From Pseudaquabacterium terrae (GTDB taxonomy: Bacteria; Pseudomonadota; Gammaproteobacteria; Burkholderiales; Burkholderiaceae_C), in NCBI RefSeq assembly GCF_013266755.1, contig NZ_JABRWJ010000002.1, positions 620,001-684,000 on the forward strand: a DNA stretch of 64,000 nt, given 5' to 3'. Made by a program: the position numbers and the translations under genes. How positions within the stretch are numbered: position 1 is the first letter of the stretch; each line of letters opens with the position of its first letter. The notes under the pieces are model-generated. The model had not been told where the DNA came from. It searched no databases and saw only the letters and a program-made list of their open reading frames with translations. This document shows, in pieces, positions 1 through 64,000 of this stretch.

Positions 1-151
1 CGCGGGTGGCGGGGACGGTGGGTGGCGGCTGCGCATCGGCGCGGGCCGCGGACACCGGGCCCGCGGCCGCCGAACATCGTGCGCCGGTTGCCGGTGCGCA
101 GCCAGCGCGTCGTGCCAGACCGCGCTGCCAGCGCGGCTTTCAGCGCGGCCT

Positions 152-1105
152 TCAGCGTGCCTCGGTGCAGTGGCGCAGCAGTTGCCGCAGCGCCGGCTCG
201 GCCTTGCCGCGGCGGCAGGTCAGCACGATGTCTTGCGCATGGCTGAAGAGGGCCGGCTTGACCCGGCGCAATGTGGCCAGCGGCGCCGTCGCCGCGACCA
301 GGTGATCGGGCAGGAAGCCGGCGAAGCGGCCGCTGGCCACCAGCAGCGCCACGCCCTCGATGCTGTCGGCGCGGATCGTGCCGTGCAGCGGACCGGCGGG
401 GCGGTGCGGCAGGTCGGTCGAGTAGGGGTCGACGACGCAGGCGATCGCCGCCAGGTCGGCCGCGACCAGCGTCGCATCGTCGCGCTCGAACCACGGGTGG
501 CCGGGCGCGACGTAGAGGCTGTTCGGCTCCGTGTACAGGCGCTGCTGCTGCAGCCCGGCGGCCGGCGGATGCGCGGCGACGATGCCGGCGTCGAGCTCGC
601 CCGCGAGGATGCGGCGCTCGATCTCGATCGGCCGCAAGGTCAGCAGCTCCAGCACCAGCCCCGGCAGCGCATCGGCGCAATGCGCCAGCGCGGACGTGAG
701 CGGGGCGCCCGGCGCCGTCAGCAGCGCATCGACGATGCCCAGCCGCAGCCGTGCGCCGGGCGCCTGGCCGAGCTGCGCCACGTCGTCGCGAAACGCCTGC
801 AGCGAGGCCAGCAGCCGCAGCGCGCTGCGGTGCAGCTGCTCGCCGGCGGGCGTCAGCACGAAGCCGCCGCGCCCGCGTTCGGCCAGCCGCGTGCCGACCC
901 GGGTCTCGAGCTCCTTGAACTGGCGGCTGACGGTCGACAGATCCGCCTGCAGCTCGGCCGTTGCCGCCGACAGGCCGCCCGCCGCGACGACGACGCAGAA
1001 CAGCCGCAGCTGGCGCAGCTCGGCATCGCCGACGGGCGCGAAGGCGCGCGCCGCGTCGCCGGCAAACAGGACCTGGGCGTCAAGTGAACTTGCTCGGCTG
1101 GTCAT
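152..1105 (-). CDS. LysR-family transcriptional regulator
   Basis: A 317-residue protein with a winged helix-turn-helix near residues 28-90 (LRQLRLFCVVVAAGGLSAA, then STVSRQFKELETRVGTRLAERG) and a periplasmic-binding-like effector domain from about 115 to the end. The helix-turn-helix starts roughly 25 residues later than is usual for LysR proteins, so the true start may lie downstream, but no better in-frame start is visible. It is divergent from the ureohydrolase gene at 1140 with only 34 bp between the two starts, the usual arrangement for a LysR regulator and its target. The effector is unknown; control of the neighbouring ureohydrolase is inferred from position. Bases 1-151 downstream hold no gene I can support. 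Confidence 0.88.
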   Translation of the reverse strand: MTSRASSLDAQVLFAGDAARAFAPVGDAELRQLRLFCVVVAAGGLSAATAELQADLSTVSRQFKELETRVGTRLAERGRGGFVLTPAGEQLHRSALRLLASLQAFRDDVAQLGQAPGARLRLGIVDALLTAPGAPLTSALAHCADALPGLVLELLTLRPIEIERRILAGELDAGIVAAHPPAAGLQQQRLYTEPNSLYVAPGHPWFERDDATLVAADLAAIACVVDPYSTDLPHRPAGPLHGTIRADSIEGVALLVASGRFAGFLPDHLVAATAPLATLRRVKPALFSHAQDIVLTCRRGKAEPALRQLLRHCTEAR

Positions 1106-1139
1106 TCTTCGAGGTCGTCAAGCGGCCTACGCTGCCGCG

Positions 1140-2090
1140 ATGTTTGCATTCTTGTCGTCCTCGAGCTTCCTGCGCGCACCGCCGGTGAATCCGCAGGCGC
1201 CACCGCGCCCCTTCGGTCTCGCTGGCCTGGCGTGGGACGGCGCAACCACCAACCGCCCCGGCGCACGTTTCGGCCCGCAGGCGATCCGGCAGGCCAGCCA
1301 GATGCTGTGCGACGGCATCCACCCGCTGTTCGACGTCAGCCCGGCCGGCATGCTCGACGATCTGGGCGACCTGCCGCTGCCGAACACCGGGCTCGAAGCG
1401 ATGCGCGCCGCCTTCGCCGCGCAGCTGCCGGCGCTGCTCGCGCGCCAGCACATGGTGTGGCTGGGCGGCGACCACTCGGTGACCTTGCCGATCCTGCGCG
1501 CGCAGCGCCAGCGCCTCGGCCGGCCGCTCGCGGTGATCCACTTCGACGCCCATTGCGACACCTGGCGCGACCACTTCGGCGAGCCGAGCGGCCACGGCAC
1601 CTGGGTGTCCGAAGCGATGCAGGAAGGGCTGGTGCTCGACGCCTGCTTCACGCAGATCGGCATCCGCTCGGCCGGCGAGCGCGCGGCGCGCGATCACGTG
1701 CGCGAGCGCGGCGGCCTGATCTTCACGGCGCGCGACCTGCGCGGCCGCGACAGCCCGGCGCAGCTGGCCCCGGTGATCGCGCAGATCCGCGAGCGGCTGG
1801 CCGCGCACGGCGCGCCGCCCGTCTACCTGAGCCTCGACATCGACTGCCTGGACCCGGCCTTCGCACCCGGCACCGGCACGCCCGAGCCGGGCGGCCTGAG
1901 CAGCGCGCAGGTGTTGACCTTCCTCGAAGAGCTGGCCGACCTGCCCTTCGTCGGCATGGATTGCGTCGAGGTCGCGCCGGCCTACGACCATGCCGAGCTG
2001 ACCGCGTATGCCGCGGCCAGCTTCGTCTGGACCTACCTGGCCGGGCGGCTGGCGTGCGGCGGCGCACGGGTTGGCGCGTCCAGCACGTAA
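1140..2090 (+). CDS. agmatinase/ureohydrolase family protein
   Basis: A 316-residue ureohydrolase (arginase/agmatinase superfamily), which hydrolyses a guanidino compound to an amine plus urea using a binuclear manganese centre. The metal-ligand motifs are all visible: GGDHSVTLP near residue 108, HFDAHCDTW near 135, and SLDIDCLDPAFAPGTGTPEPG near 230. Length matches agmatinases (about 300-320). The open frame extends far upstream, but that part is antisense to the LysR gene and does not look like protein, so the ATG at 1140 is chosen. Substrate (agmatine, guanidinobutyrate or another) cannot be told from sequence. The 3' end overlaps the convergent GNAT gene by 58 bp. Confidence 0.9.
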   Translation: MFAFLSSSSFLRAPPVNPQAPPRPFGLAGLAWDGATTNRPGARFGPQAIRQASQMLCDGIHPLFDVSPAGMLDDLGDLPLPNTGLEAMRAAFAAQLPALLARQHMVWLGGDHSVTLPILRAQRQRLGRPLAVIHFDAHCDTWRDHFGEPSGHGTWVSEAMQEGLVLDACFTQIGIRSAGERAARDHVRERGGLIFTARDLRGRDSPAQLAPVIAQIRERLAAHGAPPVYLSLDIDCLDPAFAPGTGTPEPGGLSSAQVLTFLEELADLPFVGMDCVEVAPAYDHAELTAYAAASFVWTYLAGRLACGGARVGASST

Positions 2091-2638
2091 CGCACTTCGT
2101 CGCTGGAGCGGCCCTTGAAGTGGTCGGCCTCGCGCTGCAGGCCGGCCTCGATGAAACCCAGGCGCTGCATCAGGCGGATCGACGACAGGTTCAGGCTGTC
2201 GATCTCGGCCTGCACGCGCTGCACGCGGTAGTCGTCGAACAGCAGCGCGAGCAGGCGGGCGCAGGCCTCGGCCGCGAAACCCCGCTGCTGGAACGGCACG
2301 CCGATCTCGTAGGCGATGAAGGCGCGCCGGTCGGCGAGCACCGTGGCCTGCACCGTGCCGACCAGCGGCTCACCGGGCAGTTGAATGGCCCGCAGCGCCC
2401 AGTTCAACCAGACCTGCGTGCCGTCGTCGGAGCTGCGGCGCTCGAGCCGGGCATAACGCTGTTCGAGCGCGGCCACGGTGGCCGGCGGGTCTTGCGGGAT
2501 GAAGTGGTACAGGCGCGGATCGGCCAGCAGCGGGAACAGCTCGGCGGCATGCGCGCCGCGCAGCGGCTCCATGCGCAGGCGCGGCGTGCTCAGCACGGCT
2601 TCGGGGTCGACGGGGGCGGCGCTCATCGCCCGCATCAT
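2033..2638 (-). CDS. GNAT-family N-acetyltransferase (RimJ/RimL-like)
   Basis: A 201-residue acetyltransferase of the RimJ/RimL type. The N-terminal strand TPRLRMEPLRGAHAAELFPL and the acetyl-CoA pyrophosphate loop region FQQRGFAAEACARLLALLF (the Q/RxxGxA loop) followed by NLSSIRLMQRLGFIEAGL are characteristic. In this family the LMxRLGF element lies near the end of the GNAT fold. Alternative starts at 2635 and 2626 exist. The tail overlaps the ureohydrolase gene on the other strand. The substrate is not predictable; family members acetylate protein N-termini, antibiotics or small amines. Confidence 0.85.
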   Translation of the reverse strand: MMRAMSAAPVDPEAVLSTPRLRMEPLRGAHAAELFPLLADPRLYHFIPQDPPATVAALEQRYARLERRSSDDGTQVWLNWALRAIQLPGEPLVGTVQATVLADRRAFIAYEIGVPFQQRGFAAEACARLLALLFDDYRVQRVQAEIDSLNLSSIRLMQRLGFIEAGLQREADHFKGRSSDEVRYVLDAPTRAPPHASRPAR

Positions 2639-2642
2639 CGCC

Positions 2643-3143
2643 TCAACCGGGTGACGCGGTCATGAAGGGTCCCACCTCCGGCCACGGCCGGTCGGTGATC
2701 GGCGCGGCCAGCGCTTCGTCGAGCCCCTGCGCCGCGCGCCAGGCCAGGAAGCGGGCGCAGCGCTGCGTGTCTTCGAGCGTGTGGATGTGCTCGATGCGGC
2801 CCCAGCGCATGCGCATCTGCTGCATCACGACGTTGCGGTACGGCCCATCGGGAGCATGGGGAACGCGAAACTCCAGCCGCACGTAAATGCGCGTGTTCCA
2901 CGGCGGGCCGACCACGTCGACCGCTTGCACTTCGAACTGCAGCCCGGGGAACAGGCGGTACAGCCGCTGCCACCAGGCGGCCATCGCGCCGGCGCTGCAG
3001 CGCAGGCCGCCGATGGCCGAGTCGCCCTCGAAGCGGTATTCGAAACGCGGCGCGAGGCGGGAGAGCATCGGCGCGAAATCGCCGCCGTTGAGCGCCGCGA
3101 AGATCCGCCGCAGCTTGCGTTCGACGATCAAGGCGTACATCAT
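2643..3143 (-). CDS. SnoaL-like / NTF2-fold nuclear transport factor 2-like protein
   Basis: About 166 residues from the ATG at 3143 (a second ATG follows at 3140). The order of an N-terminal helix (VERKLRRIFAALNGGDFAPMLSRLAPRFEYRFEG), a strand and a loop with GAMAAWWQRLYRLFPGL, then strands ending in RVPHAPDGPYRNVV and RWGRIEHIHTLEDTQ, is typical of the SnoaL/ketosteroid-isomerase-like NTF2 fold. The frame is open upstream to 3401, but that part is antisense to the HxlR regulator and is rejected. The gene is divergent from the HxlR regulator, and the operator palindromes lie between the two starts, so it is the likely regulated target. Biochemical role is unknown. Confidence 0.75.
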   Translation of the reverse strand: MMYALIVERKLRRIFAALNGGDFAPMLSRLAPRFEYRFEGDSAIGGLRCSAGAMAAWWQRLYRLFPGLQFEVQAVDVVGPPWNTRIYVRLEFRVPHAPDGPYRNVVMQQMRMRWGRIEHIHTLEDTQRCARFLAWRAAQGLDEALAAPITDRPWPEVGPFMTASPG

Positions 3144-3150
3144 CTCAGTT

Positions 3151-3200
3151 GGCTTGCTTGATGCAAGCAATGTAGCCACAAAGCTTTCTTCAAGCAAGCC
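3151..3200. promoter_or_regulatory. palindromic operators in the HxlR divergent promoter
   Basis: Between the divergent SnoaL-like and HxlR genes lies a perfect palindrome, TTGCTTGATGCAAGCAA (3154-3170; 7-bp arms, 3-bp centre). The 10-mer GGCTTGCTTG (3151-3160) recurs as its exact reverse complement CAAGCAAGCC at 3191-3200. The three half-sites fit two overlapping or alternative dimer sites for the adjacent HxlR-type regulator; that assignment is inferred from position. Confidence 0.7.
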
Positions 3201-3207
3201 ATCTGCC

Positions 3208-3762
3208 ATGGAACGCACCTCGGTCGCCGACTTCGCCTGCTCGATCGCCCGCACGCTCGACCTGGTCGGCGAGTGGTGGACGCCGCTGATCCTGCGCGAC
3301 CTGTTCCTCGGCATTGACCGCTTCGACGAGCTGCAGCGCGACCTCGGCCTGGCGAGCAACGTGCTCTCGGCGCGGCTGAAGAAGCTGGTCGACGCCGGCA
3401 TCGTTCACAAGCAGCCGCTGCCGGAGGACGGCCGCGCCGTGCGCTACGTGCTGACCGAGCGCGGGCGCGACCTGTACCCGGTGCTGCTGGCGTTGATGGC
3501 CTGGGGCGACAAGTGGCTGGCGGGGGATGCCGGCCAGCCGCTGCAGGTGGTGCACTCCGCCTGCGGCGCAGTGACCGCCGCGGTGCCGCACTGCTCGGTC
3601 TGCGGCCGGCCGATGGCGCTGCACGACATTGAATTCCGCCCTGGCCCGGGCGGGCGCTACGGAGCCGGCACGGCAGTCATCGCCGAGCGCTTCGCATCGA
3701 GCGCGGCGGGGTACGGCAGCACCGCCAGCCCGCCGACATCGGGCCGGAAGCGCGGCAGGTAG
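3208..3762 (+). CDS. HxlR-family transcriptional regulator
   Basis: A 184-residue winged-helix regulator of the HxlR family. The diagnostic stretch is at residues 8-90: DFACSIARTLDLVGEWWTPL, then LILRDLFLGIDRFDELQRDL, then SNVLSARLKKLVDAGIV and YVLTERGRDLYPVLLALMAWGD. A C-terminal zinc-ribbon-like part carries four cysteines (HSACGAV... HCSVCGRPM). Start is the ATG at 3208, just after the operator repeats. The last ~35 residues overlap the convergent beta-propeller gene by 106 bp and are low in complexity, so the tail may be non-conserved. HxlR proteins often respond to aldehydes or quinones; the signal here is unknown. Confidence 0.88.
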   Translation: MERTSVADFACSIARTLDLVGEWWTPLILRDLFLGIDRFDELQRDLGLASNVLSARLKKLVDAGIVHKQPLPEDGRAVRYVLTERGRDLYPVLLALMAWGDKWLAGDAGQPLQVVHSACGAVTAAVPHCSVCGRPMALHDIEFRPGPGGRYGAGTAVIAERFASSAAGYGSTASPPTSGRKRGR

Positions 3763-4943
3763 AGCCGGTCACGGCCCGGCACGACGACCGAGATGTCGGG
3801 CACGACGCTGCCGTCGTGCAGGCTGGCGTACAGCGGCGTGCGGCCGTCGGGCGACAGAGCCATCACACCACTCGAACGGCCGACCGGCAGCCAACTGCGC
3901 GGCAGGCGCAGCAGCAGCGACTTCAGCCACGCGTGGTTGTGCAGCGTCGTTGCCAGCGGCGTGCGCAGCTTGATCAGGCCGATCCAGATGCGGCCCTGCG
4001 GATCGCGGTCGAGGCCATCGGGCAGGCCGGGCAGGTTCGCATGCAGCACCTCGAAGCGACCCGGCCCGGCATCACCCAGGTGCAGCCGCAGCAGCCTGAA
4101 GTTGGTGGTCTCGGTGATCAGCAGCGAGGTCTCTTCGCCGCCGCCGGCCGAAGGGGCATCCCACAACACGCCATCGATGAAGGCGAAGCCGCTTGCCGCC
4201 AGCCGCACGCTGCGGCGCTGCAGGTCGACCAGCCAGAGCCGGCCGTTGCGCGCGCGGGTGATCGCCTCGTTGAAGGCGCCGCCGCCCATCGACGCATCCG
4301 CCGCCGCGAAGGGTTCGCTGAAGACGATGCGCTGGCCGTCGGCGCTGATGTCGAGGTCGTTGCAGAACTGCACCGGGCGGCTGTTGGCGGGCGTCATCGC
4401 GTCGAGCGCCAGTGCGGCACTGGCCGCGGGCACCGCTTCGTGGCCGAGCGCGCCTGCCGGCACGTCGAGCAGCACCGGCTCGATGCGCCGCGACTCGATG
4501 TGCAGCCGGTACAGCCCGGGGCGCTCATCCGGCGCCGACGCGCGGCCGTGCAGGCGCGATGCGCAGAAGTACAGCAGGTCCGGGTTGCGCGGATCGAAAC
4601 GCGCGCCCGCCGGGATCAGCGGCGCGCGCACCCAAGGCCGCGCGGCGCCGCTGGCCAGGTCCAGGCGCCAGATCTGGCCGTCGAGCGCGGTGACGAAGGC
4701 GCGGCCCCGGTCTTCCTGCAGCACGACCTCGTCCTGGCCCGGCAGGTGCGGCGCGATGATGGAGGCGTGCTGGCGCAGCTCGTCGCCGGCGGCAGTCACC
4801 GCGCGCAACTCGGGCGCCGGGTCGGCGAGCGGGTATTGGTCGGCGATCACCGCATCGGCGGGGGCGGCGGCGTGCCACCAGGCGGTGGCCGCGACGGCGG
4901 CGGCGATCAGCAGGGCCAGCGGAAGGGAGCGCAGTCGGATCAT
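3657..4943 (-). CDS. SMP-30/strictosidine-synthase-like beta-propeller protein
   Basis: A 428-residue protein starting MIRLRSLPLALLIAAAVAA, an N-terminal membrane anchor or signal, followed by a six-bladed propeller of the strictosidine synthase/SMP-30 type. Recognisable blades are CNDLDISADGQRIVFSEPF, GRLWLVDLQRRSVRLAASG, FIDGVLWDA, LPGLPDGLDRDPQGRIWIGL and a final SSGVMALSPDGRTPLYASLH. Family members are esterases/lactonases or plain propellers. Start 4943 is chosen because the longer frame to 5078 is low-complexity and overlaps the next gene. It sits 5 bp downstream of the M24 peptidase-like gene on the same strand, so the two are probably co-transcribed. Confidence 0.78.
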   Translation of the reverse strand: MIRLRSLPLALLIAAAVAATAWWHAAAPADAVIADQYPLADPAPELRAVTAAGDELRQHASIIAPHLPGQDEVVLQEDRGRAFVTALDGQIWRLDLASGAARPWVRAPLIPAGARFDPRNPDLLYFCASRLHGRASAPDERPGLYRLHIESRRIEPVLLDVPAGALGHEAVPAASAALALDAMTPANSRPVQFCNDLDISADGQRIVFSEPFAAADASMGGGAFNEAITRARNGRLWLVDLQRRSVRLAASGFAFIDGVLWDAPSAGGGEETSLLITETTNFRLLRLHLGDAGPGRFEVLHANLPGLPDGLDRDPQGRIWIGLIKLRTPLATTLHNHAWLKSLLLRLPRSWLPVGRSSGVMALSPDGRTPLYASLHDGSVVPDISVVVPGRDRLYLPRFRPDVGGLAVLPYPAALDAKRSAMTAVPAP

Positions 4944-4948
4944 CGCTA

Positions 4949-5845
4949 TCACCAGGTTGGCGCGGCCACATGCGGCACGCTGTCGTCGAGCCAGTAGGCG
5001 CGGTTCGGCTCGACGACCAGGATCTCCTCGAACTTCGCGCCGCCGCCGGCAAAACCGATGTGCGGCTCGATCGCCCACAGCCCGAGCTGCCTGCCCTGGT
5101 GCTCCGGCGACAACACCTGGCTCGCGCCGCCATGGCGCAGGAAGGCCCAGTTCGCCTGCAGGCTGAACCAGCCGAGGTAACTGCCGCGGCCGATGCGCAG
5201 CGGCGTGCCCTGGCGCGGCTTGACGCGGTAGACGCGGTGGCCGAGCACGCAGAACGGGTACTTGGCATGCACGTTGTCGAAACCGGCGGCGCTGATCTGG
5301 CGGTCGACCTCGGCCCAGATCGCATCCGACTTCAGCCCGCTCATGAAGAGCGCCGGAATGCGCGCGCGCAGCCCGCGCAGGAAGTCCATCGCCCGGGCGA
5401 GCTCGTCATGCGGCCCGAGCGCGCAGGCGTAGCCGACGTCGCCGATGTAGCCGTCGACCATCGGCGAGACGTCGAGGATCGCGCAGTCGCCCGCGGCCAG
5501 GCGCCGCTCGCTGGGGTGGTAGTCGGCGTAGCGCTGATAACCGTCGAAGCGCGCGTGCTCGCCGAACCACGCGAACGGCCGGTGCAGGTAACGCGTGACG
5601 CCCTGGTCTTCCAGGTGCTGCGCCAGCAGCTCGGCGGCCTCGACCTCGCGCATGCCCTCGTGCAGCTGCGCGGCGACCGTGGTGACGCAGTGATAGGCGA
5701 TGCGCTGCGCCCGCCGGAAGCCGGCCAGTGCCTCGGGCGGCGCCAGCGCATCGGCGCGGCTGGGCAGCCGCGACAGCCAGCGCGACGCGGCGCGGTAGCC
5801 GCGGTCGAGCCAGCCGCTCGGTTGGACCTGGTAGCCGATCGGCAT
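4949..5845 (-). CDS. M24-family metallopeptidase-like protein
   Basis: A 298-residue protein with the pita-bread fold of aminopeptidase P/methionine aminopeptidase. Visible metal-site candidates are ILDVSPMVDGYIGDVGYACAL (two aspartates), a later histidine in FCVLGHRVYRVK, and glutamates in LWAIEPHIG and KFEEILVVE. Start is the ATG at 5845, preceded by GGAGG (5847-5851). Members include Xaa-Pro peptidases and creatinase-like hydrolases; substrate is open. It is divergent from the Crp/Fnr regulator 82 bp away and upstream of the propeller gene in the same direction. Confidence 0.82.
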   Translation of the reverse strand: MPIGYQVQPSGWLDRGYRAASRWLSRLPSRADALAPPEALAGFRRAQRIAYHCVTTVAAQLHEGMREVEAAELLAQHLEDQGVTRYLHRPFAWFGEHARFDGYQRYADYHPSERRLAAGDCAILDVSPMVDGYIGDVGYACALGPHDELARAMDFLRGLRARIPALFMSGLKSDAIWAEVDRQISAAGFDNVHAKYPFCVLGHRVYRVKPRQGTPLRIGRGSYLGWFSLQANWAFLRHGGASQVLSPEHQGRQLGLWAIEPHIGFAGGGAKFEEILVVEPNRAYWLDDSVPHVAAPTW

Positions 5846-5927
5846 CGGAGGAGCCCCCTGGGTGATGACGCGCCGTACTATCCCGGGCCAACGTGACGAA
5901 GACTGTCGCGCTTGAGCAATCAACCCG

Positions 5928-6599
5928 ATGCATGAACCCGACGCCGATCCGATGCGCCTGCCCGAGCCGGTGCAGGCGCTGCTGCTCGCGCAGGCGCACC
6001 GGCGCAAGCTGGCGGCCGGTGAATCGTTGTTCCTCGCCGGCTCGATGCCCGATGCGCTGTTCGGCGTGGTCAGCGGGTGCCTGTGCGTCAGCCAGAGCGG
6101 CGCCGACGGCCGCGAGGCGGTGATCGCGCTGCTCGAGCCGGGCCACTGGTTCGGCGAGGTGTCGCTCTTGATCGGCCGCGAGCGGGTCTACGACACCTGC
6201 GCGACGCAGCCGAGCGAGGTGGCGGTGCTCGGTGCGGCCGAGTTCCACCGGCTGATCGCCACCGAGCCGGGGCTGCTGATGGCCTTCACGCAGCTGGTCT
6301 GCCGCCGCCTGCGCGCGGCGCTGGCGTGGATCGACGATGCGCTGCTGCAGCCGCTGCCGGTGCGCCTGGCGCAGCGGCTGGTGCGGCTGGCGCAGGAGGC
6401 CGCCGCCGCCGGCGATGCGGCGCTGCCGGTGTCGCAGGAGCAGCTGGCGGCGATGCTCGGCGTCTCGCGCCAGACGGTGAACCGGCAACTGCAGCAGTGG
6501 CAGCGCATCGGCGCGCTGCGGCTGCGCTACGGCCGCATCGAAGTGGTCGACGCAGCGGGGCTGACGCGCGCGGCGGCCGCGGCGGACGGAGCCGCCTGA
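5928..6599 (+). CDS. Crp/Fnr-family transcriptional regulator
   Basis: A 223-residue regulator with a cyclic-nucleotide-binding-like beta-roll at about 20-115 (GESLFLAGSMPDALFGVVSG, LLEPGHWFGEVSLL) and a C-terminal helix-turn-helix at about 160-200 (VSQEQLAAMLGVSRQTVNRQ, LQQWQRIGALRLRYGRIEV). There is no Fnr-type N-terminal cysteine cluster, so it is unlikely to bind an iron-sulfur cluster. The phosphate-binding RxS of true cAMP receptors is not evident (GRERVYDTCAT). It is divergent from the M24 gene and may control it; that is inference. Confidence 0.88.
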   Translation: MHEPDADPMRLPEPVQALLLAQAHRRKLAAGESLFLAGSMPDALFGVVSGCLCVSQSGADGREAVIALLEPGHWFGEVSLLIGRERVYDTCATQPSEVAVLGAAEFHRLIATEPGLLMAFTQLVCRRLRAALAWIDDALLQPLPVRLAQRLVRLAQEAAAAGDAALPVSQEQLAAMLGVSRQTVNRQLQQWQRIGALRLRYGRIEVVDAAGLTRAAAAADGAA

Positions 6600-6630
6600 G
6601 TGATCCCGGCGGACACAGCCGCCTCAGCGT

Positions 6631-8061
6631 TCACGGCGCCGCCGACCGCGGCAGCGGCATCGGCCCGAAGCTGAGCTCGCTCTGCGCCGCCAGCCAGGTC
6701 ATCACCGCCCAGGCGGCGACGTTTTGCCGCAGCTTGGCCGGATCGACCTTGTCCAGCGTGTCGTTGGCGGTGTGGTGCACGTCGAAGTACTCGCTGCCGT
6801 CCTGGCTCAGCTCGAGCGCCGGCCAGGAACGGCGACGCATCAGCACGCCGGCGTCGGGCCCGGGCGTGCCCTCGTTGCTGCCGAGCACGATGTTCAGCGG
6901 CGCCAGCTGCTCGGCGATTGCGCGCACCGCCGGCAGCGCCTCCGGCCGCACGCGGCTCTGGAAACGGTAGACCAGGCCGGCGCCGAGGTCGCTCTCGGCG
7001 ACGAACTGGTGCACCTGGTCGCGGTATTTGTCGGCGTAGGCCACCGCGCCGTCGAAGCCGTTCTCCTCGTTGCCGAACAGCACCACGCGCACCGTGCGCC
7101 GCGGCTTCGCGCCGCTGTCGAGGATCAGCTTGGCGGCGGCGGTGACGATGCCGACGCCGGCGCCATCGTCGAGTGCGCCCGGGCCGAGGTCCCAGCTGTC
7201 GAGGTGCGCGCCGATCAGCACCACCTCGGCCGCCCTGTCGCTGCCCGGGATCTCGGCGATGACGTTGTGCGTCAGCGCCGGCACGTCGGTCTCGGCCTGC
7301 AGCGACAGCTGCATCGTCAGCGGCTGGCCGTAGCGCTGCAGCCGCGCGATCAGGTCGGCATCGGGCACCGAGACGGCCAGCGCCGGGATCGGCGCGACGC
7401 CGTCGGCATAACGCGTCGAGCCGGTGTGCGCGAAACGGTCGCGGTCGGTGCCGATCGAGCGGATCGCCACCGCCAGCGCGCCGCGCCGCGCGGCTTCGCT
7501 GGTGCCGTTGATGCGGGTGGCGACGGCGCGGCCGTAGCCGCGCGCGTCGGCCGTGCGGTCGGTCTTCTGGTCGATGAAGACGATGCGGCCGCGTGCGCGC
7601 TCGCTGGTGTCGGCCTTCAGCGCGTCGAAGTCGGCGTAGTAGGCGATCTCGGCCTGCAAGCCGGGCTTCGGTGTGGCCACGCTGTTGCCGAGCGCGGCGA
7701 CGACCAGCGTTTGCAGATAGGGTGCGGTCAGGCTGGCCTGCACCTCGCCGCGCTTCCACACGCGCAGCGGCACCGGCTCGGCGCGCACGTTGGCAAAGCC
7801 CAGCGCCTTCAGCTTCGCCAGCGCCCACGCCACCGCGCGCGCATCGCCGGCCGAGCCGGCCGGGCGCGGGCCGACCTCGGTGACCAGCGAATCGACGAGC
7901 TCGTAAGCGAGCGGGCTCTGCGCGGCGCGGGCGGCGAGCGCGCGGCTCGTCGCCAGGTCGGCGGCACTGAACGCGGCGGGCTGCGCCTGGGCCGGCGGCA
8001 GCAGCAGCAGCGCGGCGGCGGCGATCAGCGGCGCAAGGGAACGGATCGGCATCGTGTGCAT
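6631..8061 (-). CDS. M28-family zinc peptidase, exported
   Basis: A 476-residue exported peptidase similar to carboxypeptidase Q/M28 aminopeptidases. Signal peptide: IRSLAPLIAAAALLLLPPAQA with cleavage after AQA. A protease-associated (PA) domain (about 130-230) precedes the catalytic domain. Dinuclear zinc ligands are visible in LIGAHLDSWDLGPGALDDGAG, LFGNEENGFDG (paired glutamates), ESDLGAG and DVHHTAND. A second in-frame ATG at 8052 is possible. It lies downstream of the phospholipase D gene on the same strand with a 54-bp gap. Confidence 0.92.
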   Translation of the reverse strand: MHTMPIRSLAPLIAAAALLLLPPAQAQPAAFSAADLATSRALAARAAQSPLAYELVDSLVTEVGPRPAGSAGDARAVAWALAKLKALGFANVRAEPVPLRVWKRGEVQASLTAPYLQTLVVAALGNSVATPKPGLQAEIAYYADFDALKADTSERARGRIVFIDQKTDRTADARGYGRAVATRINGTSEAARRGALAVAIRSIGTDRDRFAHTGSTRYADGVAPIPALAVSVPDADLIARLQRYGQPLTMQLSLQAETDVPALTHNVIAEIPGSDRAAEVVLIGAHLDSWDLGPGALDDGAGVGIVTAAAKLILDSGAKPRRTVRVVLFGNEENGFDGAVAYADKYRDQVHQFVAESDLGAGLVYRFQSRVRPEALPAVRAIAEQLAPLNIVLGSNEGTPGPDAGVLMRRRSWPALELSQDGSEYFDVHHTANDTLDKVDPAKLRQNVAAWAVMTWLAAQSELSFGPMPLPRSAAP

Positions 8062-8115
8062 CGGGGTTTCAACGCTCGTGGCGGGACGCTGATCCTAACG
8101 AGGCATCGACGCGCG

Positions 8116-9714
8116 CTACAGCCAGTCCTCGCCGATCAGCAGCGACATCAGCGCGAGCTTCAGCCGCAGCGTCCACGAGCTGTCGGGCTCGTCGGCAAGC
8201 GCGTGTTCGCGGCCATCCTCGTGCATCAGCCACTCGATGGCGCCGTCGGCGGCGCGGCGCAGCCGGTAGCTGCCGGTCAGCACCTCGGGGCGCGACAGCC
8301 GCGCCAGCTCGGCGGCCAGCGCCGGGCTGTGAATCGCCACGCCGATCTCGGTGTTCAGCCGGCGCGAGCGCGGATCCATGTTCAGCGAGCCGATGACCAC
8401 CTGGCGGCGATCGATCACCGCGACCTTCGCATGCAGCCGCGCGGTCGAGCGGCCGAAGGCGCCGAGCGCCGTGGTGCGCGCGGTCAGTGTCGGGCTCAGC
8501 TCGCGGATCTCGACGCCGGCCTCGAGCAGCGCCGGGCGGTAGCGGGCGTAGCCGTGGTGCACCAGCGGCTCGTCGGTGGCGCCGATCGAGTTGGTCAGCA
8601 GCTGCAGCCGCACCCCGCGCCGGGCCGCGTCGCGCAGCGTTGCCACGCCGTCCGCGCCGGGCACGAAGTACGGCGAGACGATCGCCACCGACGCCTCGGC
8701 CGAGCGCACCAGCGCCAGCGTGCGGTCGACCGCGCTCGCCGGGCAGGCCGAGTCGTCGACGCAATCGCCCTTGTCCGGCGCGTCGGCCAGCAGCTGCGCG
8801 GGCGCGGCATGCAGCTGGATGCGGGGGCCGGCGCTCAGCTGCACCTCGAGCGACGGGCGGCCCAGTGCATCGAGCTGCGGCGGCAGCGCCTCGTCGCTGA
8901 CGGCCACGGCGGCGTCGAAGCGCAGGCGCAGCGCGCTGCCGTCGGTGCTGTCCTCGAGCGCGGCCACCGGCCACGCGCGCTCGCTGTTCCAGAAGCTGTC
9001 GAACAGCGCCGACAGCTCGTTCACCACCGGGCCGGCGGCCAGCACGTCCATGTCGATGAAGTTGGCCTGCGCGCTGCGCATGAAGTACTCGTCGCCCAGG
9101 TTGCGGCCGCCGGCGATGGCCAGCGCGTTGTCGGCGATGAAGAGCTTGTTGTGCATGCGCTGGTTGATGCGTCCGAGCTCGTGCAGCGAGCCGAGCACGC
9201 GCTGCGCGACGCTGCCCGAGCGCACCGGCAGCGGATTGAACATCCGCACTTCGACGTTGGCCTGCGCGGCCAGACCGGTGAGCAGCGGCAGCACCGGCGC
9301 CGCATGCAGATCGTCGACCAGCAGCCGCACGCGCACGCCGCGGCGCGCCGCATCGCCGAGCGCGCGCAGCACCTGGCGGCCTGAGTGGTCGTCGGCGATC
9401 AGGTAGGCCTGCAGGTCCAGCGTGCGCTCGGCGCGCTTGGCCAGCGCGAGCCGCGCGTCGAGCGCATGCGGGCCGTTCGGCAGCAGCTGGAAACCCGACA
9501 GCGCCGGCGCGTCTGCGGCCAAGCTGGCCGCGGCGACCTGCTGCAGCGGCGACGGGCCGGAGCCTTCGACGAAGGCCGTCGAGGGCGCGCGCGCGACCTT
9601 GGCCGGCAGGCTGCCGCAGCCGGCCAGCAGCACGATCAGCACCAGGCCGGCGAACCGCAGCAGCGATGCGCGGCGCGGCGGGTGGGAGGCGTGGGGGGTG
9701 GTCGGGGCGTCCAT
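8116..9714 (-). CDS. phospholipase D / cardiolipin synthase-like lipoprotein
   Basis: A 532-residue member of the phospholipase D superfamily with two complete HKD motifs: HNKLFIADNALAIAGGRNLG near residue 210 and HAKVAVIDRRQVVIGSLNMD near 435. The N-terminus (RRASLLRFAGLVLIVLLAGC) is a lipoprotein signal with lipobox LAGC, so the enzyme is probably membrane-anchored. The domain plan resembles ClsC-type cardiolipin synthases, which transfer phosphatidyl groups between lipids; other phosphodiesterase activities cannot be excluded. The start at 9714 is chosen because it directly precedes the signal; the upstream extension is low-complexity. Bases 9715-9971 (257 bp) upstream show no gene. Confidence 0.88.
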   Translation of the reverse strand: MDAPTTPHASHPPRRASLLRFAGLVLIVLLAGCGSLPAKVARAPSTAFVEGSGPSPLQQVAAASLAADAPALSGFQLLPNGPHALDARLALAKRAERTLDLQAYLIADDHSGRQVLRALGDAARRGVRVRLLVDDLHAAPVLPLLTGLAAQANVEVRMFNPLPVRSGSVAQRVLGSLHELGRINQRMHNKLFIADNALAIAGGRNLGDEYFMRSAQANFIDMDVLAAGPVVNELSALFDSFWNSERAWPVAALEDSTDGSALRLRFDAAVAVSDEALPPQLDALGRPSLEVQLSAGPRIQLHAAPAQLLADAPDKGDCVDDSACPASAVDRTLALVRSAEASVAIVSPYFVPGADGVATLRDAARRGVRLQLLTNSIGATDEPLVHHGYARYRPALLEAGVEIRELSPTLTARTTALGAFGRSTARLHAKVAVIDRRQVVIGSLNMDPRSRRLNTEIGVAIHSPALAAELARLSRPEVLTGSYRLRRAADGAIEWLMHEDGREHALADEPDSSWTLRLKLALMSLLIGEDWL

Positions 9715-9971
9715 GTCGGTGCGGGCGGTGATGCGGTCGTGCAGAGGAGGGGATGTCGGCAGTCTCCCGGTGCCGGCGCCGGCGCACATCGCCCGCAAGA
9801 GCCAATCGCGGCCTGTGGTGCGGGCCATCGCGGGACGATGCGCTGCGATGCACTGTGGCCCGCGGCGGCGCATCCGGCCCCCGGCTTTCGACGAAGTGCC
9901 GCGCGCCGTCGCCAAGCGTCGTCGGCGTGGTGCGAGCGGGTATCCTCGTCCTCCAAGCCTGGAGTCCTTTC

Positions 9972-10433
9972 ATGTCCCGCCGCCTCTGCCTTGCCCTGAT
10001 GGGCCTGTCGTTCGTTTCCGTCGTGCCTGCGTGGGCGGCCAGTTCCACCGCGTCGTCGACCAGCTCCGCCGCGTCGAATCTGGTCGGCAGCCTCTCCGGC
10101 TCGATCCGCCAGTCGAGCCAGAGCTCGTCGAAGGGCACCGGCGTCGCCGCCGGCCCGTACCGCGTGATCGAGGTCGCCGCGCTGCCCGAGCAGCCGGGCA
10201 CCGTGCGCATTGCACTGAAACCGGTCGCCGGTCCGGCCGACGACGAAGGTTTCTCGCTGCTGCTGCCGCAAGCCACCGCCGACGCCGCCCGCATCGGCAC
10301 CGGCGACGTGATCGACGCCCGCACACGGCCCTACGGCATCGAGTTCGCGCGCCGCGACGACGGCCGCGCGTTCTTCCTCGTGCTGGCCGACGACTGGTTC
10401 CGCGAGCTGCGCTCCAACGCCGTCGCGCTGTAG
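9972..10433 (+). CDS. exported hypothetical protein
   Basis: A 153-residue protein with a clear signal peptide (MSRRLCLALMGLSFVSVVPA, cleavage near AWA-AS), a Ser/Thr-rich stretch (SSTASSTSSAASN) and a compact C-terminal part ending GRAFFLVLADDWFRELRSN. I recognise no domain. It ends 2 bp before the DUF2145 gene, so the two are almost certainly co-transcribed and probably function together in the periplasm. Confidence 0.75.
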   Translation: MSRRLCLALMGLSFVSVVPAWAASSTASSTSSAASNLVGSLSGSIRQSSQSSSKGTGVAAGPYRVIEVAALPEQPGTVRIALKPVAGPADDEGFSLLLPQATADAARIGTGDVIDARTRPYGIEFARRDDGRAFFLVLADDWFRELRSNAVAL

Positions 10434-10435
10434 CC

Positions 10436-11353
10436 ATGTTCATTCGCGGGCTGCGGCGGGTTGCGGCGACGCTGCTGCCGCTGCTACTGACGGCGGCCTC
10501 GGTCGCGCATGCCGCCTGGCCGCAGCCGTGTTCGGCGCCGCCGAGCTTGAGCGCCACCGAGCAGGACCGCCTGCTGCGCCTGGCCGCGCTGATCAAGACC
10601 GAGCTCGAAGCCTCCGGCGCGCGGCTCGCGCTGGTCGCCCGCTCGGGGCTGGACCTGGGCCGCTTCGGCGTGCGCTACTCGCATGCCGGCGTCAGCCTGA
10701 AGGCCAGCCGCAACACGCCGTGGTCGGTGCGCCAGCTGTACTACGCGTGCGACGAGCAGCAGCCGAAGCTGTTCGACGAAGGCCTCGCCGGCTTCCTGCT
10801 CGGCACCGACGATCCGCGCCTGGGTTATGTCTCGCTGCTGCTGCTGCCTGAGCGCGAAGCCGCTGCGCTCGAACGCACGGCGCTGGACGACCGGCGCGCG
10901 CTGCAGCTGCTGGCCCCGCGCTACAGCGCCAACGCCTATCCGTTCAGCGTGCAGTACCAGAACTGCAACCAGTGGCTCGCCGAACTGTGGGCGCTGGCCT
11001 TCGGCGAGCTCGGTCCCGCCGAAGAGACCGCAGCGCTGCGCGCGCAGGCGCAACTTTGGCTGCAGCGCCAGGGCTACGCGCCGCAGCCGCTGGAGGTCGG
11101 CGCATGGATGGTGCTGGCGCCGTGGATCCCGTGGCTGCACCGCGATGATCATCCTCCCGAGGACCTGGAGCGCCGCACCATCCGCACCAGCCTGCCGGCC
11201 TCGGTCGAAGCCTTCGTGCAGGCGACGGTGCCCGGCGCGCAGCGCATCGAGTTCTGCCACGCCGGCGCGCAGGTGGTGGTGCGCCGCGGCTGGCAACCGA
11301 TCGCCGACGGCTGCCGGCCGGCCGAAGGTGATCGTGTGCTGGCGCTGGATTGA
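10436..11353 (+). CDS. DUF2145-family exported protein
   Basis: A 305-residue exported protein (signal MFIRGLRRVAATLLPLLLTA, cleavage after AHA). Conserved-looking blocks are RLALVARSGLDLGRFGVRYS, HAGVSLK, QLYYACDEQQPKLFDEGLAG and YPFSVQYQNCNQWLAELWA. The His/Cys/Asn pattern (YSHAG, NCNQW) is reminiscent of an NlpC/P60-like papain fold, and the family is catalogued as DUF2145. Function is unknown. It follows the small exported protein by 2 bp. The call rests on remembered family features, not on an alignment. Confidence 0.72.
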   Translation: MFIRGLRRVAATLLPLLLTAASVAHAAWPQPCSAPPSLSATEQDRLLRLAALIKTELEASGARLALVARSGLDLGRFGVRYSHAGVSLKASRNTPWSVRQLYYACDEQQPKLFDEGLAGFLLGTDDPRLGYVSLLLLPEREAAALERTALDDRRALQLLAPRYSANAYPFSVQYQNCNQWLAELWALAFGELGPAEETAALRAQAQLWLQRQGYAPQPLEVGAWMVLAPWIPWLHRDDHPPEDLERRTIRTSLPASVEAFVQATVPGAQRIEFCHAGAQVVVRRGWQPIADGCRPAEGDRVLALD

Positions 11354-11370
11354 CCAGTGCGCGCTCGCGC

Positions 11371-11399
11371 TTGACAACCGGTATCCATGTGGATACAAG
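11371..11399 (+). promoter_or_regulatory. toxin-antitoxin promoter with palindromic operator
   Basis: A consensus -35 box TTGACA (11371-11376), a 17-bp spacer and a TACAAG -10-like box (11394-11399) precede the toxin gene. Inside the spacer sits a perfect palindrome GTATCCATGTGGATAC (11381-11396), placed where a bound antitoxin would block RNA polymerase. The ATG at 11387 lies in the centre of this operator, which argues that translation starts at 11405. The predicted transcript start falls almost on 11405, so a leaderless message is possible. Confidence 0.7.
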
Positions 11400-11404
11400 C
11401 ACGC

Positions 11405-11707
11405 ATGTTGTCCGTTCAGCTGACGCAGGAGTTCCAGGACTGGCTCGATGCGCTACCGGATGCCCGTGCGCAGGTCCGAATTGCCGCACGGTTGCGGCAG
11501 GCCGAAGCAGGTAACCTGGGAGATTGGAAGACGGTTGGTGGCGACTTGTCCGAGATGAGGGTGAACTTCGGACCAGGCTACCGTCTGTACTTCACCCGTC
11601 GAGGCAATGTGCTGGTGATCATGCTCGCCGGGGGAGACAAGTCCTCACAGTCGAGCGACATCAAGCGAGCCCGTCGCATTCTCAACCTACTGGAGTTAGG
11701 GCCATGA
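11405..11707 (+). CDS. RelE/ParE-superfamily toxin (HigB-like)
   Basis: About 100 residues from ATG 11405, a type II toxin of the HigB-like 'addiction module killer' group of the RelE/ParE superfamily. Matching elements are TQEFQDWLDALPDARAQVRI, AARLRQAEAGNLGDWKTVGG, LSEMRVNFGPGYRLYFTRRG and VLVIMLAGGDKSSQSSDIKR. These proteins usually cleave mRNA on the ribosome. An upstream in-frame ATG at 11387 lies within the operator and is disfavoured. The stop overlaps the antitoxin start (ATGA, 11704-11707): toxin first, antitoxin second, the HigBA order. Base composition is visibly less GC-rich than neighbours, suggesting acquisition. Confidence 0.88.
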   Translation: MLSVQLTQEFQDWLDALPDARAQVRIAARLRQAEAGNLGDWKTVGGDLSEMRVNFGPGYRLYFTRRGNVLVIMLAGGDKSSQSSDIKRARRILNLLELGP

Positions 11708-12003
11708 GCACTGCCAAGAACCCCGGCAAGCTGGTGCCGTTTGACGCCGCTCGATACCTCACCGATGACGTTGCTGTGGCCGAGTACATGACCGCAGTGT
11801 TGGAGACGGAAGATCCTGACCTGCTGTTGCTGGCGCTTGCGGACATCGCCCGTGCACGAGGCATGGCCCAGGTGGCCAAAGATGCCGGCCTCGGTCGAGA
11901 AAGCCTCTACAAGGCGTTGACACCCGGCTCGAAGCCTCGTTTCGACACGATTCTCAAGGTGGCGCGCGCGCTTGGCGTTCGGCTCACTGCGCAGCCGGTA
12001 TAG
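11704..12003 (+). CDS. HigA-like antitoxin with helix-turn-helix
   Basis: A 99-residue antitoxin of the addiction-module HigA-like group. N-terminal part FDAARYLTDDVAVAEYMTAV contacts the toxin in homologues; the C-terminal Xre-like helix-turn-helix reads MAQVAKDAGLGRESLYKALT, then KPRFDTILKVARALGVRL. It overlaps the toxin stop by 4 bp, indicating translational coupling. It is the probable ligand of the palindrome at 11381-11396. Confidence 0.9.
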   Translation: MSTAKNPGKLVPFDAARYLTDDVAVAEYMTAVLETEDPDLLLLALADIARARGMAQVAKDAGLGRESLYKALTPGSKPRFDTILKVARALGVRLTAQPV

Positions 12004-12006
12004 CGA

Positions 12007-13398
12007 ATGATGCAGGGCACGATGGCGAAGCCTTCATCCGTGGTGTGCGTCGCTGTGCGCCGGTCTGTGGCCGCGCTCGCCTTGGCCGCGCTGAGCCTCG
12101 TCGCCGCACCCGCCCACGCCTGGAGCAACCACGCGCTGTGCACCTGGCCCGCGCTCGCCGCGCTGCCTGAGTTCACCGCGCTGCCGCCGGCGCCGGCCGA
12201 ATCGCTGGCCAGTTTCCTAAAGGCCGAAGCGAGCGGCCTGCAGAAGCTGCTCGACGACGAGGAAGCCTGGGCGCAGCGCCACGTGCCGAACTACCCGGCG
12301 CGGCCGGCGGCGCTGGCGTTTCGCGCCGATCCATCGTTGAGCGCCGACGAGCTGCAGCGCCGTTTCATCGCCGCACTGCGCATCAACCCGGCGTCGAAGC
12401 TGCCGCTGTTCCTGCAGCTGCGTCCGGGCCAGGGTGGTGCCGGCCGCGCCGCGTTGACTGAGGCCGACGTGACGCCGCTGAAGACCAAGGAGTCGAGCAA
12501 GTTCGACGCCTTCGTCGCGCTGCGCGAAGGTGAGCCGGTGCCGGTGATCGACATCGTCGCCAGCGCGACCGACGAGCCCGACTACGGCCTCGACATCGGC
12601 ATCTGGTCCGACAACGGCACCCCGCACGGTGCGGCCTACGGCTTCGGCAAGCAGCCCTTCGGCAATCCGAAGGTCGAGTTCTCGAGCCAGGCACCGATGC
12701 ACATCGGCTTCTTCCACGAGTCGGCCATCGTCTACAAGGCCGCGCCCTTCCTCGGCCGCACCTTCCCCGAGTACCGCGTGCACCTGTGGCGCTCGCTGGC
12801 CGCCTACGCGCTGAAGACCGGTCATCCGTACTGGGGCTGGCGCTTTGCCGGCTGGGCGCTGCACTACCTGCAGGACCTGACGCAGCCGTACCACGCGCGC
12901 GTGCTGCCGGGAATCAGCACCGCGCGCATGCTGGGCATCAATACGCTGGACATCGTCGGCGTCAAGGGGCCGAAGGAGCGCGCGATCACCTTCGTCAGCA
13001 ACCGGCACTTCGCGCTGGAGAACTACCAGCTGCGCTGGCTGCGCGCCGCGCACCTGTCCGGCCGCGACGACGACCTCGCGTTCCGCGCGCTGCGCGACAC
13101 GGCCCTGGATGCCGGCGCGCCGTATCGCGACGACTCGCCGCGCCAGGCCATCGCCAAGGCCTCGCACGAGGCCTCCGACGCCACCGACGCCGCGGTGGTC
13201 GCCGCGCTGCCGCCCAAGTACACCAGCGATCCGGACTACACCTTCGGCGTCACCGAGACCGGGCTCGACTTGCGCGCCGAGCTGGCGAAGGCCTCGCCGG
13301 CCGCCGTCGCGCCGATGGAGCAGGCGCTGCTGCCGCTGCTGCGGCAGTTCGGCCTGCACACGCGCAGCTTCGTGCGTGGGCTGCTGGCCGCGCGATGA
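12007..13398 (+). CDS. exported zinc-dependent phospholipase C / P1-nuclease-like protein
   Basis: A 463-residue exported protein; a second start at 12022 (MAKPSSVV) is also plausible. The signal peptide ends APAHA, so the mature protein would begin WSNHALCTW. In zinc phospholipases C and S1/P1 nucleases the mature N-terminal tryptophan is itself a zinc ligand and a downstream HxxxDxxxPxH motif supplies others. Here WALHYLQDLTQPYHARV near residue 290 matches that motif, and RTFPEYRVHLWRSLAAYAL may add a histidine. The protein is longer than B. cereus PLC or P1, with an unusual insert at about 120-240. Whether it cleaves lipid, nucleic acid or neither is unknown. Confidence 0.68.
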   Translation: MMQGTMAKPSSVVCVAVRRSVAALALAALSLVAAPAHAWSNHALCTWPALAALPEFTALPPAPAESLASFLKAEASGLQKLLDDEEAWAQRHVPNYPARPAALAFRADPSLSADELQRRFIAALRINPASKLPLFLQLRPGQGGAGRAALTEADVTPLKTKESSKFDAFVALREGEPVPVIDIVASATDEPDYGLDIGIWSDNGTPHGAAYGFGKQPFGNPKVEFSSQAPMHIGFFHESAIVYKAAPFLGRTFPEYRVHLWRSLAAYALKTGHPYWGWRFAGWALHYLQDLTQPYHARVLPGISTARMLGINTLDIVGVKGPKERAITFVSNRHFALENYQLRWLRAAHLSGRDDDLAFRALRDTALDAGAPYRDDSPRQAIAKASHEASDATDAAVVAALPPKYTSDPDYTFGVTETGLDLRAELAKASPAAVAPMEQALLPLLRQFGLHTRSFVRGLLAAR

Positions 13399-13476
13399 CC
13401 GTGCGAGATGTTTAACCCCGTTCGCGGATCCCGGGCGTGAAAGGGTGGACAAGCCACCCCACGACGAGGTTCGCGA

Positions 13477-14346
13477 ATGCCCACCACCGCTCCCACCACC
13501 ACCCGCCGCAGCCTGCTGGCTGTCATGTCTGCCCTGGCCGCCGGCGCCGGCGGCCTGCTCGCCACCGGCTGCGCCACCGCCGAGGCCCGGCCCTACGGCG
13601 GCCTCGCCGCGCTCGAGGTCTACGACCGCGACTCGGGCCAGGTGCTGCCTACCTACCACCACGACGGCCGCCGTTTCGTGCCGGGCCGGCCCGGCGCGCG
13701 CTACGCGCTGCGCCTGCGCAACCTGACCGGCGCCCGCGTGCTGGTCGTGCTGTCGGTGGACGGCGTCAACGTGATCTCCGGCGAGACAGCCGACTGGAGC
13801 CAGACCGGCTACGTGCTCGACCCCGGCCGCAGCTACGACATCAACGGCTGGCGCAAGAGCGGCACGCAGATCGCGGCCTTCGAGTTCGCGCCGATCGAGC
13901 ATTCGTACGCGGCGCTGACCGGGCGGCCCGGCAATGTCGGCGTGATCGGCATGGCGGTGTTCCGCGAGCGCGTGTACGCGCCGCCGCCGCCCCCGGTTGC
14001 GCCGCCGATCGCGCGCTCCGAGTCCCTGGGCCGCGCCGAGAGCCGCGCCGCCGATGCCGCCGCGCCCGCCGCACCGAGCGCGCAGGCGCCGCGCGAGAAG
14101 AGCGCCGAGGAGTCCGCCGTCGCCGGCTCGCGGCTGGGCACCGGCCACGGCCAGCGCGAATGGTCGGTCTCGCAGCGCACGCGCTTCGAGCGCGCGAGTT
14201 CGTCGCCGGAGCAGCTGAGCCAGCTCGAGTACGACAGCCACGAGCGCCTGGTCGCCGCCGGCATCATCCCGGGGCCGATGGCACATACCCGGCCGCGGCC
14301 GTTCCCGTCCAACCAGGGCTTCGTGCCCGATCCGCCGCAACGCTGA
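13477..14346 (+). CDS. predicted lipoprotein of unknown function
   Basis: A 289-residue protein with an Arg-Arg-containing signal (TTRRSLLAVMSALAAGAGG) and lipobox LLATGC, so it is probably a lipoprotein, perhaps Tat-exported. The compact N-terminal domain (about 45-170: LAALEVYDRDSGQVLPTYHH, GARYALRLRNLTGARVLVVL, SVDGVNVISGETADWSQTGY) looks like an immunoglobulin-like beta fold. A proline/alanine-rich linker and a conserved-looking tail (GHGQREWSVSQRTRFERASS, then RPRPFPSNQGFVPDPP) follow. No function recognised. Confidence 0.78.
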   Translation: MPTTAPTTTRRSLLAVMSALAAGAGGLLATGCATAEARPYGGLAALEVYDRDSGQVLPTYHHDGRRFVPGRPGARYALRLRNLTGARVLVVLSVDGVNVISGETADWSQTGYVLDPGRSYDINGWRKSGTQIAAFEFAPIEHSYAALTGRPGNVGVIGMAVFRERVYAPPPPPVAPPIARSESLGRAESRAADAAAPAAPSAQAPREKSAEESAVAGSRLGTGHGQREWSVSQRTRFERASSSPEQLSQLEYDSHERLVAAGIIPGPMAHTRPRPFPSNQGFVPDPPQR

Positions 14347-14370
14347 TCAGCGGGAGCACACTCCCGTTTC

Positions 14371-14628
14371 ATGAAATACGAGGTCCACCGCGTCGGTCAC
14401 CGCCTGGAAGCGATCGGCGCGCACAGCGGCTACCGCATCCGCATGTCGACGCTCGCCGCCGACACGCTCGAGACCTGGCCGGTCAGCGTGCACATTCGCG
14501 GCTCGGAGAGCGAAGGCGAGGTGAAGGTCGACGTGCCGCGGCACCATTTCAGCAGCGCGACCGAGGCCTTCGACTACGGCTACCGCTGCGCGACCCTGTG
14601 GATCGACGCCTGGGATCACCGGCGCTGA
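14371..14628 (+). CDS. small hypothetical protein
   Basis: An 85-residue soluble protein beginning MKYEVHRVGHRLEAIGAHSG and ending FDYGYRCATLWIDAWDHRR. It has balanced, non-repetitive composition and good coding character, so it is probably real. I recognise no domain. It follows the lipoprotein gene by 24 bp on the same strand and is convergent with the permease gene, whose stop is 1 bp away. Confidence 0.65.
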   Translation: MKYEVHRVGHRLEAIGAHSGYRIRMSTLAADTLETWPVSVHIRGSESEGEVKVDVPRHHFSSATEAFDYGYRCATLWIDAWDHRR

Positions 14629-14629
14629 C

Positions 14630-15865
14630 TCAGCCCGAAGCGCTGCGCAGCGCCAGATAAACCCACGTGATCGCCAGCGTCACCAAGGTCACCGGCACGC
14701 CGATGCGCGCATGGGCGCGCCAATCGATGGTCACGCCGCGCTGCGCCGCTGCGTCGACGACGATGATGTTGGCGATGCTGCCGACGATGAACAGGTTGCC
14801 GGCCAGCGTGCTGACCAGCGCCAGCGTCGCGCCGGCCAGTGGATGGTCGGCGCTCGGCAGCAGCAGCATCACCGCCGGCACGTTGGACACCAGGTTCGAC
14901 AGCACGAAGGTCGCGGCGAACAGCGGCCCCGGCTGATCCAGCGGCACGCCGGCGCCGGCCAGGTGCGCCATCAGCTGCGCCGGCAGCCCCGTCTTCTGCA
15001 GCGCGTGGTTGACGACGAAGAGCCCCATGAACAGCACCAGCAGCTCCCAGTCGACCAGCCCGAGCATGTGGCGCGAGTGCAGCTTGCGGCTCATCAGCAG
15101 CACGCCGGCACCGGTCAGTGCGATCACCTCGCGCGGCCACGACGTGAACAGGAAGCAGGCGACGATGACCGCGGCGACGGCCAGGCCCTTTGCGGTCTGC
15201 CACGGATCGAGCGCATCGCTGGTGGGTTGCACGACCTCCGCGGGCGCTGCGTCGACCCTGCGCGCCAGCCGCTCGCTGCAGCGCCAGGCGATCAAGGCCC
15301 AGGTGCAGCCGAGTCCCAGCAGCACCGGCACTGCCGCGTCGCGCAGGTAGCCGGCGAAGGGCAGCTTCAGCGTCTCGCCGATCAGCATGTTCTGCGGGTT
15401 GCCGATCAAGGTCGCCGCCGAGCCGATGTTCGACGCGCAGGCCAGCGCCAGCAAATAGGGCAGCGGGTCGAGCCGGCGCCGGCGGCAGGCATCGATCAGC
15501 ACCGGCGCGACGGCCAGGCAGACGATGTCGTTGCTGAACACCGCCGACAGCGCCGCGACCGTGACGATCAGCGCGCCCAGCAGCAGCGGGGCGCTCAGCG
15601 GCAGCTCGCCGAGCCGGCGCGTCACGCGGTCGTAGAAGCCGCCGAGCCGCATCTGCGCCGACACCACCATGAACGCGAACAGCAGGATCAGCGTCGGCAG
15701 GTGGATCGCGCGCGCGGCTTCCTCGAGGCTCAGTGCATCGATGCCGATCAGCGCGATCGCGCCCAGCAGCGCGATGCCGGTGCGGTCGAGTTGCAGGAAC
15801 GGCAGCCCGCCGAGGATCATGCCGAGGTAGACGGTGGCGAAGATGCCGACGATGGCTTCGGTCAT
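14630..15865 (-). CDS. SLC13/ArsB-type anion permease
   Basis: A 411-residue inner-membrane transporter with about ten hydrophobic segments. Two signature re-entrant regions are visible: AVFSNDIVCLAVAPVLIDAC near residue 110 and LACASNIGSAATLIGNPQNM near 140, and in the second half VLSNLVSNVPAVMLLLPSAD and VSTLAGNLFIVGSIANIIVV. These SNxx...GNPQN motifs are typical of the ion-transporter superfamily containing ArsB, NhaD and SLC13 carriers. Substrate (dicarboxylate, arsenite, sodium/proton exchange) is not determined; no ars genes are nearby. Confidence 0.85.
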   Translation of the reverse strand: MTEAIVGIFATVYLGMILGGLPFLQLDRTGIALLGAIALIGIDALSLEEAARAIHLPTLILLFAFMVVSAQMRLGGFYDRVTRRLGELPLSAPLLLGALIVTVAALSAVFSNDIVCLAVAPVLIDACRRRRLDPLPYLLALACASNIGSAATLIGNPQNMLIGETLKLPFAGYLRDAAVPVLLGLGCTWALIAWRCSERLARRVDAAPAEVVQPTSDALDPWQTAKGLAVAAVIVACFLFTSWPREVIALTGAGVLLMSRKLHSRHMLGLVDWELLVLFMGLFVVNHALQKTGLPAQLMAHLAGAGVPLDQPGPLFAATFVLSNLVSNVPAVMLLLPSADHPLAGATLALVSTLAGNLFIVGSIANIIVVDAAAQRGVTIDWRAHARIGVPVTLVTLAITWVYLALRSASG

Positions 15866-15883
15866 GCGGCTCGAGCGTCGTCC

Positions 15884-17542
15884 TCAGGGCTTGCGCAGGT
15901 CTTTCAGCAGCACGCTGAAGTCGAGCTGGGCGCGGCCGCCGGCGCGCCGGCGTTCGCCCAGCTCGTCGAGCAGCGCGTCGAGCTCGGCGTCGTCGGCGGC
16001 GCTGGACTCCGGCGCGCTCGCCGCGACCGGCGCCTCGACCAGCGGCGCATCGCCGCCCCAGGGACCTGCCAGCGCGCCGCCGGCCAGCGAGACGAAGCCG
16101 CCCAAGCGCACCTCCGGCTGGCCCTTGTGCGCCAGCAGCGGCACGACGCCGATGCCTTGCAGCGCGGCGACGTGGCGTTCCGTCAGCAGGCGTTCGGTGC
16201 AGGGCAGGGCGACCGCCTGGCCGTCCTCGTCGTAGTGGAAGAAGTAGGGCAGCTCGTCGAGGCCGTACTGCGCCAGCGGCGGGTGATGCGCGCCATGCTC
16301 GTTGACCTGCTGCGCCAGCAGCACCGCGGCCACCAGCGCCGGGTTGCCCCACAGCAGCGTCTGCAGCCCGGCGCGGGGGTCGAACTCCTCGAAGGCAAAG
16401 CGCGTGATCGGATCGGAGCGCTTGCCGTAGGGCGCGCGCAGCAGCACGCGCGGCGTGACCAGCGAGACGAAACGCGCCGCCGGCAGCGCGCGCAGCGCGG
16501 CCCAGGCCTCGGCGATGCGCGGATGCAGATCACCTGCGGCCGCGTCGATGCAATCGCGGCCGAGCCCGGCGATGAAGGGCGCATGCGCCGCAGCGGCGAT
16601 CTGTGCGGCGCGCCCCAGCAGCTCGGCCTGCGGCGGCGTCATCTCGAAGCCATAACAGCCGATCAGCGCGGAGAGTGCACCCTGGTGCGCATCGAGCGGC
16701 GGCTGCTCGACCAGCAGCTTGTACAGCGCGGTGTCTTCGAGGCGGTCGGTCGCGCTCAGGTCGGCGGCGAATTCCTCGGCGCTGATGTCGTAGGCCACCA
16801 GCTGCACCGCGTTGTCGGTCTCGATGCGGCGCACCGCGAAGTCCAGCGTGCGCCAGGCCGCTTCGAGGCATTGGAAATCGGGGTGGTGCAGCACGCGGCG
16901 CATCGCCTGCGTCAGCGCGCGGTCGACCGCGGCGGTCAGTGCCGGTGCATCGGGCGCGGCGGCCTCGACCAGGTGCGGCGCGACGATGCGCCTGAGCATT
17001 GCATCGAGCGGGCCGGGCGGCGCCGGCGGTGGCGCCTCGCGGCCGAGCAGCCGCGCGAAGTCGTTCATGCGGGCGTCGATCGGCAGCGTGTCGCCGCGGG
17101 CGGGCACGTTGGCATCGACGCCGCTGCTCGTCTCGGCGGCGGAGACGTCGCCCCACTGCCGCACCTCGGCCGCCGCGGCGGCGAAGGTCGACGGCTGCGC
17201 GAGCCGCTGGCGCAGGCTCACCAGGCCGTTGAACAGCGGCAGGCTGTCGTAGAGCGCATCGGGATGCAGGTCGTCGAGCGAACGGGGCTTGAGCTCGACC
17301 GTGTCGCCGGCGCCGTCGATCGGCAGCCGCAGCACGCTGCCGAAGCCGGCCAGCAGGCGGTCGAGCGTGTCGACGTCGAGCTTCAGCGGCTTCGTTGCGG
17401 CCAGTGCGTCGCCGCGGCGCAGCTCGCCGCGGTGGGCGCGGCCGGAAAAATCGCCGAGCAGCGCGATGCGAAAACGCCCGCCGCTGCGGCGCGGTGCCGG
17501 CCGGCCGGCCGAGAAGCGGCCGAAGTTGAAGCTGTGGCTCAT
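15884..17542 (-). CDS. TssB-TssC-like fused type VI sheath protein (orphan)
   Basis: A 552-residue protein that looks like the two subunits of the type VI secretion contractile sheath joined in one chain. Residues about 20-140 resemble TssB: RFRIALLGDFSGR, LDVDTLDRLLAGFGSVLRLP, then SLDDLHPDALYDSLPLFNGL and VSLRQRLAQPSTF. Residues about 180-490 resemble TssC: LTQAMRRVLHHPDFQCLEAA followed by WRTLDFAVRRIETDNAVQLV, then PYGKRSDPITRFAFEEF and LLWGNPALVAAVLLAQQ. The tail is acidic and ends in a charged helix. No other type VI gene is in the window. It lies 18 bp downstream-to-upstream of the permease on the same strand. The fusion reading is inference from motif order; a stand-alone sheath-like structure or a remote partner operon is possible. 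Confidence 0.75.
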   Translation of the reverse strand: MSHSFNFGRFSAGRPAPRRSGGRFRIALLGDFSGRAHRGELRRGDALAATKPLKLDVDTLDRLLAGFGSVLRLPIDGAGDTVELKPRSLDDLHPDALYDSLPLFNGLVSLRQRLAQPSTFAAAAAEVRQWGDVSAAETSSGVDANVPARGDTLPIDARMNDFARLLGREAPPPAPPGPLDAMLRRIVAPHLVEAAAPDAPALTAAVDRALTQAMRRVLHHPDFQCLEAAWRTLDFAVRRIETDNAVQLVAYDISAEEFAADLSATDRLEDTALYKLLVEQPPLDAHQGALSALIGCYGFEMTPPQAELLGRAAQIAAAAHAPFIAGLGRDCIDAAAGDLHPRIAEAWAALRALPAARFVSLVTPRVLLRAPYGKRSDPITRFAFEEFDPRAGLQTLLWGNPALVAAVLLAQQVNEHGAHHPPLAQYGLDELPYFFHYDEDGQAVALPCTERLLTERHVAALQGIGVVPLLAHKGQPEVRLGGFVSLAGGALAGPWGGDAPLVEAPVAASAPESSAADDAELDALLDELGERRRAGGRAQLDFSVLLKDLRKP

Positions 17543-17607
17543 GGTGGTCTCCCGGGGGGAATCGGGCGATCCTAGCCCTGTCGCGCGACGAGGTACAAAG
17601 GCCCCCC

Positions 17608-17994
17608 ATGTTGGAGTTCCTGTTCGAAGTGGTCGGCGAGCTGCTGCTGCAGTTCATCTTCGAAGCGCTGGCGCAGGCCGGGGTGCACGTCGTGCGCAAC
17701 CCGGACAAGCAGCCGAAGGAGCACAGCCTGTGGGTGATCATCCCGGGCTACATCCTGTTCGGCCTGATCGCCGGCGGCATCAGCCTGTGGCTGGTCCCGG
17801 ACTACCTGATCCGCGGGCAATGGCAGCAGATCGGCTACCTGCTGCTCGGCCCGGTCGCCGCCGGTGCGGCGGTGGCGGCGATCGGCCATTGGCGCAGCCA
17901 GCGCGGTGTGCCACGCTACGGCATCGACCGCTTTGCCTGCGGCTACGTCTTTGCGTTGAGCTTCGCGCTGCTGCGCTTCGTGGTCGCCGAGTGA
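17608..17994 (+). CDS. small membrane protein of unknown function
   Basis: A 128-residue protein with three likely transmembrane segments: LWVIIPGYILFGLIAGGISL near 48, IGYLLLGPVAAGAAVAAIGH near 80 and CGYVFALSFALLRFVVAE at the C-terminus. An amphipathic N-terminus (LEFLFEVVGELLLQFIFEAL) precedes them. I recognise no family. It is followed 20 bp later by the halohydrin-dehalogenase-like gene on the same strand. Confidence 0.72.
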   Translation: MLEFLFEVVGELLLQFIFEALAQAGVHVVRNPDKQPKEHSLWVIIPGYILFGLIAGGISLWLVPDYLIRGQWQQIGYLLLGPVAAGAAVAAIGHWRSQRGVPRYGIDRFACGYVFALSFALLRFVVAE

Positions 17995-18014
17995 ACGAAC
18001 AAGGATCGCCTGCG

Positions 18015-18698
18015 ATGAAACTGATCGACCTGCAGGGCCGCCGCGTGCTGATCACGCAGAGCAGCGACTTCATGGGCCCGGCGCTGCAACGCGTGTTCGG
18101 CGCACTCGGCGCGACGGTGGTCGCCGATCCGCGCCCGCTGGGCGATCACCCGGCGCTGGCGCGGCAGGTGGTGAGCGAGGCCGGCGACGTCGATGTGCTG
18201 ATCGCCCACCTCGCGCTGCCGGCGCCGACGACGTCGCTCGCCGATGTCGACGACGACGAATGGCGGCGCGCCTTCGCGCACCTGGTCGACCCGCTGCCGC
18301 GTCTGGCACGCGCGGTGCTGCCGGGCATGCGCGCGCGCCGTGCCGGCCGCATCGTGGTGATCGGCAGCGCCGCCGCGCTGCGCGGCATGAAGCGCACCTC
18401 GACCTACAGCGCCGCGCGCGGTGCGCAGCTGGCATGGGTGCGCGCGGCCGGCACCGAGCTGGCGCGCGAGGGCATCACGCTGAATGCGATCGCGCAGAAC
18501 TTCGTCGACAACCCGACCTACTTTCCGCCCGAGGTGCAGGCCAACCCGGCGTTCCAGGAGCGTCTGAAGCGCGAGGTGCCGCTGGGCCGGCTGGTCAGCG
18601 GCGACGAGGACGCGCTGTTCGCCGCCTACCTCGCGAGTGACGCGGCCGCGTGTTTCGTCGGCCAGGTGTTTCCGGTCTGCGGCGGCTGGGTCAGCTGA
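18015..18698 (+). CDS. putative halohydrin dehalogenase (SDR-derived, non-NAD-binding)
   Basis: A 227-residue protein of the short-chain dehydrogenase fold that carries both fingerprints of halohydrin (haloalcohol) dehalogenases. The glycine-rich cofactor loop is replaced by T14-x4-F19-x-G21 (TQSSDFMG), matching T-x4-F/Y-x-G. The catalytic set is S118-x12-Y131-x3-R135 with arginine in place of the SDR lysine. The halide-site region (NPTYFPPEVQANPAF, then LGRL and GQVFPVCGGW) resembles HheC closely by eye. Such enzymes reversibly convert vicinal halohydrins to epoxides and accept cyanide, azide and nitrite in ring opening. Located between a membrane protein and an acylphosphatase; physiological substrate unknown. 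Confidence 0.82.
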   Translation: MKLIDLQGRRVLITQSSDFMGPALQRVFGALGATVVADPRPLGDHPALARQVVSEAGDVDVLIAHLALPAPTTSLADVDDDEWRRAFAHLVDPLPRLARAVLPGMRARRAGRIVVIGSAAALRGMKRTSTYSAARGAQLAWVRAAGTELAREGITLNAIAQNFVDNPTYFPPEVQANPAFQERLKREVPLGRLVSGDEDALFAAYLASDAAACFVGQVFPVCGGWVS

Positions 18699-18716
18699 CA
18701 TCCCGAAGGACGAGCC

Positions 18717-19022
18717 ATGGCAACCCGCGACGACGACGACCTGCAATGCTGGCTGGTGCGCGTGCGCGGCCGCGTGCAGGGTGTGGGCTACCGCGAGGCC
18801 TGCGTGCGCCATGCGCGAACGTCGGGCATCACCGGCTGGGTGCGCAACCGGATGGACGATTCGGTCGAGGCGACGCTGCAGGGCCCGCGCGCACAACTGC
18901 AGGCGATGTGCGACTGGATGCGCGAGGACATGCCCGCCGCGCTGGTCGACGACATGGACGTGAAGACCATCGAGCCGCCGTTTCCGCGCTTCGATCACTT
19001 CGAGCGCTGGCCGACCCTGTAG
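18717..19022 (+). CDS. acyP: acylphosphatase
   Basis: A 101-residue acylphosphatase, which hydrolyses acyl-phosphate bonds. The phosphate-binding loop and catalytic arginine are in RVRGRVQGVGYREACVRHAR (residues 14-33), and the catalytic asparagine in GITGWVRNRMDDSVEATLQG. The full domain length (about 90) is present, with a few extra acidic residues (TRDDDD) at the N-terminus. It starts 18 bp after the dehalogenase-like gene and is likely co-transcribed. Confidence 0.93.
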   Translation: MATRDDDDLQCWLVRVRGRVQGVGYREACVRHARTSGITGWVRNRMDDSVEATLQGPRAQLQAMCDWMREDMPAALVDDMDVKTIEPPFPRFDHFERWPTL

Positions 19023-19130
19023 CCGCGTCGCGCGGACACATTTGAAACGCGGGCGTCGGCAGCCGAAGCCGCGCTGATACGCGCCCGCCGCAGACTGCGT
19101 GCGGCTCCGTTCACCGCCGCACGCCTTTCG

Positions 19131-19964
19131 ATGTCCGCGCTCCAGCTTGTCGCTCCCTGTCCGGCGCTGCGCGATCATGTGCTGTGCTACGTCGCGCGGG
19201 ATGCCGCGGCGGCGCGCGCGGTGCCGGCCGAGGCGCAGTTCCCGGCGCACACGATCAGCGGCCTGGTGCTGCTGCATGGCGGACGCATTCACGCGCCGCA
19301 GCATGGCCGCGATTTCGCCGAGTGCACGCTGCTCGGCCTGCAGCCCAAGCCCTATCGCCTGATGTACGTGGATGGACCGCAGACGACGGCCGTGCTGTTT
19401 CGCGCCGGGCGCGCCGGCGAACTGCTTGGCGTGGCTGCCGCCGACATCGCGGCGCAGCTGCTCGATGCGCGCGTCGTGGTGCCGTCGCTGGCACTGCAGG
19501 TGTTGATGCACCGCTCGCGCGAGGCGACCACCGCTGCCGCGCGCATCACCGCGCTCGAGGCCTATCTGCTCGATCGCCTGGAGCGGCGCCCGCCACGGCC
19601 AGCGTGGGCCGAAGCGCTGCTCGCACTCGGGCCCGAGCTCGCGCTGTTGCCGCTGCCGGCGCTCGCCGAGCGCCTGGGCTGGAGCCCGCGCCAGCTGCAG
19701 CGCTGCTTCGGCGAGCTCTTCGGCGTGCCGCCGAAGACCTACCAGCGCCTGGCGCGCGGCCAGGCCGCATTGCGCGGCCTGCATGCCGATGCGGCGGCCT
19801 CGCTGCCGGCATTGGCGCAAGCGCTGGGTTTTGCCGACCATGCGCATCTGTCGCGCGAATTGCGCGACACCGCGGGCCATGCCCCGGCCACCTTGCGGCG
19901 TGGATTCGACCGTGGTCTGCCGGCATTGGCGCCCTTGTCGGCGCTGCTGCGCGCGGATCTGTGA
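19131..19964 (+). CDS. AraC-family transcriptional regulator
   Basis: A 277-residue regulator. The C-terminal AraC/XylS double helix-turn-helix is at about 165-255: LPLPALAERLGWSPRQLQRC, then FGELFGVPPKTYQRLARGQA and ALAQALGFADHAHLSRELRD. The N-terminal half (VAPCPALRDHVLCYVARDAA, FPAHTISGLVLLHGGRI, CTLLGLQPKPYRLMYVDG) is the sensor domain found in DUF6597-type AraC proteins. It is immediately upstream of, and in the same direction as, the peptide gene at 20108, making it the obvious candidate regulator of the following operon. Confidence 0.88.
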   Translation: MSALQLVAPCPALRDHVLCYVARDAAAARAVPAEAQFPAHTISGLVLLHGGRIHAPQHGRDFAECTLLGLQPKPYRLMYVDGPQTTAVLFRAGRAGELLGVAAADIAAQLLDARVVVPSLALQVLMHRSREATTAAARITALEAYLLDRLERRPPRPAWAEALLALGPELALLPLPALAERLGWSPRQLQRCFGELFGVPPKTYQRLARGQAALRGLHADAAASLPALAQALGFADHAHLSRELRDTAGHAPATLRRGFDRGLPALAPLSALLRADL

Positions 19965-20032
19965 TCTGCATCACCCGCGGCGGTTTGCATTGTTTCACCG
20001 CAGCTTCAATCGCACGATTTGAAGAATTCGGA

Positions 20033-20051
20033 CCGGCCTTTTCGCGGCCGG
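20033..20051 (+). other. GC hairpin in the leader of the peptide gene
   Basis: CCGGCC (20033-20038) and GGCCGG (20046-20051) form a perfect 6-bp stem with a 7-nt loop, 57 bp before the peptide start. It has no T-tract, so it is not a typical terminator. It may insulate the AraC gene from the peptide gene or stabilise the 5' leader. The rest of 19965-20107 is AT-richer than its surroundings and is presumed to hold the promoter, but I cannot fix the boxes. Confidence 0.4.
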
Positions 20052-20107
20052 CACCTACAAATGCGGTGCGGCAAACATCGTCGCGTCAACCAAAGCGAAA
20101 GCACACC

Positions 20108-20179
20108 ATGAAGTTCGACACCCTGAAGAACCTGGCCAACACCAAGGCTCCCACGATCCGTCCGCCGAAGCAGATCTGA
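20108..20179 (+). CDS. 23-residue peptide, candidate precursor or carrier peptide
   Basis: A 23-codon gene starting MKFDTLKNL and ending TIRPPKQI, then TGA. It is basic (four Lys, one Arg, one Asp), has no hydrophobic signal, and has a proline-containing C-terminal part (KAPTIRPPKQI). Support for its being real: it lies alone in an otherwise unused 299-bp gap, is followed 5 nt after the stop by a perfect-stem terminator, and heads an operon of tailoring-type enzymes. That layout (tiny gene, terminator, then enzymes) is typical of modified-peptide precursors such as PqqA-type genes, and the length equals PqqA. There is no clear Shine-Dalgarno, only a purine stretch (AAAGCGAAAG). No radical SAM or lanthipeptide-type enzyme is nearby. 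Too short for homology-based recognition by eye. Confidence 0.65.
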   Translation: MKFDTLKNLANTKAPTIRPPKQI

Positions 20180-20184
20180 TCGTG

Positions 20185-20227
20185 AAGGCGCCGGCCGCGT
20201 TTCTTGCGGTGCGGCCGGCGCCTTTTT
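20185..20227 (+). terminator. intrinsic terminator/attenuator after the peptide gene
   Basis: GGCGCCGGCCGC (20187-20198) pairs perfectly with GCGGCCGGCGCC (20211-20222) across a 12-nt loop, flanked by AA before and TTTTT (20223-20227) after. It is the clearest rho-independent terminator in the window. It separates the peptide gene from the downstream operon, so most transcripts should end here and partial read-through would supply the enzymes at lower level. Confidence 0.88.
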
Positions 20228-20263
20228 CCCTTTCCATTCATTGAATTGAATTCGAGCCATTCC

Positions 20264-22126
20264 ATGGACGTTCGCATCACCAATCTCTACGTCGACGAAT
20301 ATTCCTCATTCGTCTATGCCGCGGACGATCGCGGACTGGTCCGAAAACTCAAGCTGAATCTCGAATTGCTCGAGACCTCGCCGGCGCTCAAGCACGGCAG
20401 CTGCATCAGCGCCATCGGCGCCGGCGGCGATTACGTCTTCACCCGCGACATCCTCGGCAACCTGATGCAATGGGATGCCGCAACGCTGCAGCCGCGCGGC
20501 ATGGTCGCCACCGGCCAATACACGCTGGAATTCGCCGGCGAAACCGCGGCGCCGAATCCGTCGCAGGCGATGGCCTTCGACGGCGAGCGCATCTGGTGCT
20601 GCAACCCCTTCGGCGAACTGCAGGCCTGGCGCATCGGCAGCCTGGCCTTCGAACGCTCGCTGAGCCCCGACGGCGACGTGCTGCTCGACTCGGTCTGCTT
20701 CGACCGTGCCGGCAAGGTCTATGCGTCCGACGTCATCGGCGGCATCTGGCAGGCCGGCCCTGGCGACGAGCGCCTGAAGGTGCTGCATGCCGCCGAGACG
20801 CCGCTGGGCACCAGCCATTCGCTGGTGCACGACGCGCGCTGGGATCGCCTGTGGTGCAGCACCGACAACCACGGCGGCATCCTGATCGTCGGCCTCGACG
20901 GGGCGGTGAGCGAGCGCTTCGAGTTCACGCGCGACGACGTCGAGCAGATCGCCTTCACCGGCAGCGGCGCCGAGGCCTTCGTCGCCTGCTTCGACCACTA
21001 CATCTACCGCGTCGACAACCGCGAGGCGACGCCGCGCATCGTCGCGCGCTTCGGCCCGTTCAAGTTCCAGGTCAACCACGTGCGGGTCGGCCCGGAACGC
21101 ACGCTGTATGCGACGCTGGAATCCGGCGAGCTCTACGCGATCGATGCCGACAGCGGCGCGATCATGGCGCAGGCCTTCGGCACCGATGCGGTCTGGGGCA
21201 TCGACCCGGCCTCGGCGGAAGGCTTCTGTGCCGGCCTCGAGTCGGGCTCGCTGCTGTCGATCGGCGTGCAGCCGGGGCGGCATGGCGATGTGGCGCTGGC
21301 GCTGCACAAGAGCCCGGACCTGGGATTGGGCCGCGTGCGCCGCGTGTTGTCCGTCGAGGGAGGCGTCGCCGGCGGCGCGCTGGTCGGCATCAGCACCTCG
21401 GGCGCGGTGTTCAAGACCGACCGCGATGGCCGCGTCGAATGGACGCAAGCGGTCGGCGGCATCCTGCGCGACATCGTCATCGGGCCCGACGGCTCGAGCG
21501 TGATCGTCGCCAGCGAGGACGGCCACATCAGTGAGCTCGAGCTGCAGCGCGGTCGCCTGCTGCGCCGCCTGGCCTGCGCACGACCGGCCTGGTGCCTGGC
21601 GCTCGACAGCAGCGGCCGCCTGGTGGTCGGCGAACGCTCCCTCGGCGGCCTGGGCGCGGTGCGCGTGCTCGACGCGGGCGACTGGTCCGAGCTCGGCCGG
21701 CTCGAGCTCGAAGGAAATCCGAAGCGGCTGCGGCCGCTCGGGCCGGGGCGCGTGCTGGTCGTCGGCAACGGCGCGTTCCGCGCCCGCATGCTCGATACGC
21801 GCGCGGTGCAATGGGGCACCGAGTACCGCGAATGGGTGATGAACACCGTCGAGAACGGCATCACCTTCGGCAGCCGCGTCTACATCGTCACCTACGGCCA
21901 GCAGCTGCTGTCCTTCGATGCCGGCAGCGCCGAGCTCAAGAGCGTGCAGTTCAGCCCGGATTCGTTCCCGAAGGGCCTGGCGGTGATGCCGGGGGGCGCG
22001 CCCGATGAGGGTTATCTGCTGATGGGTGGCCGCGAGTTCCTGTCGGTCTACCGCATCGGTGACCAGATCGATCCGGCGTTGCTGAAGACGGTCTATCTCG
22101 CGCGCGATGCGCAGGGCATGCTGTGA
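20264..22126 (+). CDS. large beta-propeller protein of the peptide-linked operon
   Basis: A 620-residue cytoplasmic protein made of repeated beta-propeller blades without canonical WD dipeptides. Blade-like repeats recur along the chain: YVFTRDILGNLMQWDAATLQ, VYASDVIGGIWQAGPGD, AFVACFDHYIYRVDNREATP, LYATLESGELYAIDADSGAI, SVIVASEDGHISELELQRGR and VYIVTYGQQLLSFDAGSAEL. Length would suit two propellers of about seven blades. It is distinct from the WD40 protein encoded four genes later. There is no signal peptide, so it may act as a scaffold for the other operon enzymes or for the peptide; that is inference. Start is the ATG at 20264, 37 bp after the terminator. The stop overlaps the MFS gene start (GTGA). 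Confidence 0.8.
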   Translation: MDVRITNLYVDEYSSFVYAADDRGLVRKLKLNLELLETSPALKHGSCISAIGAGGDYVFTRDILGNLMQWDAATLQPRGMVATGQYTLEFAGETAAPNPSQAMAFDGERIWCCNPFGELQAWRIGSLAFERSLSPDGDVLLDSVCFDRAGKVYASDVIGGIWQAGPGDERLKVLHAAETPLGTSHSLVHDARWDRLWCSTDNHGGILIVGLDGAVSERFEFTRDDVEQIAFTGSGAEAFVACFDHYIYRVDNREATPRIVARFGPFKFQVNHVRVGPERTLYATLESGELYAIDADSGAIMAQAFGTDAVWGIDPASAEGFCAGLESGSLLSIGVQPGRHGDVALALHKSPDLGLGRVRRVLSVEGGVAGGALVGISTSGAVFKTDRDGRVEWTQAVGGILRDIVIGPDGSSVIVASEDGHISELELQRGRLLRRLACARPAWCLALDSSGRLVVGERSLGGLGAVRVLDAGDWSELGRLELEGNPKRLRPLGPGRVLVVGNGAFRARMLDTRAVQWGTEYREWVMNTVENGITFGSRVYIVTYGQQLLSFDAGSAELKSVQFSPDSFPKGLAVMPGGAPDEGYLLMGGREFLSVYRIGDQIDPALLKTVYLARDAQGML

Positions 22127-23427
22127 GCTCCGAAGCACCATCCGCCCGCCTGCCGGCGCAGTTCTACGCGTTCCAGTCGGGCATCGTGCTCGGCTACTTC
22201 GCGCTGCGCCTGGGCTCGTTCGCTGCGGCCTGGTGGTGCCTGGAGAGCACGCGCGATCCGCTGCAGCTGGCGGCGATCCTGGCGCTGGCGACCGGTTTCG
22301 ATCTGGTCGTCGGGCCGCTTGCGGCGCCGCTCGGCGATCGCTTCGGCGGCCGGCTGGTGCAGGTCACCTTCGTCGCGCAGATCGTCTGCTTCGCGCTGCT
22401 GGCGCTTGCAGCACGCGGATCCTTCGACGCCATCGTGCTCGCTGCGCTGCTGATCCCGGCGCAGTTCCTCGATGCGGCGCGTGATCCGGTCGCCGATGCC
22501 GCGCTGCCGCAATTGGTCGGCAACGCCAGCCTGACCGACGGCGTGCGCATCCGGCGCGCGCTGGGCACCGCCTCGCGCATCCTCGGACCGGCGGTCGGCG
22601 GCGCGGTCACGGCGCTGCTCGGTGCCAGCGCCACGTTCGTGCTGGCGGTCGTGGCGCTGGTCGCCGGCGCGCTGTTGTGCGCGACGACGCGGCTGCCCGG
22701 TGCGGCGGCGGCGATGAGCGCCGGCACGGCCACGCTCGGCACCTGGTGGCGCGACACGCTCGAGGGCCTGCGCAGCCTGCTGGCCATTCGCACCGAGCTG
22801 GCGATTGCGATCGGCTCGGCCTTCCTGACCGCCGCGGTGGCCTGCTTCGTCGCCATCGCCGTGCCGCAGCTCGCGCTGCAGACGCAGGGCGCCTGGGTCG
22901 CCGGCGTCGTCGATGCGGCGCTCGGCGCCGGTGTCGCGGTGGCCGCGCTGTTCGCGGTCAAGCCGTTGAATGCACGCTTCGGCGCCTGGCGCACGGTGCT
23001 CGGCGGCCTGGCCGCCGTGCCGCTGGCCTTCGCGCTGATGGCGATCGCGCCGCTGGCCGTCTGGCTGATGGTGCCGGCGGCCGCGGCGATCGGCTTCGCA
23101 CTCGTGCTGGTCGGCACCAACCTGTCGGCGCTGCGCCTGGGCGCCACGCCCGAGGCCTGGCGCACCCGCATCGTCGCCAATGCCACCTTCGTCTCGTCGC
23201 TGCTGGTGCCGCTGGGCAACTTGGGCGCCGGCTGGCTGGCCGAGCGCAGCGAGCCCGCGCTGCTGCTGGCCGGCTTCGCGGCCTGCACGCTGGTGCCGCT
23301 GCTCGCCATTCCCGCCGCGCCGCATCTGCGTGCCCTGCTCAATGCCGGCGAATCCGGCCAGCGCGCGGCCTACCTGAGCCTGTTCCCGGCCGCCTTTCGC
23401 GGCGCCGGCCCCCGCCCGTCCGTTTGA
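22123..23427 (+). CDS. MFS transporter (probable exporter)
   Basis: A 434-residue major facilitator with about twelve hydrophobic segments. The A-motif-like loop GPLAAPLGDRFGGRLVQVTF lies between helices 2 and 3 near residue 70. The frame starts with GTG at 22123 in a GTGA overlap with the propeller gene, so it is translationally coupled. It resembles drug-efflux-type MFS proteins (MFS_3-like). In the operon context it is the likely exporter of the product or the self-resistance function; substrate is inferred only. Confidence 0.85.
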   Translation: MSSEAPSARLPAQFYAFQSGIVLGYFALRLGSFAAAWWCLESTRDPLQLAAILALATGFDLVVGPLAAPLGDRFGGRLVQVTFVAQIVCFALLALAARGSFDAIVLAALLIPAQFLDAARDPVADAALPQLVGNASLTDGVRIRRALGTASRILGPAVGGAVTALLGASATFVLAVVALVAGALLCATTRLPGAAAAMSAGTATLGTWWRDTLEGLRSLLAIRTELAIAIGSAFLTAAVACFVAIAVPQLALQTQGAWVAGVVDAALGAGVAVAALFAVKPLNARFGAWRTVLGGLAAVPLAFALMAIAPLAVWLMVPAAAAIGFALVLVGTNLSALRLGATPEAWRTRIVANATFVSSLLVPLGNLGAGWLAERSEPALLLAGFAACTLVPLLAIPAAPHLRALLNAGESGQRAAYLSLFPAAFRGAGPRPSV

Positions 23428-23445
23428 CCCCGAAGGAGCCCCTCC

Positions 23446-24060
23446 GTGGAGACTTCCGATACCCGCATCATGATCCTCGCCGGCAGCCCGCGGCCCGGGT
23501 CGGAGTCCCTGCGCGTCGCGCAGGTGATGCAGCGATTCCTCGACGACCAGGGCGGCATCGCGCCGCAATTGCTCGACCTGGCGCAGCTCGACCTGCCGAA
23601 GTGGGAGGACGAGGCCGCCGATCACGAAACGCTGGCGCTGAACACGCTGCGCGAGGCCGCCGACTCAGCCGATGCGCTGGTGATCGTGGTGCCGGAATGG
23701 GGCGGCATGGCGCCGCCGGCGCTGAAAGCCGCGCTGCTCGCGCTGACCAACGGCGAAGTGGCGCACAAGCCGGTGCTGTTGATTGCCGTCTCGGCCGGCA
23801 TTGGCGGTTCGTACCCGATCGCCGAGCTGCGTGCCTCGTGCACGAAGAACGCACACCTGGTGTTCATCCCCGATCACCTGATCGTGCGCCATGTCGAGCA
23901 GCAGTTCCCGGCGCATCCCGGCGACAAGACCGCCGACCACCAGCGGCTCGAGCTGCGCGTGAAGAGCTCGCTCAGCCAATTGATCACCTACGCACGTGCG
24001 CTGGCCCCGGTTCGGCCGACGCTCGCGCGTGCACTGAAGGCCTATCCCTATGGTCATTGA
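23446..24060 (+). CDS. NAD(P)H-dependent FMN reductase-family flavoprotein
   Basis: A 204-residue flavodoxin-fold protein of the NADPH-dependent FMN reductase family. The FMN phosphate loop [16 protein letters not shown] lies at residues 13-28, and the isoalloxazine-contacting loop [20 protein letters not shown] near 86. GTG start at 23446 is preceded by a good Shine-Dalgarno (AAGGAG). It overlaps the GTP cyclohydrolase II gene by 11 bp. In the operon it could supply reduced flavin or carry out a redox step on the heterocycle. Confidence 0.85.
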
Positions 24061-24682
24061 TCTGCCCCCCGTCAGCGTGTCGCCGGCCATCAAGGCCAGC
24101 GCCGAGATCCCGCTCGCCGGTGGCGCGAGCGGCCGCTTCTACAGCTTCGACATCGGCGGCGCCGGCCGCGACGGCAAGGCGCCGGACCATGTCGCCGTGC
24201 GTTTCCCCGGCCCGTCGGTCGAGCCCGGCGGCGTGCCGCTGGTGCGCATCCATTCCGAATGCCTGACCGGCGACGTGTTCGCGTCGCTGCGCTGCGATTG
24301 CGGCCCGCAATTGCAGGAAAGCCTGGCGCTGTTCGGCGCGCAGGGTGGCTACTTGCTGTATTTGCGCCAGGAAGGGCGCGGCATCGGCCTGGTCGCCAAG
24401 CTGAAGGCCTACCAGCTGCAGATCGAGCAGGGGCTGGACACCTTCGAGGCCAACCGCGCGCTGGGCTTTCGCGACGACCACCGCGACTACGGCATCGCCG
24501 CGCGCATGTTGCAGGCGCTGCAGGTCGAGCGCGTGCGCCTGCTGACCAACAACCCCGACAAGGCCGCCGGCCTCGAGGAACACGGCATCGAGGTCGACGC
24601 CGTGCTGCCGACGCGCCGACACGAGAACCCGCACAACCACCGCTACCTGCACGCCAAGCGCGAGCAGGGCCATCGCCTGTAA
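24050..24682 (+). CDS. GTP cyclohydrolase II (RibA/ToxB-like)
   Basis: A 210-residue GTP cyclohydrolase II, which opens the imidazole ring of GTP to give formate, pyrophosphate and a diaminopyrimidine ribotide. The zinc site [17 protein letters not shown] (residues 70-86) has all three cysteines, and [20 protein letters not shown] contains the substrate/catalytic region seen in E. coli RibA. LLTNNPDK and the C-terminal [20 protein letters not shown] complete the domain. There is no fused RibB domain. Adjacency to a WD40 protein and an FGE-like protein mirrors toxB-toxC-toxD rather than a riboflavin operon, so a specialised pathway is more likely than vitamin supply. Confidence 0.93.
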
Positions 24683-24691
24683 GGAGCGTCC

Positions 24692-26452
24692 ATGAATTCG
24701 ATTCAATCCACTGCCGCAGGCAGCTTGGCGCATTTCGGTCCCATTGCCGGCATCGCCTGCAGCGCCGAGCACATCGCCACCGCCGGTTACGACAACCGCG
24801 TGATCCTGTGGGAGCGCGCGACGCAGCGGGCGCTGGCGATGGGGCTGCACGATCACCTGGTGAACAGCGTGGCGTTCTCGCCGGATGGCAAGCGCCTGGT
24901 CAGTGCCAGCAGCGACCACACCGCGCGCATCTGGGCCGTCCCCTCAATGCAGCTGATGACCGTCCTGAGCGGCCATGCCGACGATGTTGACACTGCCGTC
25001 TTCTCGCCGGACGGCAAACGCATCGCCACCTCGTCGCACGACCACACCGTGCGCACCTGGGACGCGATCACCGGCCAGCCGCTGGCCCTGATGCTCGGCC
25101 ACCAGGGCGACGTGCTCGCGCTGGCGTGGGACGACAACGGCAAGTCCCTCGTCTCCAGCAGCGACGACGGCACCGTGCGGCGCTGGTGCCCCGACAGCGC
25201 GGTCGAGATCGAACGCGTGCAGCTCGGTGGCGCGCAGAGTGATGCGCTGGCCGTGCTGGCCGACGGCCACATGGTCTGCGGCGACGACACCGGCACCTTG
25301 TACCTGGTCGGCCCGCGCGGCGTGCTGCAGCGCCAGGCGGCGCACATGGCCGGCATCAAGCACCTGAAAGCCGACGCGGCGCGGCAGCGCGTGCTGTGCC
25401 TGAGCTACGACGGCAGCTTCTCGGTCTGGCAGCTCGACGGCGGCGGCACGCGGCTCGATGAAGTCGCGCGCATTCCGATCCCGGCCATCGTCTGGCCACG
25501 CAGCTGCGCGCTGGCCGACGAGCACTCGGCCGTCTTCGGCAGTTTCGGCTCCACCTACGCCAGCGTCGACCTGCGCGACGGCCGCTGGGAGCTTTCGCGC
25601 ATCCGCCGCGACCGCAGCCTGAACGCCGTTTGCGCGGCGATGGACAGCACTTGGGACATCGGCGACGCCGGCATCCTGCGCCGCGACGGCGTCGCGGTGG
25701 CCGACCTCGGCACGCTGTGCAACTTCCTCGTCGCCGGCGGCCCGACGCTGTACGCGGGCGGCCAGTCCGGCGTGCTGTTCGATGCCGCGGCCGGCAAACC
25801 GCTGCACCGCCATGCGTCGCCGCTGAACTGTGCGGCAAGCTACCTGCACCAGGGCGAACGCCGGCTGGTGGTCGGCACCTACACCGGCGAGCTGCTGTTC
25901 TTCGTCCTGGGCGATGGGACGCTCACTTTGCTGGCCGGCATCCGCACGCACGAGAACGCGATCAAGGGTCTCGCGGTCGCGCATGGCCGCGTGTTCTCGT
26001 GCTGCGCCGACGGCGCGGTGGCGCTGAACGATGCCGCGGACTTCCAGCTGCTGCAACGCGTGCCCGGCGGCCACACGGCGATCGCCAACGGCTGCGTCGC
26101 GACGGCCGACGGCTACGCCAGCGTCGGCCGCGACTTCAAGCTGCGGCTGTGGCGGCGCGACCTGCAGCAGCGCTGCCTGAACACGCCGCACCGGCATTCG
26201 ATCCGCTGCATCGCGGCATCGGCCTCCGGCCGCTATCTGGCGACCGCCGGCTACCGCGGCATGGTCGCGATCTACGACCGCGTCGACGACAGCTGGCTGC
26301 CGACGCTGCGGCCATCGACCTTCGGCATCTCGTGCATCGTCGCCGACCCGGCCGGGGAGGGCTTCATCGCCAGCTCGTACGACGGCACGACGCACCGTAT
26401 CCCGGCGCCACGCACACCGGTGATGCCGCGCCCGGCGGAGAGCGTCGCGTGA
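24692..26452 (+). CDS. WD40-repeat protein (ToxC-like)
   Basis: A 586-residue WD40 protein with no signal peptide. Three strong repeats are in the N-terminal third: VNSVAFSPDGKRLVSASSDH then TARIW, VFSPDGKRIATSSHDHTVRT then W, and ALAWDDNGKSLVSSSDDGTV then RRW. Weaker blades continue to the end (IRCIAASASGRYLATAGYRG). It starts 9 bp after the GTP cyclohydrolase II gene. In toxoflavin producers a WD-repeat protein of unresolved function (ToxC) follows ToxB, which is the basis for the comparison. It may be a scaffold or an enzyme of unusual type. Confidence 0.87.
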   Translation: MNSIQSTAAGSLAHFGPIAGIACSAEHIATAGYDNRVILWERATQRALAMGLHDHLVNSVAFSPDGKRLVSASSDHTARIWAVPSMQLMTVLSGHADDVDTAVFSPDGKRIATSSHDHTVRTWDAITGQPLALMLGHQGDVLALAWDDNGKSLVSSSDDGTVRRWCPDSAVEIERVQLGGAQSDALAVLADGHMVCGDDTGTLYLVGPRGVLQRQAAHMAGIKHLKADAARQRVLCLSYDGSFSVWQLDGGGTRLDEVARIPIPAIVWPRSCALADEHSAVFGSFGSTYASVDLRDGRWELSRIRRDRSLNAVCAAMDSTWDIGDAGILRRDGVAVADLGTLCNFLVAGGPTLYAGGQSGVLFDAAAGKPLHRHASPLNCAASYLHQGERRLVVGTYTGELLFFVLGDGTLTLLAGIRTHENAIKGLAVAHGRVFSCCADGAVALNDAADFQLLQRVPGGHTAIANGCVATADGYASVGRDFKLRLWRRDLQQRCLNTPHRHSIRCIAASASGRYLATAGYRGMVAIYDRVDDSWLPTLRPSTFGISCIVADPAGEGFIASSYDGTTHRIPAPRTPVMPRPAESVA

Positions 26453-26529
26453 TGATCAGCCCCCAGCTCACTTCGTTCGCGGCCCCCGAGGGGCGCTCAG
26501 TGCCTTTCGGGCGGCCGGGCAGGCACTGA
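26452..26529. repeat. REP-like palindromic intergenic element inside the operon
   Basis: The only sizeable gap inside the operon (76 bp). It holds CCCCCGAGGGG (26484-26494) and an inverted pair GTGCCT (26500-26505)/AGGCAC (26521-26526), with the cores CACTTCGTTCGC and TTTCGGGCGGCC. From memory this resembles dispersed repeats in Burkholderiales (TCACTTCGTTCGC...CCCCCGAGGGG...CTTCGGGCGGCC), but no second copy is present in the window. The stretch also reads as a 25-codon ORF (26452-26529) coupled at both ends (TGATG). I regard the ORF as coincidental. Confidence 0.55.
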
Positions 26530-27896
26530 TGCCCGAGCGCCTCGATCCGCTCGGCACGATCGTCGACTACCACGCGGCGCTGGGCGCCGGCTGGCTGCGT
26601 GCCGGCGAGGCGCTGGAGCTGGCGTGCGCCAACGCGCAGGCGCCGGACGGCGAGGGTGCGCGGGTCTTCGCACGCCACGACGCCGACATCGCGCGCGCCA
26701 GCGCCGTGCAACTGCAGCGCAGCGGCGGCCGCCAGCTGCGCGGGCCGCTCGACCGCGTGATCGTCAGCATCAAGGACAACTTCGACATCGCGGGCCAGGT
26801 GACCAGCGCCGGCTCGCCGACGCGCGAGGGCGGCACGCCGGCGGCGCGCGACGCCGCCGCGGTGGCGCGGCTGCGCAGCGCCGGCGCGATCCTCGTCGGC
26901 CGCACGCGCATGTCGGAATTCGCCTATTCGGTGACCGGAACGCATCCGGACTATCCGCCGCCGCGCAACCCGTGGCAGCGCGCGATCGGCCGCATCCCGG
27001 GCGGCTCGACCTCCGGCGGCGCGGTGTCGGTCAGCGACCGCATGGCGCACATCGCGCTCGGTACCGACACCGGCGGCTCGCTGCGCGTGCCCGCGGCGCT
27101 GTGCGGGCTGGTCGGCTTCCGGCCCTCGCTCGGCCGCGTGCCCAGTGAAGGCCTGTTTCCGCTGTCGCCGGCCAGCGACACCATCGGCGCGATGGCCCGC
27201 GCCGTCGACGACTGCTGGCGCGTCGACAGCGTGGTCGCCGAACGGCCGCTGGCGCCGCGGCGCGATCGCGCGCCGCGCAGCTTCCATTTCGCGGTGCCCG
27301 ACGGCCTGTTCACCGCGCAGCTGGCACCGCCGGTGGCCGCGGCCTTCGAGCGCCTGCTGGCGGTGATCGGCCGCTCCGGCGCCTCGGTGCGCCGCCTGCC
27401 GATGCCGGTCTTCGACACGTTGGCCCCGCTGCAGGCCGATGGCGGCATCACCGCCGCCGAGGCGTGGCGCGCGCATGGCGACGGCGGCGCACTGCTGGCC
27501 TGCCGCGACCCGCTGGTGCGCGCCCGCATCCTGATGGGCGCGCGCACCGACGACTGGCGCTTGGCGCAGCTCAAGCGCGAGCGCGCAGCGCTGATGCGGC
27601 GCTTCGGCCGCGAGCTGCGCGGCTTCGACGCGCTGCTCGCACCGACGGTGCCGATCACCGCGCCGACGATCGCCGAAGCCGATGGCGCCGGACCCGCTGC
27701 GCAGCAGATCAACCAGCAGCTGCTGCGCAACACGGTGGCCATCACGCTGGTCGGCGGCTGCGCGATCTCACTGCCTTGTCACGCCGCCGGCAATGCGCCG
27801 GTCGGCGCCATGCTCGCCGCACCCGGCGGCCACGACGAGCGGCTCTTCGAGGCCGCGTTCTTCATCGAATCGCTGTTGCGTTTTGCCCAGGAGTGA
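26529..27896 (+). CDS. amidase-signature hydrolase
   Basis: A 455-residue amidase-signature enzyme. The Ser-cisSer-Lys triad is visible: lysine in VIVSIKDNFD (K82), the cis-serine region GGSTSGGAVSV (160-170), and the nucleophile in GTDTGGSLRVPAALCG (S184). Length is normal for the family, which hydrolyses or transfers carboxamides and acyl groups. Within the operon it could cleave an amide on the peptide or on a pathway intermediate; a peptidase-like role is inference. It lies between the WD40 and FGE-like genes, 3 bp before the latter. Confidence 0.9.
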   Translation: MPERLDPLGTIVDYHAALGAGWLRAGEALELACANAQAPDGEGARVFARHDADIARASAVQLQRSGGRQLRGPLDRVIVSIKDNFDIAGQVTSAGSPTREGGTPAARDAAAVARLRSAGAILVGRTRMSEFAYSVTGTHPDYPPPRNPWQRAIGRIPGGSTSGGAVSVSDRMAHIALGTDTGGSLRVPAALCGLVGFRPSLGRVPSEGLFPLSPASDTIGAMARAVDDCWRVDSVVAERPLAPRRDRAPRSFHFAVPDGLFTAQLAPPVAAAFERLLAVIGRSGASVRRLPMPVFDTLAPLQADGGITAAEAWRAHGDGGALLACRDPLVRARILMGARTDDWRLAQLKRERAALMRRFGRELRGFDALLAPTVPITAPTIAEADGAGPAAQQINQQLLRNTVAITLVGGCAISLPCHAAGNAPVGAMLAAPGGHDERLFEAAFFIESLLRFAQE

Positions 27897-27899
27897 AAA

Positions 27900-28949
27900 G
27901 TGACCATCGCCCCCTCCGCCCTTGTCAAGCCGGCCGGCCATGGCCACTTCTTCTGGCCGACGCTGCCGCAGGCGCTGCCGCTCACCTTGAGTGAAAGTGA
28001 GCTGCTCGGCCTGCCGGCGCAGCACGTGCCCTCGCGCCTGTCGACGCCGCAGCCCGCGCTGATGCGGCGGCTGATGCGCGGGGACGAGGTCGACTGGCTC
28101 GAGCGCCTGGCCGACACCGACGCCCCGCTGGCCGAACGCTGGCTCGCCGGGCAATTGCTGGCGCTCGCCGGCGACCCGCGGCTGAAGCCACTGGCGCCGC
28201 CGATGGTCGATGTGGCCGGCGGCGAATTCACGCTCGGCCTGGAGCCGCAACGGCTCGATGCGGTGATGGACCGGCTCGCCGGACTCGGCCTCGACCGCGC
28301 GTGGATCGCAAAGGAGTGCCCGGCCTACCGCGTTCGCATTCCGAGCTTCCGCATCGGGCGCTATCCGGTCACCAACCATGAATACCGCGTCTTCCTGCTC
28401 GCCACCGGCCACCCAGTGCTGCCGACGAGCTGGGAGCTTGGCCGCTATCCGCTGGAGCGCGCGAACCACCCAGTGCATTCGGTCGACGTCGCCAGCGCCG
28501 AGGCCTACACCGCATGGCTGTCCGCCAGCACCGGCCGCCGCTTCCGGCTGCCGACCGAAGCCGAATGGGAGCTCGCCGCCGGTGGCCCGGCGCAGCGTGA
28601 ATATCCGTGGGGCGAGACCTTCGAGCCCGACCGCTGCAACACCGTCGAATGCGGGCTGCTGATCACCTCGCCGGTCGGCATGTTTCCGCGCGGCGCCGCC
28701 CGCTGCGGCGCGCAGGACATGGCCGGCAACGTCGAGGAACTGGTGGCCACCGACTATGCGCCTTATCCCGGCGGGCAGTGGATCGACGATCACCTGGTGC
28801 AATTGAACGGCCGCTACCGCGTCGCGCGCGGCGGCAGCTTCGCCCGCTTTCGCGATCTCGCGCGCTGCAAGCGGCGGCACGGGATTCACCGGACGACGCG
28901 GGTGTACGTGGCGGGGTTTCGGTTGGCGGAGGAGTTGGCGCGCGCCTGA
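27900..28949 (+). CDS. formylglycine-generating-enzyme-like protein (SUMF1 domain, ToxD-like)
   Basis: A 349-residue protein with an N-terminal alpha-helical part (about 1-100) and a SUMF1/FGE-sulfatase domain (about 100-345). Typical elements are FRIGRYPVTNHEYRVFLLAT, RRFRLPTEAEWELAAGG, CGAQDMAGNVEELVATDYAP and RVARGGSFARFRDLARCKRR ending VAGFRLA. True formylglycine-generating enzymes carry two copper-binding cysteines five residues apart near the end; by eye only the second (in LARC) is present, so classical sulfatase activation is unlikely. Relatives include EgtB/OvoA-type oxidases and ToxD. GTG start at 27900 follows the amidase stop by 3 bp. Confidence 0.87.
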   Translation: MTIAPSALVKPAGHGHFFWPTLPQALPLTLSESELLGLPAQHVPSRLSTPQPALMRRLMRGDEVDWLERLADTDAPLAERWLAGQLLALAGDPRLKPLAPPMVDVAGGEFTLGLEPQRLDAVMDRLAGLGLDRAWIAKECPAYRVRIPSFRIGRYPVTNHEYRVFLLATGHPVLPTSWELGRYPLERANHPVHSVDVASAEAYTAWLSASTGRRFRLPTEAEWELAAGGPAQREYPWGETFEPDRCNTVECGLLITSPVGMFPRGAARCGAQDMAGNVEELVATDYAPYPGGQWIDDHLVQLNGRYRVARGGSFARFRDLARCKRRHGIHRTTRVYVAGFRLAEELARA

Positions 28950-29055
28950 AGGCAGAATCGCCGGCGTTCAATCCCGTGCCACGCATGCCCCGCCTTGCGT
29001 CGTGCCGCGCCCCACGCCAAGATCGTCGCCCCGCACTCCCGCCGCGAGGCCACCG

Positions 29056-29853
29056 ATGATCAAGCTCTACGACAGCGCCTTCAGCCCCTTCGCCCGCAAG
29101 GTGCGCATGGTGCTCGAGCACAAGGGCCTCGAATTCGAGGCGCTCGACGGGCTGCTGAGGTCGAACCATGACACGCTGAAGGCTGTCAATGGCCGCATCG
29201 AAGTGCCGACGTTGGTCGACGACGGCATCGTGGTGGTCAACTCGTCCGACATCGTCGCTTACCTCGAGCACCGCTACCCCGATCGACCGGTGCTCCCGGC
29301 TTCACCCGCCGCGCGCGTGCAGGCCCGCGCCTGGGAGCGCACGGCCGACAGCTTCATCGATCCGATCCTGATCAACCTGTCGTACTGGTCGTGGGCCGAA
29401 CGCGACGATCAGATGCCGGCGGGGCTGCTCGACGCCGCCTGTGCCGACCTGAAGCCGGTCTACGACGCGCTGGAACGCGAGCTGGCGGAGCGCGATTTCG
29501 TCAGCGGGCCGGCGCTGTCGATCGCCGACATCGCGCTGTTCCCGCACCTCGCGAGCGCGCGGGCGATGGCGGTGGAGTGGGGTGCGCAGCAGCATCCGAA
29601 CCTGACACGCTGGTTCAAGCGCCTGCGCGCGCTGCCGATCTGCGCCGCCGACCTGCAGCGTGCGCGGTCCTTCTTGGTGTCGATCGATGGCCAGCAGCTC
29701 GAGCGGCGCAAGATCTTCTGGCGCGGCGACCGCATCGAGTGGATGCTGGTACGCGGTTTCCACGACTGGTTGATCGACGAGATCCGGCAGGATCGTGTGC
29801 TTTGGCCGGGGCCGGCGATTCCGGCCCCTCTCACCTTCAAACAGGACACATGA
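29056..29853 (+). CDS. glutathione S-transferase-family protein
   Basis: A 265-residue glutathione transferase. The N-terminal thioredoxin-like domain has KLYDSAFSPFARKVRMVLEH with a potential catalytic Ser/Tyr and the conserved cis-proline in RIEVPTLVDDG, then NSSDIVAYLEHRY. The helical C-terminal domain includes LSIADIALFPHLASARAM. It is somewhat longer than typical GSTs, with an extra C-terminal tail after residue 220. A 106-bp gap separates it from the FGE-like gene, so membership of the peptide-linked operon is uncertain. Its stop overlaps the carbonic anhydrase start. Confidence 0.88.
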   Translation: MIKLYDSAFSPFARKVRMVLEHKGLEFEALDGLLRSNHDTLKAVNGRIEVPTLVDDGIVVVNSSDIVAYLEHRYPDRPVLPASPAARVQARAWERTADSFIDPILINLSYWSWAERDDQMPAGLLDAACADLKPVYDALERELAERDFVSGPALSIADIALFPHLASARAMAVEWGAQQHPNLTRWFKRLRALPICAADLQRARSFLVSIDGQQLERRKIFWRGDRIEWMLVRGFHDWLIDEIRQDRVLWPGPAIPAPLTFKQDT

Positions 29854-30602
29854 TGAAGTCACCCTTGCTGTTCGCTGCCGCGTGTGTCGCCGCGGCTTCC
29901 GCCGCCCAGGCCGCTGACAAGCCTCACTGGAGCTATCAGGGCCATGGCAGCCCGGCGCACTGGGCCGAGCTGGATGCCGGGTTCAAGACCTGCAAGCTCG
30001 GCAAGCTGCAGTCGCCGATCAACATCGAGACGAAGAAGATCGAGAAGTCGGCCGACGCCAAGCCCATCGTCTTCGGCTACACCGGCGGGGCCGCCGAGGT
30101 GGTCGACAACGGCCACACGATCCAGGTGAACCTGCCGGCCGCGGGTGCCGCGACGCTGGAGGGCAGCGAGTACAAGCTGCTGCAGTTCCACTTCCACGCG
30201 CCCAGCGAGGAGATGATCGACGGCAAGCGTTATCCGCTGGTGGCGCACCTGGTGCACAAGAATGCGCAAGGCCAGCTCGGCGTCGTCGCGGTGCTGTTCA
30301 AGGCCGGCAAGGAGAACGCCGCGCTGAAGCCGGTGTTCGACAGCCTGCCGGCCAAGGCGGGCGAGACGCGCAAGCTCGACGCTGCTTTCAATCCTGCCGA
30401 CCTGCTGCCGGCCGAGCGCGGCTACTACGCCTTCATGGGCTCGCTGACCACGCCGCCGTGCAGCGAGGAAGTGCGCTGGCAGGTGCTGAAGACGCCGGTG
30501 GAAGCCTCCGCCGCGCAGCTGGCCGCGTTCAAGAAGCGTTATGCGATGAACGCACGGCCGGTGCAGCCGCTGAACGGGCGCAAGGTGGTGCTGAGCCCCT
30601 GA
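29850..30602 (+). CDS. alpha-type carbonic anhydrase, periplasmic
   Basis: A 250-residue alpha carbonic anhydrase (CO2 hydration), exported by the signal MMKSPLLFAAACVAAASAAQ (cleavage after AQA). The zinc ligands lie in LLQFHFHAPSEE and VAHLVHKNAQG. Also present are LQSPINIET, TTPPCSEEVRW and a C-terminal RPVQPLNGR block, all hallmarks of the family. ATG at 29850 or 29853; either overlaps the preceding GST stop, suggesting co-transcription. The hydratase gene overlaps its stop by 1 bp. Confidence 0.95.
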   Translation: MMKSPLLFAAACVAAASAAQAADKPHWSYQGHGSPAHWAELDAGFKTCKLGKLQSPINIETKKIEKSADAKPIVFGYTGGAAEVVDNGHTIQVNLPAAGAATLEGSEYKLLQFHFHAPSEEMIDGKRYPLVAHLVHKNAQGQLGVVAVLFKAGKENAALKPVFDSLPAKAGETRKLDAAFNPADLLPAERGYYAFMGSLTTPPCSEEVRWQVLKTPVEASAAQLAAFKKRYAMNARPVQPLNGRKVVLSP

Positions 30603-31432
30603 TGACGAGCCGAAGCCTCCCGATCGCCGACCTCGCCGCGATCGCCACTGAAGCCCTCGCCGCGCGCGACGAGCGGCGCCAGATTGCGCCTTTCTCGTCG
30701 CGCTACGACGGCCTCGACCTCGACACCGCCTATCGCATCGCTGCCGACGTGCGGGCGCAGCGCATCGCGCGCGGCGAGACGCCTGTCGGCCGCAAGATCG
30801 GCTTCACGAACCGCACGATCTGGGCCGAGTACGACGTCTGGGCACCGATCTGGGGTTCGATGTACCAGACGACGGTGCACGACCTCGCCGCGCTCGCCGG
30901 GCGTTTTTCGCTCGACGGCCTGGCCGAGCCGCGCATCGAGCCGGAGATCGTCTTCGGCCTGGCGCGCGCGCCCGAGCCCGGCATGGACGCGGCGGCACTG
31001 CTCGGCTGCATCGAATGGGTCGCGCACGGCTTCGAGATCGTGCAGTCGATCTTCCCGGGCTGGAAGTTCGCGGCCGCCGATTGCGTCGCGGCCTTCGGGT
31101 TGCACGGCGCGCTGCTGGTCGGGCCGAGGCAGTCGGTCAGCGCCCATCGCGCGGGCTGGCTGGCCAGCTTGTCGAGCTTCGCGATCGACCTGGCCTGCGA
31201 CGGCGTGGTGGTCGACCACGGGCAGGCCGCGAATGTGCTCGACGGGCCGCTCTTCGCCTTGCGCCACCTGGTCGAGCTGCTGGCGGCCGATCCGTCGCAG
31301 CCGGCGCTGGCCGCGGGCGAGGTGGTCACCACCGGCACCTTGACGCGAGCGTTGCCGGTGGCGCCGGGGCAGGTGTGGACGACGGCGCTGCGCGGCGTGG
31401 CGCTGGCCGGGATCGGCGTGCGCTTCGGCTGA
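30602..31432 (+). CDS. 2-keto-4-pentenoate hydratase/fumarylacetoacetase-fold protein
   Basis: A 276-residue protein resembling MhpD-type 2-keto-4-pentenoate hydratases and 2-oxo-hept-3-ene-1,7-dioate hydratases. Conserved blocks are YRIAADVRAQRIARGETPVG followed by RKIGFTNRTIWAEYDVWAPI, then EPRIEPEIVFGLAR (metal-binding glutamates), WVAHGFEIVQSIFPGWKF and a C-terminal VTTGTLTRALPVAPGQVW. These enzymes act late in meta-cleavage of aromatics. No other aromatic degradation gene is adjacent. Start codon overlaps the carbonic anhydrase stop (TGATG). Confidence 0.85.
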   Translation: MTSRSLPIADLAAIATEALAARDERRQIAPFSSRYDGLDLDTAYRIAADVRAQRIARGETPVGRKIGFTNRTIWAEYDVWAPIWGSMYQTTVHDLAALAGRFSLDGLAEPRIEPEIVFGLARAPEPGMDAAALLGCIEWVAHGFEIVQSIFPGWKFAAADCVAAFGLHGALLVGPRQSVSAHRAGWLASLSSFAIDLACDGVVVDHGQAANVLDGPLFALRHLVELLAADPSQPALAAGEVVTTGTLTRALPVAPGQVWTTALRGVALAGIGVRFG

Positions 31433-31445
31433 GGCGGGCCGGACG

Positions 31446-31856
31446 CTATGGAAGGAAATCTTCCAGACGTTGCCCGCAGCGCAGGCCGTCGATGTGTGAG
31501 AAGTGCGCGTCGCGGGTCAGCAATGCTGCGCCGAGCTCGAGCGCGCTCGCGGCAATCCACAGGTCATTGGTCGGAATCGGTTGCCCCTTGCGACGCAGTC
31601 CTGCGTAGATCAGCGCGTAGCTGTCCGCGGTCTGCGCTGTGATGGGTATCGACTCGACGCGCGGCGAATCGAGGAAGCGAGCAAGTTCGGCTCGGTTCTT
31701 CGCTTCGCGCGTTCCGGCTGCAAAGCCTCCAAGCAATTCGCCCAGCACGACGCTATTCACGAACAGGCGCTCGGCGTGTGCGAGGACTTCGACAACCTCT
31801 GGCACTCCGAGCATGAACGCCGTGTAGGCGTTGGTGTCGATCAGGATCGGCCGCAT
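31446..31856 (-). CDS. PIN-domain ribonuclease toxin (VapC-like)
   Basis: A 136-residue PIN-domain protein. The acidic active-site residues appear in ILIDTNAYTAF (D8), in VVLGELLGGF (glutamate), in IPTNDLWIAASALELGA (aspartate) and LLTRDAHF. VapC toxins are magnesium-dependent ribonucleases, commonly cutting tRNA. It starts 3 bp after the stop of the ribbon-helix-helix antitoxin gene, the standard antitoxin-first order. Base composition is less GC-rich than the flanking genes. Confidence 0.92.
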   Translation of the reverse strand: MRPILIDTNAYTAFMLGVPEVVEVLAHAERLFVNSVVLGELLGGFAAGTREAKNRAELARFLDSPRVESIPITAQTADSYALIYAGLRRKGQPIPTNDLWIAASALELGAALLTRDAHFSHIDGLRCGQRLEDFLP

Positions 31857-31859
31857 CCG

Positions 31860-32120
31860 CTACTTCCAGAGCTTCGCGTCGACCTCGCTGAACGCTGCCG
31901 TAGCGCGCTCGAATGCGGCAGCATCGCTCTTGCCCCAGCTTCCGGACAGCTCATCCAGATCGGCATGCCGACGCAGTGCCGGCTTCGATGGGCGGCGTCC
32001 GAGCCCTTGTTCGATGAGACGCAGCACCAAGGCATTGACGCTTGCGTCCTCTTTGACTGCGCGTTTCTTGAGTTCGGCGAGCGATCGATCGTCCAGGCCG
32101 CGAATGCTGAGATTGGCCAT
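31860..32120 (-). CDS. ribbon-helix-helix antitoxin (VapB/FitA-like)
   Basis: An 86-residue antitoxin with an N-terminal FitA/Arc-type ribbon-helix-helix: MANLSIRGLDDRSLAELKKR then AVKEDASVNALVLRLIEQGL. The C-terminal part (DLDELSGSWGKSDAAAFERA) would fold onto the PIN toxin and block its active site. It is encoded directly before the PIN-domain gene and 40 bp downstream of the histidine kinase gene on the same strand. Autoregulation is expected but I see no convincing palindrome in 32121-32160, only TCAC/GTGA half-sites. Confidence 0.9.
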   Translation of the reverse strand: MANLSIRGLDDRSLAELKKRAVKEDASVNALVLRLIEQGLGRRPSKPALRRHADLDELSGSWGKSDAAAFERATAAFSEVDAKLWK

Positions 32121-32160
32121 GCCATCACCTGTGCATGTGAAATGCTGTCACCGAATGCTA

Positions 32161-35130
32161 TCAGGAGGGCGTCGCGCTGCCGACACCCTCGCGCTCGTCA
32201 CGCCGCTGCGCCGTCACGCGCAACCCGCGCAGCTTGCCCACCAGATCCGCCGCCGAGAACGGCTTCTCCAGCGCCTGGCAGCCGGTCTCGGCGAGCAGCC
32301 GGGTCGCATCCAGGCTCAGCGTGTCGCCGGTGACGAACAGCATGCGCTCGGCGAGCTGCGGCGCATGCGCCTTCACCGCGCGCCACAGCGCGGCGCCGTC
32401 GGTGTCGGGCATGCGCAGGTCCGAGACCACGGCGTCGAAGCTGGCGAGCTGGAGCATCTCGATCGCCACTTCGCCGGACTCGGCCGTCGTGACCTCGTAG
32501 CCGGCTGATTCGAGCATCGAGCGCATCACGTCGGCGAGCTCCGGTTCGTCGTCGACGACCAGCACGCGTGCACCCTCGGGTACCTCGGCGGCCACCGGTT
32601 GCGCGGGTACCGGCGGCCGCGGCGGAGTGGTCGCCTCCAGCGGCAGCCAGAACAGGAACGACGCGCCGCGGGCGCTCGCCTCGAGCTCGAGCTCACCGCC
32701 GTGCTCGCGCGCGATGGCCTGCGACACGGCCAGGCCCATGCCGGTGCCGACGCCTTCGCTCTTGGTCGTGAAGAAGGGCATGAAGATGCGCTCGGCCACG
32801 TCGGCCGGCACGCCCGGGCCGGTGTCGGCCACGCGCAGCCACAGGTGCCGGCCGGATCGATGGGGGCCGGCCGAGTGGCCGGTCTCGATCGTCAGCTCCC
32901 GCGGCCCGTCGCTGCCGGACATCGCCTGCTGCGCATTGACGAAGAGGTTCAGCACCACCTGGCCGAGCTGGTCGCCGTCGCCCCAGACGCTGGGCAGCCC
33001 GGGCGCCAGCTTCAGCTCGACGCGGATCGCATGCGTGCGCAGCACGTAGCCGAGCATCTCGGCCGCGCCCTGCACCACATCGTTGAGCTGCACCTCGCCG
33101 CGCGCCGCGCTGCGCTGCCGCGCCATGTTCAGGAAGGTGCGCACGATGCGGCTGCAGCGCAGCGCCGCCTCGCGCACCCGCTGCGCCTCGGCCTGCAGCG
33201 GCCCACCCGTCGGCATCTGGGCGCACATCTCCTCGAGCAGCGAGGCGCGGCCCATCACCACCGCCAGCGGGTTGTTCAGCTCGTGCGCGACGCCGGCGAG
33301 CAGGCTGCCCATCGTCGTCAACTTCTCGCTCTGGCGCAGCTCGTTGCGCTGGCGCTCGATGAGCTCGGCGCTGCGGTGCTGCTCGGTGACGTCGCGCGCG
33401 CTGGCGGTGTAGTGCACCGCGCCGTCGACCTCGCTTCGCCACAGCACCGCCTCGATCGGGAACTCGCGGCCGTCGGCGCGGCGCGCGTTGAGCGTCCAGC
33501 GCCGGCCGAGCAGCGGGGCAGCGTCGCCGCGCTGCAGCCGGGCCAGCAGCGCCCGTTGCCGCTCGCCATCGGCTTCGGGCAGCAGCAGCGCGCTGGAGCG
33601 GCCGATGGCCTGCGCGCGCGGCAAGCCGAACATCAACTCGGCCGCCGGGTTGAAGTCGACGATCGTGCCGGCCGCGTCGGCGGTGACGATCGCCTCCATC
33701 GCATGGTCGATCACCGCGGCCTTCAGCGCATTGGCCGCGCGCAGCCGCCGCTGCAGCCGCAGCCGCCACATCAGCGCGAGCCCGCCGAAGAGCGTGATGC
33801 TGGCGACCAGCGCGACGATCAGCATCACGCGGCGCGCCTCGGACTCGCGCTCGCGCGCACGCAGCAGCGAGTTCTCATATTCCTTGCGCTCGAGGTCGAA
33901 GCGCGTGCGCAGTTCGGCCACCGCCGCAGTGCTGTTGGCGGTGAGCACCGCCTTCTCGGCTTCGCGCAGCCGCCCGGTGGCGCGCCAGGCCTCCTCGTAG
34001 TCGCCCAGCCGGGCGTGGATGGCCGCTGCATTCTCGTGATAGCGAACGGCCCAGCGCGCCGTCGCCAGCGCGGCCAGGATCTTGTGGCCGGCGTCCAGCG
34101 CCTCCAGGCTGCCGGCGCGTTCGCCCAGGCGCGACAGCGCGTCCGCGCGCGCCATCGTGAGCCGGAAGCGCAGCGTCGCGGGCAGCGCGGTGCCGCGCTG
34201 CACGGCGGTGCGGCCCAGCGCCTCGAGCGCCTGCGCCGGCCGATCCTGCTTCAGCTCCAGGTCGACCAGCAGCGCGAGCAGGAAGCTCTGCATCTCGGTG
34301 TAGGCCAGCTGGTCGGCCATCACCAGCGCGCGCTCGACGATGCCGCGCGCCTCGGCCACGTCGCCCTGCGACGCCAGCACGCCGGCGAGGTTGTGCCACA
34401 GCCGCACCGCGTACGTGCGGTAGACGCCGGTGTCCACCAGCTCCAGCGCCGCCCGGTAGCGGCCGATCGCCTCGCCGGCGTTCGATTGCGTCATGCGGTC
34501 GAGGTGGCCGAGCGCGCCGGCCACGCCGTTCATCACCCGCGACATCGCGTAGCGGTCGCCCTCGCGCTGGGCGATGGTGTAGGCGCGGTTCAGGTGGGCC
34601 ATCGCTTCGGCGCTGCGCCCCTGGCGGTCGTGCCAGCGTGCATGCTGGACCAGCGCGCGGGCCAGGTGGAAGGGCTGCTGCGTGCGCTCGGCAAAGGCGA
34701 CGGCGTGGGCGAAGCGGGCATCGGTGCTGGCGCCCTCGCCGAGCACGTGCGAGATCATCGCGTCGCCCAGCAGCAGCTCGGCCTGCGCATCGTTGTCCTG
34801 CCGCTGTTCGGCCAGCGCCAGCGCCTCGCCGATCAGCGCGCGCGTGCCGGCGGTCTCGTCGATGTCGGCGCGCACCTTGATCATGCGGCGCAGCGCCAGC
34901 AGCATGGCGGCGGCATCCTGGCGCGTGCGGGCGGCGGCCAGCGCGGCCTGCGCTTCGGCGGCGGTGGCGCGGGGATCGTGGGCGGCGGCGCGTTCGATCT
35001 CGTCGGCGGTGCCCGCCCGCGCCGATGCCGCGGCCAGCGCCAGGCAGCCGACGAGGGCCGCGGCGAGCAGCGTCTGCAGGCACCAGCGCCTGGAAATCCA
35101 GGCCCGGGCCGGATGCGGGAGAGTGCTCAC
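32161..35130 (-). CDS. hybrid sensor histidine kinase with TPR sensor region
   Basis: A 989-residue membrane-bound hybrid kinase. Order: signal/anchor at about 15-38 (LQTLLAAALVGCLALAAASA), periplasmic TPR-like helical repeats about 45-410, a transmembrane helix near 432-452 (VMLIVALVASITLFGGLALM), PAS about 470-590, HisKA with H-box AGVAHELNNPLAVVMGRASL near 613, HATPase with VVLNLFVNAQQAM, VADTGPGVP and GVGTGMGLAVS (about 700-830), and a C-terminal receiver with VLVVDDEPELADVM and the phosphoacceptor in VVSDLRMPDTDG near 905. No partner response regulator is adjacent, so it may signal through a distant phosphotransfer protein. Divergent from the TRAP operon; whether it controls that operon is unknown. 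Confidence 0.92.
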   Translation of the reverse strand: MSTLPHPARAWISRRWCLQTLLAAALVGCLALAAASARAGTADEIERAAAHDPRATAAEAQAALAAARTRQDAAAMLLALRRMIKVRADIDETAGTRALIGEALALAEQRQDNDAQAELLLGDAMISHVLGEGASTDARFAHAVAFAERTQQPFHLARALVQHARWHDRQGRSAEAMAHLNRAYTIAQREGDRYAMSRVMNGVAGALGHLDRMTQSNAGEAIGRYRAALELVDTGVYRTYAVRLWHNLAGVLASQGDVAEARGIVERALVMADQLAYTEMQSFLLALLVDLELKQDRPAQALEALGRTAVQRGTALPATLRFRLTMARADALSRLGERAGSLEALDAGHKILAALATARWAVRYHENAAAIHARLGDYEEAWRATGRLREAEKAVLTANSTAAVAELRTRFDLERKEYENSLLRARERESEARRVMLIVALVASITLFGGLALMWRLRLQRRLRAANALKAAVIDHAMEAIVTADAAGTIVDFNPAAELMFGLPRAQAIGRSSALLLPEADGERQRALLARLQRGDAAPLLGRRWTLNARRADGREFPIEAVLWRSEVDGAVHYTASARDVTEQHRSAELIERQRNELRQSEKLTTMGSLLAGVAHELNNPLAVVMGRASLLEEMCAQMPTGGPLQAEAQRVREAALRCSRIVRTFLNMARQRSAARGEVQLNDVVQGAAEMLGYVLRTHAIRVELKLAPGLPSVWGDGDQLGQVVLNLFVNAQQAMSGSDGPRELTIETGHSAGPHRSGRHLWLRVADTGPGVPADVAERIFMPFFTTKSEGVGTGMGLAVSQAIAREHGGELELEASARGASFLFWLPLEATTPPRPPVPAQPVAAEVPEGARVLVVDDEPELADVMRSMLESAGYEVTTAESGEVAIEMLQLASFDAVVSDLRMPDTDGAALWRAVKAHAPQLAERMLFVTGDTLSLDATRLLAETGCQALEKPFSAADLVGKLRGLRVTAQRRDEREGVGSATPS

Positions 35131-35292
35131 GTGCCGGGCGCCCTTCGAAGCCGCGAATGGTTGCGGCGGCCGGTATCAGCGCCGCTTCAGCCGCGCGCGA
35201 CGCATTGTCGCAAGTGTTTCACCGACAACGTTCATCAGTCATCGTACAAGCTCGAGCGATCGCCGCTCGGGTATTCCCCTGTGGAAACGCTA

Positions 35293-35342
35293 TTGACACC
35301 CGAATCCGCACTGTCGACGATACGTCGGTTGTACGACAACCG
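35293..35342 (+). promoter_or_regulatory. TRAP operon promoter with GntR/FadR-type operator
   Basis: A TTGACA -35 box (35293-35298) lies in the 265-bp gap before the TRAP binding-protein gene; a 17-bp spacer leads to a weak GACGAT -10. Overlapping the predicted start point is a perfect palindrome CGGTTGTACGACAACCG (35326-35342). Its core TTGTACGACAA matches the TNGTNNNACNA consensus of FadR-subfamily GntR regulators. No GntR gene is in the window, so the regulator would be elsewhere. Confidence 0.62.
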
Positions 35343-35395
35343 ATGACTCGGCCCGGCGCACGTGCCCGGCAGAGCGCACGACTTGGAGACATGCC

Positions 35396-36388
35396 ATGAA
35401 GCGTCGCGAACTGATCAGGCTGTGCGGATCGGCGCTCGCCGCCGGCGCCGTTGCGGCGCCCGCGCTGGTGCAGGCCCAGGACAAGGTGGTCTGGAAAGCC
35501 TCGGACGTGCATCCGCTCGGCTACCCCACGGTCGAGGCGATCCAGCGCATGGGCAAGAAGCTCGAGGCGGCGACCAACGGCCGCATCTCGATCCAGATGT
35601 TCCCGTCGATGCAGCTCGGCGGCGAGAAGGAGATGATCGAGCAGGCGCAAGTCGGCGCGCTGCAGATCGCGCGCATCTCGGTCGGCGCGATGGGGCCGGT
35701 GGTCGACGACCTGAACGTCTTCAACATGCCCTTCGTCTTCCGCGACGAGGCGCACATGCGCAAGGTGATCGACGGGCCGATCGGGCAGGAGCTGCTCGAC
35801 CGCGTGTCGAACTCGCCGCAGTCGAAGCTGATCGTGCTGGGCTGGATGGATGCCGGCACGCGCAACGTCTATTCGAACAAGCCGGTCACCAAGCCCGCGG
35901 ACCTGAAGGGCATGAAGATCCGCATGATGGGCAACCCGCTGTTCGTCGAGACGATGAACGCGATGGGCGGCAACGGCGTGGCGATGGGCTTCAACGAGCT
36001 GTTCAGCGCGCTGCAGACCGGCGTTGTCGACGGTGCCGAGAACAACCCGCCGACCTTGCTGGCGCAGAACCACTACACCGTCAGCAAGGTGTACAGCCTG
36101 ACCGGCCACCTGATCATTCCGGAGATCTTCGTCTTCTCCAAGCGCACCTGGGACAACCTGTCGAAGGCCGACCAGGATCTGCTGCGCAAGGTCTCGCGCG
36201 AGGCGCAGATCGAGCAGCGCGCGCTGTGGGACGCCTACGTCGGCGAGGCCGAGACGAAACTCAAGGCCGCCGGCATCAAGTTCATCCCCACCGACAAGCC
36301 GGCCTTCTACGCCGCGACGCAGCCGATCCGCGACAAATATGGCGCAAAGTACGCGGCGCTGATCAAGCGCATCGAAGAGACGAAGTAG
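35396..36388 (+). CDS. TRAP transporter substrate-binding protein (DctP family)
   Basis: A 330-residue periplasmic binding protein of the DctP family. The signal is MKRRELIRLCGSALAAGAVA with cleavage near VQA-QD. Typical segments are WKASDVHPLGYPTVEAIQRM, RISIQMFPSMQLGGEKEMIE, the carboxylate-binding arginine region LKGMKIRMMGNPLFVETMNA, and NELFSALQTGVVDGAENNPP. It captures an organic acid for uptake by the membrane subunits encoded next. The sugar-acid or solute specificity is not readable, but the linked Gfo/Idh oxidoreductase suggests a sugar acid. Confidence 0.93.
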   Translation: MKRRELIRLCGSALAAGAVAAPALVQAQDKVVWKASDVHPLGYPTVEAIQRMGKKLEAATNGRISIQMFPSMQLGGEKEMIEQAQVGALQIARISVGAMGPVVDDLNVFNMPFVFRDEAHMRKVIDGPIGQELLDRVSNSPQSKLIVLGWMDAGTRNVYSNKPVTKPADLKGMKIRMMGNPLFVETMNAMGGNGVAMGFNELFSALQTGVVDGAENNPPTLLAQNHYTVSKVYSLTGHLIIPEIFVFSKRTWDNLSKADQDLLRKVSREAQIEQRALWDAYVGEAETKLKAAGIKFIPTDKPAFYAATQPIRDKYGAKYAALIKRIEETK

Positions 36389-36413
36389 TGTTCTTCTGAC
36401 GCGCCGGCCGTCG

Positions 36414-36932
36414 ATGAAAAACGCCTACCAGCAGGCGATGGAACGCCTGTACCTGGCCTGCGTCGTGATCTCCGGCGTCGCGCTGGTGGTGATCACGCTG
36501 ATCATCCCCGTCGGCGTCTTCATGCGCTACGCGATGCACAGCCCGCTGTCGTGGCCCGAGCCGGCCTCGGTGATCATGATGGTGATGTTCTCGTTCATCG
36601 GCGGCGCCGCGGTGTACCGCGCGAAGGTGCACATCGCCGTGCAGGCCTTCGTCAATGCGGTGAGCGAGGGCAAGCGCCGCGCGATGGGCTGGCTGGCCGA
36701 TGGCTGCATGGCGGCCACGGCCCTCTTCATGCTCGGTTACGGCGTGCAGTTGTGCATGACCACGCGCTTCCAGACCATCGCCGAGTTCCCGTGGCTGTCG
36801 GTGGCCTACGTGTACCTGCCGATCCCGATCGCCGGGCTGCTGACGCTGCTGTTCCTGATCGAGCGCATCTGGGTCGGCGAGCCGCCGCCGAGCTCGGTGA
36901 TGTACAGCGACCAGGCCGCCGAAGTGGAGTGA
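36414..36932 (+). CDS. TRAP transporter small permease (DctQ family)
   Basis: A 172-residue membrane protein with four hydrophobic segments. The DctQ signature WPEPASVIMMVMFSFIGGAA then VYRAKVHIAVQAFV lies at about 46-80. It links the binding protein to the large permease. It starts 25 bp after the binding-protein gene and is followed 10 bp later by the DctM gene, so the three form one operon. Confidence 0.92.
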   Translation: MKNAYQQAMERLYLACVVISGVALVVITLIIPVGVFMRYAMHSPLSWPEPASVIMMVMFSFIGGAAVYRAKVHIAVQAFVNAVSEGKRRAMGWLADGCMAATALFMLGYGVQLCMTTRFQTIAEFPWLSVAYVYLPIPIAGLLTLLFLIERIWVGEPPPSSVMYSDQAAEVE

Positions 36933-36942
36933 ACGAGATGAT

Positions 36943-38226
36943 ATGGACGCACTGATCCTGCTCGGCTCGTTCGCCGTGCTCTGCGCCATCGGCGTGCCGG
37001 TGGCCTACGCGCTCGGGCTGGCCGCGATCATCGGCGCGCTCTATGTCGACATCCCGCTCGAAGCGGTGATGCTGAAGATCTCCGACGGCACCGACGACTT
37101 CTCGCTGCTGGCGATCCCGTTCTTCGTGCTCGCCGGCGCGATCATGGCCGAGGGCGGCATGGCGCTGCGGCTGATCAACCTGGCCAAGGTCTTCGTCGGC
37201 TTCATCCGCGGCGGGCTGGCGCTGGTCAACGTGCTGGCGAGCACGCTGTTCGGCTGCATCTCGGGCTCGTCGGTCGCCGACACCGCGTCGATCGGCTCGG
37301 TGATGATTCCGCAGATGGTCAAGGCGGGTTATCCACGCGTCTTCGCGACCAACGTGACGATCTGCGGCTCGGTGCAGGCATTGATGATCCCGCCCTCGCA
37401 CAACGCGGTGATCTACTCGCTCGCCGCCGGCGGCACGGTGTCGATCGCGCACCTGTTCCTCGCCGGCGTGTTCCCCGGCCTCCTGTTCGGGCTGTGCGTG
37501 ATCGGGCTGGTGCTGTGGATGTCGAACCGGCGCGGTTTCCCGAAGGCTGAAGCCGTGCCGTTCAGCCAGGTCGGCCGGATCGTCGCCGATGCGCTGTGGG
37601 GCCTGGTGACGATCTTCATCATCATGGGCGGCATCCTGTCGGGCGTGTTCACGGCCACCGAGTCGGCCGCGGTGGCCTGCGTCTACGCCTTCCTGGTCAC
37701 GCTCTTCATCTACCGCGACTACCGCTGGCGCGACCTGCCGCACCTGGTGCACCGCGTCGTCAAGACGGTGGCGATGGTGATGATGCTGATCGGCTTCTCG
37801 GTCGCCTTCGGCTACATGATGACGATCATGCAGATCCCGGCGAAGGCGACGCAGTTCTTCCTCGGCATCTCGCAGGACAAGTACGTCTTCCTGCTGATGG
37901 TCAACATCCTGCTGCTGCTGCTGGGCACCTTCATGGACCTGGCGCCGATGCTGCTGATCTGCACACCGATCTTCCTGCCGGTGATCAAGACGCTGGGCAT
38001 CGACCCGGTGCACTTCGGCATGGTCATGATCCTGAACCTCGGCATCGGCCTGATCACGCCGCCGGTGGGGCCGACGCTGTTCGTCGGCTGCGCCATCGGC
38101 AAGGTGACGATGGAGCAGGTCAGCAAGGAGCTGTGGCCGTTCTACGGCGCGATGTGTCTCGCGCTGCTGCTGGTGACCTACGTGCCGGCGATCTCGCTGT
38201 GGCTGCCGGGCCTACTTCTCAAATGA
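36943..38226 (+). CDS. TRAP transporter large permease (DctM family)
   Basis: A 427-residue membrane protein with about twelve segments, the sodium-coupled transport channel of the TRAP system. Typical motifs are FSLLAIPFFVLAGAIMAEGG, GCISGSSVADTASIGSVMIP, MIPPSHNAVIYSLAAGGTVS and the C-terminal LGIGLITPPVGPTLFVGCAI then GKVTMEQVSKELWPF. The ATGA at its stop couples it to the Gfo/Idh gene. Confidence 0.95.
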   Translation: MDALILLGSFAVLCAIGVPVAYALGLAAIIGALYVDIPLEAVMLKISDGTDDFSLLAIPFFVLAGAIMAEGGMALRLINLAKVFVGFIRGGLALVNVLASTLFGCISGSSVADTASIGSVMIPQMVKAGYPRVFATNVTICGSVQALMIPPSHNAVIYSLAAGGTVSIAHLFLAGVFPGLLFGLCVIGLVLWMSNRRGFPKAEAVPFSQVGRIVADALWGLVTIFIIMGGILSGVFTATESAAVACVYAFLVTLFIYRDYRWRDLPHLVHRVVKTVAMVMMLIGFSVAFGYMMTIMQIPAKATQFFLGISQDKYVFLLMVNILLLLLGTFMDLAPMLLICTPIFLPVIKTLGIDPVHFGMVMILNLGIGLITPPVGPTLFVGCAIGKVTMEQVSKELWPFYGAMCLALLLVTYVPAISLWLPGLLLK

Positions 38227-39251
38227 CGCGGCAGCAGGTTGCGCTGATCGGTGCCGGCATGGCGGTAGCGCCGCATGTGGCGAGCCTGGGAGCGCTGGCC
38301 GAACGGGTCGACGTCGGCTGGATCGTCACGCAGAGCGGCACGCGTGCTGCGGCAATCGCCGAACGCCTGCGCGGAGCCCGCTGCAGCACTTCGCTCGACG
38401 ACGTGCTCAGCGACGACCGCATCACCGCGGCGCTGGTGCTGACACCGCCGAACACGCACCTGGAGATCGTCACGCGGCTCGCCGGTGCCCGCAAGCACGT
38501 GCTGCTGGAAAAGCCGCTCGAGCTCGACAGCCGCCGCGCTGGCCAGCTGGTGGCGGTGTGTGCCGAAGCCGGCGTGCAGCTCGGCGTGATGCTGCAGCAC
38601 CGCCTGCGCCCGGCCTCGCTGGCGATGAAGCGGCTGGTGCAGGGCGGCGCGCTCGGCGAGATGACCTGCGCGTCGGTCGACATGCGCTGGTGGCGGCCGC
38701 AGAGCTACTACGACCAGCCCGGCCGCGGCAGCCGCGCGCGCGATGGCGGCGGCGTGCTGCTGACGCAGGGCATCCACACGATCGACAACTTCCTGCAGAT
38801 CGCCGGGCTGCCGTCGGAGCTGGTCGCCTTCGCCCACACCAGCCCGGTGCATCGGATGGAGTGCGAGGACGTGGTCGCTGCGGCGCTGCGTTATGCCAAT
38901 GGCGCGACCGCGACGCTGAATGCCACCGTCACCGCATTCCCCGGCTTCTCGGAGCGCATCGAGGTTTGCGGCACGCTCGCCACCGCGACGCTCGCCGGCG
39001 GCCAGCTCGAGGTGCATTGGCACGACGGCCGCCACGAGACCATCGGCCAGGCGCAGATGCTGGGCGGCGGCGCCGACCCGATGGCCTTCACGCACGAGGC
39101 GCACCAAGCGGTGATCGAGGATTTTCTCGATGCCATCGCTCAAGCGCGCGAGCCGGCGATCAGCGGCGCCAGCGTGCTGCCGGTGCAGCGCCTGATCGAT
39201 GCGCTGCTCCAATCGGCGGCGACGCGGCAGGTGCTGGACTTCGGCGGCTGA
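38223..39251 (+). CDS. Gfo/Idh/MocA-family oxidoreductase
   Basis: A 342-residue NAD(P)-dependent oxidoreductase. The Rossmann start VALIGAGMAVAPHVASLGAL is followed by ALVLTPPNTHLEIVTRLAGA and the catalytic EKP motif in HVLLEKPLELDSRRAG near residue 100. A C-terminal Gfo/Idh domain includes MLQHRLRPASLAMKRLVQGG and GGGVLLTQGIHTIDNFLQIA (candidate catalytic histidine). Start overlaps the DctM stop by 4 bp. It probably oxidises the imported sugar, inositol or related compound. Confidence 0.92.
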   Translation: MTRQQVALIGAGMAVAPHVASLGALAERVDVGWIVTQSGTRAAAIAERLRGARCSTSLDDVLSDDRITAALVLTPPNTHLEIVTRLAGARKHVLLEKPLELDSRRAGQLVAVCAEAGVQLGVMLQHRLRPASLAMKRLVQGGALGEMTCASVDMRWWRPQSYYDQPGRGSRARDGGGVLLTQGIHTIDNFLQIAGLPSELVAFAHTSPVHRMECEDVVAAALRYANGATATLNATVTAFPGFSERIEVCGTLATATLAGGQLEVHWHDGRHETIGQAQMLGGGADPMAFTHEAHQAVIEDFLDAIAQAREPAISGASVLPVQRLIDALLQSAATRQVLDFGG

Positions 39252-39269
39252 GCCGCCTCGGCCGACCCG

Positions 39270-40145
39270 TCAAATCGGCACCTCGCCGATCACCACGGTG
39301 CGGTGAATCACGCGCCGCTCGGCGCTCGTGTCATAGCTCGTTGCGCGGTGGATCGTGCTGCGGTTGTCCCACATCAGCACGTCGCGCGGGCGCCAACGGT
39401 AGCTGAAGACGAAGCGCGGCTGCGTGGCGTGCGCCATCAGCTGCTCGATCAGCGTCTCGCTCTGGTCGGCCGGCAGCCCGGCGATGTGCGACACGTGCCG
39501 GCTCAGGTACAGGACCTTGCGGCCGGTGTCCGGATGCGTGCGCACCAGCGGATGCTCGATCGGCGGCGTCTGCAGCCGCTGCGCCGCGGTCATCGGCGGC
39601 TCGCCCATGCGCCGGCGTGAGCGGTCGAGGTCGTGCACCGTGCGCAGGCCGGCGATGCGACGCTTCATCGCGTCGTCGAGTGCTTCGTAGGCCGCGGCCA
39701 TGTCGGCGAACTGCGTCTCTCCGCCGACGGCCGGCGTCTCGATGCCGTAGAGGATCGTCGCCAGCGCCGGCCGGCGCTGGAACGACAGGTCCGAATGCCA
39801 GGTCAGCGTGCCCTTGTCCGGATGGCGGCCGATGGTGCGGCCGCTCGCGGCGTCGACGTTCGACAGCACGTAGATCTCGGGATGCTGCGGATGCCGGTAC
39901 TGATCGAGCACGTGCACCTGCAATTCGCCGAAGCGGCGGCTGAAGGCGATCTGCTGTGTTTCGTCGATGTGCTGGTCTGGAAAGCGCAGCAGCTGATGGT
40001 GATGGAAGGCCGCGCGCAGCTCGGCGAACACGTGATCCGGCAGCGGCGGTCCGAGGTCGAGATCGAGCACTTCGGCGCCGGTGCGGTCCGACAGCGGTCG
40101 AATGTGCAGCACGCCGTGCGGGGTGGTGTCGGTCGCGCGGTTCAC
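39270..40145 (-). CDS. TauD/TfdA-family alpha-ketoglutarate-dependent dioxygenase
   Basis: A 291-residue Fe(II)/2-oxoglutarate dioxygenase. The metal ligands HxD are in GTLTWHSDLSF, the distal histidine in NRSTIHRATSYD, and the ketoglutarate-binding arginine in AERRVIHRTV. The N-terminal block TGAEVLDLDLGPPLPDHVFA is typical. The ATG at 40229 would overlap the divergent MOSC gene, so a GTG at 40145 is preferred. It is convergent with the TRAP/Gfo operon, so it is not part of it. Substrate may be taurine, another sulfonate or an aryloxy acid. Confidence 0.88.
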   Translation of the reverse strand: MNRATDTTPHGVLHIRPLSDRTGAEVLDLDLGPPLPDHVFAELRAAFHHHQLLRFPDQHIDETQQIAFSRRFGELQVHVLDQYRHPQHPEIYVLSNVDAASGRTIGRHPDKGTLTWHSDLSFQRRPALATILYGIETPAVGGETQFADMAAAYEALDDAMKRRIAGLRTVHDLDRSRRRMGEPPMTAAQRLQTPPIEHPLVRTHPDTGRKVLYLSRHVSHIAGLPADQSETLIEQLMAHATQPRFVFSYRWRPRDVLMWDNRSTIHRATSYDTSAERRVIHRTVVIGEVPI

Positions 40146-40210
40146 GGGCGGGCCCTTCGTTCGTCGGATGATCGTACGCTGCAGCGCCAAACGCGAGCCA
40201 CCATCCGCCC

Positions 40211-40732
40211 ATGCCCGACCTGCACGCACTGACGCGCCAATTCCCGCGCGACGGCCTTCTGAACGCCATCATCCTGCGCCCGGCGCGCCACGTGCCGCCG
40301 ATCAGCGTGGCGGAAGCGTGCGCGATCGGGGGCCGCGGCCTCGAAGGCGACCGCAGCGCGCAGCGCCTGCCGACCACGCCCGATGGCGGCAAACGCCAGG
40401 TCACGCTGATCCAGGCCGAGCACCTGCCATTGATCGCCGCGTGGACCGGCCGTGCAACCGTCGACCCGCTGCTGCTGCGCCGCAACCTGGTGATCTCGGG
40501 CCTGAACCTGCTGGCGGCCCGCTCGCCGTTCGGGCCGTCGCAGGCACTGCGGCTGCACATCGGCGAGGCCGTCGTGCTGGAGCTCAGCGGCCCCTGCGAT
40601 CCGTGCTCGCGCATGGAGGAAGCGCTCGGTCCCGGCGGCTACAACGCGATGCGCGGTCACGGCGGGGTGACCGCCCGGGTGCTGGCCGGGGGCGAGCTGC
40701 ACGTCGGCGATCGGGTGTGGGTCGAGCGCTGA
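40211..40732 (+). CDS. MOSC-domain protein
   Basis: A 173-residue MOSC-domain protein (molybdenum cofactor sulfurase C-terminal domain). Landmarks are GRGLEGDRSAQR near residue 38, QVTLIQAEHLPLI, LLRRNLVISGLNLLAARSPF and the conserved cysteine-containing GPCDPCSRMEEALGPGGYNA then MRGHGGVTARVLAGGELHVG. Related YiiM-type proteins use the molybdenum cofactor to reduce N-hydroxylated compounds. Its upstream neighbour is divergent; the quinone reductase gene follows after 38 bp. Confidence 0.9.
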   Translation: MPDLHALTRQFPRDGLLNAIILRPARHVPPISVAEACAIGGRGLEGDRSAQRLPTTPDGGKRQVTLIQAEHLPLIAAWTGRATVDPLLLRRNLVISGLNLLAARSPFGPSQALRLHIGEAVVLELSGPCDPCSRMEEALGPGGYNAMRGHGGVTARVLAGGELHVGDRVWVER

Positions 40733-40770
40733 TCCAGAATCGGCGCTGCTTCCCCACAAGGACGTCGACC

Positions 40771-41757
40771 ATGCAAGCCGCCTACTACGAACGAACCGGC
40801 GCCGCGCGCGCGGTACTGCAGGTCGGCGAGCTGCCGGAGCCGGCGCCCGGCCCGGGTGAAGTGCGCGTGCGCCTGCACTGCTCCGGCGTCAACCCGTCCG
40901 ACGTCAAGTCGCGCGCCGGCCTGCGCAGCAGCGTGCTGCCGTTCGAGCGTATCGTGCCGCACAGCGATGGCGCCGGCGTGATCGACGCGGTGGGCGGGGG
41001 CGTGTCGCCCGCGCGCATTGGCGAGCGCGTGTGGATCTGGAACGGCGCCTGGGGCCGGGCGAACGGCACGGCGGCCGAGTGGATCACGCTGCCGGCGCGC
41101 CAGGCCGTGGCACTGCCGGAGGACACGCCGCTGGAGGCCGGCGCCTGCTTCGGCATTCCGGCGCTGACCGGGCTGCACGCGGTGCAGAGCCACGGCGGCG
41201 TGCAGGGCAAGACCGTGCTGGTGGCCGGCGGTGCCGGCGCGGTGGGCCACTACGCCGTGCAGTTCGCGCGGTTGCTCGGTGCGCGCCAGGTGTTCGCCAC
41301 CGTCAGCAGCGCGCAGAAGGCCGCTCTCGCGCGTTCAGCCGGCGCCGATGCCGCGATCGACTATCGCGCGGAAGACGTGGCCACGCGCGTGCGTGACCTG
41401 GCCGGCGGCGCCGGCATTCACCGCATCATCGAGGTCGACATCGCCGCCAATGGCGCCCTGGACGCCGAGCTGCTGCGGCCGGGCGGCGAACTGGTCGTCT
41501 ACGGCAGCGGCGCGCGCGAATTCAGCCTGCCGTTCTTCCCGCTGATCGCGCGCAACCTGAATCTGCACTTCTTCATCGTCTACAACCTCGGCGAGCCTGA
41601 CCGCGCCGCGGCCGAGCAGACCTTGACCCGGCTGTTGACCGAACAGCGCCTGACGCACCAGATCGCCGAGCGCCTGCCGCTGGCGCAGATCGCCGCGGCG
41701 CACGAGCTGGTCGAATCCGGCCGCGCGATCGGCAACGTCGTGCTGACGATCGCTTGA
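40771..41757 (+). CDS. NADPH:quinone reductase (zeta-crystallin type, zinc-free MDR)
   Basis: A 328-residue medium-chain dehydrogenase/reductase of the quinone reductase type. Conserved features: EVRVRLHCSGVNPSDVKSRA near 35, the NADPH-binding loop VLVAGGAGAVGHYAVQFARL near 150, and no structural-zinc cysteine cluster. It reduces quinones or enones. It lies between the MOSC gene and the RibD/DHFR-like gene in the same direction with short gaps (38 and 19 bp), so the three may be co-transcribed as a small redox/detoxification set. Confidence 0.92.
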   Translation: MQAAYYERTGAARAVLQVGELPEPAPGPGEVRVRLHCSGVNPSDVKSRAGLRSSVLPFERIVPHSDGAGVIDAVGGGVSPARIGERVWIWNGAWGRANGTAAEWITLPARQAVALPEDTPLEAGACFGIPALTGLHAVQSHGGVQGKTVLVAGGAGAVGHYAVQFARLLGARQVFATVSSAQKAALARSAGADAAIDYRAEDVATRVRDLAGGAGIHRIIEVDIAANGALDAELLRPGGELVVYGSGAREFSLPFFPLIARNLNLHFFIVYNLGEPDRAAAEQTLTRLLTEQRLTHQIAERLPLAQIAAAHELVESGRAIGNVVLTIA

Positions 41758-41776
41758 TTGCACGAGGAGACTTCCA

Positions 41777-42421
41777 ATGCCCAAATTACGCGTCAACAGC
41801 TTCGCCATCTCGATCGACGGCTACGGTGCCGGCCCCGACCAGAGCCTACAGGACCCGCTCGGCGTCGGCGGCGAGCGGCTGCATGAATGGGTCTTGTCCA
41901 CGCTTACCTTCCGTCGGTTGTTCGGCAGCGAAGGCGGCTCTACCGGCATCGACGACCAGTTCGCCGCGCGCGGATTCGACAACATCGGCGCCTGGATCCT
42001 CGGCCGCAACATGTTCGCCCCATCGCGCGGCGCCTGGCCCGACGACCAATGGAAGGGCTGGTGGGGCGACAACCCGCCGTACCACGTGCCAGTGTTCGTG
42101 CTGACGCACCACCCGCGCGCTTCGATCGAGATGGACGGCGGCACGGTCTTCCACTTCGTCACCGACGGCATCGAGGCCGCCCTGCAGCGCGCAATGGCCG
42201 CCGCGCAGGGCAAGGACGTGCGCCTCGGCGGCGGTGTGGCGACGATCCGGCAATACCTGAGCGCGCGGCTGATCGACGAGCTGCACCTGGCGATCTCGCC
42301 GGCGCTGCTGGGCCGCGGCGAAGCGCTGCTCGCCGGGCTCGACCTGCCGGCCTTGGGCTACCAGTGCACCGAGCACGTCGGCGGCGAAGGCGCGATGCAC
42401 GTGGTGCTGGCGAAGCGGTAG
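41777..42421 (+). CDS. RibD C-terminal/dihydrofolate reductase-family protein
   Basis: A 214-residue protein of the RibD_C/DHFR-like reductase fold. Start KLRVNSFAISIDGYGAGPDQ, then the strand DNIGAWILGRNMFAPSRGAW, the nucleotide-binding VRLGGGVATIRQYLSARLID and ELHLAISPALLGRGEALLAG. This group reduces pteridine-like or unknown substrates with NADPH. An AGGAG Shine-Dalgarno (41764-41768) precedes the ATG. Its stop touches the convergent rhodanese gene (1 bp apart). Confidence 0.9.
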   Translation: MPKLRVNSFAISIDGYGAGPDQSLQDPLGVGGERLHEWVLSTLTFRRLFGSEGGSTGIDDQFAARGFDNIGAWILGRNMFAPSRGAWPDDQWKGWWGDNPPYHVPVFVLTHHPRASIEMDGGTVFHFVTDGIEAALQRAMAAAQGKDVRLGGGVATIRQYLSARLIDELHLAISPALLGRGEALLAGLDLPALGYQCTEHVGGEGAMHVVLAKR

Positions 42422-44074
42422 TCAGCCCACCATCACCTTCACATCCGGATACCCCATCAAGCGCAGCACGTAGTAGGTGACCGCCGCCTCGCCCGGGTTG
42501 TCCGCGATGCAGACGATCTCGGCGTAGCGCGGCACGCCGGCCTTGCTCAGGAGGGTCCACAGGTCCTTCGCGGCCTTCGGCGTGCCGTCGGCATTCAGCA
42601 GCTCGGTGTGCGGCAGGTGGATCAGCTTGCCGTCCGGCGCCTTGCTCGGCGCGTTCTTGCCCGAGGCGATGAAGACGCGCGGGTACGCGCCCTTCGCGCT
42701 GCTCTCGGCGCCCTGGACCACGACGCCGGAACGCGCGCGCGCCGGATACGTCGTCGGCACGATCGACACGTCCAACGGGTTCTTCTTCGGCCCGACTGCG
42801 GTCGGGTCCTTGGTCAACGGCAGGCCCTTCAGTCCCCACTCGTCGACCGAATCCATCAGGATCGATACGTGCTTCTGCCCCATGCGCTCGAGCGCCAGGA
42901 AGGCCAACGCCGAGTGCTCGTTCAGGCCGCCGTCGGAGACGATCACCGCCTCATGCGCCGCATCGACGCCGGCCGGTCCGAGCAGCTGCGCCAGCTTCTG
43001 CGGCTCGGCGAGATAGCGCTTGAAGTCAGCGGCCGGAATGTTCAGTGCGAAGGGCACGTGGCCCTGTTGGAATTTCTCCGCCGGGCGCACGTCGACGACG
43101 GTCAGCTTCGTCACGCCGTACATGCGCATCATCTTGTTGCTCCAGCCATTGAGCCAGCCCATGTCGCGCTTCAGGGCCGGCGCGTCGTAGGTCCAGAACG
43201 GCAGCGATCGTTCGTCCTGCAGCCATTCGAGCTGCGATTCCTTGTAGAGCTTGACGTTGGGGTATCCGGCCACGAACTTCAGCGCGAAGAACGGCACCGT
43301 CGCGGCGATGCCGCCGCCGCAGTGCGCGTGCACCTGCTGCTCGGGCTGGATGCCGAAGTAGCGGGCCATGCGCGCGATCTCCTCGGCGGACTTGAAGGTC
43401 TTGTCGGCATTGAAGAAGTCGCCGGTCGGCATCATGATCGCGTTCGGCACGTGGCCGGCGCGGTCGAAGAACTTCATCTCGCCGAAGTGGTGGCTCGGCT
43501 CGAGCGCCTCGACCAGCGCGTGGTTCGCGCGGTCGCCCGACGCGGCCAGGAATTCGGGCAGGCGCACGCGCAGCTCGTCCTTCGGCTTCGCGCCGACGCG
43601 GAACGTGCCCTTCGCCGGCGTCGGCGTGGGCTCCTTCGTCACCGGGCGGCCGGCCTCGGCCCACTTGGCCAGACCGCCGTCGAGCACGAAGATGCGGTCC
43701 GCCGGAAAGCCCTGGTAGTAGAGGTCGAAGAAGATGCGCGTCGCGAAGTACGCGCCGCCCTGGTCGTAGATGACGATCTTCTTGTCCGGGCTGACGCCCC
43801 AGGACTGGAAGTGCGCCTCGTTCTCCGCGGGCGACAGCTCGCGCCCGCCGAACGAGAAGACGTCGACATTGACCGCGCCGGCGATGTGCCGGGCCGCATG
43901 CATCGGCGGCGGCGAGGCGTCGAGCAGCAGCACGTCGCCGGCGGCGAGCGCCTGTTCGAGCCACTGCACGGTGACGAGCGGGCTTCTGGCGCGCTCGCTG
44001 GCCAGCGCGGCCTGCGGCAGCAGCAACCAGCTGGTGAAAGCGGCGAGCATCCAGGCAATCAATGACCTGCGCAT
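42422..44074 (-). CDS. exported protein with four rhodanese-like modules
   Basis: A 550-residue exported protein (signal MRRSLIAWMLAAFTSWLLLP, cleavage near ALA-SE) built from four rhodanese-like domains. Module 1 (about 25-155) has DQGGAYFATR at the active loop with no cysteine. Module 2 (about 170-300) has VHAHCGGGIAATVPF with the catalytic cysteine. Module 3 (about 325-430: LTVVDVRPAEKFQQGHVPFA) has VSDGGLNEHS. Module 4 (about 450-550) has ADNPGEAAVT. Only one of four loops therefore carries the sulfur-transfer cysteine. It may act as a periplasmic thiosulfate or mercaptopyruvate sulfurtransferase. Start 44074 is chosen for the signal peptide; the frame extends to 44164. Confidence 0.87.
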   Translation of the reverse strand: MRRSLIAWMLAAFTSWLLLPQAALASERARSPLVTVQWLEQALAAGDVLLLDASPPPMHAARHIAGAVNVDVFSFGGRELSPAENEAHFQSWGVSPDKKIVIYDQGGAYFATRIFFDLYYQGFPADRIFVLDGGLAKWAEAGRPVTKEPTPTPAKGTFRVGAKPKDELRVRLPEFLAASGDRANHALVEALEPSHHFGEMKFFDRAGHVPNAIMMPTGDFFNADKTFKSAEEIARMARYFGIQPEQQVHAHCGGGIAATVPFFALKFVAGYPNVKLYKESQLEWLQDERSLPFWTYDAPALKRDMGWLNGWSNKMMRMYGVTKLTVVDVRPAEKFQQGHVPFALNIPAADFKRYLAEPQKLAQLLGPAGVDAAHEAVIVSDGGLNEHSALAFLALERMGQKHVSILMDSVDEWGLKGLPLTKDPTAVGPKKNPLDVSIVPTTYPARARSGVVVQGAESSAKGAYPRVFIASGKNAPSKAPDGKLIHLPHTELLNADGTPKAAKDLWTLLSKAGVPRYAEIVCIADNPGEAAVTYYVLRLMGYPDVKVMVG

Positions 44075-44259
44075 GGTGTTTTCCTCCGGGCGAGCCTTCC
44101 GAAGCGGGGCCGCTCGCGCCGACTGTGGCCGCGCCAGCGTGCGCCGGCCAACGAAGTCTGACAAGGTGCAGTTCGGCGGGGTCCAGGCGCGCTTCGCGGC
44201 GACGGACGGTGCAGCCTCCGCGTCGGTTACAAATCGGCTGGAACACCGAAGGATCCCTC

Positions 44260-45177
44260 GTGACCCATGCCGTCCCGATCACCCGGCTCGAGCCGTCCGA
44301 ATGGCCCGCACTGGCGGCCTTCATCCACCGCCACAACCGGGTCGGCGGGCGGATCCGCTGCCTGCACTTCGACCAGGGGGAAACCCTGGCGCTGCATGCG
44401 CAGGAGCTGGCCGCGCTGCAGCCGGACGAGGCAGCCTTCTGGTGCGTGTACGGAACGGACGGCATCGCCGCGCTGATCGGCTGCGAGCTCGATCCGGCGC
44501 TGCGCCGGGCCTGGCTGCGGGGGCCCTTGACGGCCGGCGACGATGACGCTCATTTGACGCGGCCATTGCTCGAGCGGCTCGAGACCGAGCTGGACACGCT
44601 CACCACCTTCGATGCCTTCCCGGCGCAGGACGACGAGCCGCTGAACGCCTTCTATCGCGACGCCGGCTATCGCCCGATGGGCGTGCATCGCGTGCTGCAG
44701 GCCGCGCTGGCCCCGCTGGCCGATACCCCGTTGCCGGCCAGCCATGGCAGCGTGCGCCGCGCCACCCCGGCCGACCTCGCGCCGCTGCTCGCCGTGCACC
44801 AGGCCCTGTTCCCGTCGAGCTACCTGAAGGACAGCGACTTCGAGCGCGCGCTGTCGGCCGAGGACCGCTGCGTGCTGGTCACCAATGACCTCGCCGGCTA
44901 TCTTCACGCGAAGGACGATCCCGAGCAGGACGAGGTCTACATCGATTACGTCGGTGTCGCCGAGCGCGCACGCGGCCAGGGGCTCGGGCACGCGTTGCTG
45001 ACTGCGGCGCTGGCCTGGGGCCGCACCCGCGGGCGGCGTCAGGCCTCGCTCACCGTGCGCGAGGATCGCGCAGCGGCGTTGCGGCTCTATGAGCTGGCCG
45101 GCTTCCGCCAGGTCAGCGCAGGCGCCCACTGGCGCAAGGAAGTCAACCCCACCGAAGCACCGGCCGTCCCCGGCTGA
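44260..45177 (+). CDS. GNAT-family N-acetyltransferase, double-domain
   Basis: A 305-residue protein. The C-terminal half (about 160-300) is a clear GNAT domain: VRRATPADLAPLLAVHQALF, VYIDYVGVAERARGQGLGHA with the acetyl-CoA loop RGQGLGHALL, then REDRAAALRLYELAGFRQVS. The N-terminal half (about 10-140) looks like a diverged GNAT copy. GTG start at 44260 follows AAGGA with 6-nt spacing; the frame is open further upstream but without coding character. The acyl acceptor is unknown. Confidence 0.85.
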   Translation: MTHAVPITRLEPSEWPALAAFIHRHNRVGGRIRCLHFDQGETLALHAQELAALQPDEAAFWCVYGTDGIAALIGCELDPALRRAWLRGPLTAGDDDAHLTRPLLERLETELDTLTTFDAFPAQDDEPLNAFYRDAGYRPMGVHRVLQAALAPLADTPLPASHGSVRRATPADLAPLLAVHQALFPSSYLKDSDFERALSAEDRCVLVTNDLAGYLHAKDDPEQDEVYIDYVGVAERARGQGLGHALLTAALAWGRTRGRRQASLTVREDRAAALRLYELAGFRQVSAGAHWRKEVNPTEAPAVPG

Positions 45178-45185
45178 ACACCCAC

Positions 45186-45980
45186 ATGACCACCCTTTCG
45201 ATTCCCACCCGCGTTGCAGTGATCACCGGCGGCGCCCGCGGCATCGGCCGCGCGATCGCCGAATGGTTCCTGCGCCACGACCACCAGGTCGCGCTGCTCG
45301 ACATCGACCACACCACGCTCGACCGCACGGTCATCGAGCTTGCACGGCCGGCGCACGTGCTCGGCATCCATTGCGACGTGTCCGATCCGGCGCAGGTGGC
45401 GCGCGCGGCGGCCGAGGTCATCGCGCGCTTCGGCCGCGTCGATGCGCTGGTCAACAACGCCGGCGTCGCGGTGTTCAAGCCGGTGCTGGAGACCTCGTTC
45501 GAGGACTGGCGCACGGTGCTGGCGACCAACCTCGACGGCGCCTTTCTCTGCACGCAGGCCTTCGGCGCGGTGATGGCGCAGGCGGGCCGCGGCGCGGTCG
45601 TCAACATCGCGTCGATCTCGGGCCTGCGCGCGAGCACGCTGCGTGTCGCCTACGGCACCAGCAAGGCCGCACTGATCCACCTGACGAAGCAGTACGCGGT
45701 CGAATTGGGCAACGCCGGCGTGCGCTGCAACGTGATCGCGCCCGGCCCGGTCGAGACCGAGATGGCCAAGCTCGTGCACAGCGTCGCGATCCGCTCGGAC
45801 TATGTCGACACGATCCCGCTCGGCCGCTACGGCACCACCGAGGAGATGGCCAGCACCGTCGGTTTCCTGTGCAGCGACGACGCCAGCTTCATCAACGGCC
45901 AGGTGCTGGCGGTGGATGGTGGCTTCGATGCCGCCGGTGTCGGCCTGCCGACGCTGCGCCGGCGCTCAGCGGCCGAATAG
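45186..45980 (+). CDS. short-chain dehydrogenase/reductase
   Basis: A 264-residue classical SDR. Cofactor loop VAVITGGARGIGRAIAEWF (TGxxxGIG), NNAG motif in DALVNNAGVAVFKPV, catalytic serine in VNIASISGLRAS and YGTSKAALIHLTKQYAVELG with the Tyr-x3-Lys pair. The aspartate after beta-2 (ALLDIDHTTLD) suggests NAD preference. It follows the GNAT gene by 8 bp. The last 15 bp overlap the convergent EAL-domain gene. Substrate unknown. Confidence 0.93.
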   Translation: MTTLSIPTRVAVITGGARGIGRAIAEWFLRHDHQVALLDIDHTTLDRTVIELARPAHVLGIHCDVSDPAQVARAAAEVIARFGRVDALVNNAGVAVFKPVLETSFEDWRTVLATNLDGAFLCTQAFGAVMAQAGRGAVVNIASISGLRASTLRVAYGTSKAALIHLTKQYAVELGNAGVRCNVIAPGPVETEMAKLVHSVAIRSDYVDTIPLGRYGTTEEMASTVGFLCSDDASFINGQVLAVDGGFDAAGVGLPTLRRRSAAE

Positions 45981-48560
45981 CGCGGTCACCTCGTCGAACG
46001 GCAGCGGCCGGCTGACGAGATAACCCTGCATCTGGTCGCAGCCCAGCTGCAGCAGCTGGCTCGCCTGCGCCTCGGTCTCGACACCTTCGGCCACCACGGT
46101 CATGCGCAGCGAATGCGCGAGCGAGACCATCGTCGAGACCAGCAGCAGGCTGTTCGGCTCGTCGAGCATCGTCTTCACGAACGCGCGGTCGATCTTCAGG
46201 ATCTGCGCCGGCAGCCGCGCCAGGTAGGCCAGCGACGAGTAGCCGGTGCCGAAGTCGTCGATCGCCAGCTCGACGCCCCGCGCGCGCAGCGCGTGCAGCT
46301 TGCCGATCGTCGCCTCGATGTCCTCCATGATCAGGCTCTCGGTGATCTCGATGTCGATGCCGTGCGGCTCGGCGCCGCAGGCCAGCGCGGCCTGCACCGT
46401 GGCGACGAAGTCGGGCTTGCGCAACTGCACCGCCGACACGTTCACGGCGAGGCGCGGCGCCGTGCCGCCGCGCTGCACCCAGCGCTGGTGATCCAGCGCT
46501 GCCTGGCGCAGCGCCCACGCGCCGACCTCCAGGATCAGCCCGGTCTCCTCCATCAGCGGAATGAACTTCATCGGCGGCACCAGCCCCTCGCCGGGGCTGT
46601 TCCAGCGGATCAGCGCCTCCAGCGCGACGATGCGCCGCGTGGCGATGTTCACCTTCGGCTGGTAGTGCAGCACGAACTCGTCGCGCTCCAGCGCACGCCG
46701 CAGCTTGTTCTCCAGCGCCAGCGCTTCGGCCACCGACTCGGTCATGTGCTGGTCGTAGAAAACGAGTCGCTCGTTGCCCGCCTTGGCTTTCTTCACCGCC
46801 GCCTCGGCGTTGCGGTACAGCGTTTCCACATCGCTGCCATCGGTGGGATACAGCGCAATGCCGGCCTTGACCGCCACGCGCAACTCCCGGCCCTCGACCT
46901 CGAAGGGGCGCCCGAAGCAGCGCTGGTAATCATTGGCGAAATGCCGCACCAGGTCGGTCTCGGCACGCACGCCCGGGATGACGATCGCGAACTGGTCGGG
47001 GCCGACGCGCGCCAGCTGCTTCTCGTCGCCCGCCACCTCGACCAGCCGGGCGCCGATCTGGCGCAGCAGCGCGTCGCCGGCGTGCCAGCCCAGCGTGTCG
47101 TTGATGCGCTTGAAGCGTTCGATGTCGATCAGCGTCAGCGCCAGCCGCTGCTGCTCCGCATGCGCGGCGGCGAGGGTCTGCCCGAGTCGTTCACGCAGCA
47201 GCGTATTGTTGGCCAGCCCGGTCAGCGCGTCGTAGTAGGCCAGGTAGTCGATCTTCTCGGCCTTGGCCAGGTGGTCCAGCGCGAACGAGATGTCGCCGGC
47301 CAGTTCCTCGAGCAGCTTGACCTCGTCGGCGTCGAACACGTCGGGCTCGTCGGCCAGCAGCGTCAGCACGCCGACGGCACGCTCGGCCACCAGCAGCGGA
47401 AAACACGCCAGTGCGCGGTAGTTCGCCGCGGCGACGTCGTCGCGCAGCGGCGCCAGCATCGGCTCGGTGTGGAGATCGTTCACGATCACCGGCGCCTTCG
47501 AACGCACGGCGCGGCTGGCCGGCTGCTCGCTCTGCGGCGTGCCCTCGCGCGTGCTGAAGCCGTTCAGCGTGGCGGGCCCTTCAACGCCGCCGCACCGGGC
47601 CACCACCTGGCCCTGCTGCGTGGCCGCATCGAGCACCGCGATCCACGCCAGCTTGAAGGCGCCTTCCTCCACTGCGATGCGGCAGGCCTCGTGGAACAGC
47701 TCGTCGCGGTCCCTGACGCGCACGATGAGCGTATTGATGCCGCTCAGTACCGCATGCACGCGGATCAGCCGCCGCACCTTGTCCTCCACGCGCCGGTGTT
47801 CCGTCACGTCCTGCAGGGTGCTGAACCAGCGCCCGCCGCTGCCGGGCAGCGGCTCGATCACCTGGCGCATGTGGCGCGTCGTGCCGTCGCCGTGGCTCAG
47901 GCGGTATTCGATGTCGACGCGTGAGCCGGTGACCGCCGCCTCGATGCTCTTGGCCCGAAAGGCGGCCCGATCGTCCGCATGCACCAGCTGCACCAGCCAT
48001 TCGCGCGCGCTGGCCGGCACCTCGTGCGGCTGGATCCCGATCAACTCCGGCAAGGACTCCGACCAGCTCTCGAACGAGCCGTCCGGCCGCGTGATGACGT
48101 GCCCCAGCCGCGCCAGCAACTGCGCCCGGTGCAGCGCGGCTTCGCGCTCGATGAGCGCTCGTTCGGCGCGCAGCCGCTGCGTCACGTCGAGCGGGCAGAC
48201 GAAGCGCGCCGGCCGGCCGTGGTGGAGCAGCTCGTGCGAGGTGATCTCCACGTCGATCAGCGTGCCGTCCTTCAGCCGGTGGCGCCAGACGCCGGCATTG
48301 AGCGCCAGCGGCGGCATCGTGCGCACCGACTCCTCGACGGCATGCACGTCTTCCGCCGGGCGGATGTCGCGAATCGTCAGCGCGAGAAACTCCTCGCGCG
48401 TGTAGCCGTACTTGCGGCAGGCGACGTCGTTGACATCCAGGAAACGCAGCGTCAGCAGGTCGTACACCCACATCGGCAGCGGATTGGCCTCGAACAGCAG
48501 GCGATAGTGCTGCTCGCTGGCGAACAAGGCCGAGTCGCTTCCCGCGACTGTCCCGGTCAT
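45966..48560 (-). CDS. PAS-PAS-GAF-GGDEF-EAL cyclic-di-GMP phosphodiesterase
   Basis: An 864-residue signalling protein. Two PAS domains (about 12-130 and 150-265; YRLLFEANPLPMWVYDLLTL, WRHRLKDGTLIDVEITSHEL), a GAF domain (about 290-430), a GGDEF domain (about 440-600) and EAL (about 610-860). The GGDEF signature is replaced by GPDQF (ARVGPDQFAIVIPG), so diguanylate cyclase activity is unlikely. The EAL part is intact by eye: IVALEALIRW, VNVSAVQLRK, DIEITESLIME, LAIDDFGTGYSSL, LKIDRAFVKT and VVAEGVETEAQ. It therefore probably degrades cyclic-di-GMP in response to PAS/GAF signals. No signal peptide or transmembrane segment, so cytoplasmic. Start 48560 chosen from several in-frame ATGs. Confidence 0.92.
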   Translation of the reverse strand: MTGTVAGSDSALFASEQHYRLLFEANPLPMWVYDLLTLRFLDVNDVACRKYGYTREEFLALTIRDIRPAEDVHAVEESVRTMPPLALNAGVWRHRLKDGTLIDVEITSHELLHHGRPARFVCPLDVTQRLRAERALIEREAALHRAQLLARLGHVITRPDGSFESWSESLPELIGIQPHEVPASAREWLVQLVHADDRAAFRAKSIEAAVTGSRVDIEYRLSHGDGTTRHMRQVIEPLPGSGGRWFSTLQDVTEHRRVEDKVRRLIRVHAVLSGINTLIVRVRDRDELFHEACRIAVEEGAFKLAWIAVLDAATQQGQVVARCGGVEGPATLNGFSTREGTPQSEQPASRAVRSKAPVIVNDLHTEPMLAPLRDDVAAANYRALACFPLLVAERAVGVLTLLADEPDVFDADEVKLLEELAGDISFALDHLAKAEKIDYLAYYDALTGLANNTLLRERLGQTLAAAHAEQQRLALTLIDIERFKRINDTLGWHAGDALLRQIGARLVEVAGDEKQLARVGPDQFAIVIPGVRAETDLVRHFANDYQRCFGRPFEVEGRELRVAVKAGIALYPTDGSDVETLYRNAEAAVKKAKAGNERLVFYDQHMTESVAEALALENKLRRALERDEFVLHYQPKVNIATRRIVALEALIRWNSPGEGLVPPMKFIPLMEETGLILEVGAWALRQAALDHQRWVQRGGTAPRLAVNVSAVQLRKPDFVATVQAALACGAEPHGIDIEITESLIMEDIEATIGKLHALRARGVELAIDDFGTGYSSLAYLARLPAQILKIDRAFVKTMLDEPNSLLLVSTMVSLAHSLRMTVVAEGVETEAQASQLLQLGCDQMQGYLVSRPLPFDEVTALFGR

Positions 48561-48694
48561 CGGCGATACCTCCCTGGGGCTTGCCAATGCAGGGAAGTAT
48601 TGGGGCGAAGCGCGGCCCGGGCAAGGCCTTTCGTGGCAACCAGGCGCCATGGACATGAGCCGGCCCGGCGCCCCGAATTCGCCACAATGACCGC

Positions 48695-51600
48695 ATGGCC
48701 CCCGACACCGGCACCGAGCGCTTCCACCCCGCCGTCTCCGGCTGGCTGCGCGCGCGCTTCGGCCAGGCCACCGAGGTGCAGCAGCGGGCCTGGCAAGTCA
48801 CCACCCAGCGCCGCGACGCGCTGATCGCCGCGCCCACCGGCTCCGGCAAGACGCTGGCGGCCTTTCTGTCGGCGATCAACGAGCTCGTGCTGCAAGGCCT
48901 GTCCGACGGCCACGGCACGGGCCTGCCCGACGCAGTGCAGGTGCTGTACGTCTCGCCGCTGAAGGCGCTGTCGAACGACATCCGCAAGAACCTGCAGGAA
49001 CCGCTGGCCGGCATCCGCGCCGGCTTGGTCGCGATGGGTCTTCCCGACGTGCCCATCCGCGATGCCGTGCGCACGGGCGACACGCCGCAGGCCGAGCGTG
49101 AACGCATGCGCCGGCAGCCGCCGCACATCCTCGTGACGACGCCGGAATCGCTGTACATCCTGCTGACCTCCAACGCCGGCCGCGCGATGCTGTCGTCGGT
49201 GAAGAGCGTCATCGTCGACGAGCTGCATGCGGTGGCCGGCAGCAAGCGCGGCGCGCACCTGATGCTGACGCTGGAGCGGCTGGAAGCGCTGGTCGCCCAG
49301 CCGCCGGTGCGCATCGGGCTGTCGGCGACGGTCAAGCCGCTCGACGAGATGGCGCGCTTCCTGATCGGCGCGCGCGAGGCGCATGAGGGCAAACCGGTCG
49401 AGATCATCGACGCCGGCCACATCCGCGAACGTGACCTGGCGCTGGAGATGCCACGCTCGCCGCTGACGGCGGTGATGGCCAACGAGGTCTGGGGCGAGGT
49501 CTACGACCGACTCGCCGAGCTGATCGCGCAGCACCGCACGACGCTGATCTTCGTGAACCAGCGCCGCGTCGCCGAGCGCGCCGCGCGCCACCTGGCCGAG
49601 CGCCTGGGTGAAGAACACGTCACCGCCCACCACGGCAGCCTGGCGCGCGAGCACCGGCTGCAGGCCGAACAGCGGTTGAAGGCCGGCACGCTGAAGGCGC
49701 TGGTGGCCACCAGCTCGCTCGAGCTCGGCATCGACATCGGCGACGTCGATCTCGTGTGCCAGCTCGGCTCGCCGCGCGCGGTCAACGCCTTCCTGCAACG
49801 CGTTGGCCGCGCCGGTCACGCGATAGGCGCGATCCCGAAGGGCCGGCTGTTCCCGCTGTCGCTCGACGACCTGCTCGAATGCAGCGCACTGCTCGACGCC
49901 GTGCAGCGCGGCGAGCTCGATCGCATCCGCGTGCCCGAAGAGCCGCTCGATGCACTGGCGCAGCAGATCGTCGCCGAAGTGGCCTGCCGCGAGTGGAACG
50001 TGCAGGCGCTGTTTGACACCTTCCGCCGCGCGCAGCCCTACCGCACGCTGACGCGCGAGACCTTCGACGCCGTGGTGCAGATGCTGGCCGAGGGCTACGC
50101 CACGCGGCGCGGCCGCAGCGGCGCTTACCTGCACCTGGACGCCGTCAACGGCCTGCTGCGCGCACGCCGCGGCGCCAAGCTCACGGCGGTGACCAACGCC
50201 GGCGTGATCCCCGACCAGTTCGACTACGACGTCGTGCTGCTGCCCGAGGAGCACCGCGTCGGCACGCTGAACGAGGACTTCGCGTTCGAGAGCCTGCCCG
50301 GCGATGTCTTCCAGCTCGGCAACACCTCGTACCGCATCATCAAGGTCGAGACCGGCAAGGTGATGGTCGAAGACGCGAAGGGCCAGGCGCCGTCGATGCC
50401 GTTCTGGCTCGGCGATGCGCTGTCGCGCAGCGACGAGCTGAGCCATGCGGTGGCGCGGCTGCACGAGGCCGCAGCCGCGTGGCTGGGCGAGCCGGCGGGC
50501 CGCGGCGCGGGCGATGAACCCGATGCCGACGCGCTGGCCGCCGGCGTGCTGGCCTGCGAGCGCCAGCTGCGCGAGCAACTCCACCTGCCCGCCCCAGCCG
50601 CGCAGCAGTTGGCGCAGTACCTGGGCACCGCGAAAGCGGCCCTGGGCGTGCTGCCCGGTGAGCGCCGCATCGTCTTCGAGCGCTTCTTCGACGAAGTGGG
50701 CGACACCCACCTGGTCATCCACTCGCCGCACGGCTCGCGCATCAACAAGGCCTGGGGCCTGACGCTGCGCAAGCGCTTCTGCCGCCAGTTCAACTTCGAG
50801 CTGCAGGCCAGCGCGCTGGAAGACAGCATCGTGCTCTCGCTCGGGCCGACGCACAGCTTCGCGCTCGACGAGGTCAAGCGGTATCTCAAGGCCGCCAGCG
50901 CGCGCGATCTGCTGGTGCAGGCGCTGCTGGAGGCGCCGATGTTCGGCACCCGCTGGCGCTGGAACGCCACCGCCGCGCTGGCGGTGCGGCGCATGAGCGG
51001 CGCGCGCAAGGTGCCGCCGCAGTTCCAGCGCACCGATGCGCAGGACCTGCTGACCGTCGTCTTCCCCGACCAGTTGGCCTGCGCCGAGAACCTGGTCGGC
51101 GAGCGGGAGATCCCCGATCACCCATTGGTGCAGCAGACCCTGCACGACTGCCTGCACGAGACGATGGACGTCGACGGTTTCGTGCGGCTGCTAACGCGCA
51201 TCGAGAGCGGCGAGATCGACATCACCACGCGCGACCTGGCCGCACCGTCGCCGCTGTCGCTGGCGATCCTGAACGCGCGGCCGTTCGCCTTCCTCGACGA
51301 CGGGGCGGCCGAGGAGCGCCGGACCAAGGCCGTGCGCACGCAGGGGCTGATGGACTTGCGCAGCGCGGCCGACGTGGGCCGGCTCGATCGCCAAGCCATT
51401 GCGCAAGTGCGCGACGAGGCGCGGCCGGAGATCGGCAGCCCGGACGAGCTGCACGATGCGCTGGTGGTGCACGGCTTCCTGACGAGCGCCGAGGTGGTGG
51501 AGATTGCCGGCGACGACGGTGCGGGGCATGCGGCCGCACTGCAGGCGCAACGCCGCCTGACGAGCCTGCAGACGCCAGGCGGCTTCACGCTGCTGATCGC

Positions 51601-53140
51601 TGCCGAGCGGCTGCACGAGATGCGTGCGGTGCTGCCGAACGCGCGCTTCACGCCGGCCATCGAGCCCGTCAGCGCGGCGCGCCCCGACGCGGGTGACGCG
51701 CTGCGCGAGATCCTGCGCGGTCGGCTCGAGATGCTGGGACCGTCGAGTGCCGTGATGCTCGCCGCACCGCTGGGCCTGAGCGCCGACACCGTGCTCGGCG
51801 GCCTGCTGCGGCTGGAAGCCGAGGGCGCCGTGATGCGCGGCAGCTTCACCGCGCCCGAGGCCGACGAGTGGTGCGACCGCCGCCTGCTCGCGCGCATCCA
51901 CCGCCATACCCGCGACAAGCGCCGCGCCGAGATCCAGCCGGTGCCGGCCGCGCAGTTCATGCGCTTTCTGTTCCGCTGGCACCGGATTGGAGCGGCCACG
52001 GGCGGGGTGAGCGACGTCGACGAGCGCCACGAAGGTGAAGCCGGCCTCGCCGCGGCCTTGCGGCAACTGGAGGGTTTTGCGGCGCCGGTGGCGGCCTGGG
52101 AAGACGACCTGCTCGCCGCCCGCGTGCGCGACTACGCGCCGGCGATGCTGGACAAGCTGTGCGCCACCGGCCGCGCGGCATGGTGGCGGCCGGCGCGTGG
52201 CGGCGAATCGCCGGGGCCCGAAGCGAAACCGAAGACCGGCCCGATCCGCGGTACGCCGGTGCTGCTGTGCGAGCGCGAGGGGCTGGCGCATTGGCAGCAG
52301 GCCAGCGGCGCGACGTCGGCCGACGAGGCGCCCCGGTCGGCCAAGGCCGAGCGTGTGCTCGAAGCGCTGCGAACGCATGGCGCGAGCTTCTTCGCCGATC
52401 TGCGGCAGGACACGCGGCTGCTCGGCACCGAGCTGGAGAACGCGCTGGGTGAGCTGGTGGCGCAAGGCCTGGTGAGCTGCGACAGCTACGCCGGCCTGCG
52501 CGCGCTGGTGATGCCGGCGGACAAGCGCAACAAGCTGCTGCGGCGCCACCCCGGACGCGATCCGGCGATGGAGGATGCCGGGCGCTGGTCGCTGACCCGC
52601 CGCGCGCGGCCGCCGGTCGACGTGCCGGGTGCGCTGGCGGATCCGCATGTGGAGCACATCGCACGGGTGCTGCTGCGGCGCTATGGGGTCGTGTTTCGCA
52701 AGCTGCTCGACCGCGAGGAGGGGCTGCCGCCGTGGCGGGATCTGCACTACGTGTTGCGCAGGCTCGAAGCGCGCGGAGAAATCCGCGGCGGGCGATTTGT
52801 CAGCGGCTTCGCGGGCGAGCAGTTCGCGTTGCCTGAAGCGGCCGCGGCGCTGCGGCGGGTGGCGCGGGAGGGTGCCGAGTCAACGCAGTGCGAGCGGGTG
52901 TCGATCTCGGGCGCCGATCCGCTGAACCTGGCCGGCATCCTGACGCCGGGAGAGAAGGTCGCGCGCCTGCCCGGCAACCGGCTGCTGTTCGAGAACGGCG
53001 TGCCGGTGGCGGTTCAAGCCGGCGGGGATGTGCGCTATCTGCGCGAGATGAGCGCGGCGCTGCAGTGGGAGGTCAGGAACCTGCTGATTCGGCGGCAGCG
53101 GCCCGGAAGTTATCTCGCCGGGTCGGCGCAGGCGCAGTAA
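48695..53140 (+). CDS. lhr: Lhr-type large DEAD/DEAH-box helicase
   Basis: A 1481-residue superfamily 2 helicase. Motif I AAPTGSGKTLAAF is at about residue 48, motif II VDELHAVAG near 175, motif III LSATVKPLD near 212, and motifs IV-VI include LIFVNQRRVAERAARHLAER, VATSSLELGIDIGDVDLV and FLQRVGRAGHAIG. The long C-terminal region is typical of full-length bacterial Lhr, which unwinds nucleic acid with 3'-5' polarity and is linked to DNA repair. An upstream gap of 134 bp separates it from the divergent EAL gene. Confidence 0.93.
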   Translation: MAPDTGTERFHPAVSGWLRARFGQATEVQQRAWQVTTQRRDALIAAPTGSGKTLAAFLSAINELVLQGLSDGHGTGLPDAVQVLYVSPLKALSNDIRKNLQEPLAGIRAGLVAMGLPDVPIRDAVRTGDTPQAERERMRRQPPHILVTTPESLYILLTSNAGRAMLSSVKSVIVDELHAVAGSKRGAHLMLTLERLEALVAQPPVRIGLSATVKPLDEMARFLIGAREAHEGKPVEIIDAGHIRERDLALEMPRSPLTAVMANEVWGEVYDRLAELIAQHRTTLIFVNQRRVAERAARHLAERLGEEHVTAHHGSLAREHRLQAEQRLKAGTLKALVATSSLELGIDIGDVDLVCQLGSPRAVNAFLQRVGRAGHAIGAIPKGRLFPLSLDDLLECSALLDAVQRGELDRIRVPEEPLDALAQQIVAEVACREWNVQALFDTFRRAQPYRTLTRETFDAVVQMLAEGYATRRGRSGAYLHLDAVNGLLRARRGAKLTAVTNAGVIPDQFDYDVVLLPEEHRVGTLNEDFAFESLPGDVFQLGNTSYRIIKVETGKVMVEDAKGQAPSMPFWLGDALSRSDELSHAVARLHEAAAAWLGEPAGRGAGDEPDADALAAGVLACERQLREQLHLPAPAAQQLAQYLGTAKAALGVLPGERRIVFERFFDEVGDTHLVIHSPHGSRINKAWGLTLRKRFCRQFNFELQASALEDSIVLSLGPTHSFALDEVKRYLKAASARDLLVQALLEAPMFGTRWRWNATAALAVRRMSGARKVPPQFQRTDAQDLLTVVFPDQLACAENLVGEREIPDHPLVQQTLHDCLHETMDVDGFVRLLTRIESGEIDITTRDLAAPSPLSLAILNARPFAFLDDGAAEERRTKAVRTQGLMDLRSAADVGRLDRQAIAQVRDEARPEIGSPDELHDALVVHGFLTSAEVVEIAGDDGAGHAAALQAQRRLTSLQTPGGFTLLIAAERLHEMRAVLPNARFTPAIEPVSAARPDAGDALREILRGRLEMLGPSSAVMLAAPLGLSADTVLGGLLRLEAEGAVMRGSFTAPEADEWCDRRLLARIHRHTRDKRRAEIQPVPAAQFMRFLFRWHRIGAATGGVSDVDERHEGEAGLAAALRQLEGFAAPVAAWEDDLLAARVRDYAPAMLDKLCATGRAAWWRPARGGESPGPEAKPKTGPIRGTPVLLCEREGLAHWQQASGATSADEAPRSAKAERVLEALRTHGASFFADLRQDTRLLGTELENALGELVAQGLVSCDSYAGLRALVMPADKRNKLLRRHPGRDPAMEDAGRWSLTRRARPPVDVPGALADPHVEHIARVLLRRYGVVFRKLLDREEGLPPWRDLHYVLRRLEARGEIRGGRFVSGFAGEQFALPEAAAALRRVAREGAESTQCERVSISGADPLNLAGILTPGEKVARLPGNRLLFENGVPVAVQAGGDVRYLREMSAALQWEVRNLLIRRQRPGSYLAGSAQAQ

Positions 53141-53167
53141 GGGCGATGGGCCGCCCTCACGCCGCGA

Positions 53168-53518
53168 TCAGAGCTCGTCGTACTTCTTGCTGCTGCCGCG
53201 CGCCCGGTCCACGGGGTACTTCAGCTCGTTGACCTTCAGCTTTGCCTGTGCCGCTGCAATGGGATCGATGTCGAGGGCGCTGGAGAGCTGGATCAGGTAC
53301 AGCAGCACGTCGGCAAGCTCTTGGCTCACGGCGTCGCGCTTCTCCGGCGAGAGTTCGCGGCTCTGTGCCTCGGTGAGCCACTGGAAGTGCTCCAGCAGCT
53401 CCGCGGCTTCGACGACGAGTGCCGAGGCCAGATTCTTCGGTGAGTGAAACTGTGCCCAATCGCGGTCGCTGGCGAACTGGCTGAGTTCCTGCGCAAGGTC
53501 GTGCAATGAGTCCGCCAT
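53168..53518 (-). CDS. MazG-like nucleoside triphosphate pyrophosphohydrolase
   Basis: A 116-residue all-alpha NTP pyrophosphatase like the dCTPase (DCTPP1/RS21-C6) group. The metal-binding ExxE...ExxD pattern is visible: LASALVVEAAELLEHFQWLT and AVSQELADVLLYLIQLSSAL. These enzymes clear non-canonical or excess dNTPs. Convergent with the helicase gene (27 bp between stops); the sigma-factor gene lies upstream on the same strand with a 21-bp gap. Confidence 0.92.
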   Translation of the reverse strand: MADSLHDLAQELSQFASDRDWAQFHSPKNLASALVVEAAELLEHFQWLTEAQSRELSPEKRDAVSQELADVLLYLIQLSSALDIDPIAAAQAKLKVNELKYPVDRARGSSKKYDEL

Positions 53519-53539
53519 GCTTTTCGACGTCCGTACCCG

Positions 53540-55507
<1,968 letters not shown>

Positions 55508-55654
55508 GCAGGGTCCTGGGGGGTCAAGCGGGGCGAAACTGGGCGAAACGTGGGCGGGCGGAACCCTCTAATGTCGCTCAGGCGGGCATTCGCCGGGGCA
55601 CCGACGGATATGGGGCCGGTCCGAGGATTTGTAAGTGGCGGGTGGCCGATCGAC

Positions 55655-56116
55655 TCAATATCGCTTCGCGGCCGCCTTGAGCATGCGCTCGTAGTCGCTG
55701 CGGTACTGGCGTGCCAGCCGCAGCTTGCGGGTCTCGCTCAGCAGCTTGCCGGAGAGCTGGAAGAACTTGGTTTCCTCCTCCTGCAGGTGGTGGCGCACCT
55801 TGTGCGCCAGCTCGATGGCCTTGGCGCCCCAGGCCTCGCCGGCCGGGTCCAGCGCCTGCAGGTCTTCCACCAGCTCGTCCATGTCGTGGTGTTCCGCCAG
55901 CGCGTGGCGCGCGGTGTTCAGGCCCATGTCGTACATCAGGATCGGCACGTACAGGTAGCGCTCCTCGGCCGCCGCGTGCGCGGCGAGCTCGATGCGCAGC
56001 TCGCGGAACACCTGTTGGCGCTTGGCCGGGTTTTTCGCCCCCGTGCGGACCAGGCTGGTGCACAGGCGCCGCTGCGTCACGTGGCTGGCGCGCAGGTCGT
56101 CATAGAGGGTGTTCAT
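55655..56116 (-). CDS. hemerythrin HHE-domain protein
   Basis: A 153-residue four-helix hemerythrin-like protein. Candidate di-iron ligands are in YDDLRASHVTQRRL, LAAHAAAEERYLYVPIL, HALAEHHDMDELVEDLQ and KVRHHLQEEETKFFQLSG. Such proteins bind oxygen or NO or serve in iron-centre stress defence. Start is the ATG at 56116, just inside the longer frame. It is upstream of the sigma-factor gene on the same strand, 147 bp away; that gap shows no gene. Confidence 0.88.
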   Translation of the reverse strand: MNTLYDDLRASHVTQRRLCTSLVRTGAKNPAKRQQVFRELRIELAAHAAAEERYLYVPILMYDMGLNTARHALAEHHDMDELVEDLQALDPAGEAWGAKAIELAHKVRHHLQEEETKFFQLSGKLLSETRKLRLARQYRSDYERMLKAAAKRY

Positions 56117-56243
56117 GGGGGCGCGGCTCCCGGTGGGCAACGGGGGAGTGTGCCGCAGCGGCGGTTGTGTGAGTCGCTCGCGCCGTTTGCGCCGGTTCCC
56201 AGCAGCGACACTCCAGCGCGTTGCTCCCCGTCCTGCCCGTCAC

Positions 56244-57191
56244 GTGACCACCCCCTCGCCGTCCCGCCCCGCCACGCCGCGCCTCGGCGGCGTCGCCTGC
56301 ATCGTCCTCGCGCTGGTCTGCTTCGGCGCGCTCGACACCACGTCGAAGGTCGCCGCCGCGGCCGCGCCGGTGCTGATGGCGCTGTGGGTGCGCTACGTCG
56401 TGCAGACGGTGGTCACGGGCGCGATGCTGCTGCCGAAGCAGGGCCGGTCGCTGTTGCGCAGCGAGCGGCCGGGGTTGCAGCTGCTGCGCGCGCTGCTGCT
56501 GATCACCTGCAACGGCATCGGCTTCGTCAGCCTGGGCCGCATGCACGTCGGCGAGTTCACCGCGATCGTGATGTTGACGCCGCTGCTGCTGACGGTGATT
56601 GCCGCCTTCGGCATGAACGAGCGCGTGTCGTGGCTGCGCTGGGCCTGCCTGGCCGGTGGTTTCGCCGGCACGCTGGTGATGCTGCGCCCGGGCCGCGAAA
56701 TGTTCACGCCGGTGTTGCTGCTGCCGCTGGTGCTGGTGGTGGCGAACGCCGGCTTCCAGGTGCTGACCAGCGCGCTGGCGAAGATCGACCAGCCCGGCAC
56801 CATTCACCTCTATTCAGGCCTCGGCGGCTTGGGGGTGACCAGCGCTTCGCTGCCCTTCGTGTGGCAGCCGATGCCCGGCCCGATCTGGGTCGCGATGGTG
56901 CTGATGGGCCTGTTCGGCGCGCTCGGCCACTTCCTGCTGATCATGGCCTACGCCCGCGCGCCGGTGGCCGTCCTCACGCCCTACCTGTACCTGCAGGTCG
57001 GCTTCGGCACGCTCGCCGGCTGGCTGGTGTTCTCGCACGTGCCGGACGCCTGGTCGCTCACCGGCATCGGCCTGATCGTCGCGTGCGGCGTCTACGGCAC
57101 CTGGTTGACCGGGCGCGAGATCCTGCGCGGCGAGCGCACGCCCGACGCGCAGTCGAGCATCGCGGCGATCGCGGGGGCGGACGAGCGGTGA
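56244..57191 (+). CDS. DMT-family (EamA) permease
   Basis: A 315-residue inner-membrane protein with ten transmembrane segments in two EamA repeats: GGVACIVLALVCFGALDTTS opens the first, LLLPLVLVVANAGFQVLTSA the second. RMHVGEFTAIVMLTPLLLTV and ARAPVAVLTPYLYLQVGFGT are the conserved ends of the repeats. Start is a GTG at 56244; the longer frame to 56109 overlaps the hemerythrin gene and is basic, low-complexity. Substrate unknown (metabolite efflux is usual). Confidence 0.88.
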   Translation: MTTPSPSRPATPRLGGVACIVLALVCFGALDTTSKVAAAAAPVLMALWVRYVVQTVVTGAMLLPKQGRSLLRSERPGLQLLRALLLITCNGIGFVSLGRMHVGEFTAIVMLTPLLLTVIAAFGMNERVSWLRWACLAGGFAGTLVMLRPGREMFTPVLLLPLVLVVANAGFQVLTSALAKIDQPGTIHLYSGLGGLGVTSASLPFVWQPMPGPIWVAMVLMGLFGALGHFLLIMAYARAPVAVLTPYLYLQVGFGTLAGWLVFSHVPDAWSLTGIGLIVACGVYGTWLTGREILRGERTPDAQSSIAAIAGADER

Positions 57192-57219
57192 ACGTGCCGC
57201 GTCGTCGCGACAGGCGCCG

Positions 57220-58554
57220 TCAGATCCGCCCCGCCATCTCCGCCGCCTGCGCCGCGCGCGCGAGCACGCGCGGCAGGACCTCGTCACGCAGGAAGGCCGC
57301 GTTCGCGTCGCCGACGCGCGGCGCGAGGCGCTCGAATTGGGCCGGCGCATCGCGCGCAATGGCCTTGCCGAGATTGCGCAGGGCAAGCCGCAGCGCCTGG
57401 ATGCGCACGCGGTGCGGCGCCAGGCAGGTCTCGTGGAAGGCGGTGAAATGTTCCGGCGTGATGCGCGTCTCGTCCTCGCAGCCGCCGATCATCAGCGCCG
57501 GTGCGGCGTCGAGCCAGCCGTAGGCGGTGGTGCACATCATGTCGTACGGGGGCGAGACATCCCAGCGACCGCGGTTCCACAGCAGTGAATGGTTCTTCCA
57601 GTGCGCGTCGGCGTTGCACATCAGGAAGTTCATCACCCGCAGGTTCAACAGCGCCGACAGCGCGGCGGCGGGCGCAGTGGCATAGCGGGCGGCCAGGCTG
57701 AACATCAGCGCCATCTTCGCGCCGCCGGATTTCTCGTACTTGGCTGCCGTGGTCGCCCATTCGTTGCGCAGCTGCAGGAAGTCGATCTGGTGCAGCCGGC
57801 GCACGTGGCCCGCGGCCTCGCGCCGATCGAACCGGGTGACCGCATAGGCCCACTCGCGTTCACCACCGGGCTCGTGACCGTCGGCGCTGTGGAGCAGGAA
57901 GGGTTTGGGCGCACCGACGAGCGCGTGCGCGAGCGACATGCAGAAGAACTCGTTGACCGCCACGTGCTTCAGCCGGCGCTCGCGCGGGGGCTCGGGCTTG
58001 AGGATGTGGGTGGTCGGCGCCTGGTCGACGGGTTCGAGCAGCTCGGCGATCGGGGTGATGTCCGCCGCCGGCGTGGTCCGCACAGCCAGCTTGTCCTGTG
58101 CGCCGGCCAGCGACATGCGCGAGGCTTCGAGCAGCGAGCCGCCCTCGACGCGCATGCGTCGAATCCGCGTCAGCAGCTCGGCGGCCGGCAAGGGCCGGTA
58201 GCGCTCGTCCTGCGGCAGCGCGTGCGGATCGGCGGACACGGTGATCGCGCCCGCGGTCTCGCGACCGAAGCGGCGCAGCAGGTCGAAAGTGTCGCCGGCG
58301 CTCGCATCGAGGCGGTGTTCCAGCCGCCGGCGCGCGTCGCCTTCCGGCAGCAGGTTGTCGAAGTACTTCTCGACCAGACCGTCCTCGGCGGCGTCGTCGT
58401 AGGGTGACGCACGCAGCGCCAGGTGGGGCGACAGCGGAAAGGCTTCAGGATCGTTCAGCCAATCGGCTGCGTAACTCAGCCGCCAGCCGCGCGGCCCGTC
58501 CTCGAGCGTGCCGACACGCTTGCCGTCGTTGAAGAGGAACAGCTCATCGGCCAT
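57220..58554 (-). CDS. hipA: HipA-family serine/threonine kinase toxin
   Basis: A 444-residue HipA-type kinase. Landmarks: N-terminal LPEGDARRRLEHRL, the P-loop-like MSLAGAQDKLAVRT near 175, ATP-binding lysine in THILKPEPPRERRL near 205, catalytic NADAHWKNHSLLW near 320 and metal-binding PPYDMMCTT near 340. HipA toxins phosphorylate aminoacyl-tRNA synthetases and induce dormancy. The start overlaps the hipB 3' end by 11 bp, so the pair is translationally coupled. All key kinase residues appear intact. Confidence 0.92.
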   Translation of the reverse strand: MADELFLFNDGKRVGTLEDGPRGWRLSYAADWLNDPEAFPLSPHLALRASPYDDAAEDGLVEKYFDNLLPEGDARRRLEHRLDASAGDTFDLLRRFGRETAGAITVSADPHALPQDERYRPLPAAELLTRIRRMRVEGGSLLEASRMSLAGAQDKLAVRTTPAADITPIAELLEPVDQAPTTHILKPEPPRERRLKHVAVNEFFCMSLAHALVGAPKPFLLHSADGHEPGGEREWAYAVTRFDRREAAGHVRRLHQIDFLQLRNEWATTAAKYEKSGGAKMALMFSLAARYATAPAAALSALLNLRVMNFLMCNADAHWKNHSLLWNRGRWDVSPPYDMMCTTAYGWLDAAPALMIGGCEDETRITPEHFTAFHETCLAPHRVRIQALRLALRNLGKAIARDAPAQFERLAPRVGDANAAFLRDEVLPRVLARAAQAAEMAGRI

Positions 58555-58786
58555 GCCGGTCCTCCGCCGTCTGGCCCGGGCCGTGCACGTGGATCTGCAG
58601 CCCCAGCGCCGCGCAGACCTCGAGGACCTTGGTGGTCGACAGGCCGGCGCGCTTGCCGCCTTCGAGCTGATTCAGGAAGGGCACGCTGACGCCACAGGTG
58701 GCAGCCGCGACGTCCTGCGTCAGACCGAGCGCCTTGCGCGCCGAGCGAACCGCCGTGCCGAGTTCGGCCAGGGTGTGGACCTGCAT
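58544..58786 (-). CDS. hipB: HipB-family antitoxin (Xre helix-turn-helix)
   Basis: An 80-residue antitoxin with the HipB helix-turn-helix: LGTAVRSARKALGLTQDVAA then ATCGVSVPFLNQLEGGKRAG, then STTKVLEVCAALGLQIHVHG. It neutralises HipA and represses its own promoter in characterised systems. It is encoded first, overlapping hipA by 11 bp. The operator inverted repeat sits 7-34 nt upstream of its start. Confidence 0.93.
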   Translation of the reverse strand: MQVHTLAELGTAVRSARKALGLTQDVAAATCGVSVPFLNQLEGGKRAGLSTTKVLEVCAALGLQIHVHGPGQTAEDRHGR

Positions 58787-58792
58787 GACTAA

Positions 58793-58859
58793 ACCATCGT
58801 GTAGGAAGCACGACGATGGTAGCCACCCGGATTATGAAACTCAACAAATGATTAGTAAA
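58793..58859 (-). promoter_or_regulatory. hipBA promoter and operator
   Basis: On the minus strand a -35-like TTTACT (58854-58859), a 17-bp spacer and a CATAAT -10 (58831-58836, 5 of 6 consensus) predict a start near 58823. Immediately downstream an inverted repeat ACCATCGT (58793-58800)/ACGATGGT (58813-58820) with a 12-bp centre would let HipB cover the initiation region. The remainder, 58860-58906, is conspicuously AT-rich and contains no gene. Confidence 0.68.
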
Positions 58860-58906
58860 TCAGGTGAGGCGAGACGCATTCTAAAAAACTAAACATTCAC
58901 TTAGCT

Positions 58907-60463
58907 TCAGGTCACCGGCCCCGGTGCGAAAAGCACCAGCGAATTCGCCACGCCCCACTTCTCGGCCCAGGTCTTCCGGCCGCTCGCCGTCTCCAGCAGC
59001 AACCGGAACAGCTCCCAGCCCATCTCCTCGATCGACACCTCGCCGTCGGCGATGCGCCCGGCGTTCAGGTCCATCAGGTCGTGCCAGCGGCGCGCCAATT
59101 CGCTGCGCGTCGCGACCTTGATCACCGGGCAGGCCGCCAGGCCGTAGGGCGTGCCGCGGCCGGTGGTGAAGACGTGCAGGTTCATGCCGGCCGCCAGTTG
59201 CAGCGTGCCGCAGATGAAATCGCTGGCCGGCGTCGCGGCGTAGATCAGGCCCTTCTGGTCGGGCCGCAGCTTCTCGCCCGGCGGCAGCACGCCGCTGATG
59301 GCGCTGGAGCCGCTCTTGACGATCGAGCCCATCGCCTTCTCGACGATGTTGGACAGCCCGCCTGCCTTGTTGCCCGGCGTGGTGTTCGCGCTGCGGTCGG
59401 CGCGGCCGCGCGCGAGGTAGCGGTCGTACCAGTCCATCTCGCGCACCATCGCCTCGGCCACTTCCGGTGTCGCGGCGCGGGCGGTGAGCTGGTCGATCGC
59501 GTCGCGCACTTCGGTGACTTCCGAGAACATCACCGTCGCGCCGGCGCGCACCAGCAGGTCGGCGGCGATGCCGACCGCCGGGTTCGCGGTGACGCCGGAG
59601 AACGCGTCGCTGCCGCCGCACTGCACGCCGACGACCAGCGCGCTGGCCGGGCAGGGCTCGCGGCGGCGCTGGTCCAGCAGCGCGAGGTGGCGCTCGGCGC
59701 TCTCGAGGATCGAATGAATCATCGACTGGAAGCCGATGTGCGCCGCATCCTGCAGGCACACCGTGTCCAGCGCCTCGCCGCGCTCGTCGTTCAGCGGGAT
59801 CGTGCCCGGCGGCAACAGCCGTTCGGGCTGCAGCTTCTCGCAGCCCAGGCTGACGACCATCACCTCGCCGCCGAAGTTCGGGTTCAGGCTGATGTGGCGC
59901 AGCGTGCGGATCGGGATCGCGGCATCGGGCGCATCGATCGCCACGCCGCAGCCGTAGCCGTGCTCCAGGCCGACCACGTCGTCGACGTTCGGATAACGCG
60001 GCAACAGCTCGTCCCGGATGCGCTTGACCGCGTGCTCGACGACGCCGGCGACGCACTGCACGGTGGTCGTGATGGCCAGGATGTTGCGCGTGCCCACCGA
60101 GCCGTCGGCGTTGCGGTAGCCCATGAACGTGAAGCCTTCGAGCGGCGGCTGCGGCGGTGGCTTGACGGTGGCGATCGGCAGACCGTCGAGCGCACGCGCG
60201 GCGGGCATCTCGAGCAGCCGTTCGTGCACCCAGCTGCCGGCCGGGATGTCGGCTTTGGCAGTGCCGATGGTCGTGCCGTAGCGCATCACCGGCGCGCCGG
60301 CGGCGATGTCGACCAGCGCCACCTTGTGGGCCTGCGGCACCTTCTCGCGCAGCGTCGGCCCGCCGGGCAACGCGGTGCCCGACGGCAGCCCGCCTTCGTT
60401 CGCCACGATCGCCACGTTGTCGGCGTCGTGCATGCGGATGATCAAGGGGCTCGTGTTGCTCAT
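58907..60463 (-). CDS. garD: galactarate dehydratase
   Basis: A 518-residue UxaA-superfamily dehydratase that converts galactarate (or glucarate) to 5-keto-4-deoxyglucarate. An N-terminal SAF-like domain (about 1-95: [20 protein letters not shown]) precedes the catalytic domain with [76 protein letters not shown] and [20 protein letters not shown]. Length and order match GarD rather than the two-gene altronate dehydratase. Last gene of a minus-strand operon of lactonases and transport components. Confidence 0.9.
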
Positions 60464-60474
60464 CGGTTCACAGC

Positions 60475-61566
60475 TCAGGGCAGCTGGACGATCTCGACCC
60501 AGTTCGGGTTCTTGCCGAGGATCAGCGTGGTCTGCGGCGCCAGCCGGCCGCTGTCGGCATCGATGCGGTAGACGCTCATCTGGTGCGATAGCTGACCGAC
60601 CGCCAGCAGCCAGCGGCCGGAGGGGTCGATGCGGAAGCCGCGCGGCTGCTTCTCGGTCGGCTGGTGGCCGATCAGCGTCAGCTCGCCGGTCGTGGCGTTG
60701 ACCTTCCACATCGCCAGCGTGCTCGTCGTGCGCTCGCTGGTGTAGAGGTGGCGGCCGTCGGGCGTCAGGTGCAGGTCGGCGGCCCACGGCTTGCCGCCGA
60801 AGCCCGGCGGCAGGCTCGACCAGTGCTTGCGTGCCGTCAGCGTGCCGCGCTGCGCATCGATGTCCAGCAACTCGACGCTGGCGTCCAGCTCGTTCAGCAG
60901 GTAGGCGTGGCGGCCGTTCGGGTGCAGCACCAGGTGGCGCGCACCGCTGCCTGGGCGCAGCGCCAGCGCGGGCGGCTCGGTCGGCGTCAGCGCGCCGCTC
61001 GCGGCATCGAAGCGCCACTGCATCACCTGATCGCTGCCCAGGTTGGTGACGTACAGGTGCCGGCCCGCGGCGTCGGGCACCGCCGCGTGCGCGTTCTTGC
61101 CGGTGGCCAGGATCTGCTGCGCGGCGCCGGCCACGCCGTCGGCGCCGATCGGGCTGACGCTGAGCTTGTGGCCGCCGTACGAGGCGGCGAAGAGCCAGCG
61201 GCCGGTCTTGTCGGTGGCGATGTAGGCCATGCTGTCGGGCAGAGGCGCCTGGCCGATGGCCTTCAGCTGGCCGGCGCTGTCGCCCGCGCTGCGGTCGATC
61301 GCGAAGCTGGCCACCGTGTAGGGCTCGGAGCGCAGCGCGGCGTACAGGAAGCGCTGGTCCGGGCTCAGCGCCAGCGGCATCACCGTGCCGCTGACGGGCA
61401 CCGTCTGCAGCGGTTTTACTGCCCCCGCGCCATCGAGCGCCAGCACGCTGATCTCGCGGCTGTCGGCATTGGCGACGTAGGCGACGCTGCGCGGCGGGGT
61501 GCTGCAGGCTTGCATCAGCAGGATTCCGATCGCGGCGCCCAGCACCGAAAGTGAGCGTGTGACCAT
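60475..61566 (-). CDS. 6-phosphogluconolactonase-like seven-bladed propeller, lipoprotein
   Basis: A 363-residue lactonase-family (COG2706-type) propeller. The signal ends [10 protein letters not shown], a lipobox (LMQAC). Repeats typical of the family include [80 protein letters not shown] and [20 protein letters not shown]. Given its neighbours it more likely opens a sugar-acid lactone in the periplasm than acting in the pentose phosphate pathway. It is 11 bp upstream of garD. Confidence 0.88.
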
Positions 61567-61585
61567 GCGTTGACTCCGTGAATGT

Positions 61586-62563
61586 TCATTCGACCTTGAT
61601 GCCGCCTTCCTTGACGACCTTGGCCCACTTCTCGCGTTCCTTGATTTCGAACGCCGCCAGCTCTTCCGGCTTCATGCCCGAGGGCTCGAGCCCCAGCGCA
61701 TCGAGCCGCTGGCGGATGTCCGGCTGCGCCAGCGCCGAGGCGATCTCGGCGTGCAGCCGGGCGACGATCTCCTTGGGCGTGCCGGCCGGCGCATGCACCG
61801 TCTGCCAGCTGACGACGTCGTAACCCTTGACGCCCGATTCGGCGATCGTCGGCACGCTCTCGAAGCCCTTGACGCGCTTGCCCGCGGTGACCGCCAGCAC
61901 GCGCAGGGTGCCGGCCTTGATGTGTGCCGCGGTGGCGACCAGCGTGTCGATGCCGAAGTTCACCTGGCCGGCGATCACGTCCTGCACCGCCGGGCCGCTG
62001 CCGCGGTACGGGATGTGCACGATGAACATGCCGGCCATCTGCTTGAGCAGCTCGCCGCCCATGTGCTGCGACGAGCCGGTGCCGGCCGACGAGAAGCTTA
62101 AGCGGCCGGGATTGGCGCGCGCGTAGCTGATCAGGTCCTGGATCGTCTTGAACGGGCTCGAGGCCGGCACGACCACCGCGTTGCTGGTGGTGCCGATCAT
62201 GGTCACCGGCGCGAAGTCCTTGGCCGCGTTGTACGGGATCTTCGGGTTCAGGACCGGGTTGATCGCCTGCGTCGAGATCGTGCTGCCGAGGATCGTGTAG
62301 CCGTCGGGCGGCGCCTTGGCGACCATGTCGGCGCCGAGCACGCCGCCGGCGCCGGCCTTGTTGTCGATCACGAAGGTCTGGCCGAGCACATTGCCGATCT
62401 TCGGGCTCAGCAGGCGCGCCAGGATGTCGGTGGTGCCGCCGGCCGCGAACGGCACGACGTAGCGGATCGGCTTGTTGGGCCACGGTGACTGCGCGCGAGC
62501 GCCTGCGAACGGCGCGGCGGCGAGCAGGCCGAGCGAGGATTGCAGCAGGCGGCGGCGTTGCAT
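61586..62563 (-). CDS. tripartite tricarboxylate transporter binding protein (TctC/Bug family)
   Basis: A 325-residue exported binding protein; signal MQRRRLLQSSLGLLAAAPFA, cleavage after ARA. The Bug-family start WPNKPIRYVVPFAAGGTTDI is followed by VIDNKAGAGGVLGADMVAKA, FSSAGTGSSQHMGGELLKQM, HIPYRGSGPAVQDVIAGQVN and WQTVHAPAGTPKEIVARLHA. These receptors bind carboxylates for TctAB or act as orphan sensors. No tctA/tctB is in the window. The family is greatly expanded in Burkholderiales. Confidence 0.94.
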   Translation of the reverse strand: MQRRRLLQSSLGLLAAAPFAGARAQSPWPNKPIRYVVPFAAGGTTDILARLLSPKIGNVLGQTFVIDNKAGAGGVLGADMVAKAPPDGYTILGSTISTQAINPVLNPKIPYNAAKDFAPVTMIGTTSNAVVVPASSPFKTIQDLISYARANPGRLSFSSAGTGSSQHMGGELLKQMAGMFIVHIPYRGSGPAVQDVIAGQVNFGIDTLVATAAHIKAGTLRVLAVTAGKRVKGFESVPTIAESGVKGYDVVSWQTVHAPAGTPKEIVARLHAEIASALAQPDIRQRLDALGLEPSGMKPEELAAFEIKEREKWAKVVKEGGIKVE

Positions 62564-62588
62564 GGAAAGTCTCCTTTGACCGGCGCCT

Positions 62589-63554
<966 letters not shown>

Positions 63555-63572
63555 GGCCGCGTCCTTCATGCG

Positions 63573-64000
63573 CTACTTCATCAGCCCCGGCAGCCACAGC
63601 GAGAAGGCCGGCACGTAGGTGACCAGCATCATCGTCGCGATCAGTGCGCCGTAGAACGGAGCGATCGAGCGCATCACCTCGCCGACCGAGATGCCGCCGA
63701 TCGCGCAGCCGACGAACTGCGTGGTGCCCACCGGCGGCGTGTTCAGGCCGAGCGCGCAGTTGATCAGCAGCATGATGCCGAACTGCGTCGGATCCATGCC
63801 GTACTGCTGGCAGATCGGCAGGAAGATCGGCGTGCAGATCAGGATCGTCGCCGCCATGTCGAGGAAGGTGCCGAGCACGAACAGCAGCACGTTGACCATC
63901 AGGAAGATCAGCCACGGCTGCTCGGTCACCTGCTTCATCAGCTCGCCCGTCTGCTGCGGCACTTCGTACAGCGCCATGAAGTAGCCGAAGGCGGCGGAGA
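63573..64000 (-). CDS. TRAP transporter large permease (DctM family), partial
   Basis: The C-terminal about 140 residues of a DctM-type permease; the 5' end lies beyond the window. Visible segments are WLIFLMVNVLLFVLGTFLDM, AATILICTPIFLPICQQYGM, LLINCALGLNTPPVGTTQFV and the ending VTYVPAFSLWLPGLMK. It is a different permease from the one at 36943, with about half the residues conserved by eye. It appears to be an upstream member of the sugar-acid operon. Confidence 0.92.
   Translation of the reverse strand, partial: SAAFGYFMALYEVPQQTGELMKQVTEQPWLIFLMVNVLLFVLGTFLDMAATILICTPIFLPICQQYGMDPTQFGIMLLINCALGLNTPPVGTTQFVGCAIGGISVGEVMRSIAPFYGALIATMMLVTYVPAFSLWLPGLMK

Follow-up and report, generated by a model that had tools for sequence, protein, structure and literature searches.

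The locus at positions 19131–28949 of the window (the whole analysed stretch of 64,000 nt from the soil bacterium Pseudaquabacterium terrae) raises the question of what a gene for a very short peptide does at the head of an operon sharing genes with the toxoflavin clusters. Judged by its gene content, the operon is best read as encoding the biosynthesis of a small molecule by a rare cluster type. All features are on the plus strand. The gene for an AraC-type regulator (19131–19964; HTH_18, 1.9e-15) is followed by a candidate precursor peptide ORF of 23 codons, MKFDTLKNLANTKAPTIRPPKQI (20108–20179), and by a long terminator-like hairpin with an 18-pair stem and a T-rich tail (20184–20225), which lies between this ORF and the gene of a large beta-propeller protein with PQQ_2/BamB-like repeats in Pfam and NCBIfam (20264–22126). 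Then come genes for an MFS exporter (22123–23427; MFS_1, 3.1e-8, right at the Pfam cut-off), an NADPH-dependent FMN reductase or azoreductase-family flavoprotein (23446–24060; FMN_red, 6.5e-24), a ToxB-type GTP cyclohydrolase II (24050–24682; GTP_cyclohydro2, 1.3e-50), a ToxC-type WD40 protein (24692–26452; WD40, 4.6e-40), an amidase-signature amidase (26529–27896; Amidase, 4.5e-75) and a ToxD-type FGE/SUMF1-like protein (27900–28949; FGE-sulfatase, 1.5e-42). From the propeller onwards, the successive junctions are a 4-bp overlap, 18 bp, an 11-bp overlap, 9 bp, 76 bp and 3 bp. The first-pass annotation had named the same nine genes and junctions; all are present at their coordinates, and the Pfam assignments agree with it. 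On the plus strand of the region 19900–20400 we observe two terminator-like sites against 0.7 expected, and a scan of this region for sigma-70-like promoters found none. The single Rfam match is far under its cut-off.

The GTP cyclohydrolase II, WD40 and FGE-like genes are, at the level of sequence, a real ToxB/C/D-type module, as the first-pass annotation had claimed. The CxTGD...C[DE]CG motif of GTP cyclohydrolase II, whose residues we take to be the zinc ligands, is intact (10 of 10 aligned rows); the WD40 protein is 41–46% identical to the WD40 proteins of four propeller-less ToxB/C/D loci, the label “ToxC-type” meaning likeness to these proteins; and in PDB the FGE-like protein hits ToxD, structure 7spq, with E 9.9e-93. 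The human formylglycine-generating enzyme has a motif with an active-site Cys pair; in the alignment of the FGE-like protein, read by eye, no such pair is apparent where it would be expected. A second GTP cyclohydrolase II match is found elsewhere in the genome.

These three genes are common to the window operon and the toxoflavin (tox) and pseudoiodinine (psd) clusters, psdD, psdE and psdC being annotated as the same set in the excerpted description of the latter (PMC9911603). The short peptide ORF, the second propeller, the FMN reductase and the amidase set the window operon apart from tox and psd, whose methyltransferase and RibD-type genes it lacks; this comparison is at the sequence level for the PDB ToxD chain only, and by annotation for the rest. 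The Pfam scan detected neither the ToxA methyltransferase nor the ToxE RibD-type protein among the operon proteins, as the initial reading had noted. As five RibD_C matches are present in the genome, none of them inside the operon, and as loss of psdG cut pseudoiodinine only partly according to the same excerpt (PMC9911603), the operon may do without a RibD-type gene of its own. Methyltransferases are present in two relatives, G032 and G115. Single-gene trees do not reproduce the concatenated tree.

The propeller appears, from its gene neighborhoods, to be the marker of the cluster type. Its homologs are found in Aquabacterium humicola, G032, G115, Halobacillus and Streptomyces, making six loci from five lineages with the window included, and homologs of GTP cyclohydrolase II, WD40 and FGE accompany it in 6/6 of them (in Streptomyces, about 8 kb away with a transposase between). 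In A. humicola (L034) all nine genes are present with their order kept, including an AraC ortholog with 72% identity at the equivalent position. The distribution is sparse: at E <= 1e-12 a search of 398 genomes yielded only the window's own propeller and that of G115 (of 79 genomes reaching E <= 0.001, the other 77 match weakly and partially), while further searches in overlapping genome samples yielded the own one among 399, the own one, G003 and G032 among 349, the own one among 312, G032 among 18, and G115 in samples of 61 and 332. Among the genome contigs of close relatives it was found in A. humicola alone, and among plasmid records in two of 72,556; viral contigs gave no match, nor did plasmids when the G115 propeller was the query. 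In a profile comparison the propeller matches the WD40/ToxC set distantly, and its AlphaFold2 model, built on a two-row alignment, has a mean pLDDT of 37.

In five of the six propeller loci, a Cys-free basic ORF of 13–29 codons is followed by a strong hairpin and then by the propeller gene, so that the short ORF which the first-pass annotation had proposed to look for in other genomes does recur in three further lineages; the exception is G115, with a 111-codon ORF at this position. Hairpins of 13–18 pairs are found at the equivalent place in all five short-ORF loci, the window hairpin having an MFE z of –4.3 against mononucleotide shuffles. The net charge of the short ORF products is +3 to +6. 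Charge alone is weak evidence, since many short ORFs reach at least +4 without Cys (26/245, 17/147, 18/230 and 11/89 in four loci) and the G032 peptide reaches only +3. The plasmid gene tables of Halobacillus and Streptomyces (PLSDB, incomplete) list no gene at the short-ORF site; ORFs of such size are easily overlooked in annotation.

In the annotated plasmid loci, the combination of a strong Shine–Dalgarno (SD) sequence, short ORF and hairpin precedes both propeller starts, compared to 0 of 97 other starts; the thresholds here were chosen after the propeller loci had been seen, the gene tables are incomplete, and genes truncated by a locus end were excluded. The same combination is found at none of nine propeller-less ToxB/C/D starts, of which those of L036 and L041 are match starts rather than annotated ones, and those of L040 and L042 come from loci also contributing to the 97. 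The window and A. humicola fall below the SD threshold of this test, and the A. humicola hairpin, being bulged, fails its perfect-stem criterion. The recurrence of the arrangement in distant bacteria of different phyla suggests, on the evidence of gene order, that the peptide is a working part of the cluster.

The peptides themselves are conserved within narrow limits. The window and A. humicola peptides are identical in 21 of 23 residues, in frame, with one synonymous and three non-synonymous differences between the ORFs, which makes dN/dS uninformative. The dS of the ORF is 0.064, compared to 0.28–0.62 in the neighboring genes, and this indicates conservation of the nucleotide sequence itself, as would also be seen in a cis-acting leader. 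In ten pairwise comparisons with A. humicola left out, the only pair above chance is Halobacillus and Streptomyces (score reached by 16 of 2000 composition shuffles), and the window peptide has no similarity beyond chance to those of G032, Halobacillus, Streptomyces and G115. The alignment that had been suggested as a check therefore does not yield one conserved peptide, likeness being confined to the A. humicola–window and Halobacillus–Streptomyces pairs.

In our view, there is roughly an even chance that the locus belongs to an uncommon form of the ToxB/C/D cluster that processes a tiny ribosomally made peptide together with a GTP-derived heterocycle. We prefer this reading because of the 21/23 conservation, the recurrence of ORF, hairpin and propeller, the contrast in the start test, the likeness of the Halobacillus and Streptomyces peptides, the constant company of the three module genes, and a Halobacillus gene of the MNIO family discussed below. 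Counted against it are the lack of cross-lineage peptide similarity, the weak SD sequences, the conservation at the nucleotide level, a second small Halobacillus ORF, the absence of MNIO from the window operon, and the shortness of the peptides for RiPP precursors. In the literature searched we found no description of a cluster type joining such a peptide with ToxB/C/D, and nothing on GTP cyclohydrolase combined with RiPP.

The same features may be read in other ways. The short ORF and hairpin could form a leader-peptide attenuator, where a ribosome stalled on the basic peptide by a product or amino-acid signal would allow read-through into the propeller and exporter genes; the order of ORF, strong hairpin and gene is the classic layout for it, and the nucleotide-level conservation fits as well. 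Pairing of the ORF with the 5′ arm of the hairpin exceeds chance in G032 (equaled by 1/300 shuffles, or 0/300 with an alternative arm), but this is one locus out of five, the pairing being matched by 151/300 shuffles in the window, 58/300 in A. humicola, 153/300 in Halobacillus and 280/300 in Streptomyces. Since, moreover, no T tract follows the hairpin in the latter three species and the ORF of G115 has 111 codons, we consider an attenuator rather unlikely. It is still less probable that the product is a peptide-independent pyrimidine or azapteridine, with the short ORF encoding an accessory subunit, a regulator or an immunity peptide: ToxB/C/D-type clusters are known to yield free heterocycles such as pseudoiodinine (PMC9911603, in excerpt), and the peptides diverge widely among lineages, but the short ORF tracks the propeller and not the ToxB/C/D module as such. 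We give very little credence to the short ORFs being chance non-genes. Such ORFs are common (245 ATG ORFs of 12–30 codons in the window), and the SD sequence is weak in the window (a run of 3, reached by 401 of 1000 shuffles) and in A. humicola (matched by 254 of 1000), but SD runs of 7 are equaled by just 0 and 11 of 1000 shuffles, none of the 97 background starts resembles the two annotated propeller genes in the start test, and the reading frame is conserved between the window and A. humicola.

Under the preferred reading of joint peptide and heterocycle processing, ribosomes would make a tiny peptide from the first gene of the operon, and probably a surplus of it, since the hairpin would end many transcripts and limit read-through, while GTP cyclohydrolase II would open the ring of GTP to give a diaminopyrimidine. 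The ToxC/ToxD-type pair and the flavoprotein may then perform an oxidative coupling as proposed for toxoflavin-like pathways, the extra propeller holding the peptide or acting on it, and one or several peptide residues would replace the amino acid that is normally coupled, or join its product. We infer that the peptide is translated and used as a substrate. More tentatively, and with somewhat less confidence than doubt, we propose that the ToxC/ToxD-type pair and the dedicated propeller couple the 13–29-residue peptide to a pyrimidine derived from GTP, with export of the conjugate or of a trimmed heterocycle; such products would constitute a new ribosomal-peptide-derived class. If true, this coupling would be a meeting point of RiPP and azapteridine pathways. 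N–N bond formation by ToxC- and ToxD-type proteins, with their substrates, has the status of a proposal in the excerpted literature (PMC9911603); with the peptide as the partner, substrate recognition by these proteins could be tested with short synthetic peptides. A short ORF, hairpin and propeller near ToxB/C/D genes may also serve as a hook for genome mining.

The RiPP-like logic assumed in the first-pass annotation holds in part. More speculative are its proposals that a heterocycle grows on the peptide or is cut from it, that the propellers serve as scaffolds and that the amidase frees the product. It gains from the Halobacillus cluster, where a member of the MNIO family (DUF692, MbnB/TglH/ChrH), matching under every NCBIfam cut-off listed, is encoded directly downstream of the propeller, after the 17-mer, and from amide or C–N hydrolase genes in the Aquabacterium and Streptomyces clusters; it loses from the confinement of peptide likeness to two pairs. 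Beyond this family member, the MNIO RiPP families differ, as the Halobacillus 17-mer has no Cys and the Pfam scan found no MNIO among the window operon proteins; peptides of 13–17 residues are short for RiPP precursors. The MNIO argument is also weakened because the 17-mer is not the sole unlisted small ORF with a strong SD sequence in this cluster: a second one, of 24 codons (L039:2254–2328, minus strand), lies 3′ of FGE outside the listed genes, and it, rather than the 17-mer, could be the MNIO substrate.

An analogy in function is offered by the PQQ operon, in which a short peptide gene heads an operon making a redox heterocycle from peptide residues, the pqqA peptide having 22–24 residues. 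Its likeness to the window operon is limited to layout, and no PqqB–E families are seen among the Pfam and NCBIfam matches of the operon proteins (for WD40 and amidase, among the best 25 matches). In Gluconobacter, one promoter sits upstream of pqqA (PMC8102297, in excerpt), and in P. brassicacearum the pqqA transcript greatly exceeds that of pqqB (12.77 vs. 6.86 on the scale of the paper), riboflavin genes and PqqA being treated separately in the excerpted part of this study (PMC6722718).

The product would be finished by trimming enzymes, the amidase in the window, and by the MFS exporter. The PDB matches of the amidase include peptide amidase 1m21 and ClbL, and among the compared relatives only A. 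humicola has an amidase match; the best PDB matches of the FMN reductase are FMN-dependent quinone and azo reductases. In Streptomyces, too, the gene immediately 3′ of the propeller encodes an MFS protein, and in Halobacillus the third gene downstream of the propeller does so.

Homologues of the propeller were sought and the DNA upstream of each was inspected. Six propeller loci have been identified: the window, Aquabacterium humicola RJY3 (L034, the sole named genome contig found to carry the propeller), G032 (same family as the window), G115 (same phylum), Halobacillus litoralis plasmid pLDW-31 and a Streptomyces sp. NBC_00316 plasmid, with Actinomycetota and Bacillota covered by a plasmid collection and one genome-contig scan. 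The short ORF that the first-pass annotation expected upstream of the propeller in other genomes is present in A. humicola (MKFDTLKNLAKTKAPTIRPPKSI; window, MKFDTLKNLANTKAPTIRPPKQI), G032 (L035:4973, MLIKKQNLAAKQFTEKKVYVPPVDGTGNN), Halobacillus (L039:8843–8896, MKKATKKPVRRVVNVEQ) and Streptomyces (L038:11824, MKKPIRRNVRNNK), and is replaced in G115 by a 111-codon ORF (L074:11443–11778, minus strand) with zero NCBIfam matches. In the five short-ORF loci the ORF starts 118–190 bases before the propeller start and is always separated from it by a stem-loop of 13–18 pairs (MFE z between –3.2 and –4.7 relative to mononucleotide shuffles). A T-rich stretch lies behind or within the hairpin 3′ side in the window and G032, and was not found there in A. 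humicola, Halobacillus or Streptomyces.

For comparison we took every start preceded by no fewer than 100 unoccupied bases, 99 genes in all, from the Streptomyces and Halobacillus plasmids (L038, L039), propeller-less loci L040 and L042, and L078, L079 and L080. An SD run of at least 6, an ATG ORF of 10–40 codons and a perfect stem of at least 10 pairs coincide at two of them, both propeller genes, with thresholds fixed after these loci had been seen; in four propeller-less ToxB/C/D-type loci the combination occurs at none of nine starts. The SD run of 7 before the Halobacillus ORF is equalled in 0/1000 shuffles and that before the Streptomyces ORF in 11/1000, the run of 5 in G032 in 61/1000, and the runs of 3 in the window and A. 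humicola in 401/1000 and 254/1000. When aligned, the peptides are alike in two pairs: window and A. humicola (21/23 residues identical), and Halobacillus and Streptomyces, which share KKP[VI]RR with a similarity score met by 16/2000 shuffles; for each of the remaining nine pairs compared at least 169/2000 shuffles are as good. Therefore, ORF position and architecture are conserved across phyla, and the peptide sequence only within two pairs.

The operon make-up claimed earlier for 19131..28949 is borne out by gene calls, junctions and Pfam matches in the window (genome of 8.04 Mb, 56 contigs), and A. humicola retains all nine genes in the same order, with 72–91% protein identity. The motif of the window GTP cyclohydrolase II (GCH2) is intact in the alignment; a second match to this enzyme lies on a different contig. 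The FGE-like protein matches solved ToxD 7spq (E 9.9e-93); classing the GCH2, WD40 and FGE trio as a ToxB/C/D-type module thus relies on a direct comparison for ToxD and on gene company for the other two. The flavoprotein has FMN-dependent quinone/azo reductases as its closest solved relatives, and the amidase belongs to the amidase-signature family. The genome has five RibD_C matches; one of these proteins is encoded ~13 kb away (41777–42421, plus strand), and nothing observed ties it to the operon. The 954-codon ORF at 14711–17575 (plus strand) has zero Pfam matches.

The pseudoiodinine pathway, proposed by toxoflavin analogy, has GTP cyclohydrolase II and a RibD-type step yielding a diaminopyrimidine product, which PsdE and/or PsdC would join to glycine, forming an N–N bond (PMC9911603). 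Compared with it, the window operon adds the peptide and the propeller, and the simplest reading using both additions is that the propeller may present the peptide to ToxC/ToxD-type coupling chemistry. The layout, with a peptide gene heading the operon, resembles that of pqqA, which stands at the operon head (PMC8102297) and has a transcript far above pqqB in one published data set (PMC6722718). The main rival is a leader-peptide attenuator, where ORF and hairpin would regulate transcription into the propeller genes; the ORF–hairpin pairing test favors it in one of five loci, but lends it no support in the other four.

Among the accessory genes, a transporter and a flavin reductase are common to all five lineages (FMN_red in four, Flavin_Reduct in Streptomyces). 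The G115 cluster has FMN reductase, a methyltransferase and MFS; in G032 an FMN reductase is accompanied by an ABC transporter, a glyoxalase-like protein and two proteins of O-methyltransferase type. In Streptomyces MFS is directly 3′ of the propeller, and aminotransferase V, flavin reductase and two C-N hydrolases lie past the module. Halobacillus has an MNIO-family enzyme, an uncharacterised 257-residue protein, MFS, a PLP-fold enzyme, FMN reductase and an aldo/keto reductase. Its second small ORF, MYNIPDIETLESSDLKVVNDDLGF (L039:2254–2328, minus strand, 24 codons, strong SD), lies downstream of FGE, outside the listed genes, and is a rival candidate substrate of the MNIO beside the ORF upstream of the propeller.

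A tree of concatenated GCH2, WD40 and FGE from propeller and propeller-less loci groups the window, A. humicola, Streptomyces and Halobacillus (support 0.965), with G115 joining next (0.749), and pairs G032 with propeller-less L041 (0.981). This grouping is not reproduced by the GCH2 or FGE tree alone. Taken together, these phylogenies show that the propeller loci are not one clean clade. L041 itself, from Streptomyces sp. BHT-5-2 plasmid p1 (a record without gene table), carries a ToxB/C/D-type module. In L036 (G091) such a cluster, with no propeller matched, includes HD/YfbR-like and glyoxalase-like proteins. The tox-like cluster of the Azospirillum thermophilum plasmid (L040) encodes methyltransferase, FGE, WD40 and RibD; the segment for GTP cyclohydrolase II, flanked by the FGE and WD40 genes, is missing from the gene table and matched only in part. 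On two Agrobacterium plasmids (L042, L043) the propeller-less module is accompanied by VOC protein and MFS genes and adjoins LuxR-type and AHL-synthase genes.
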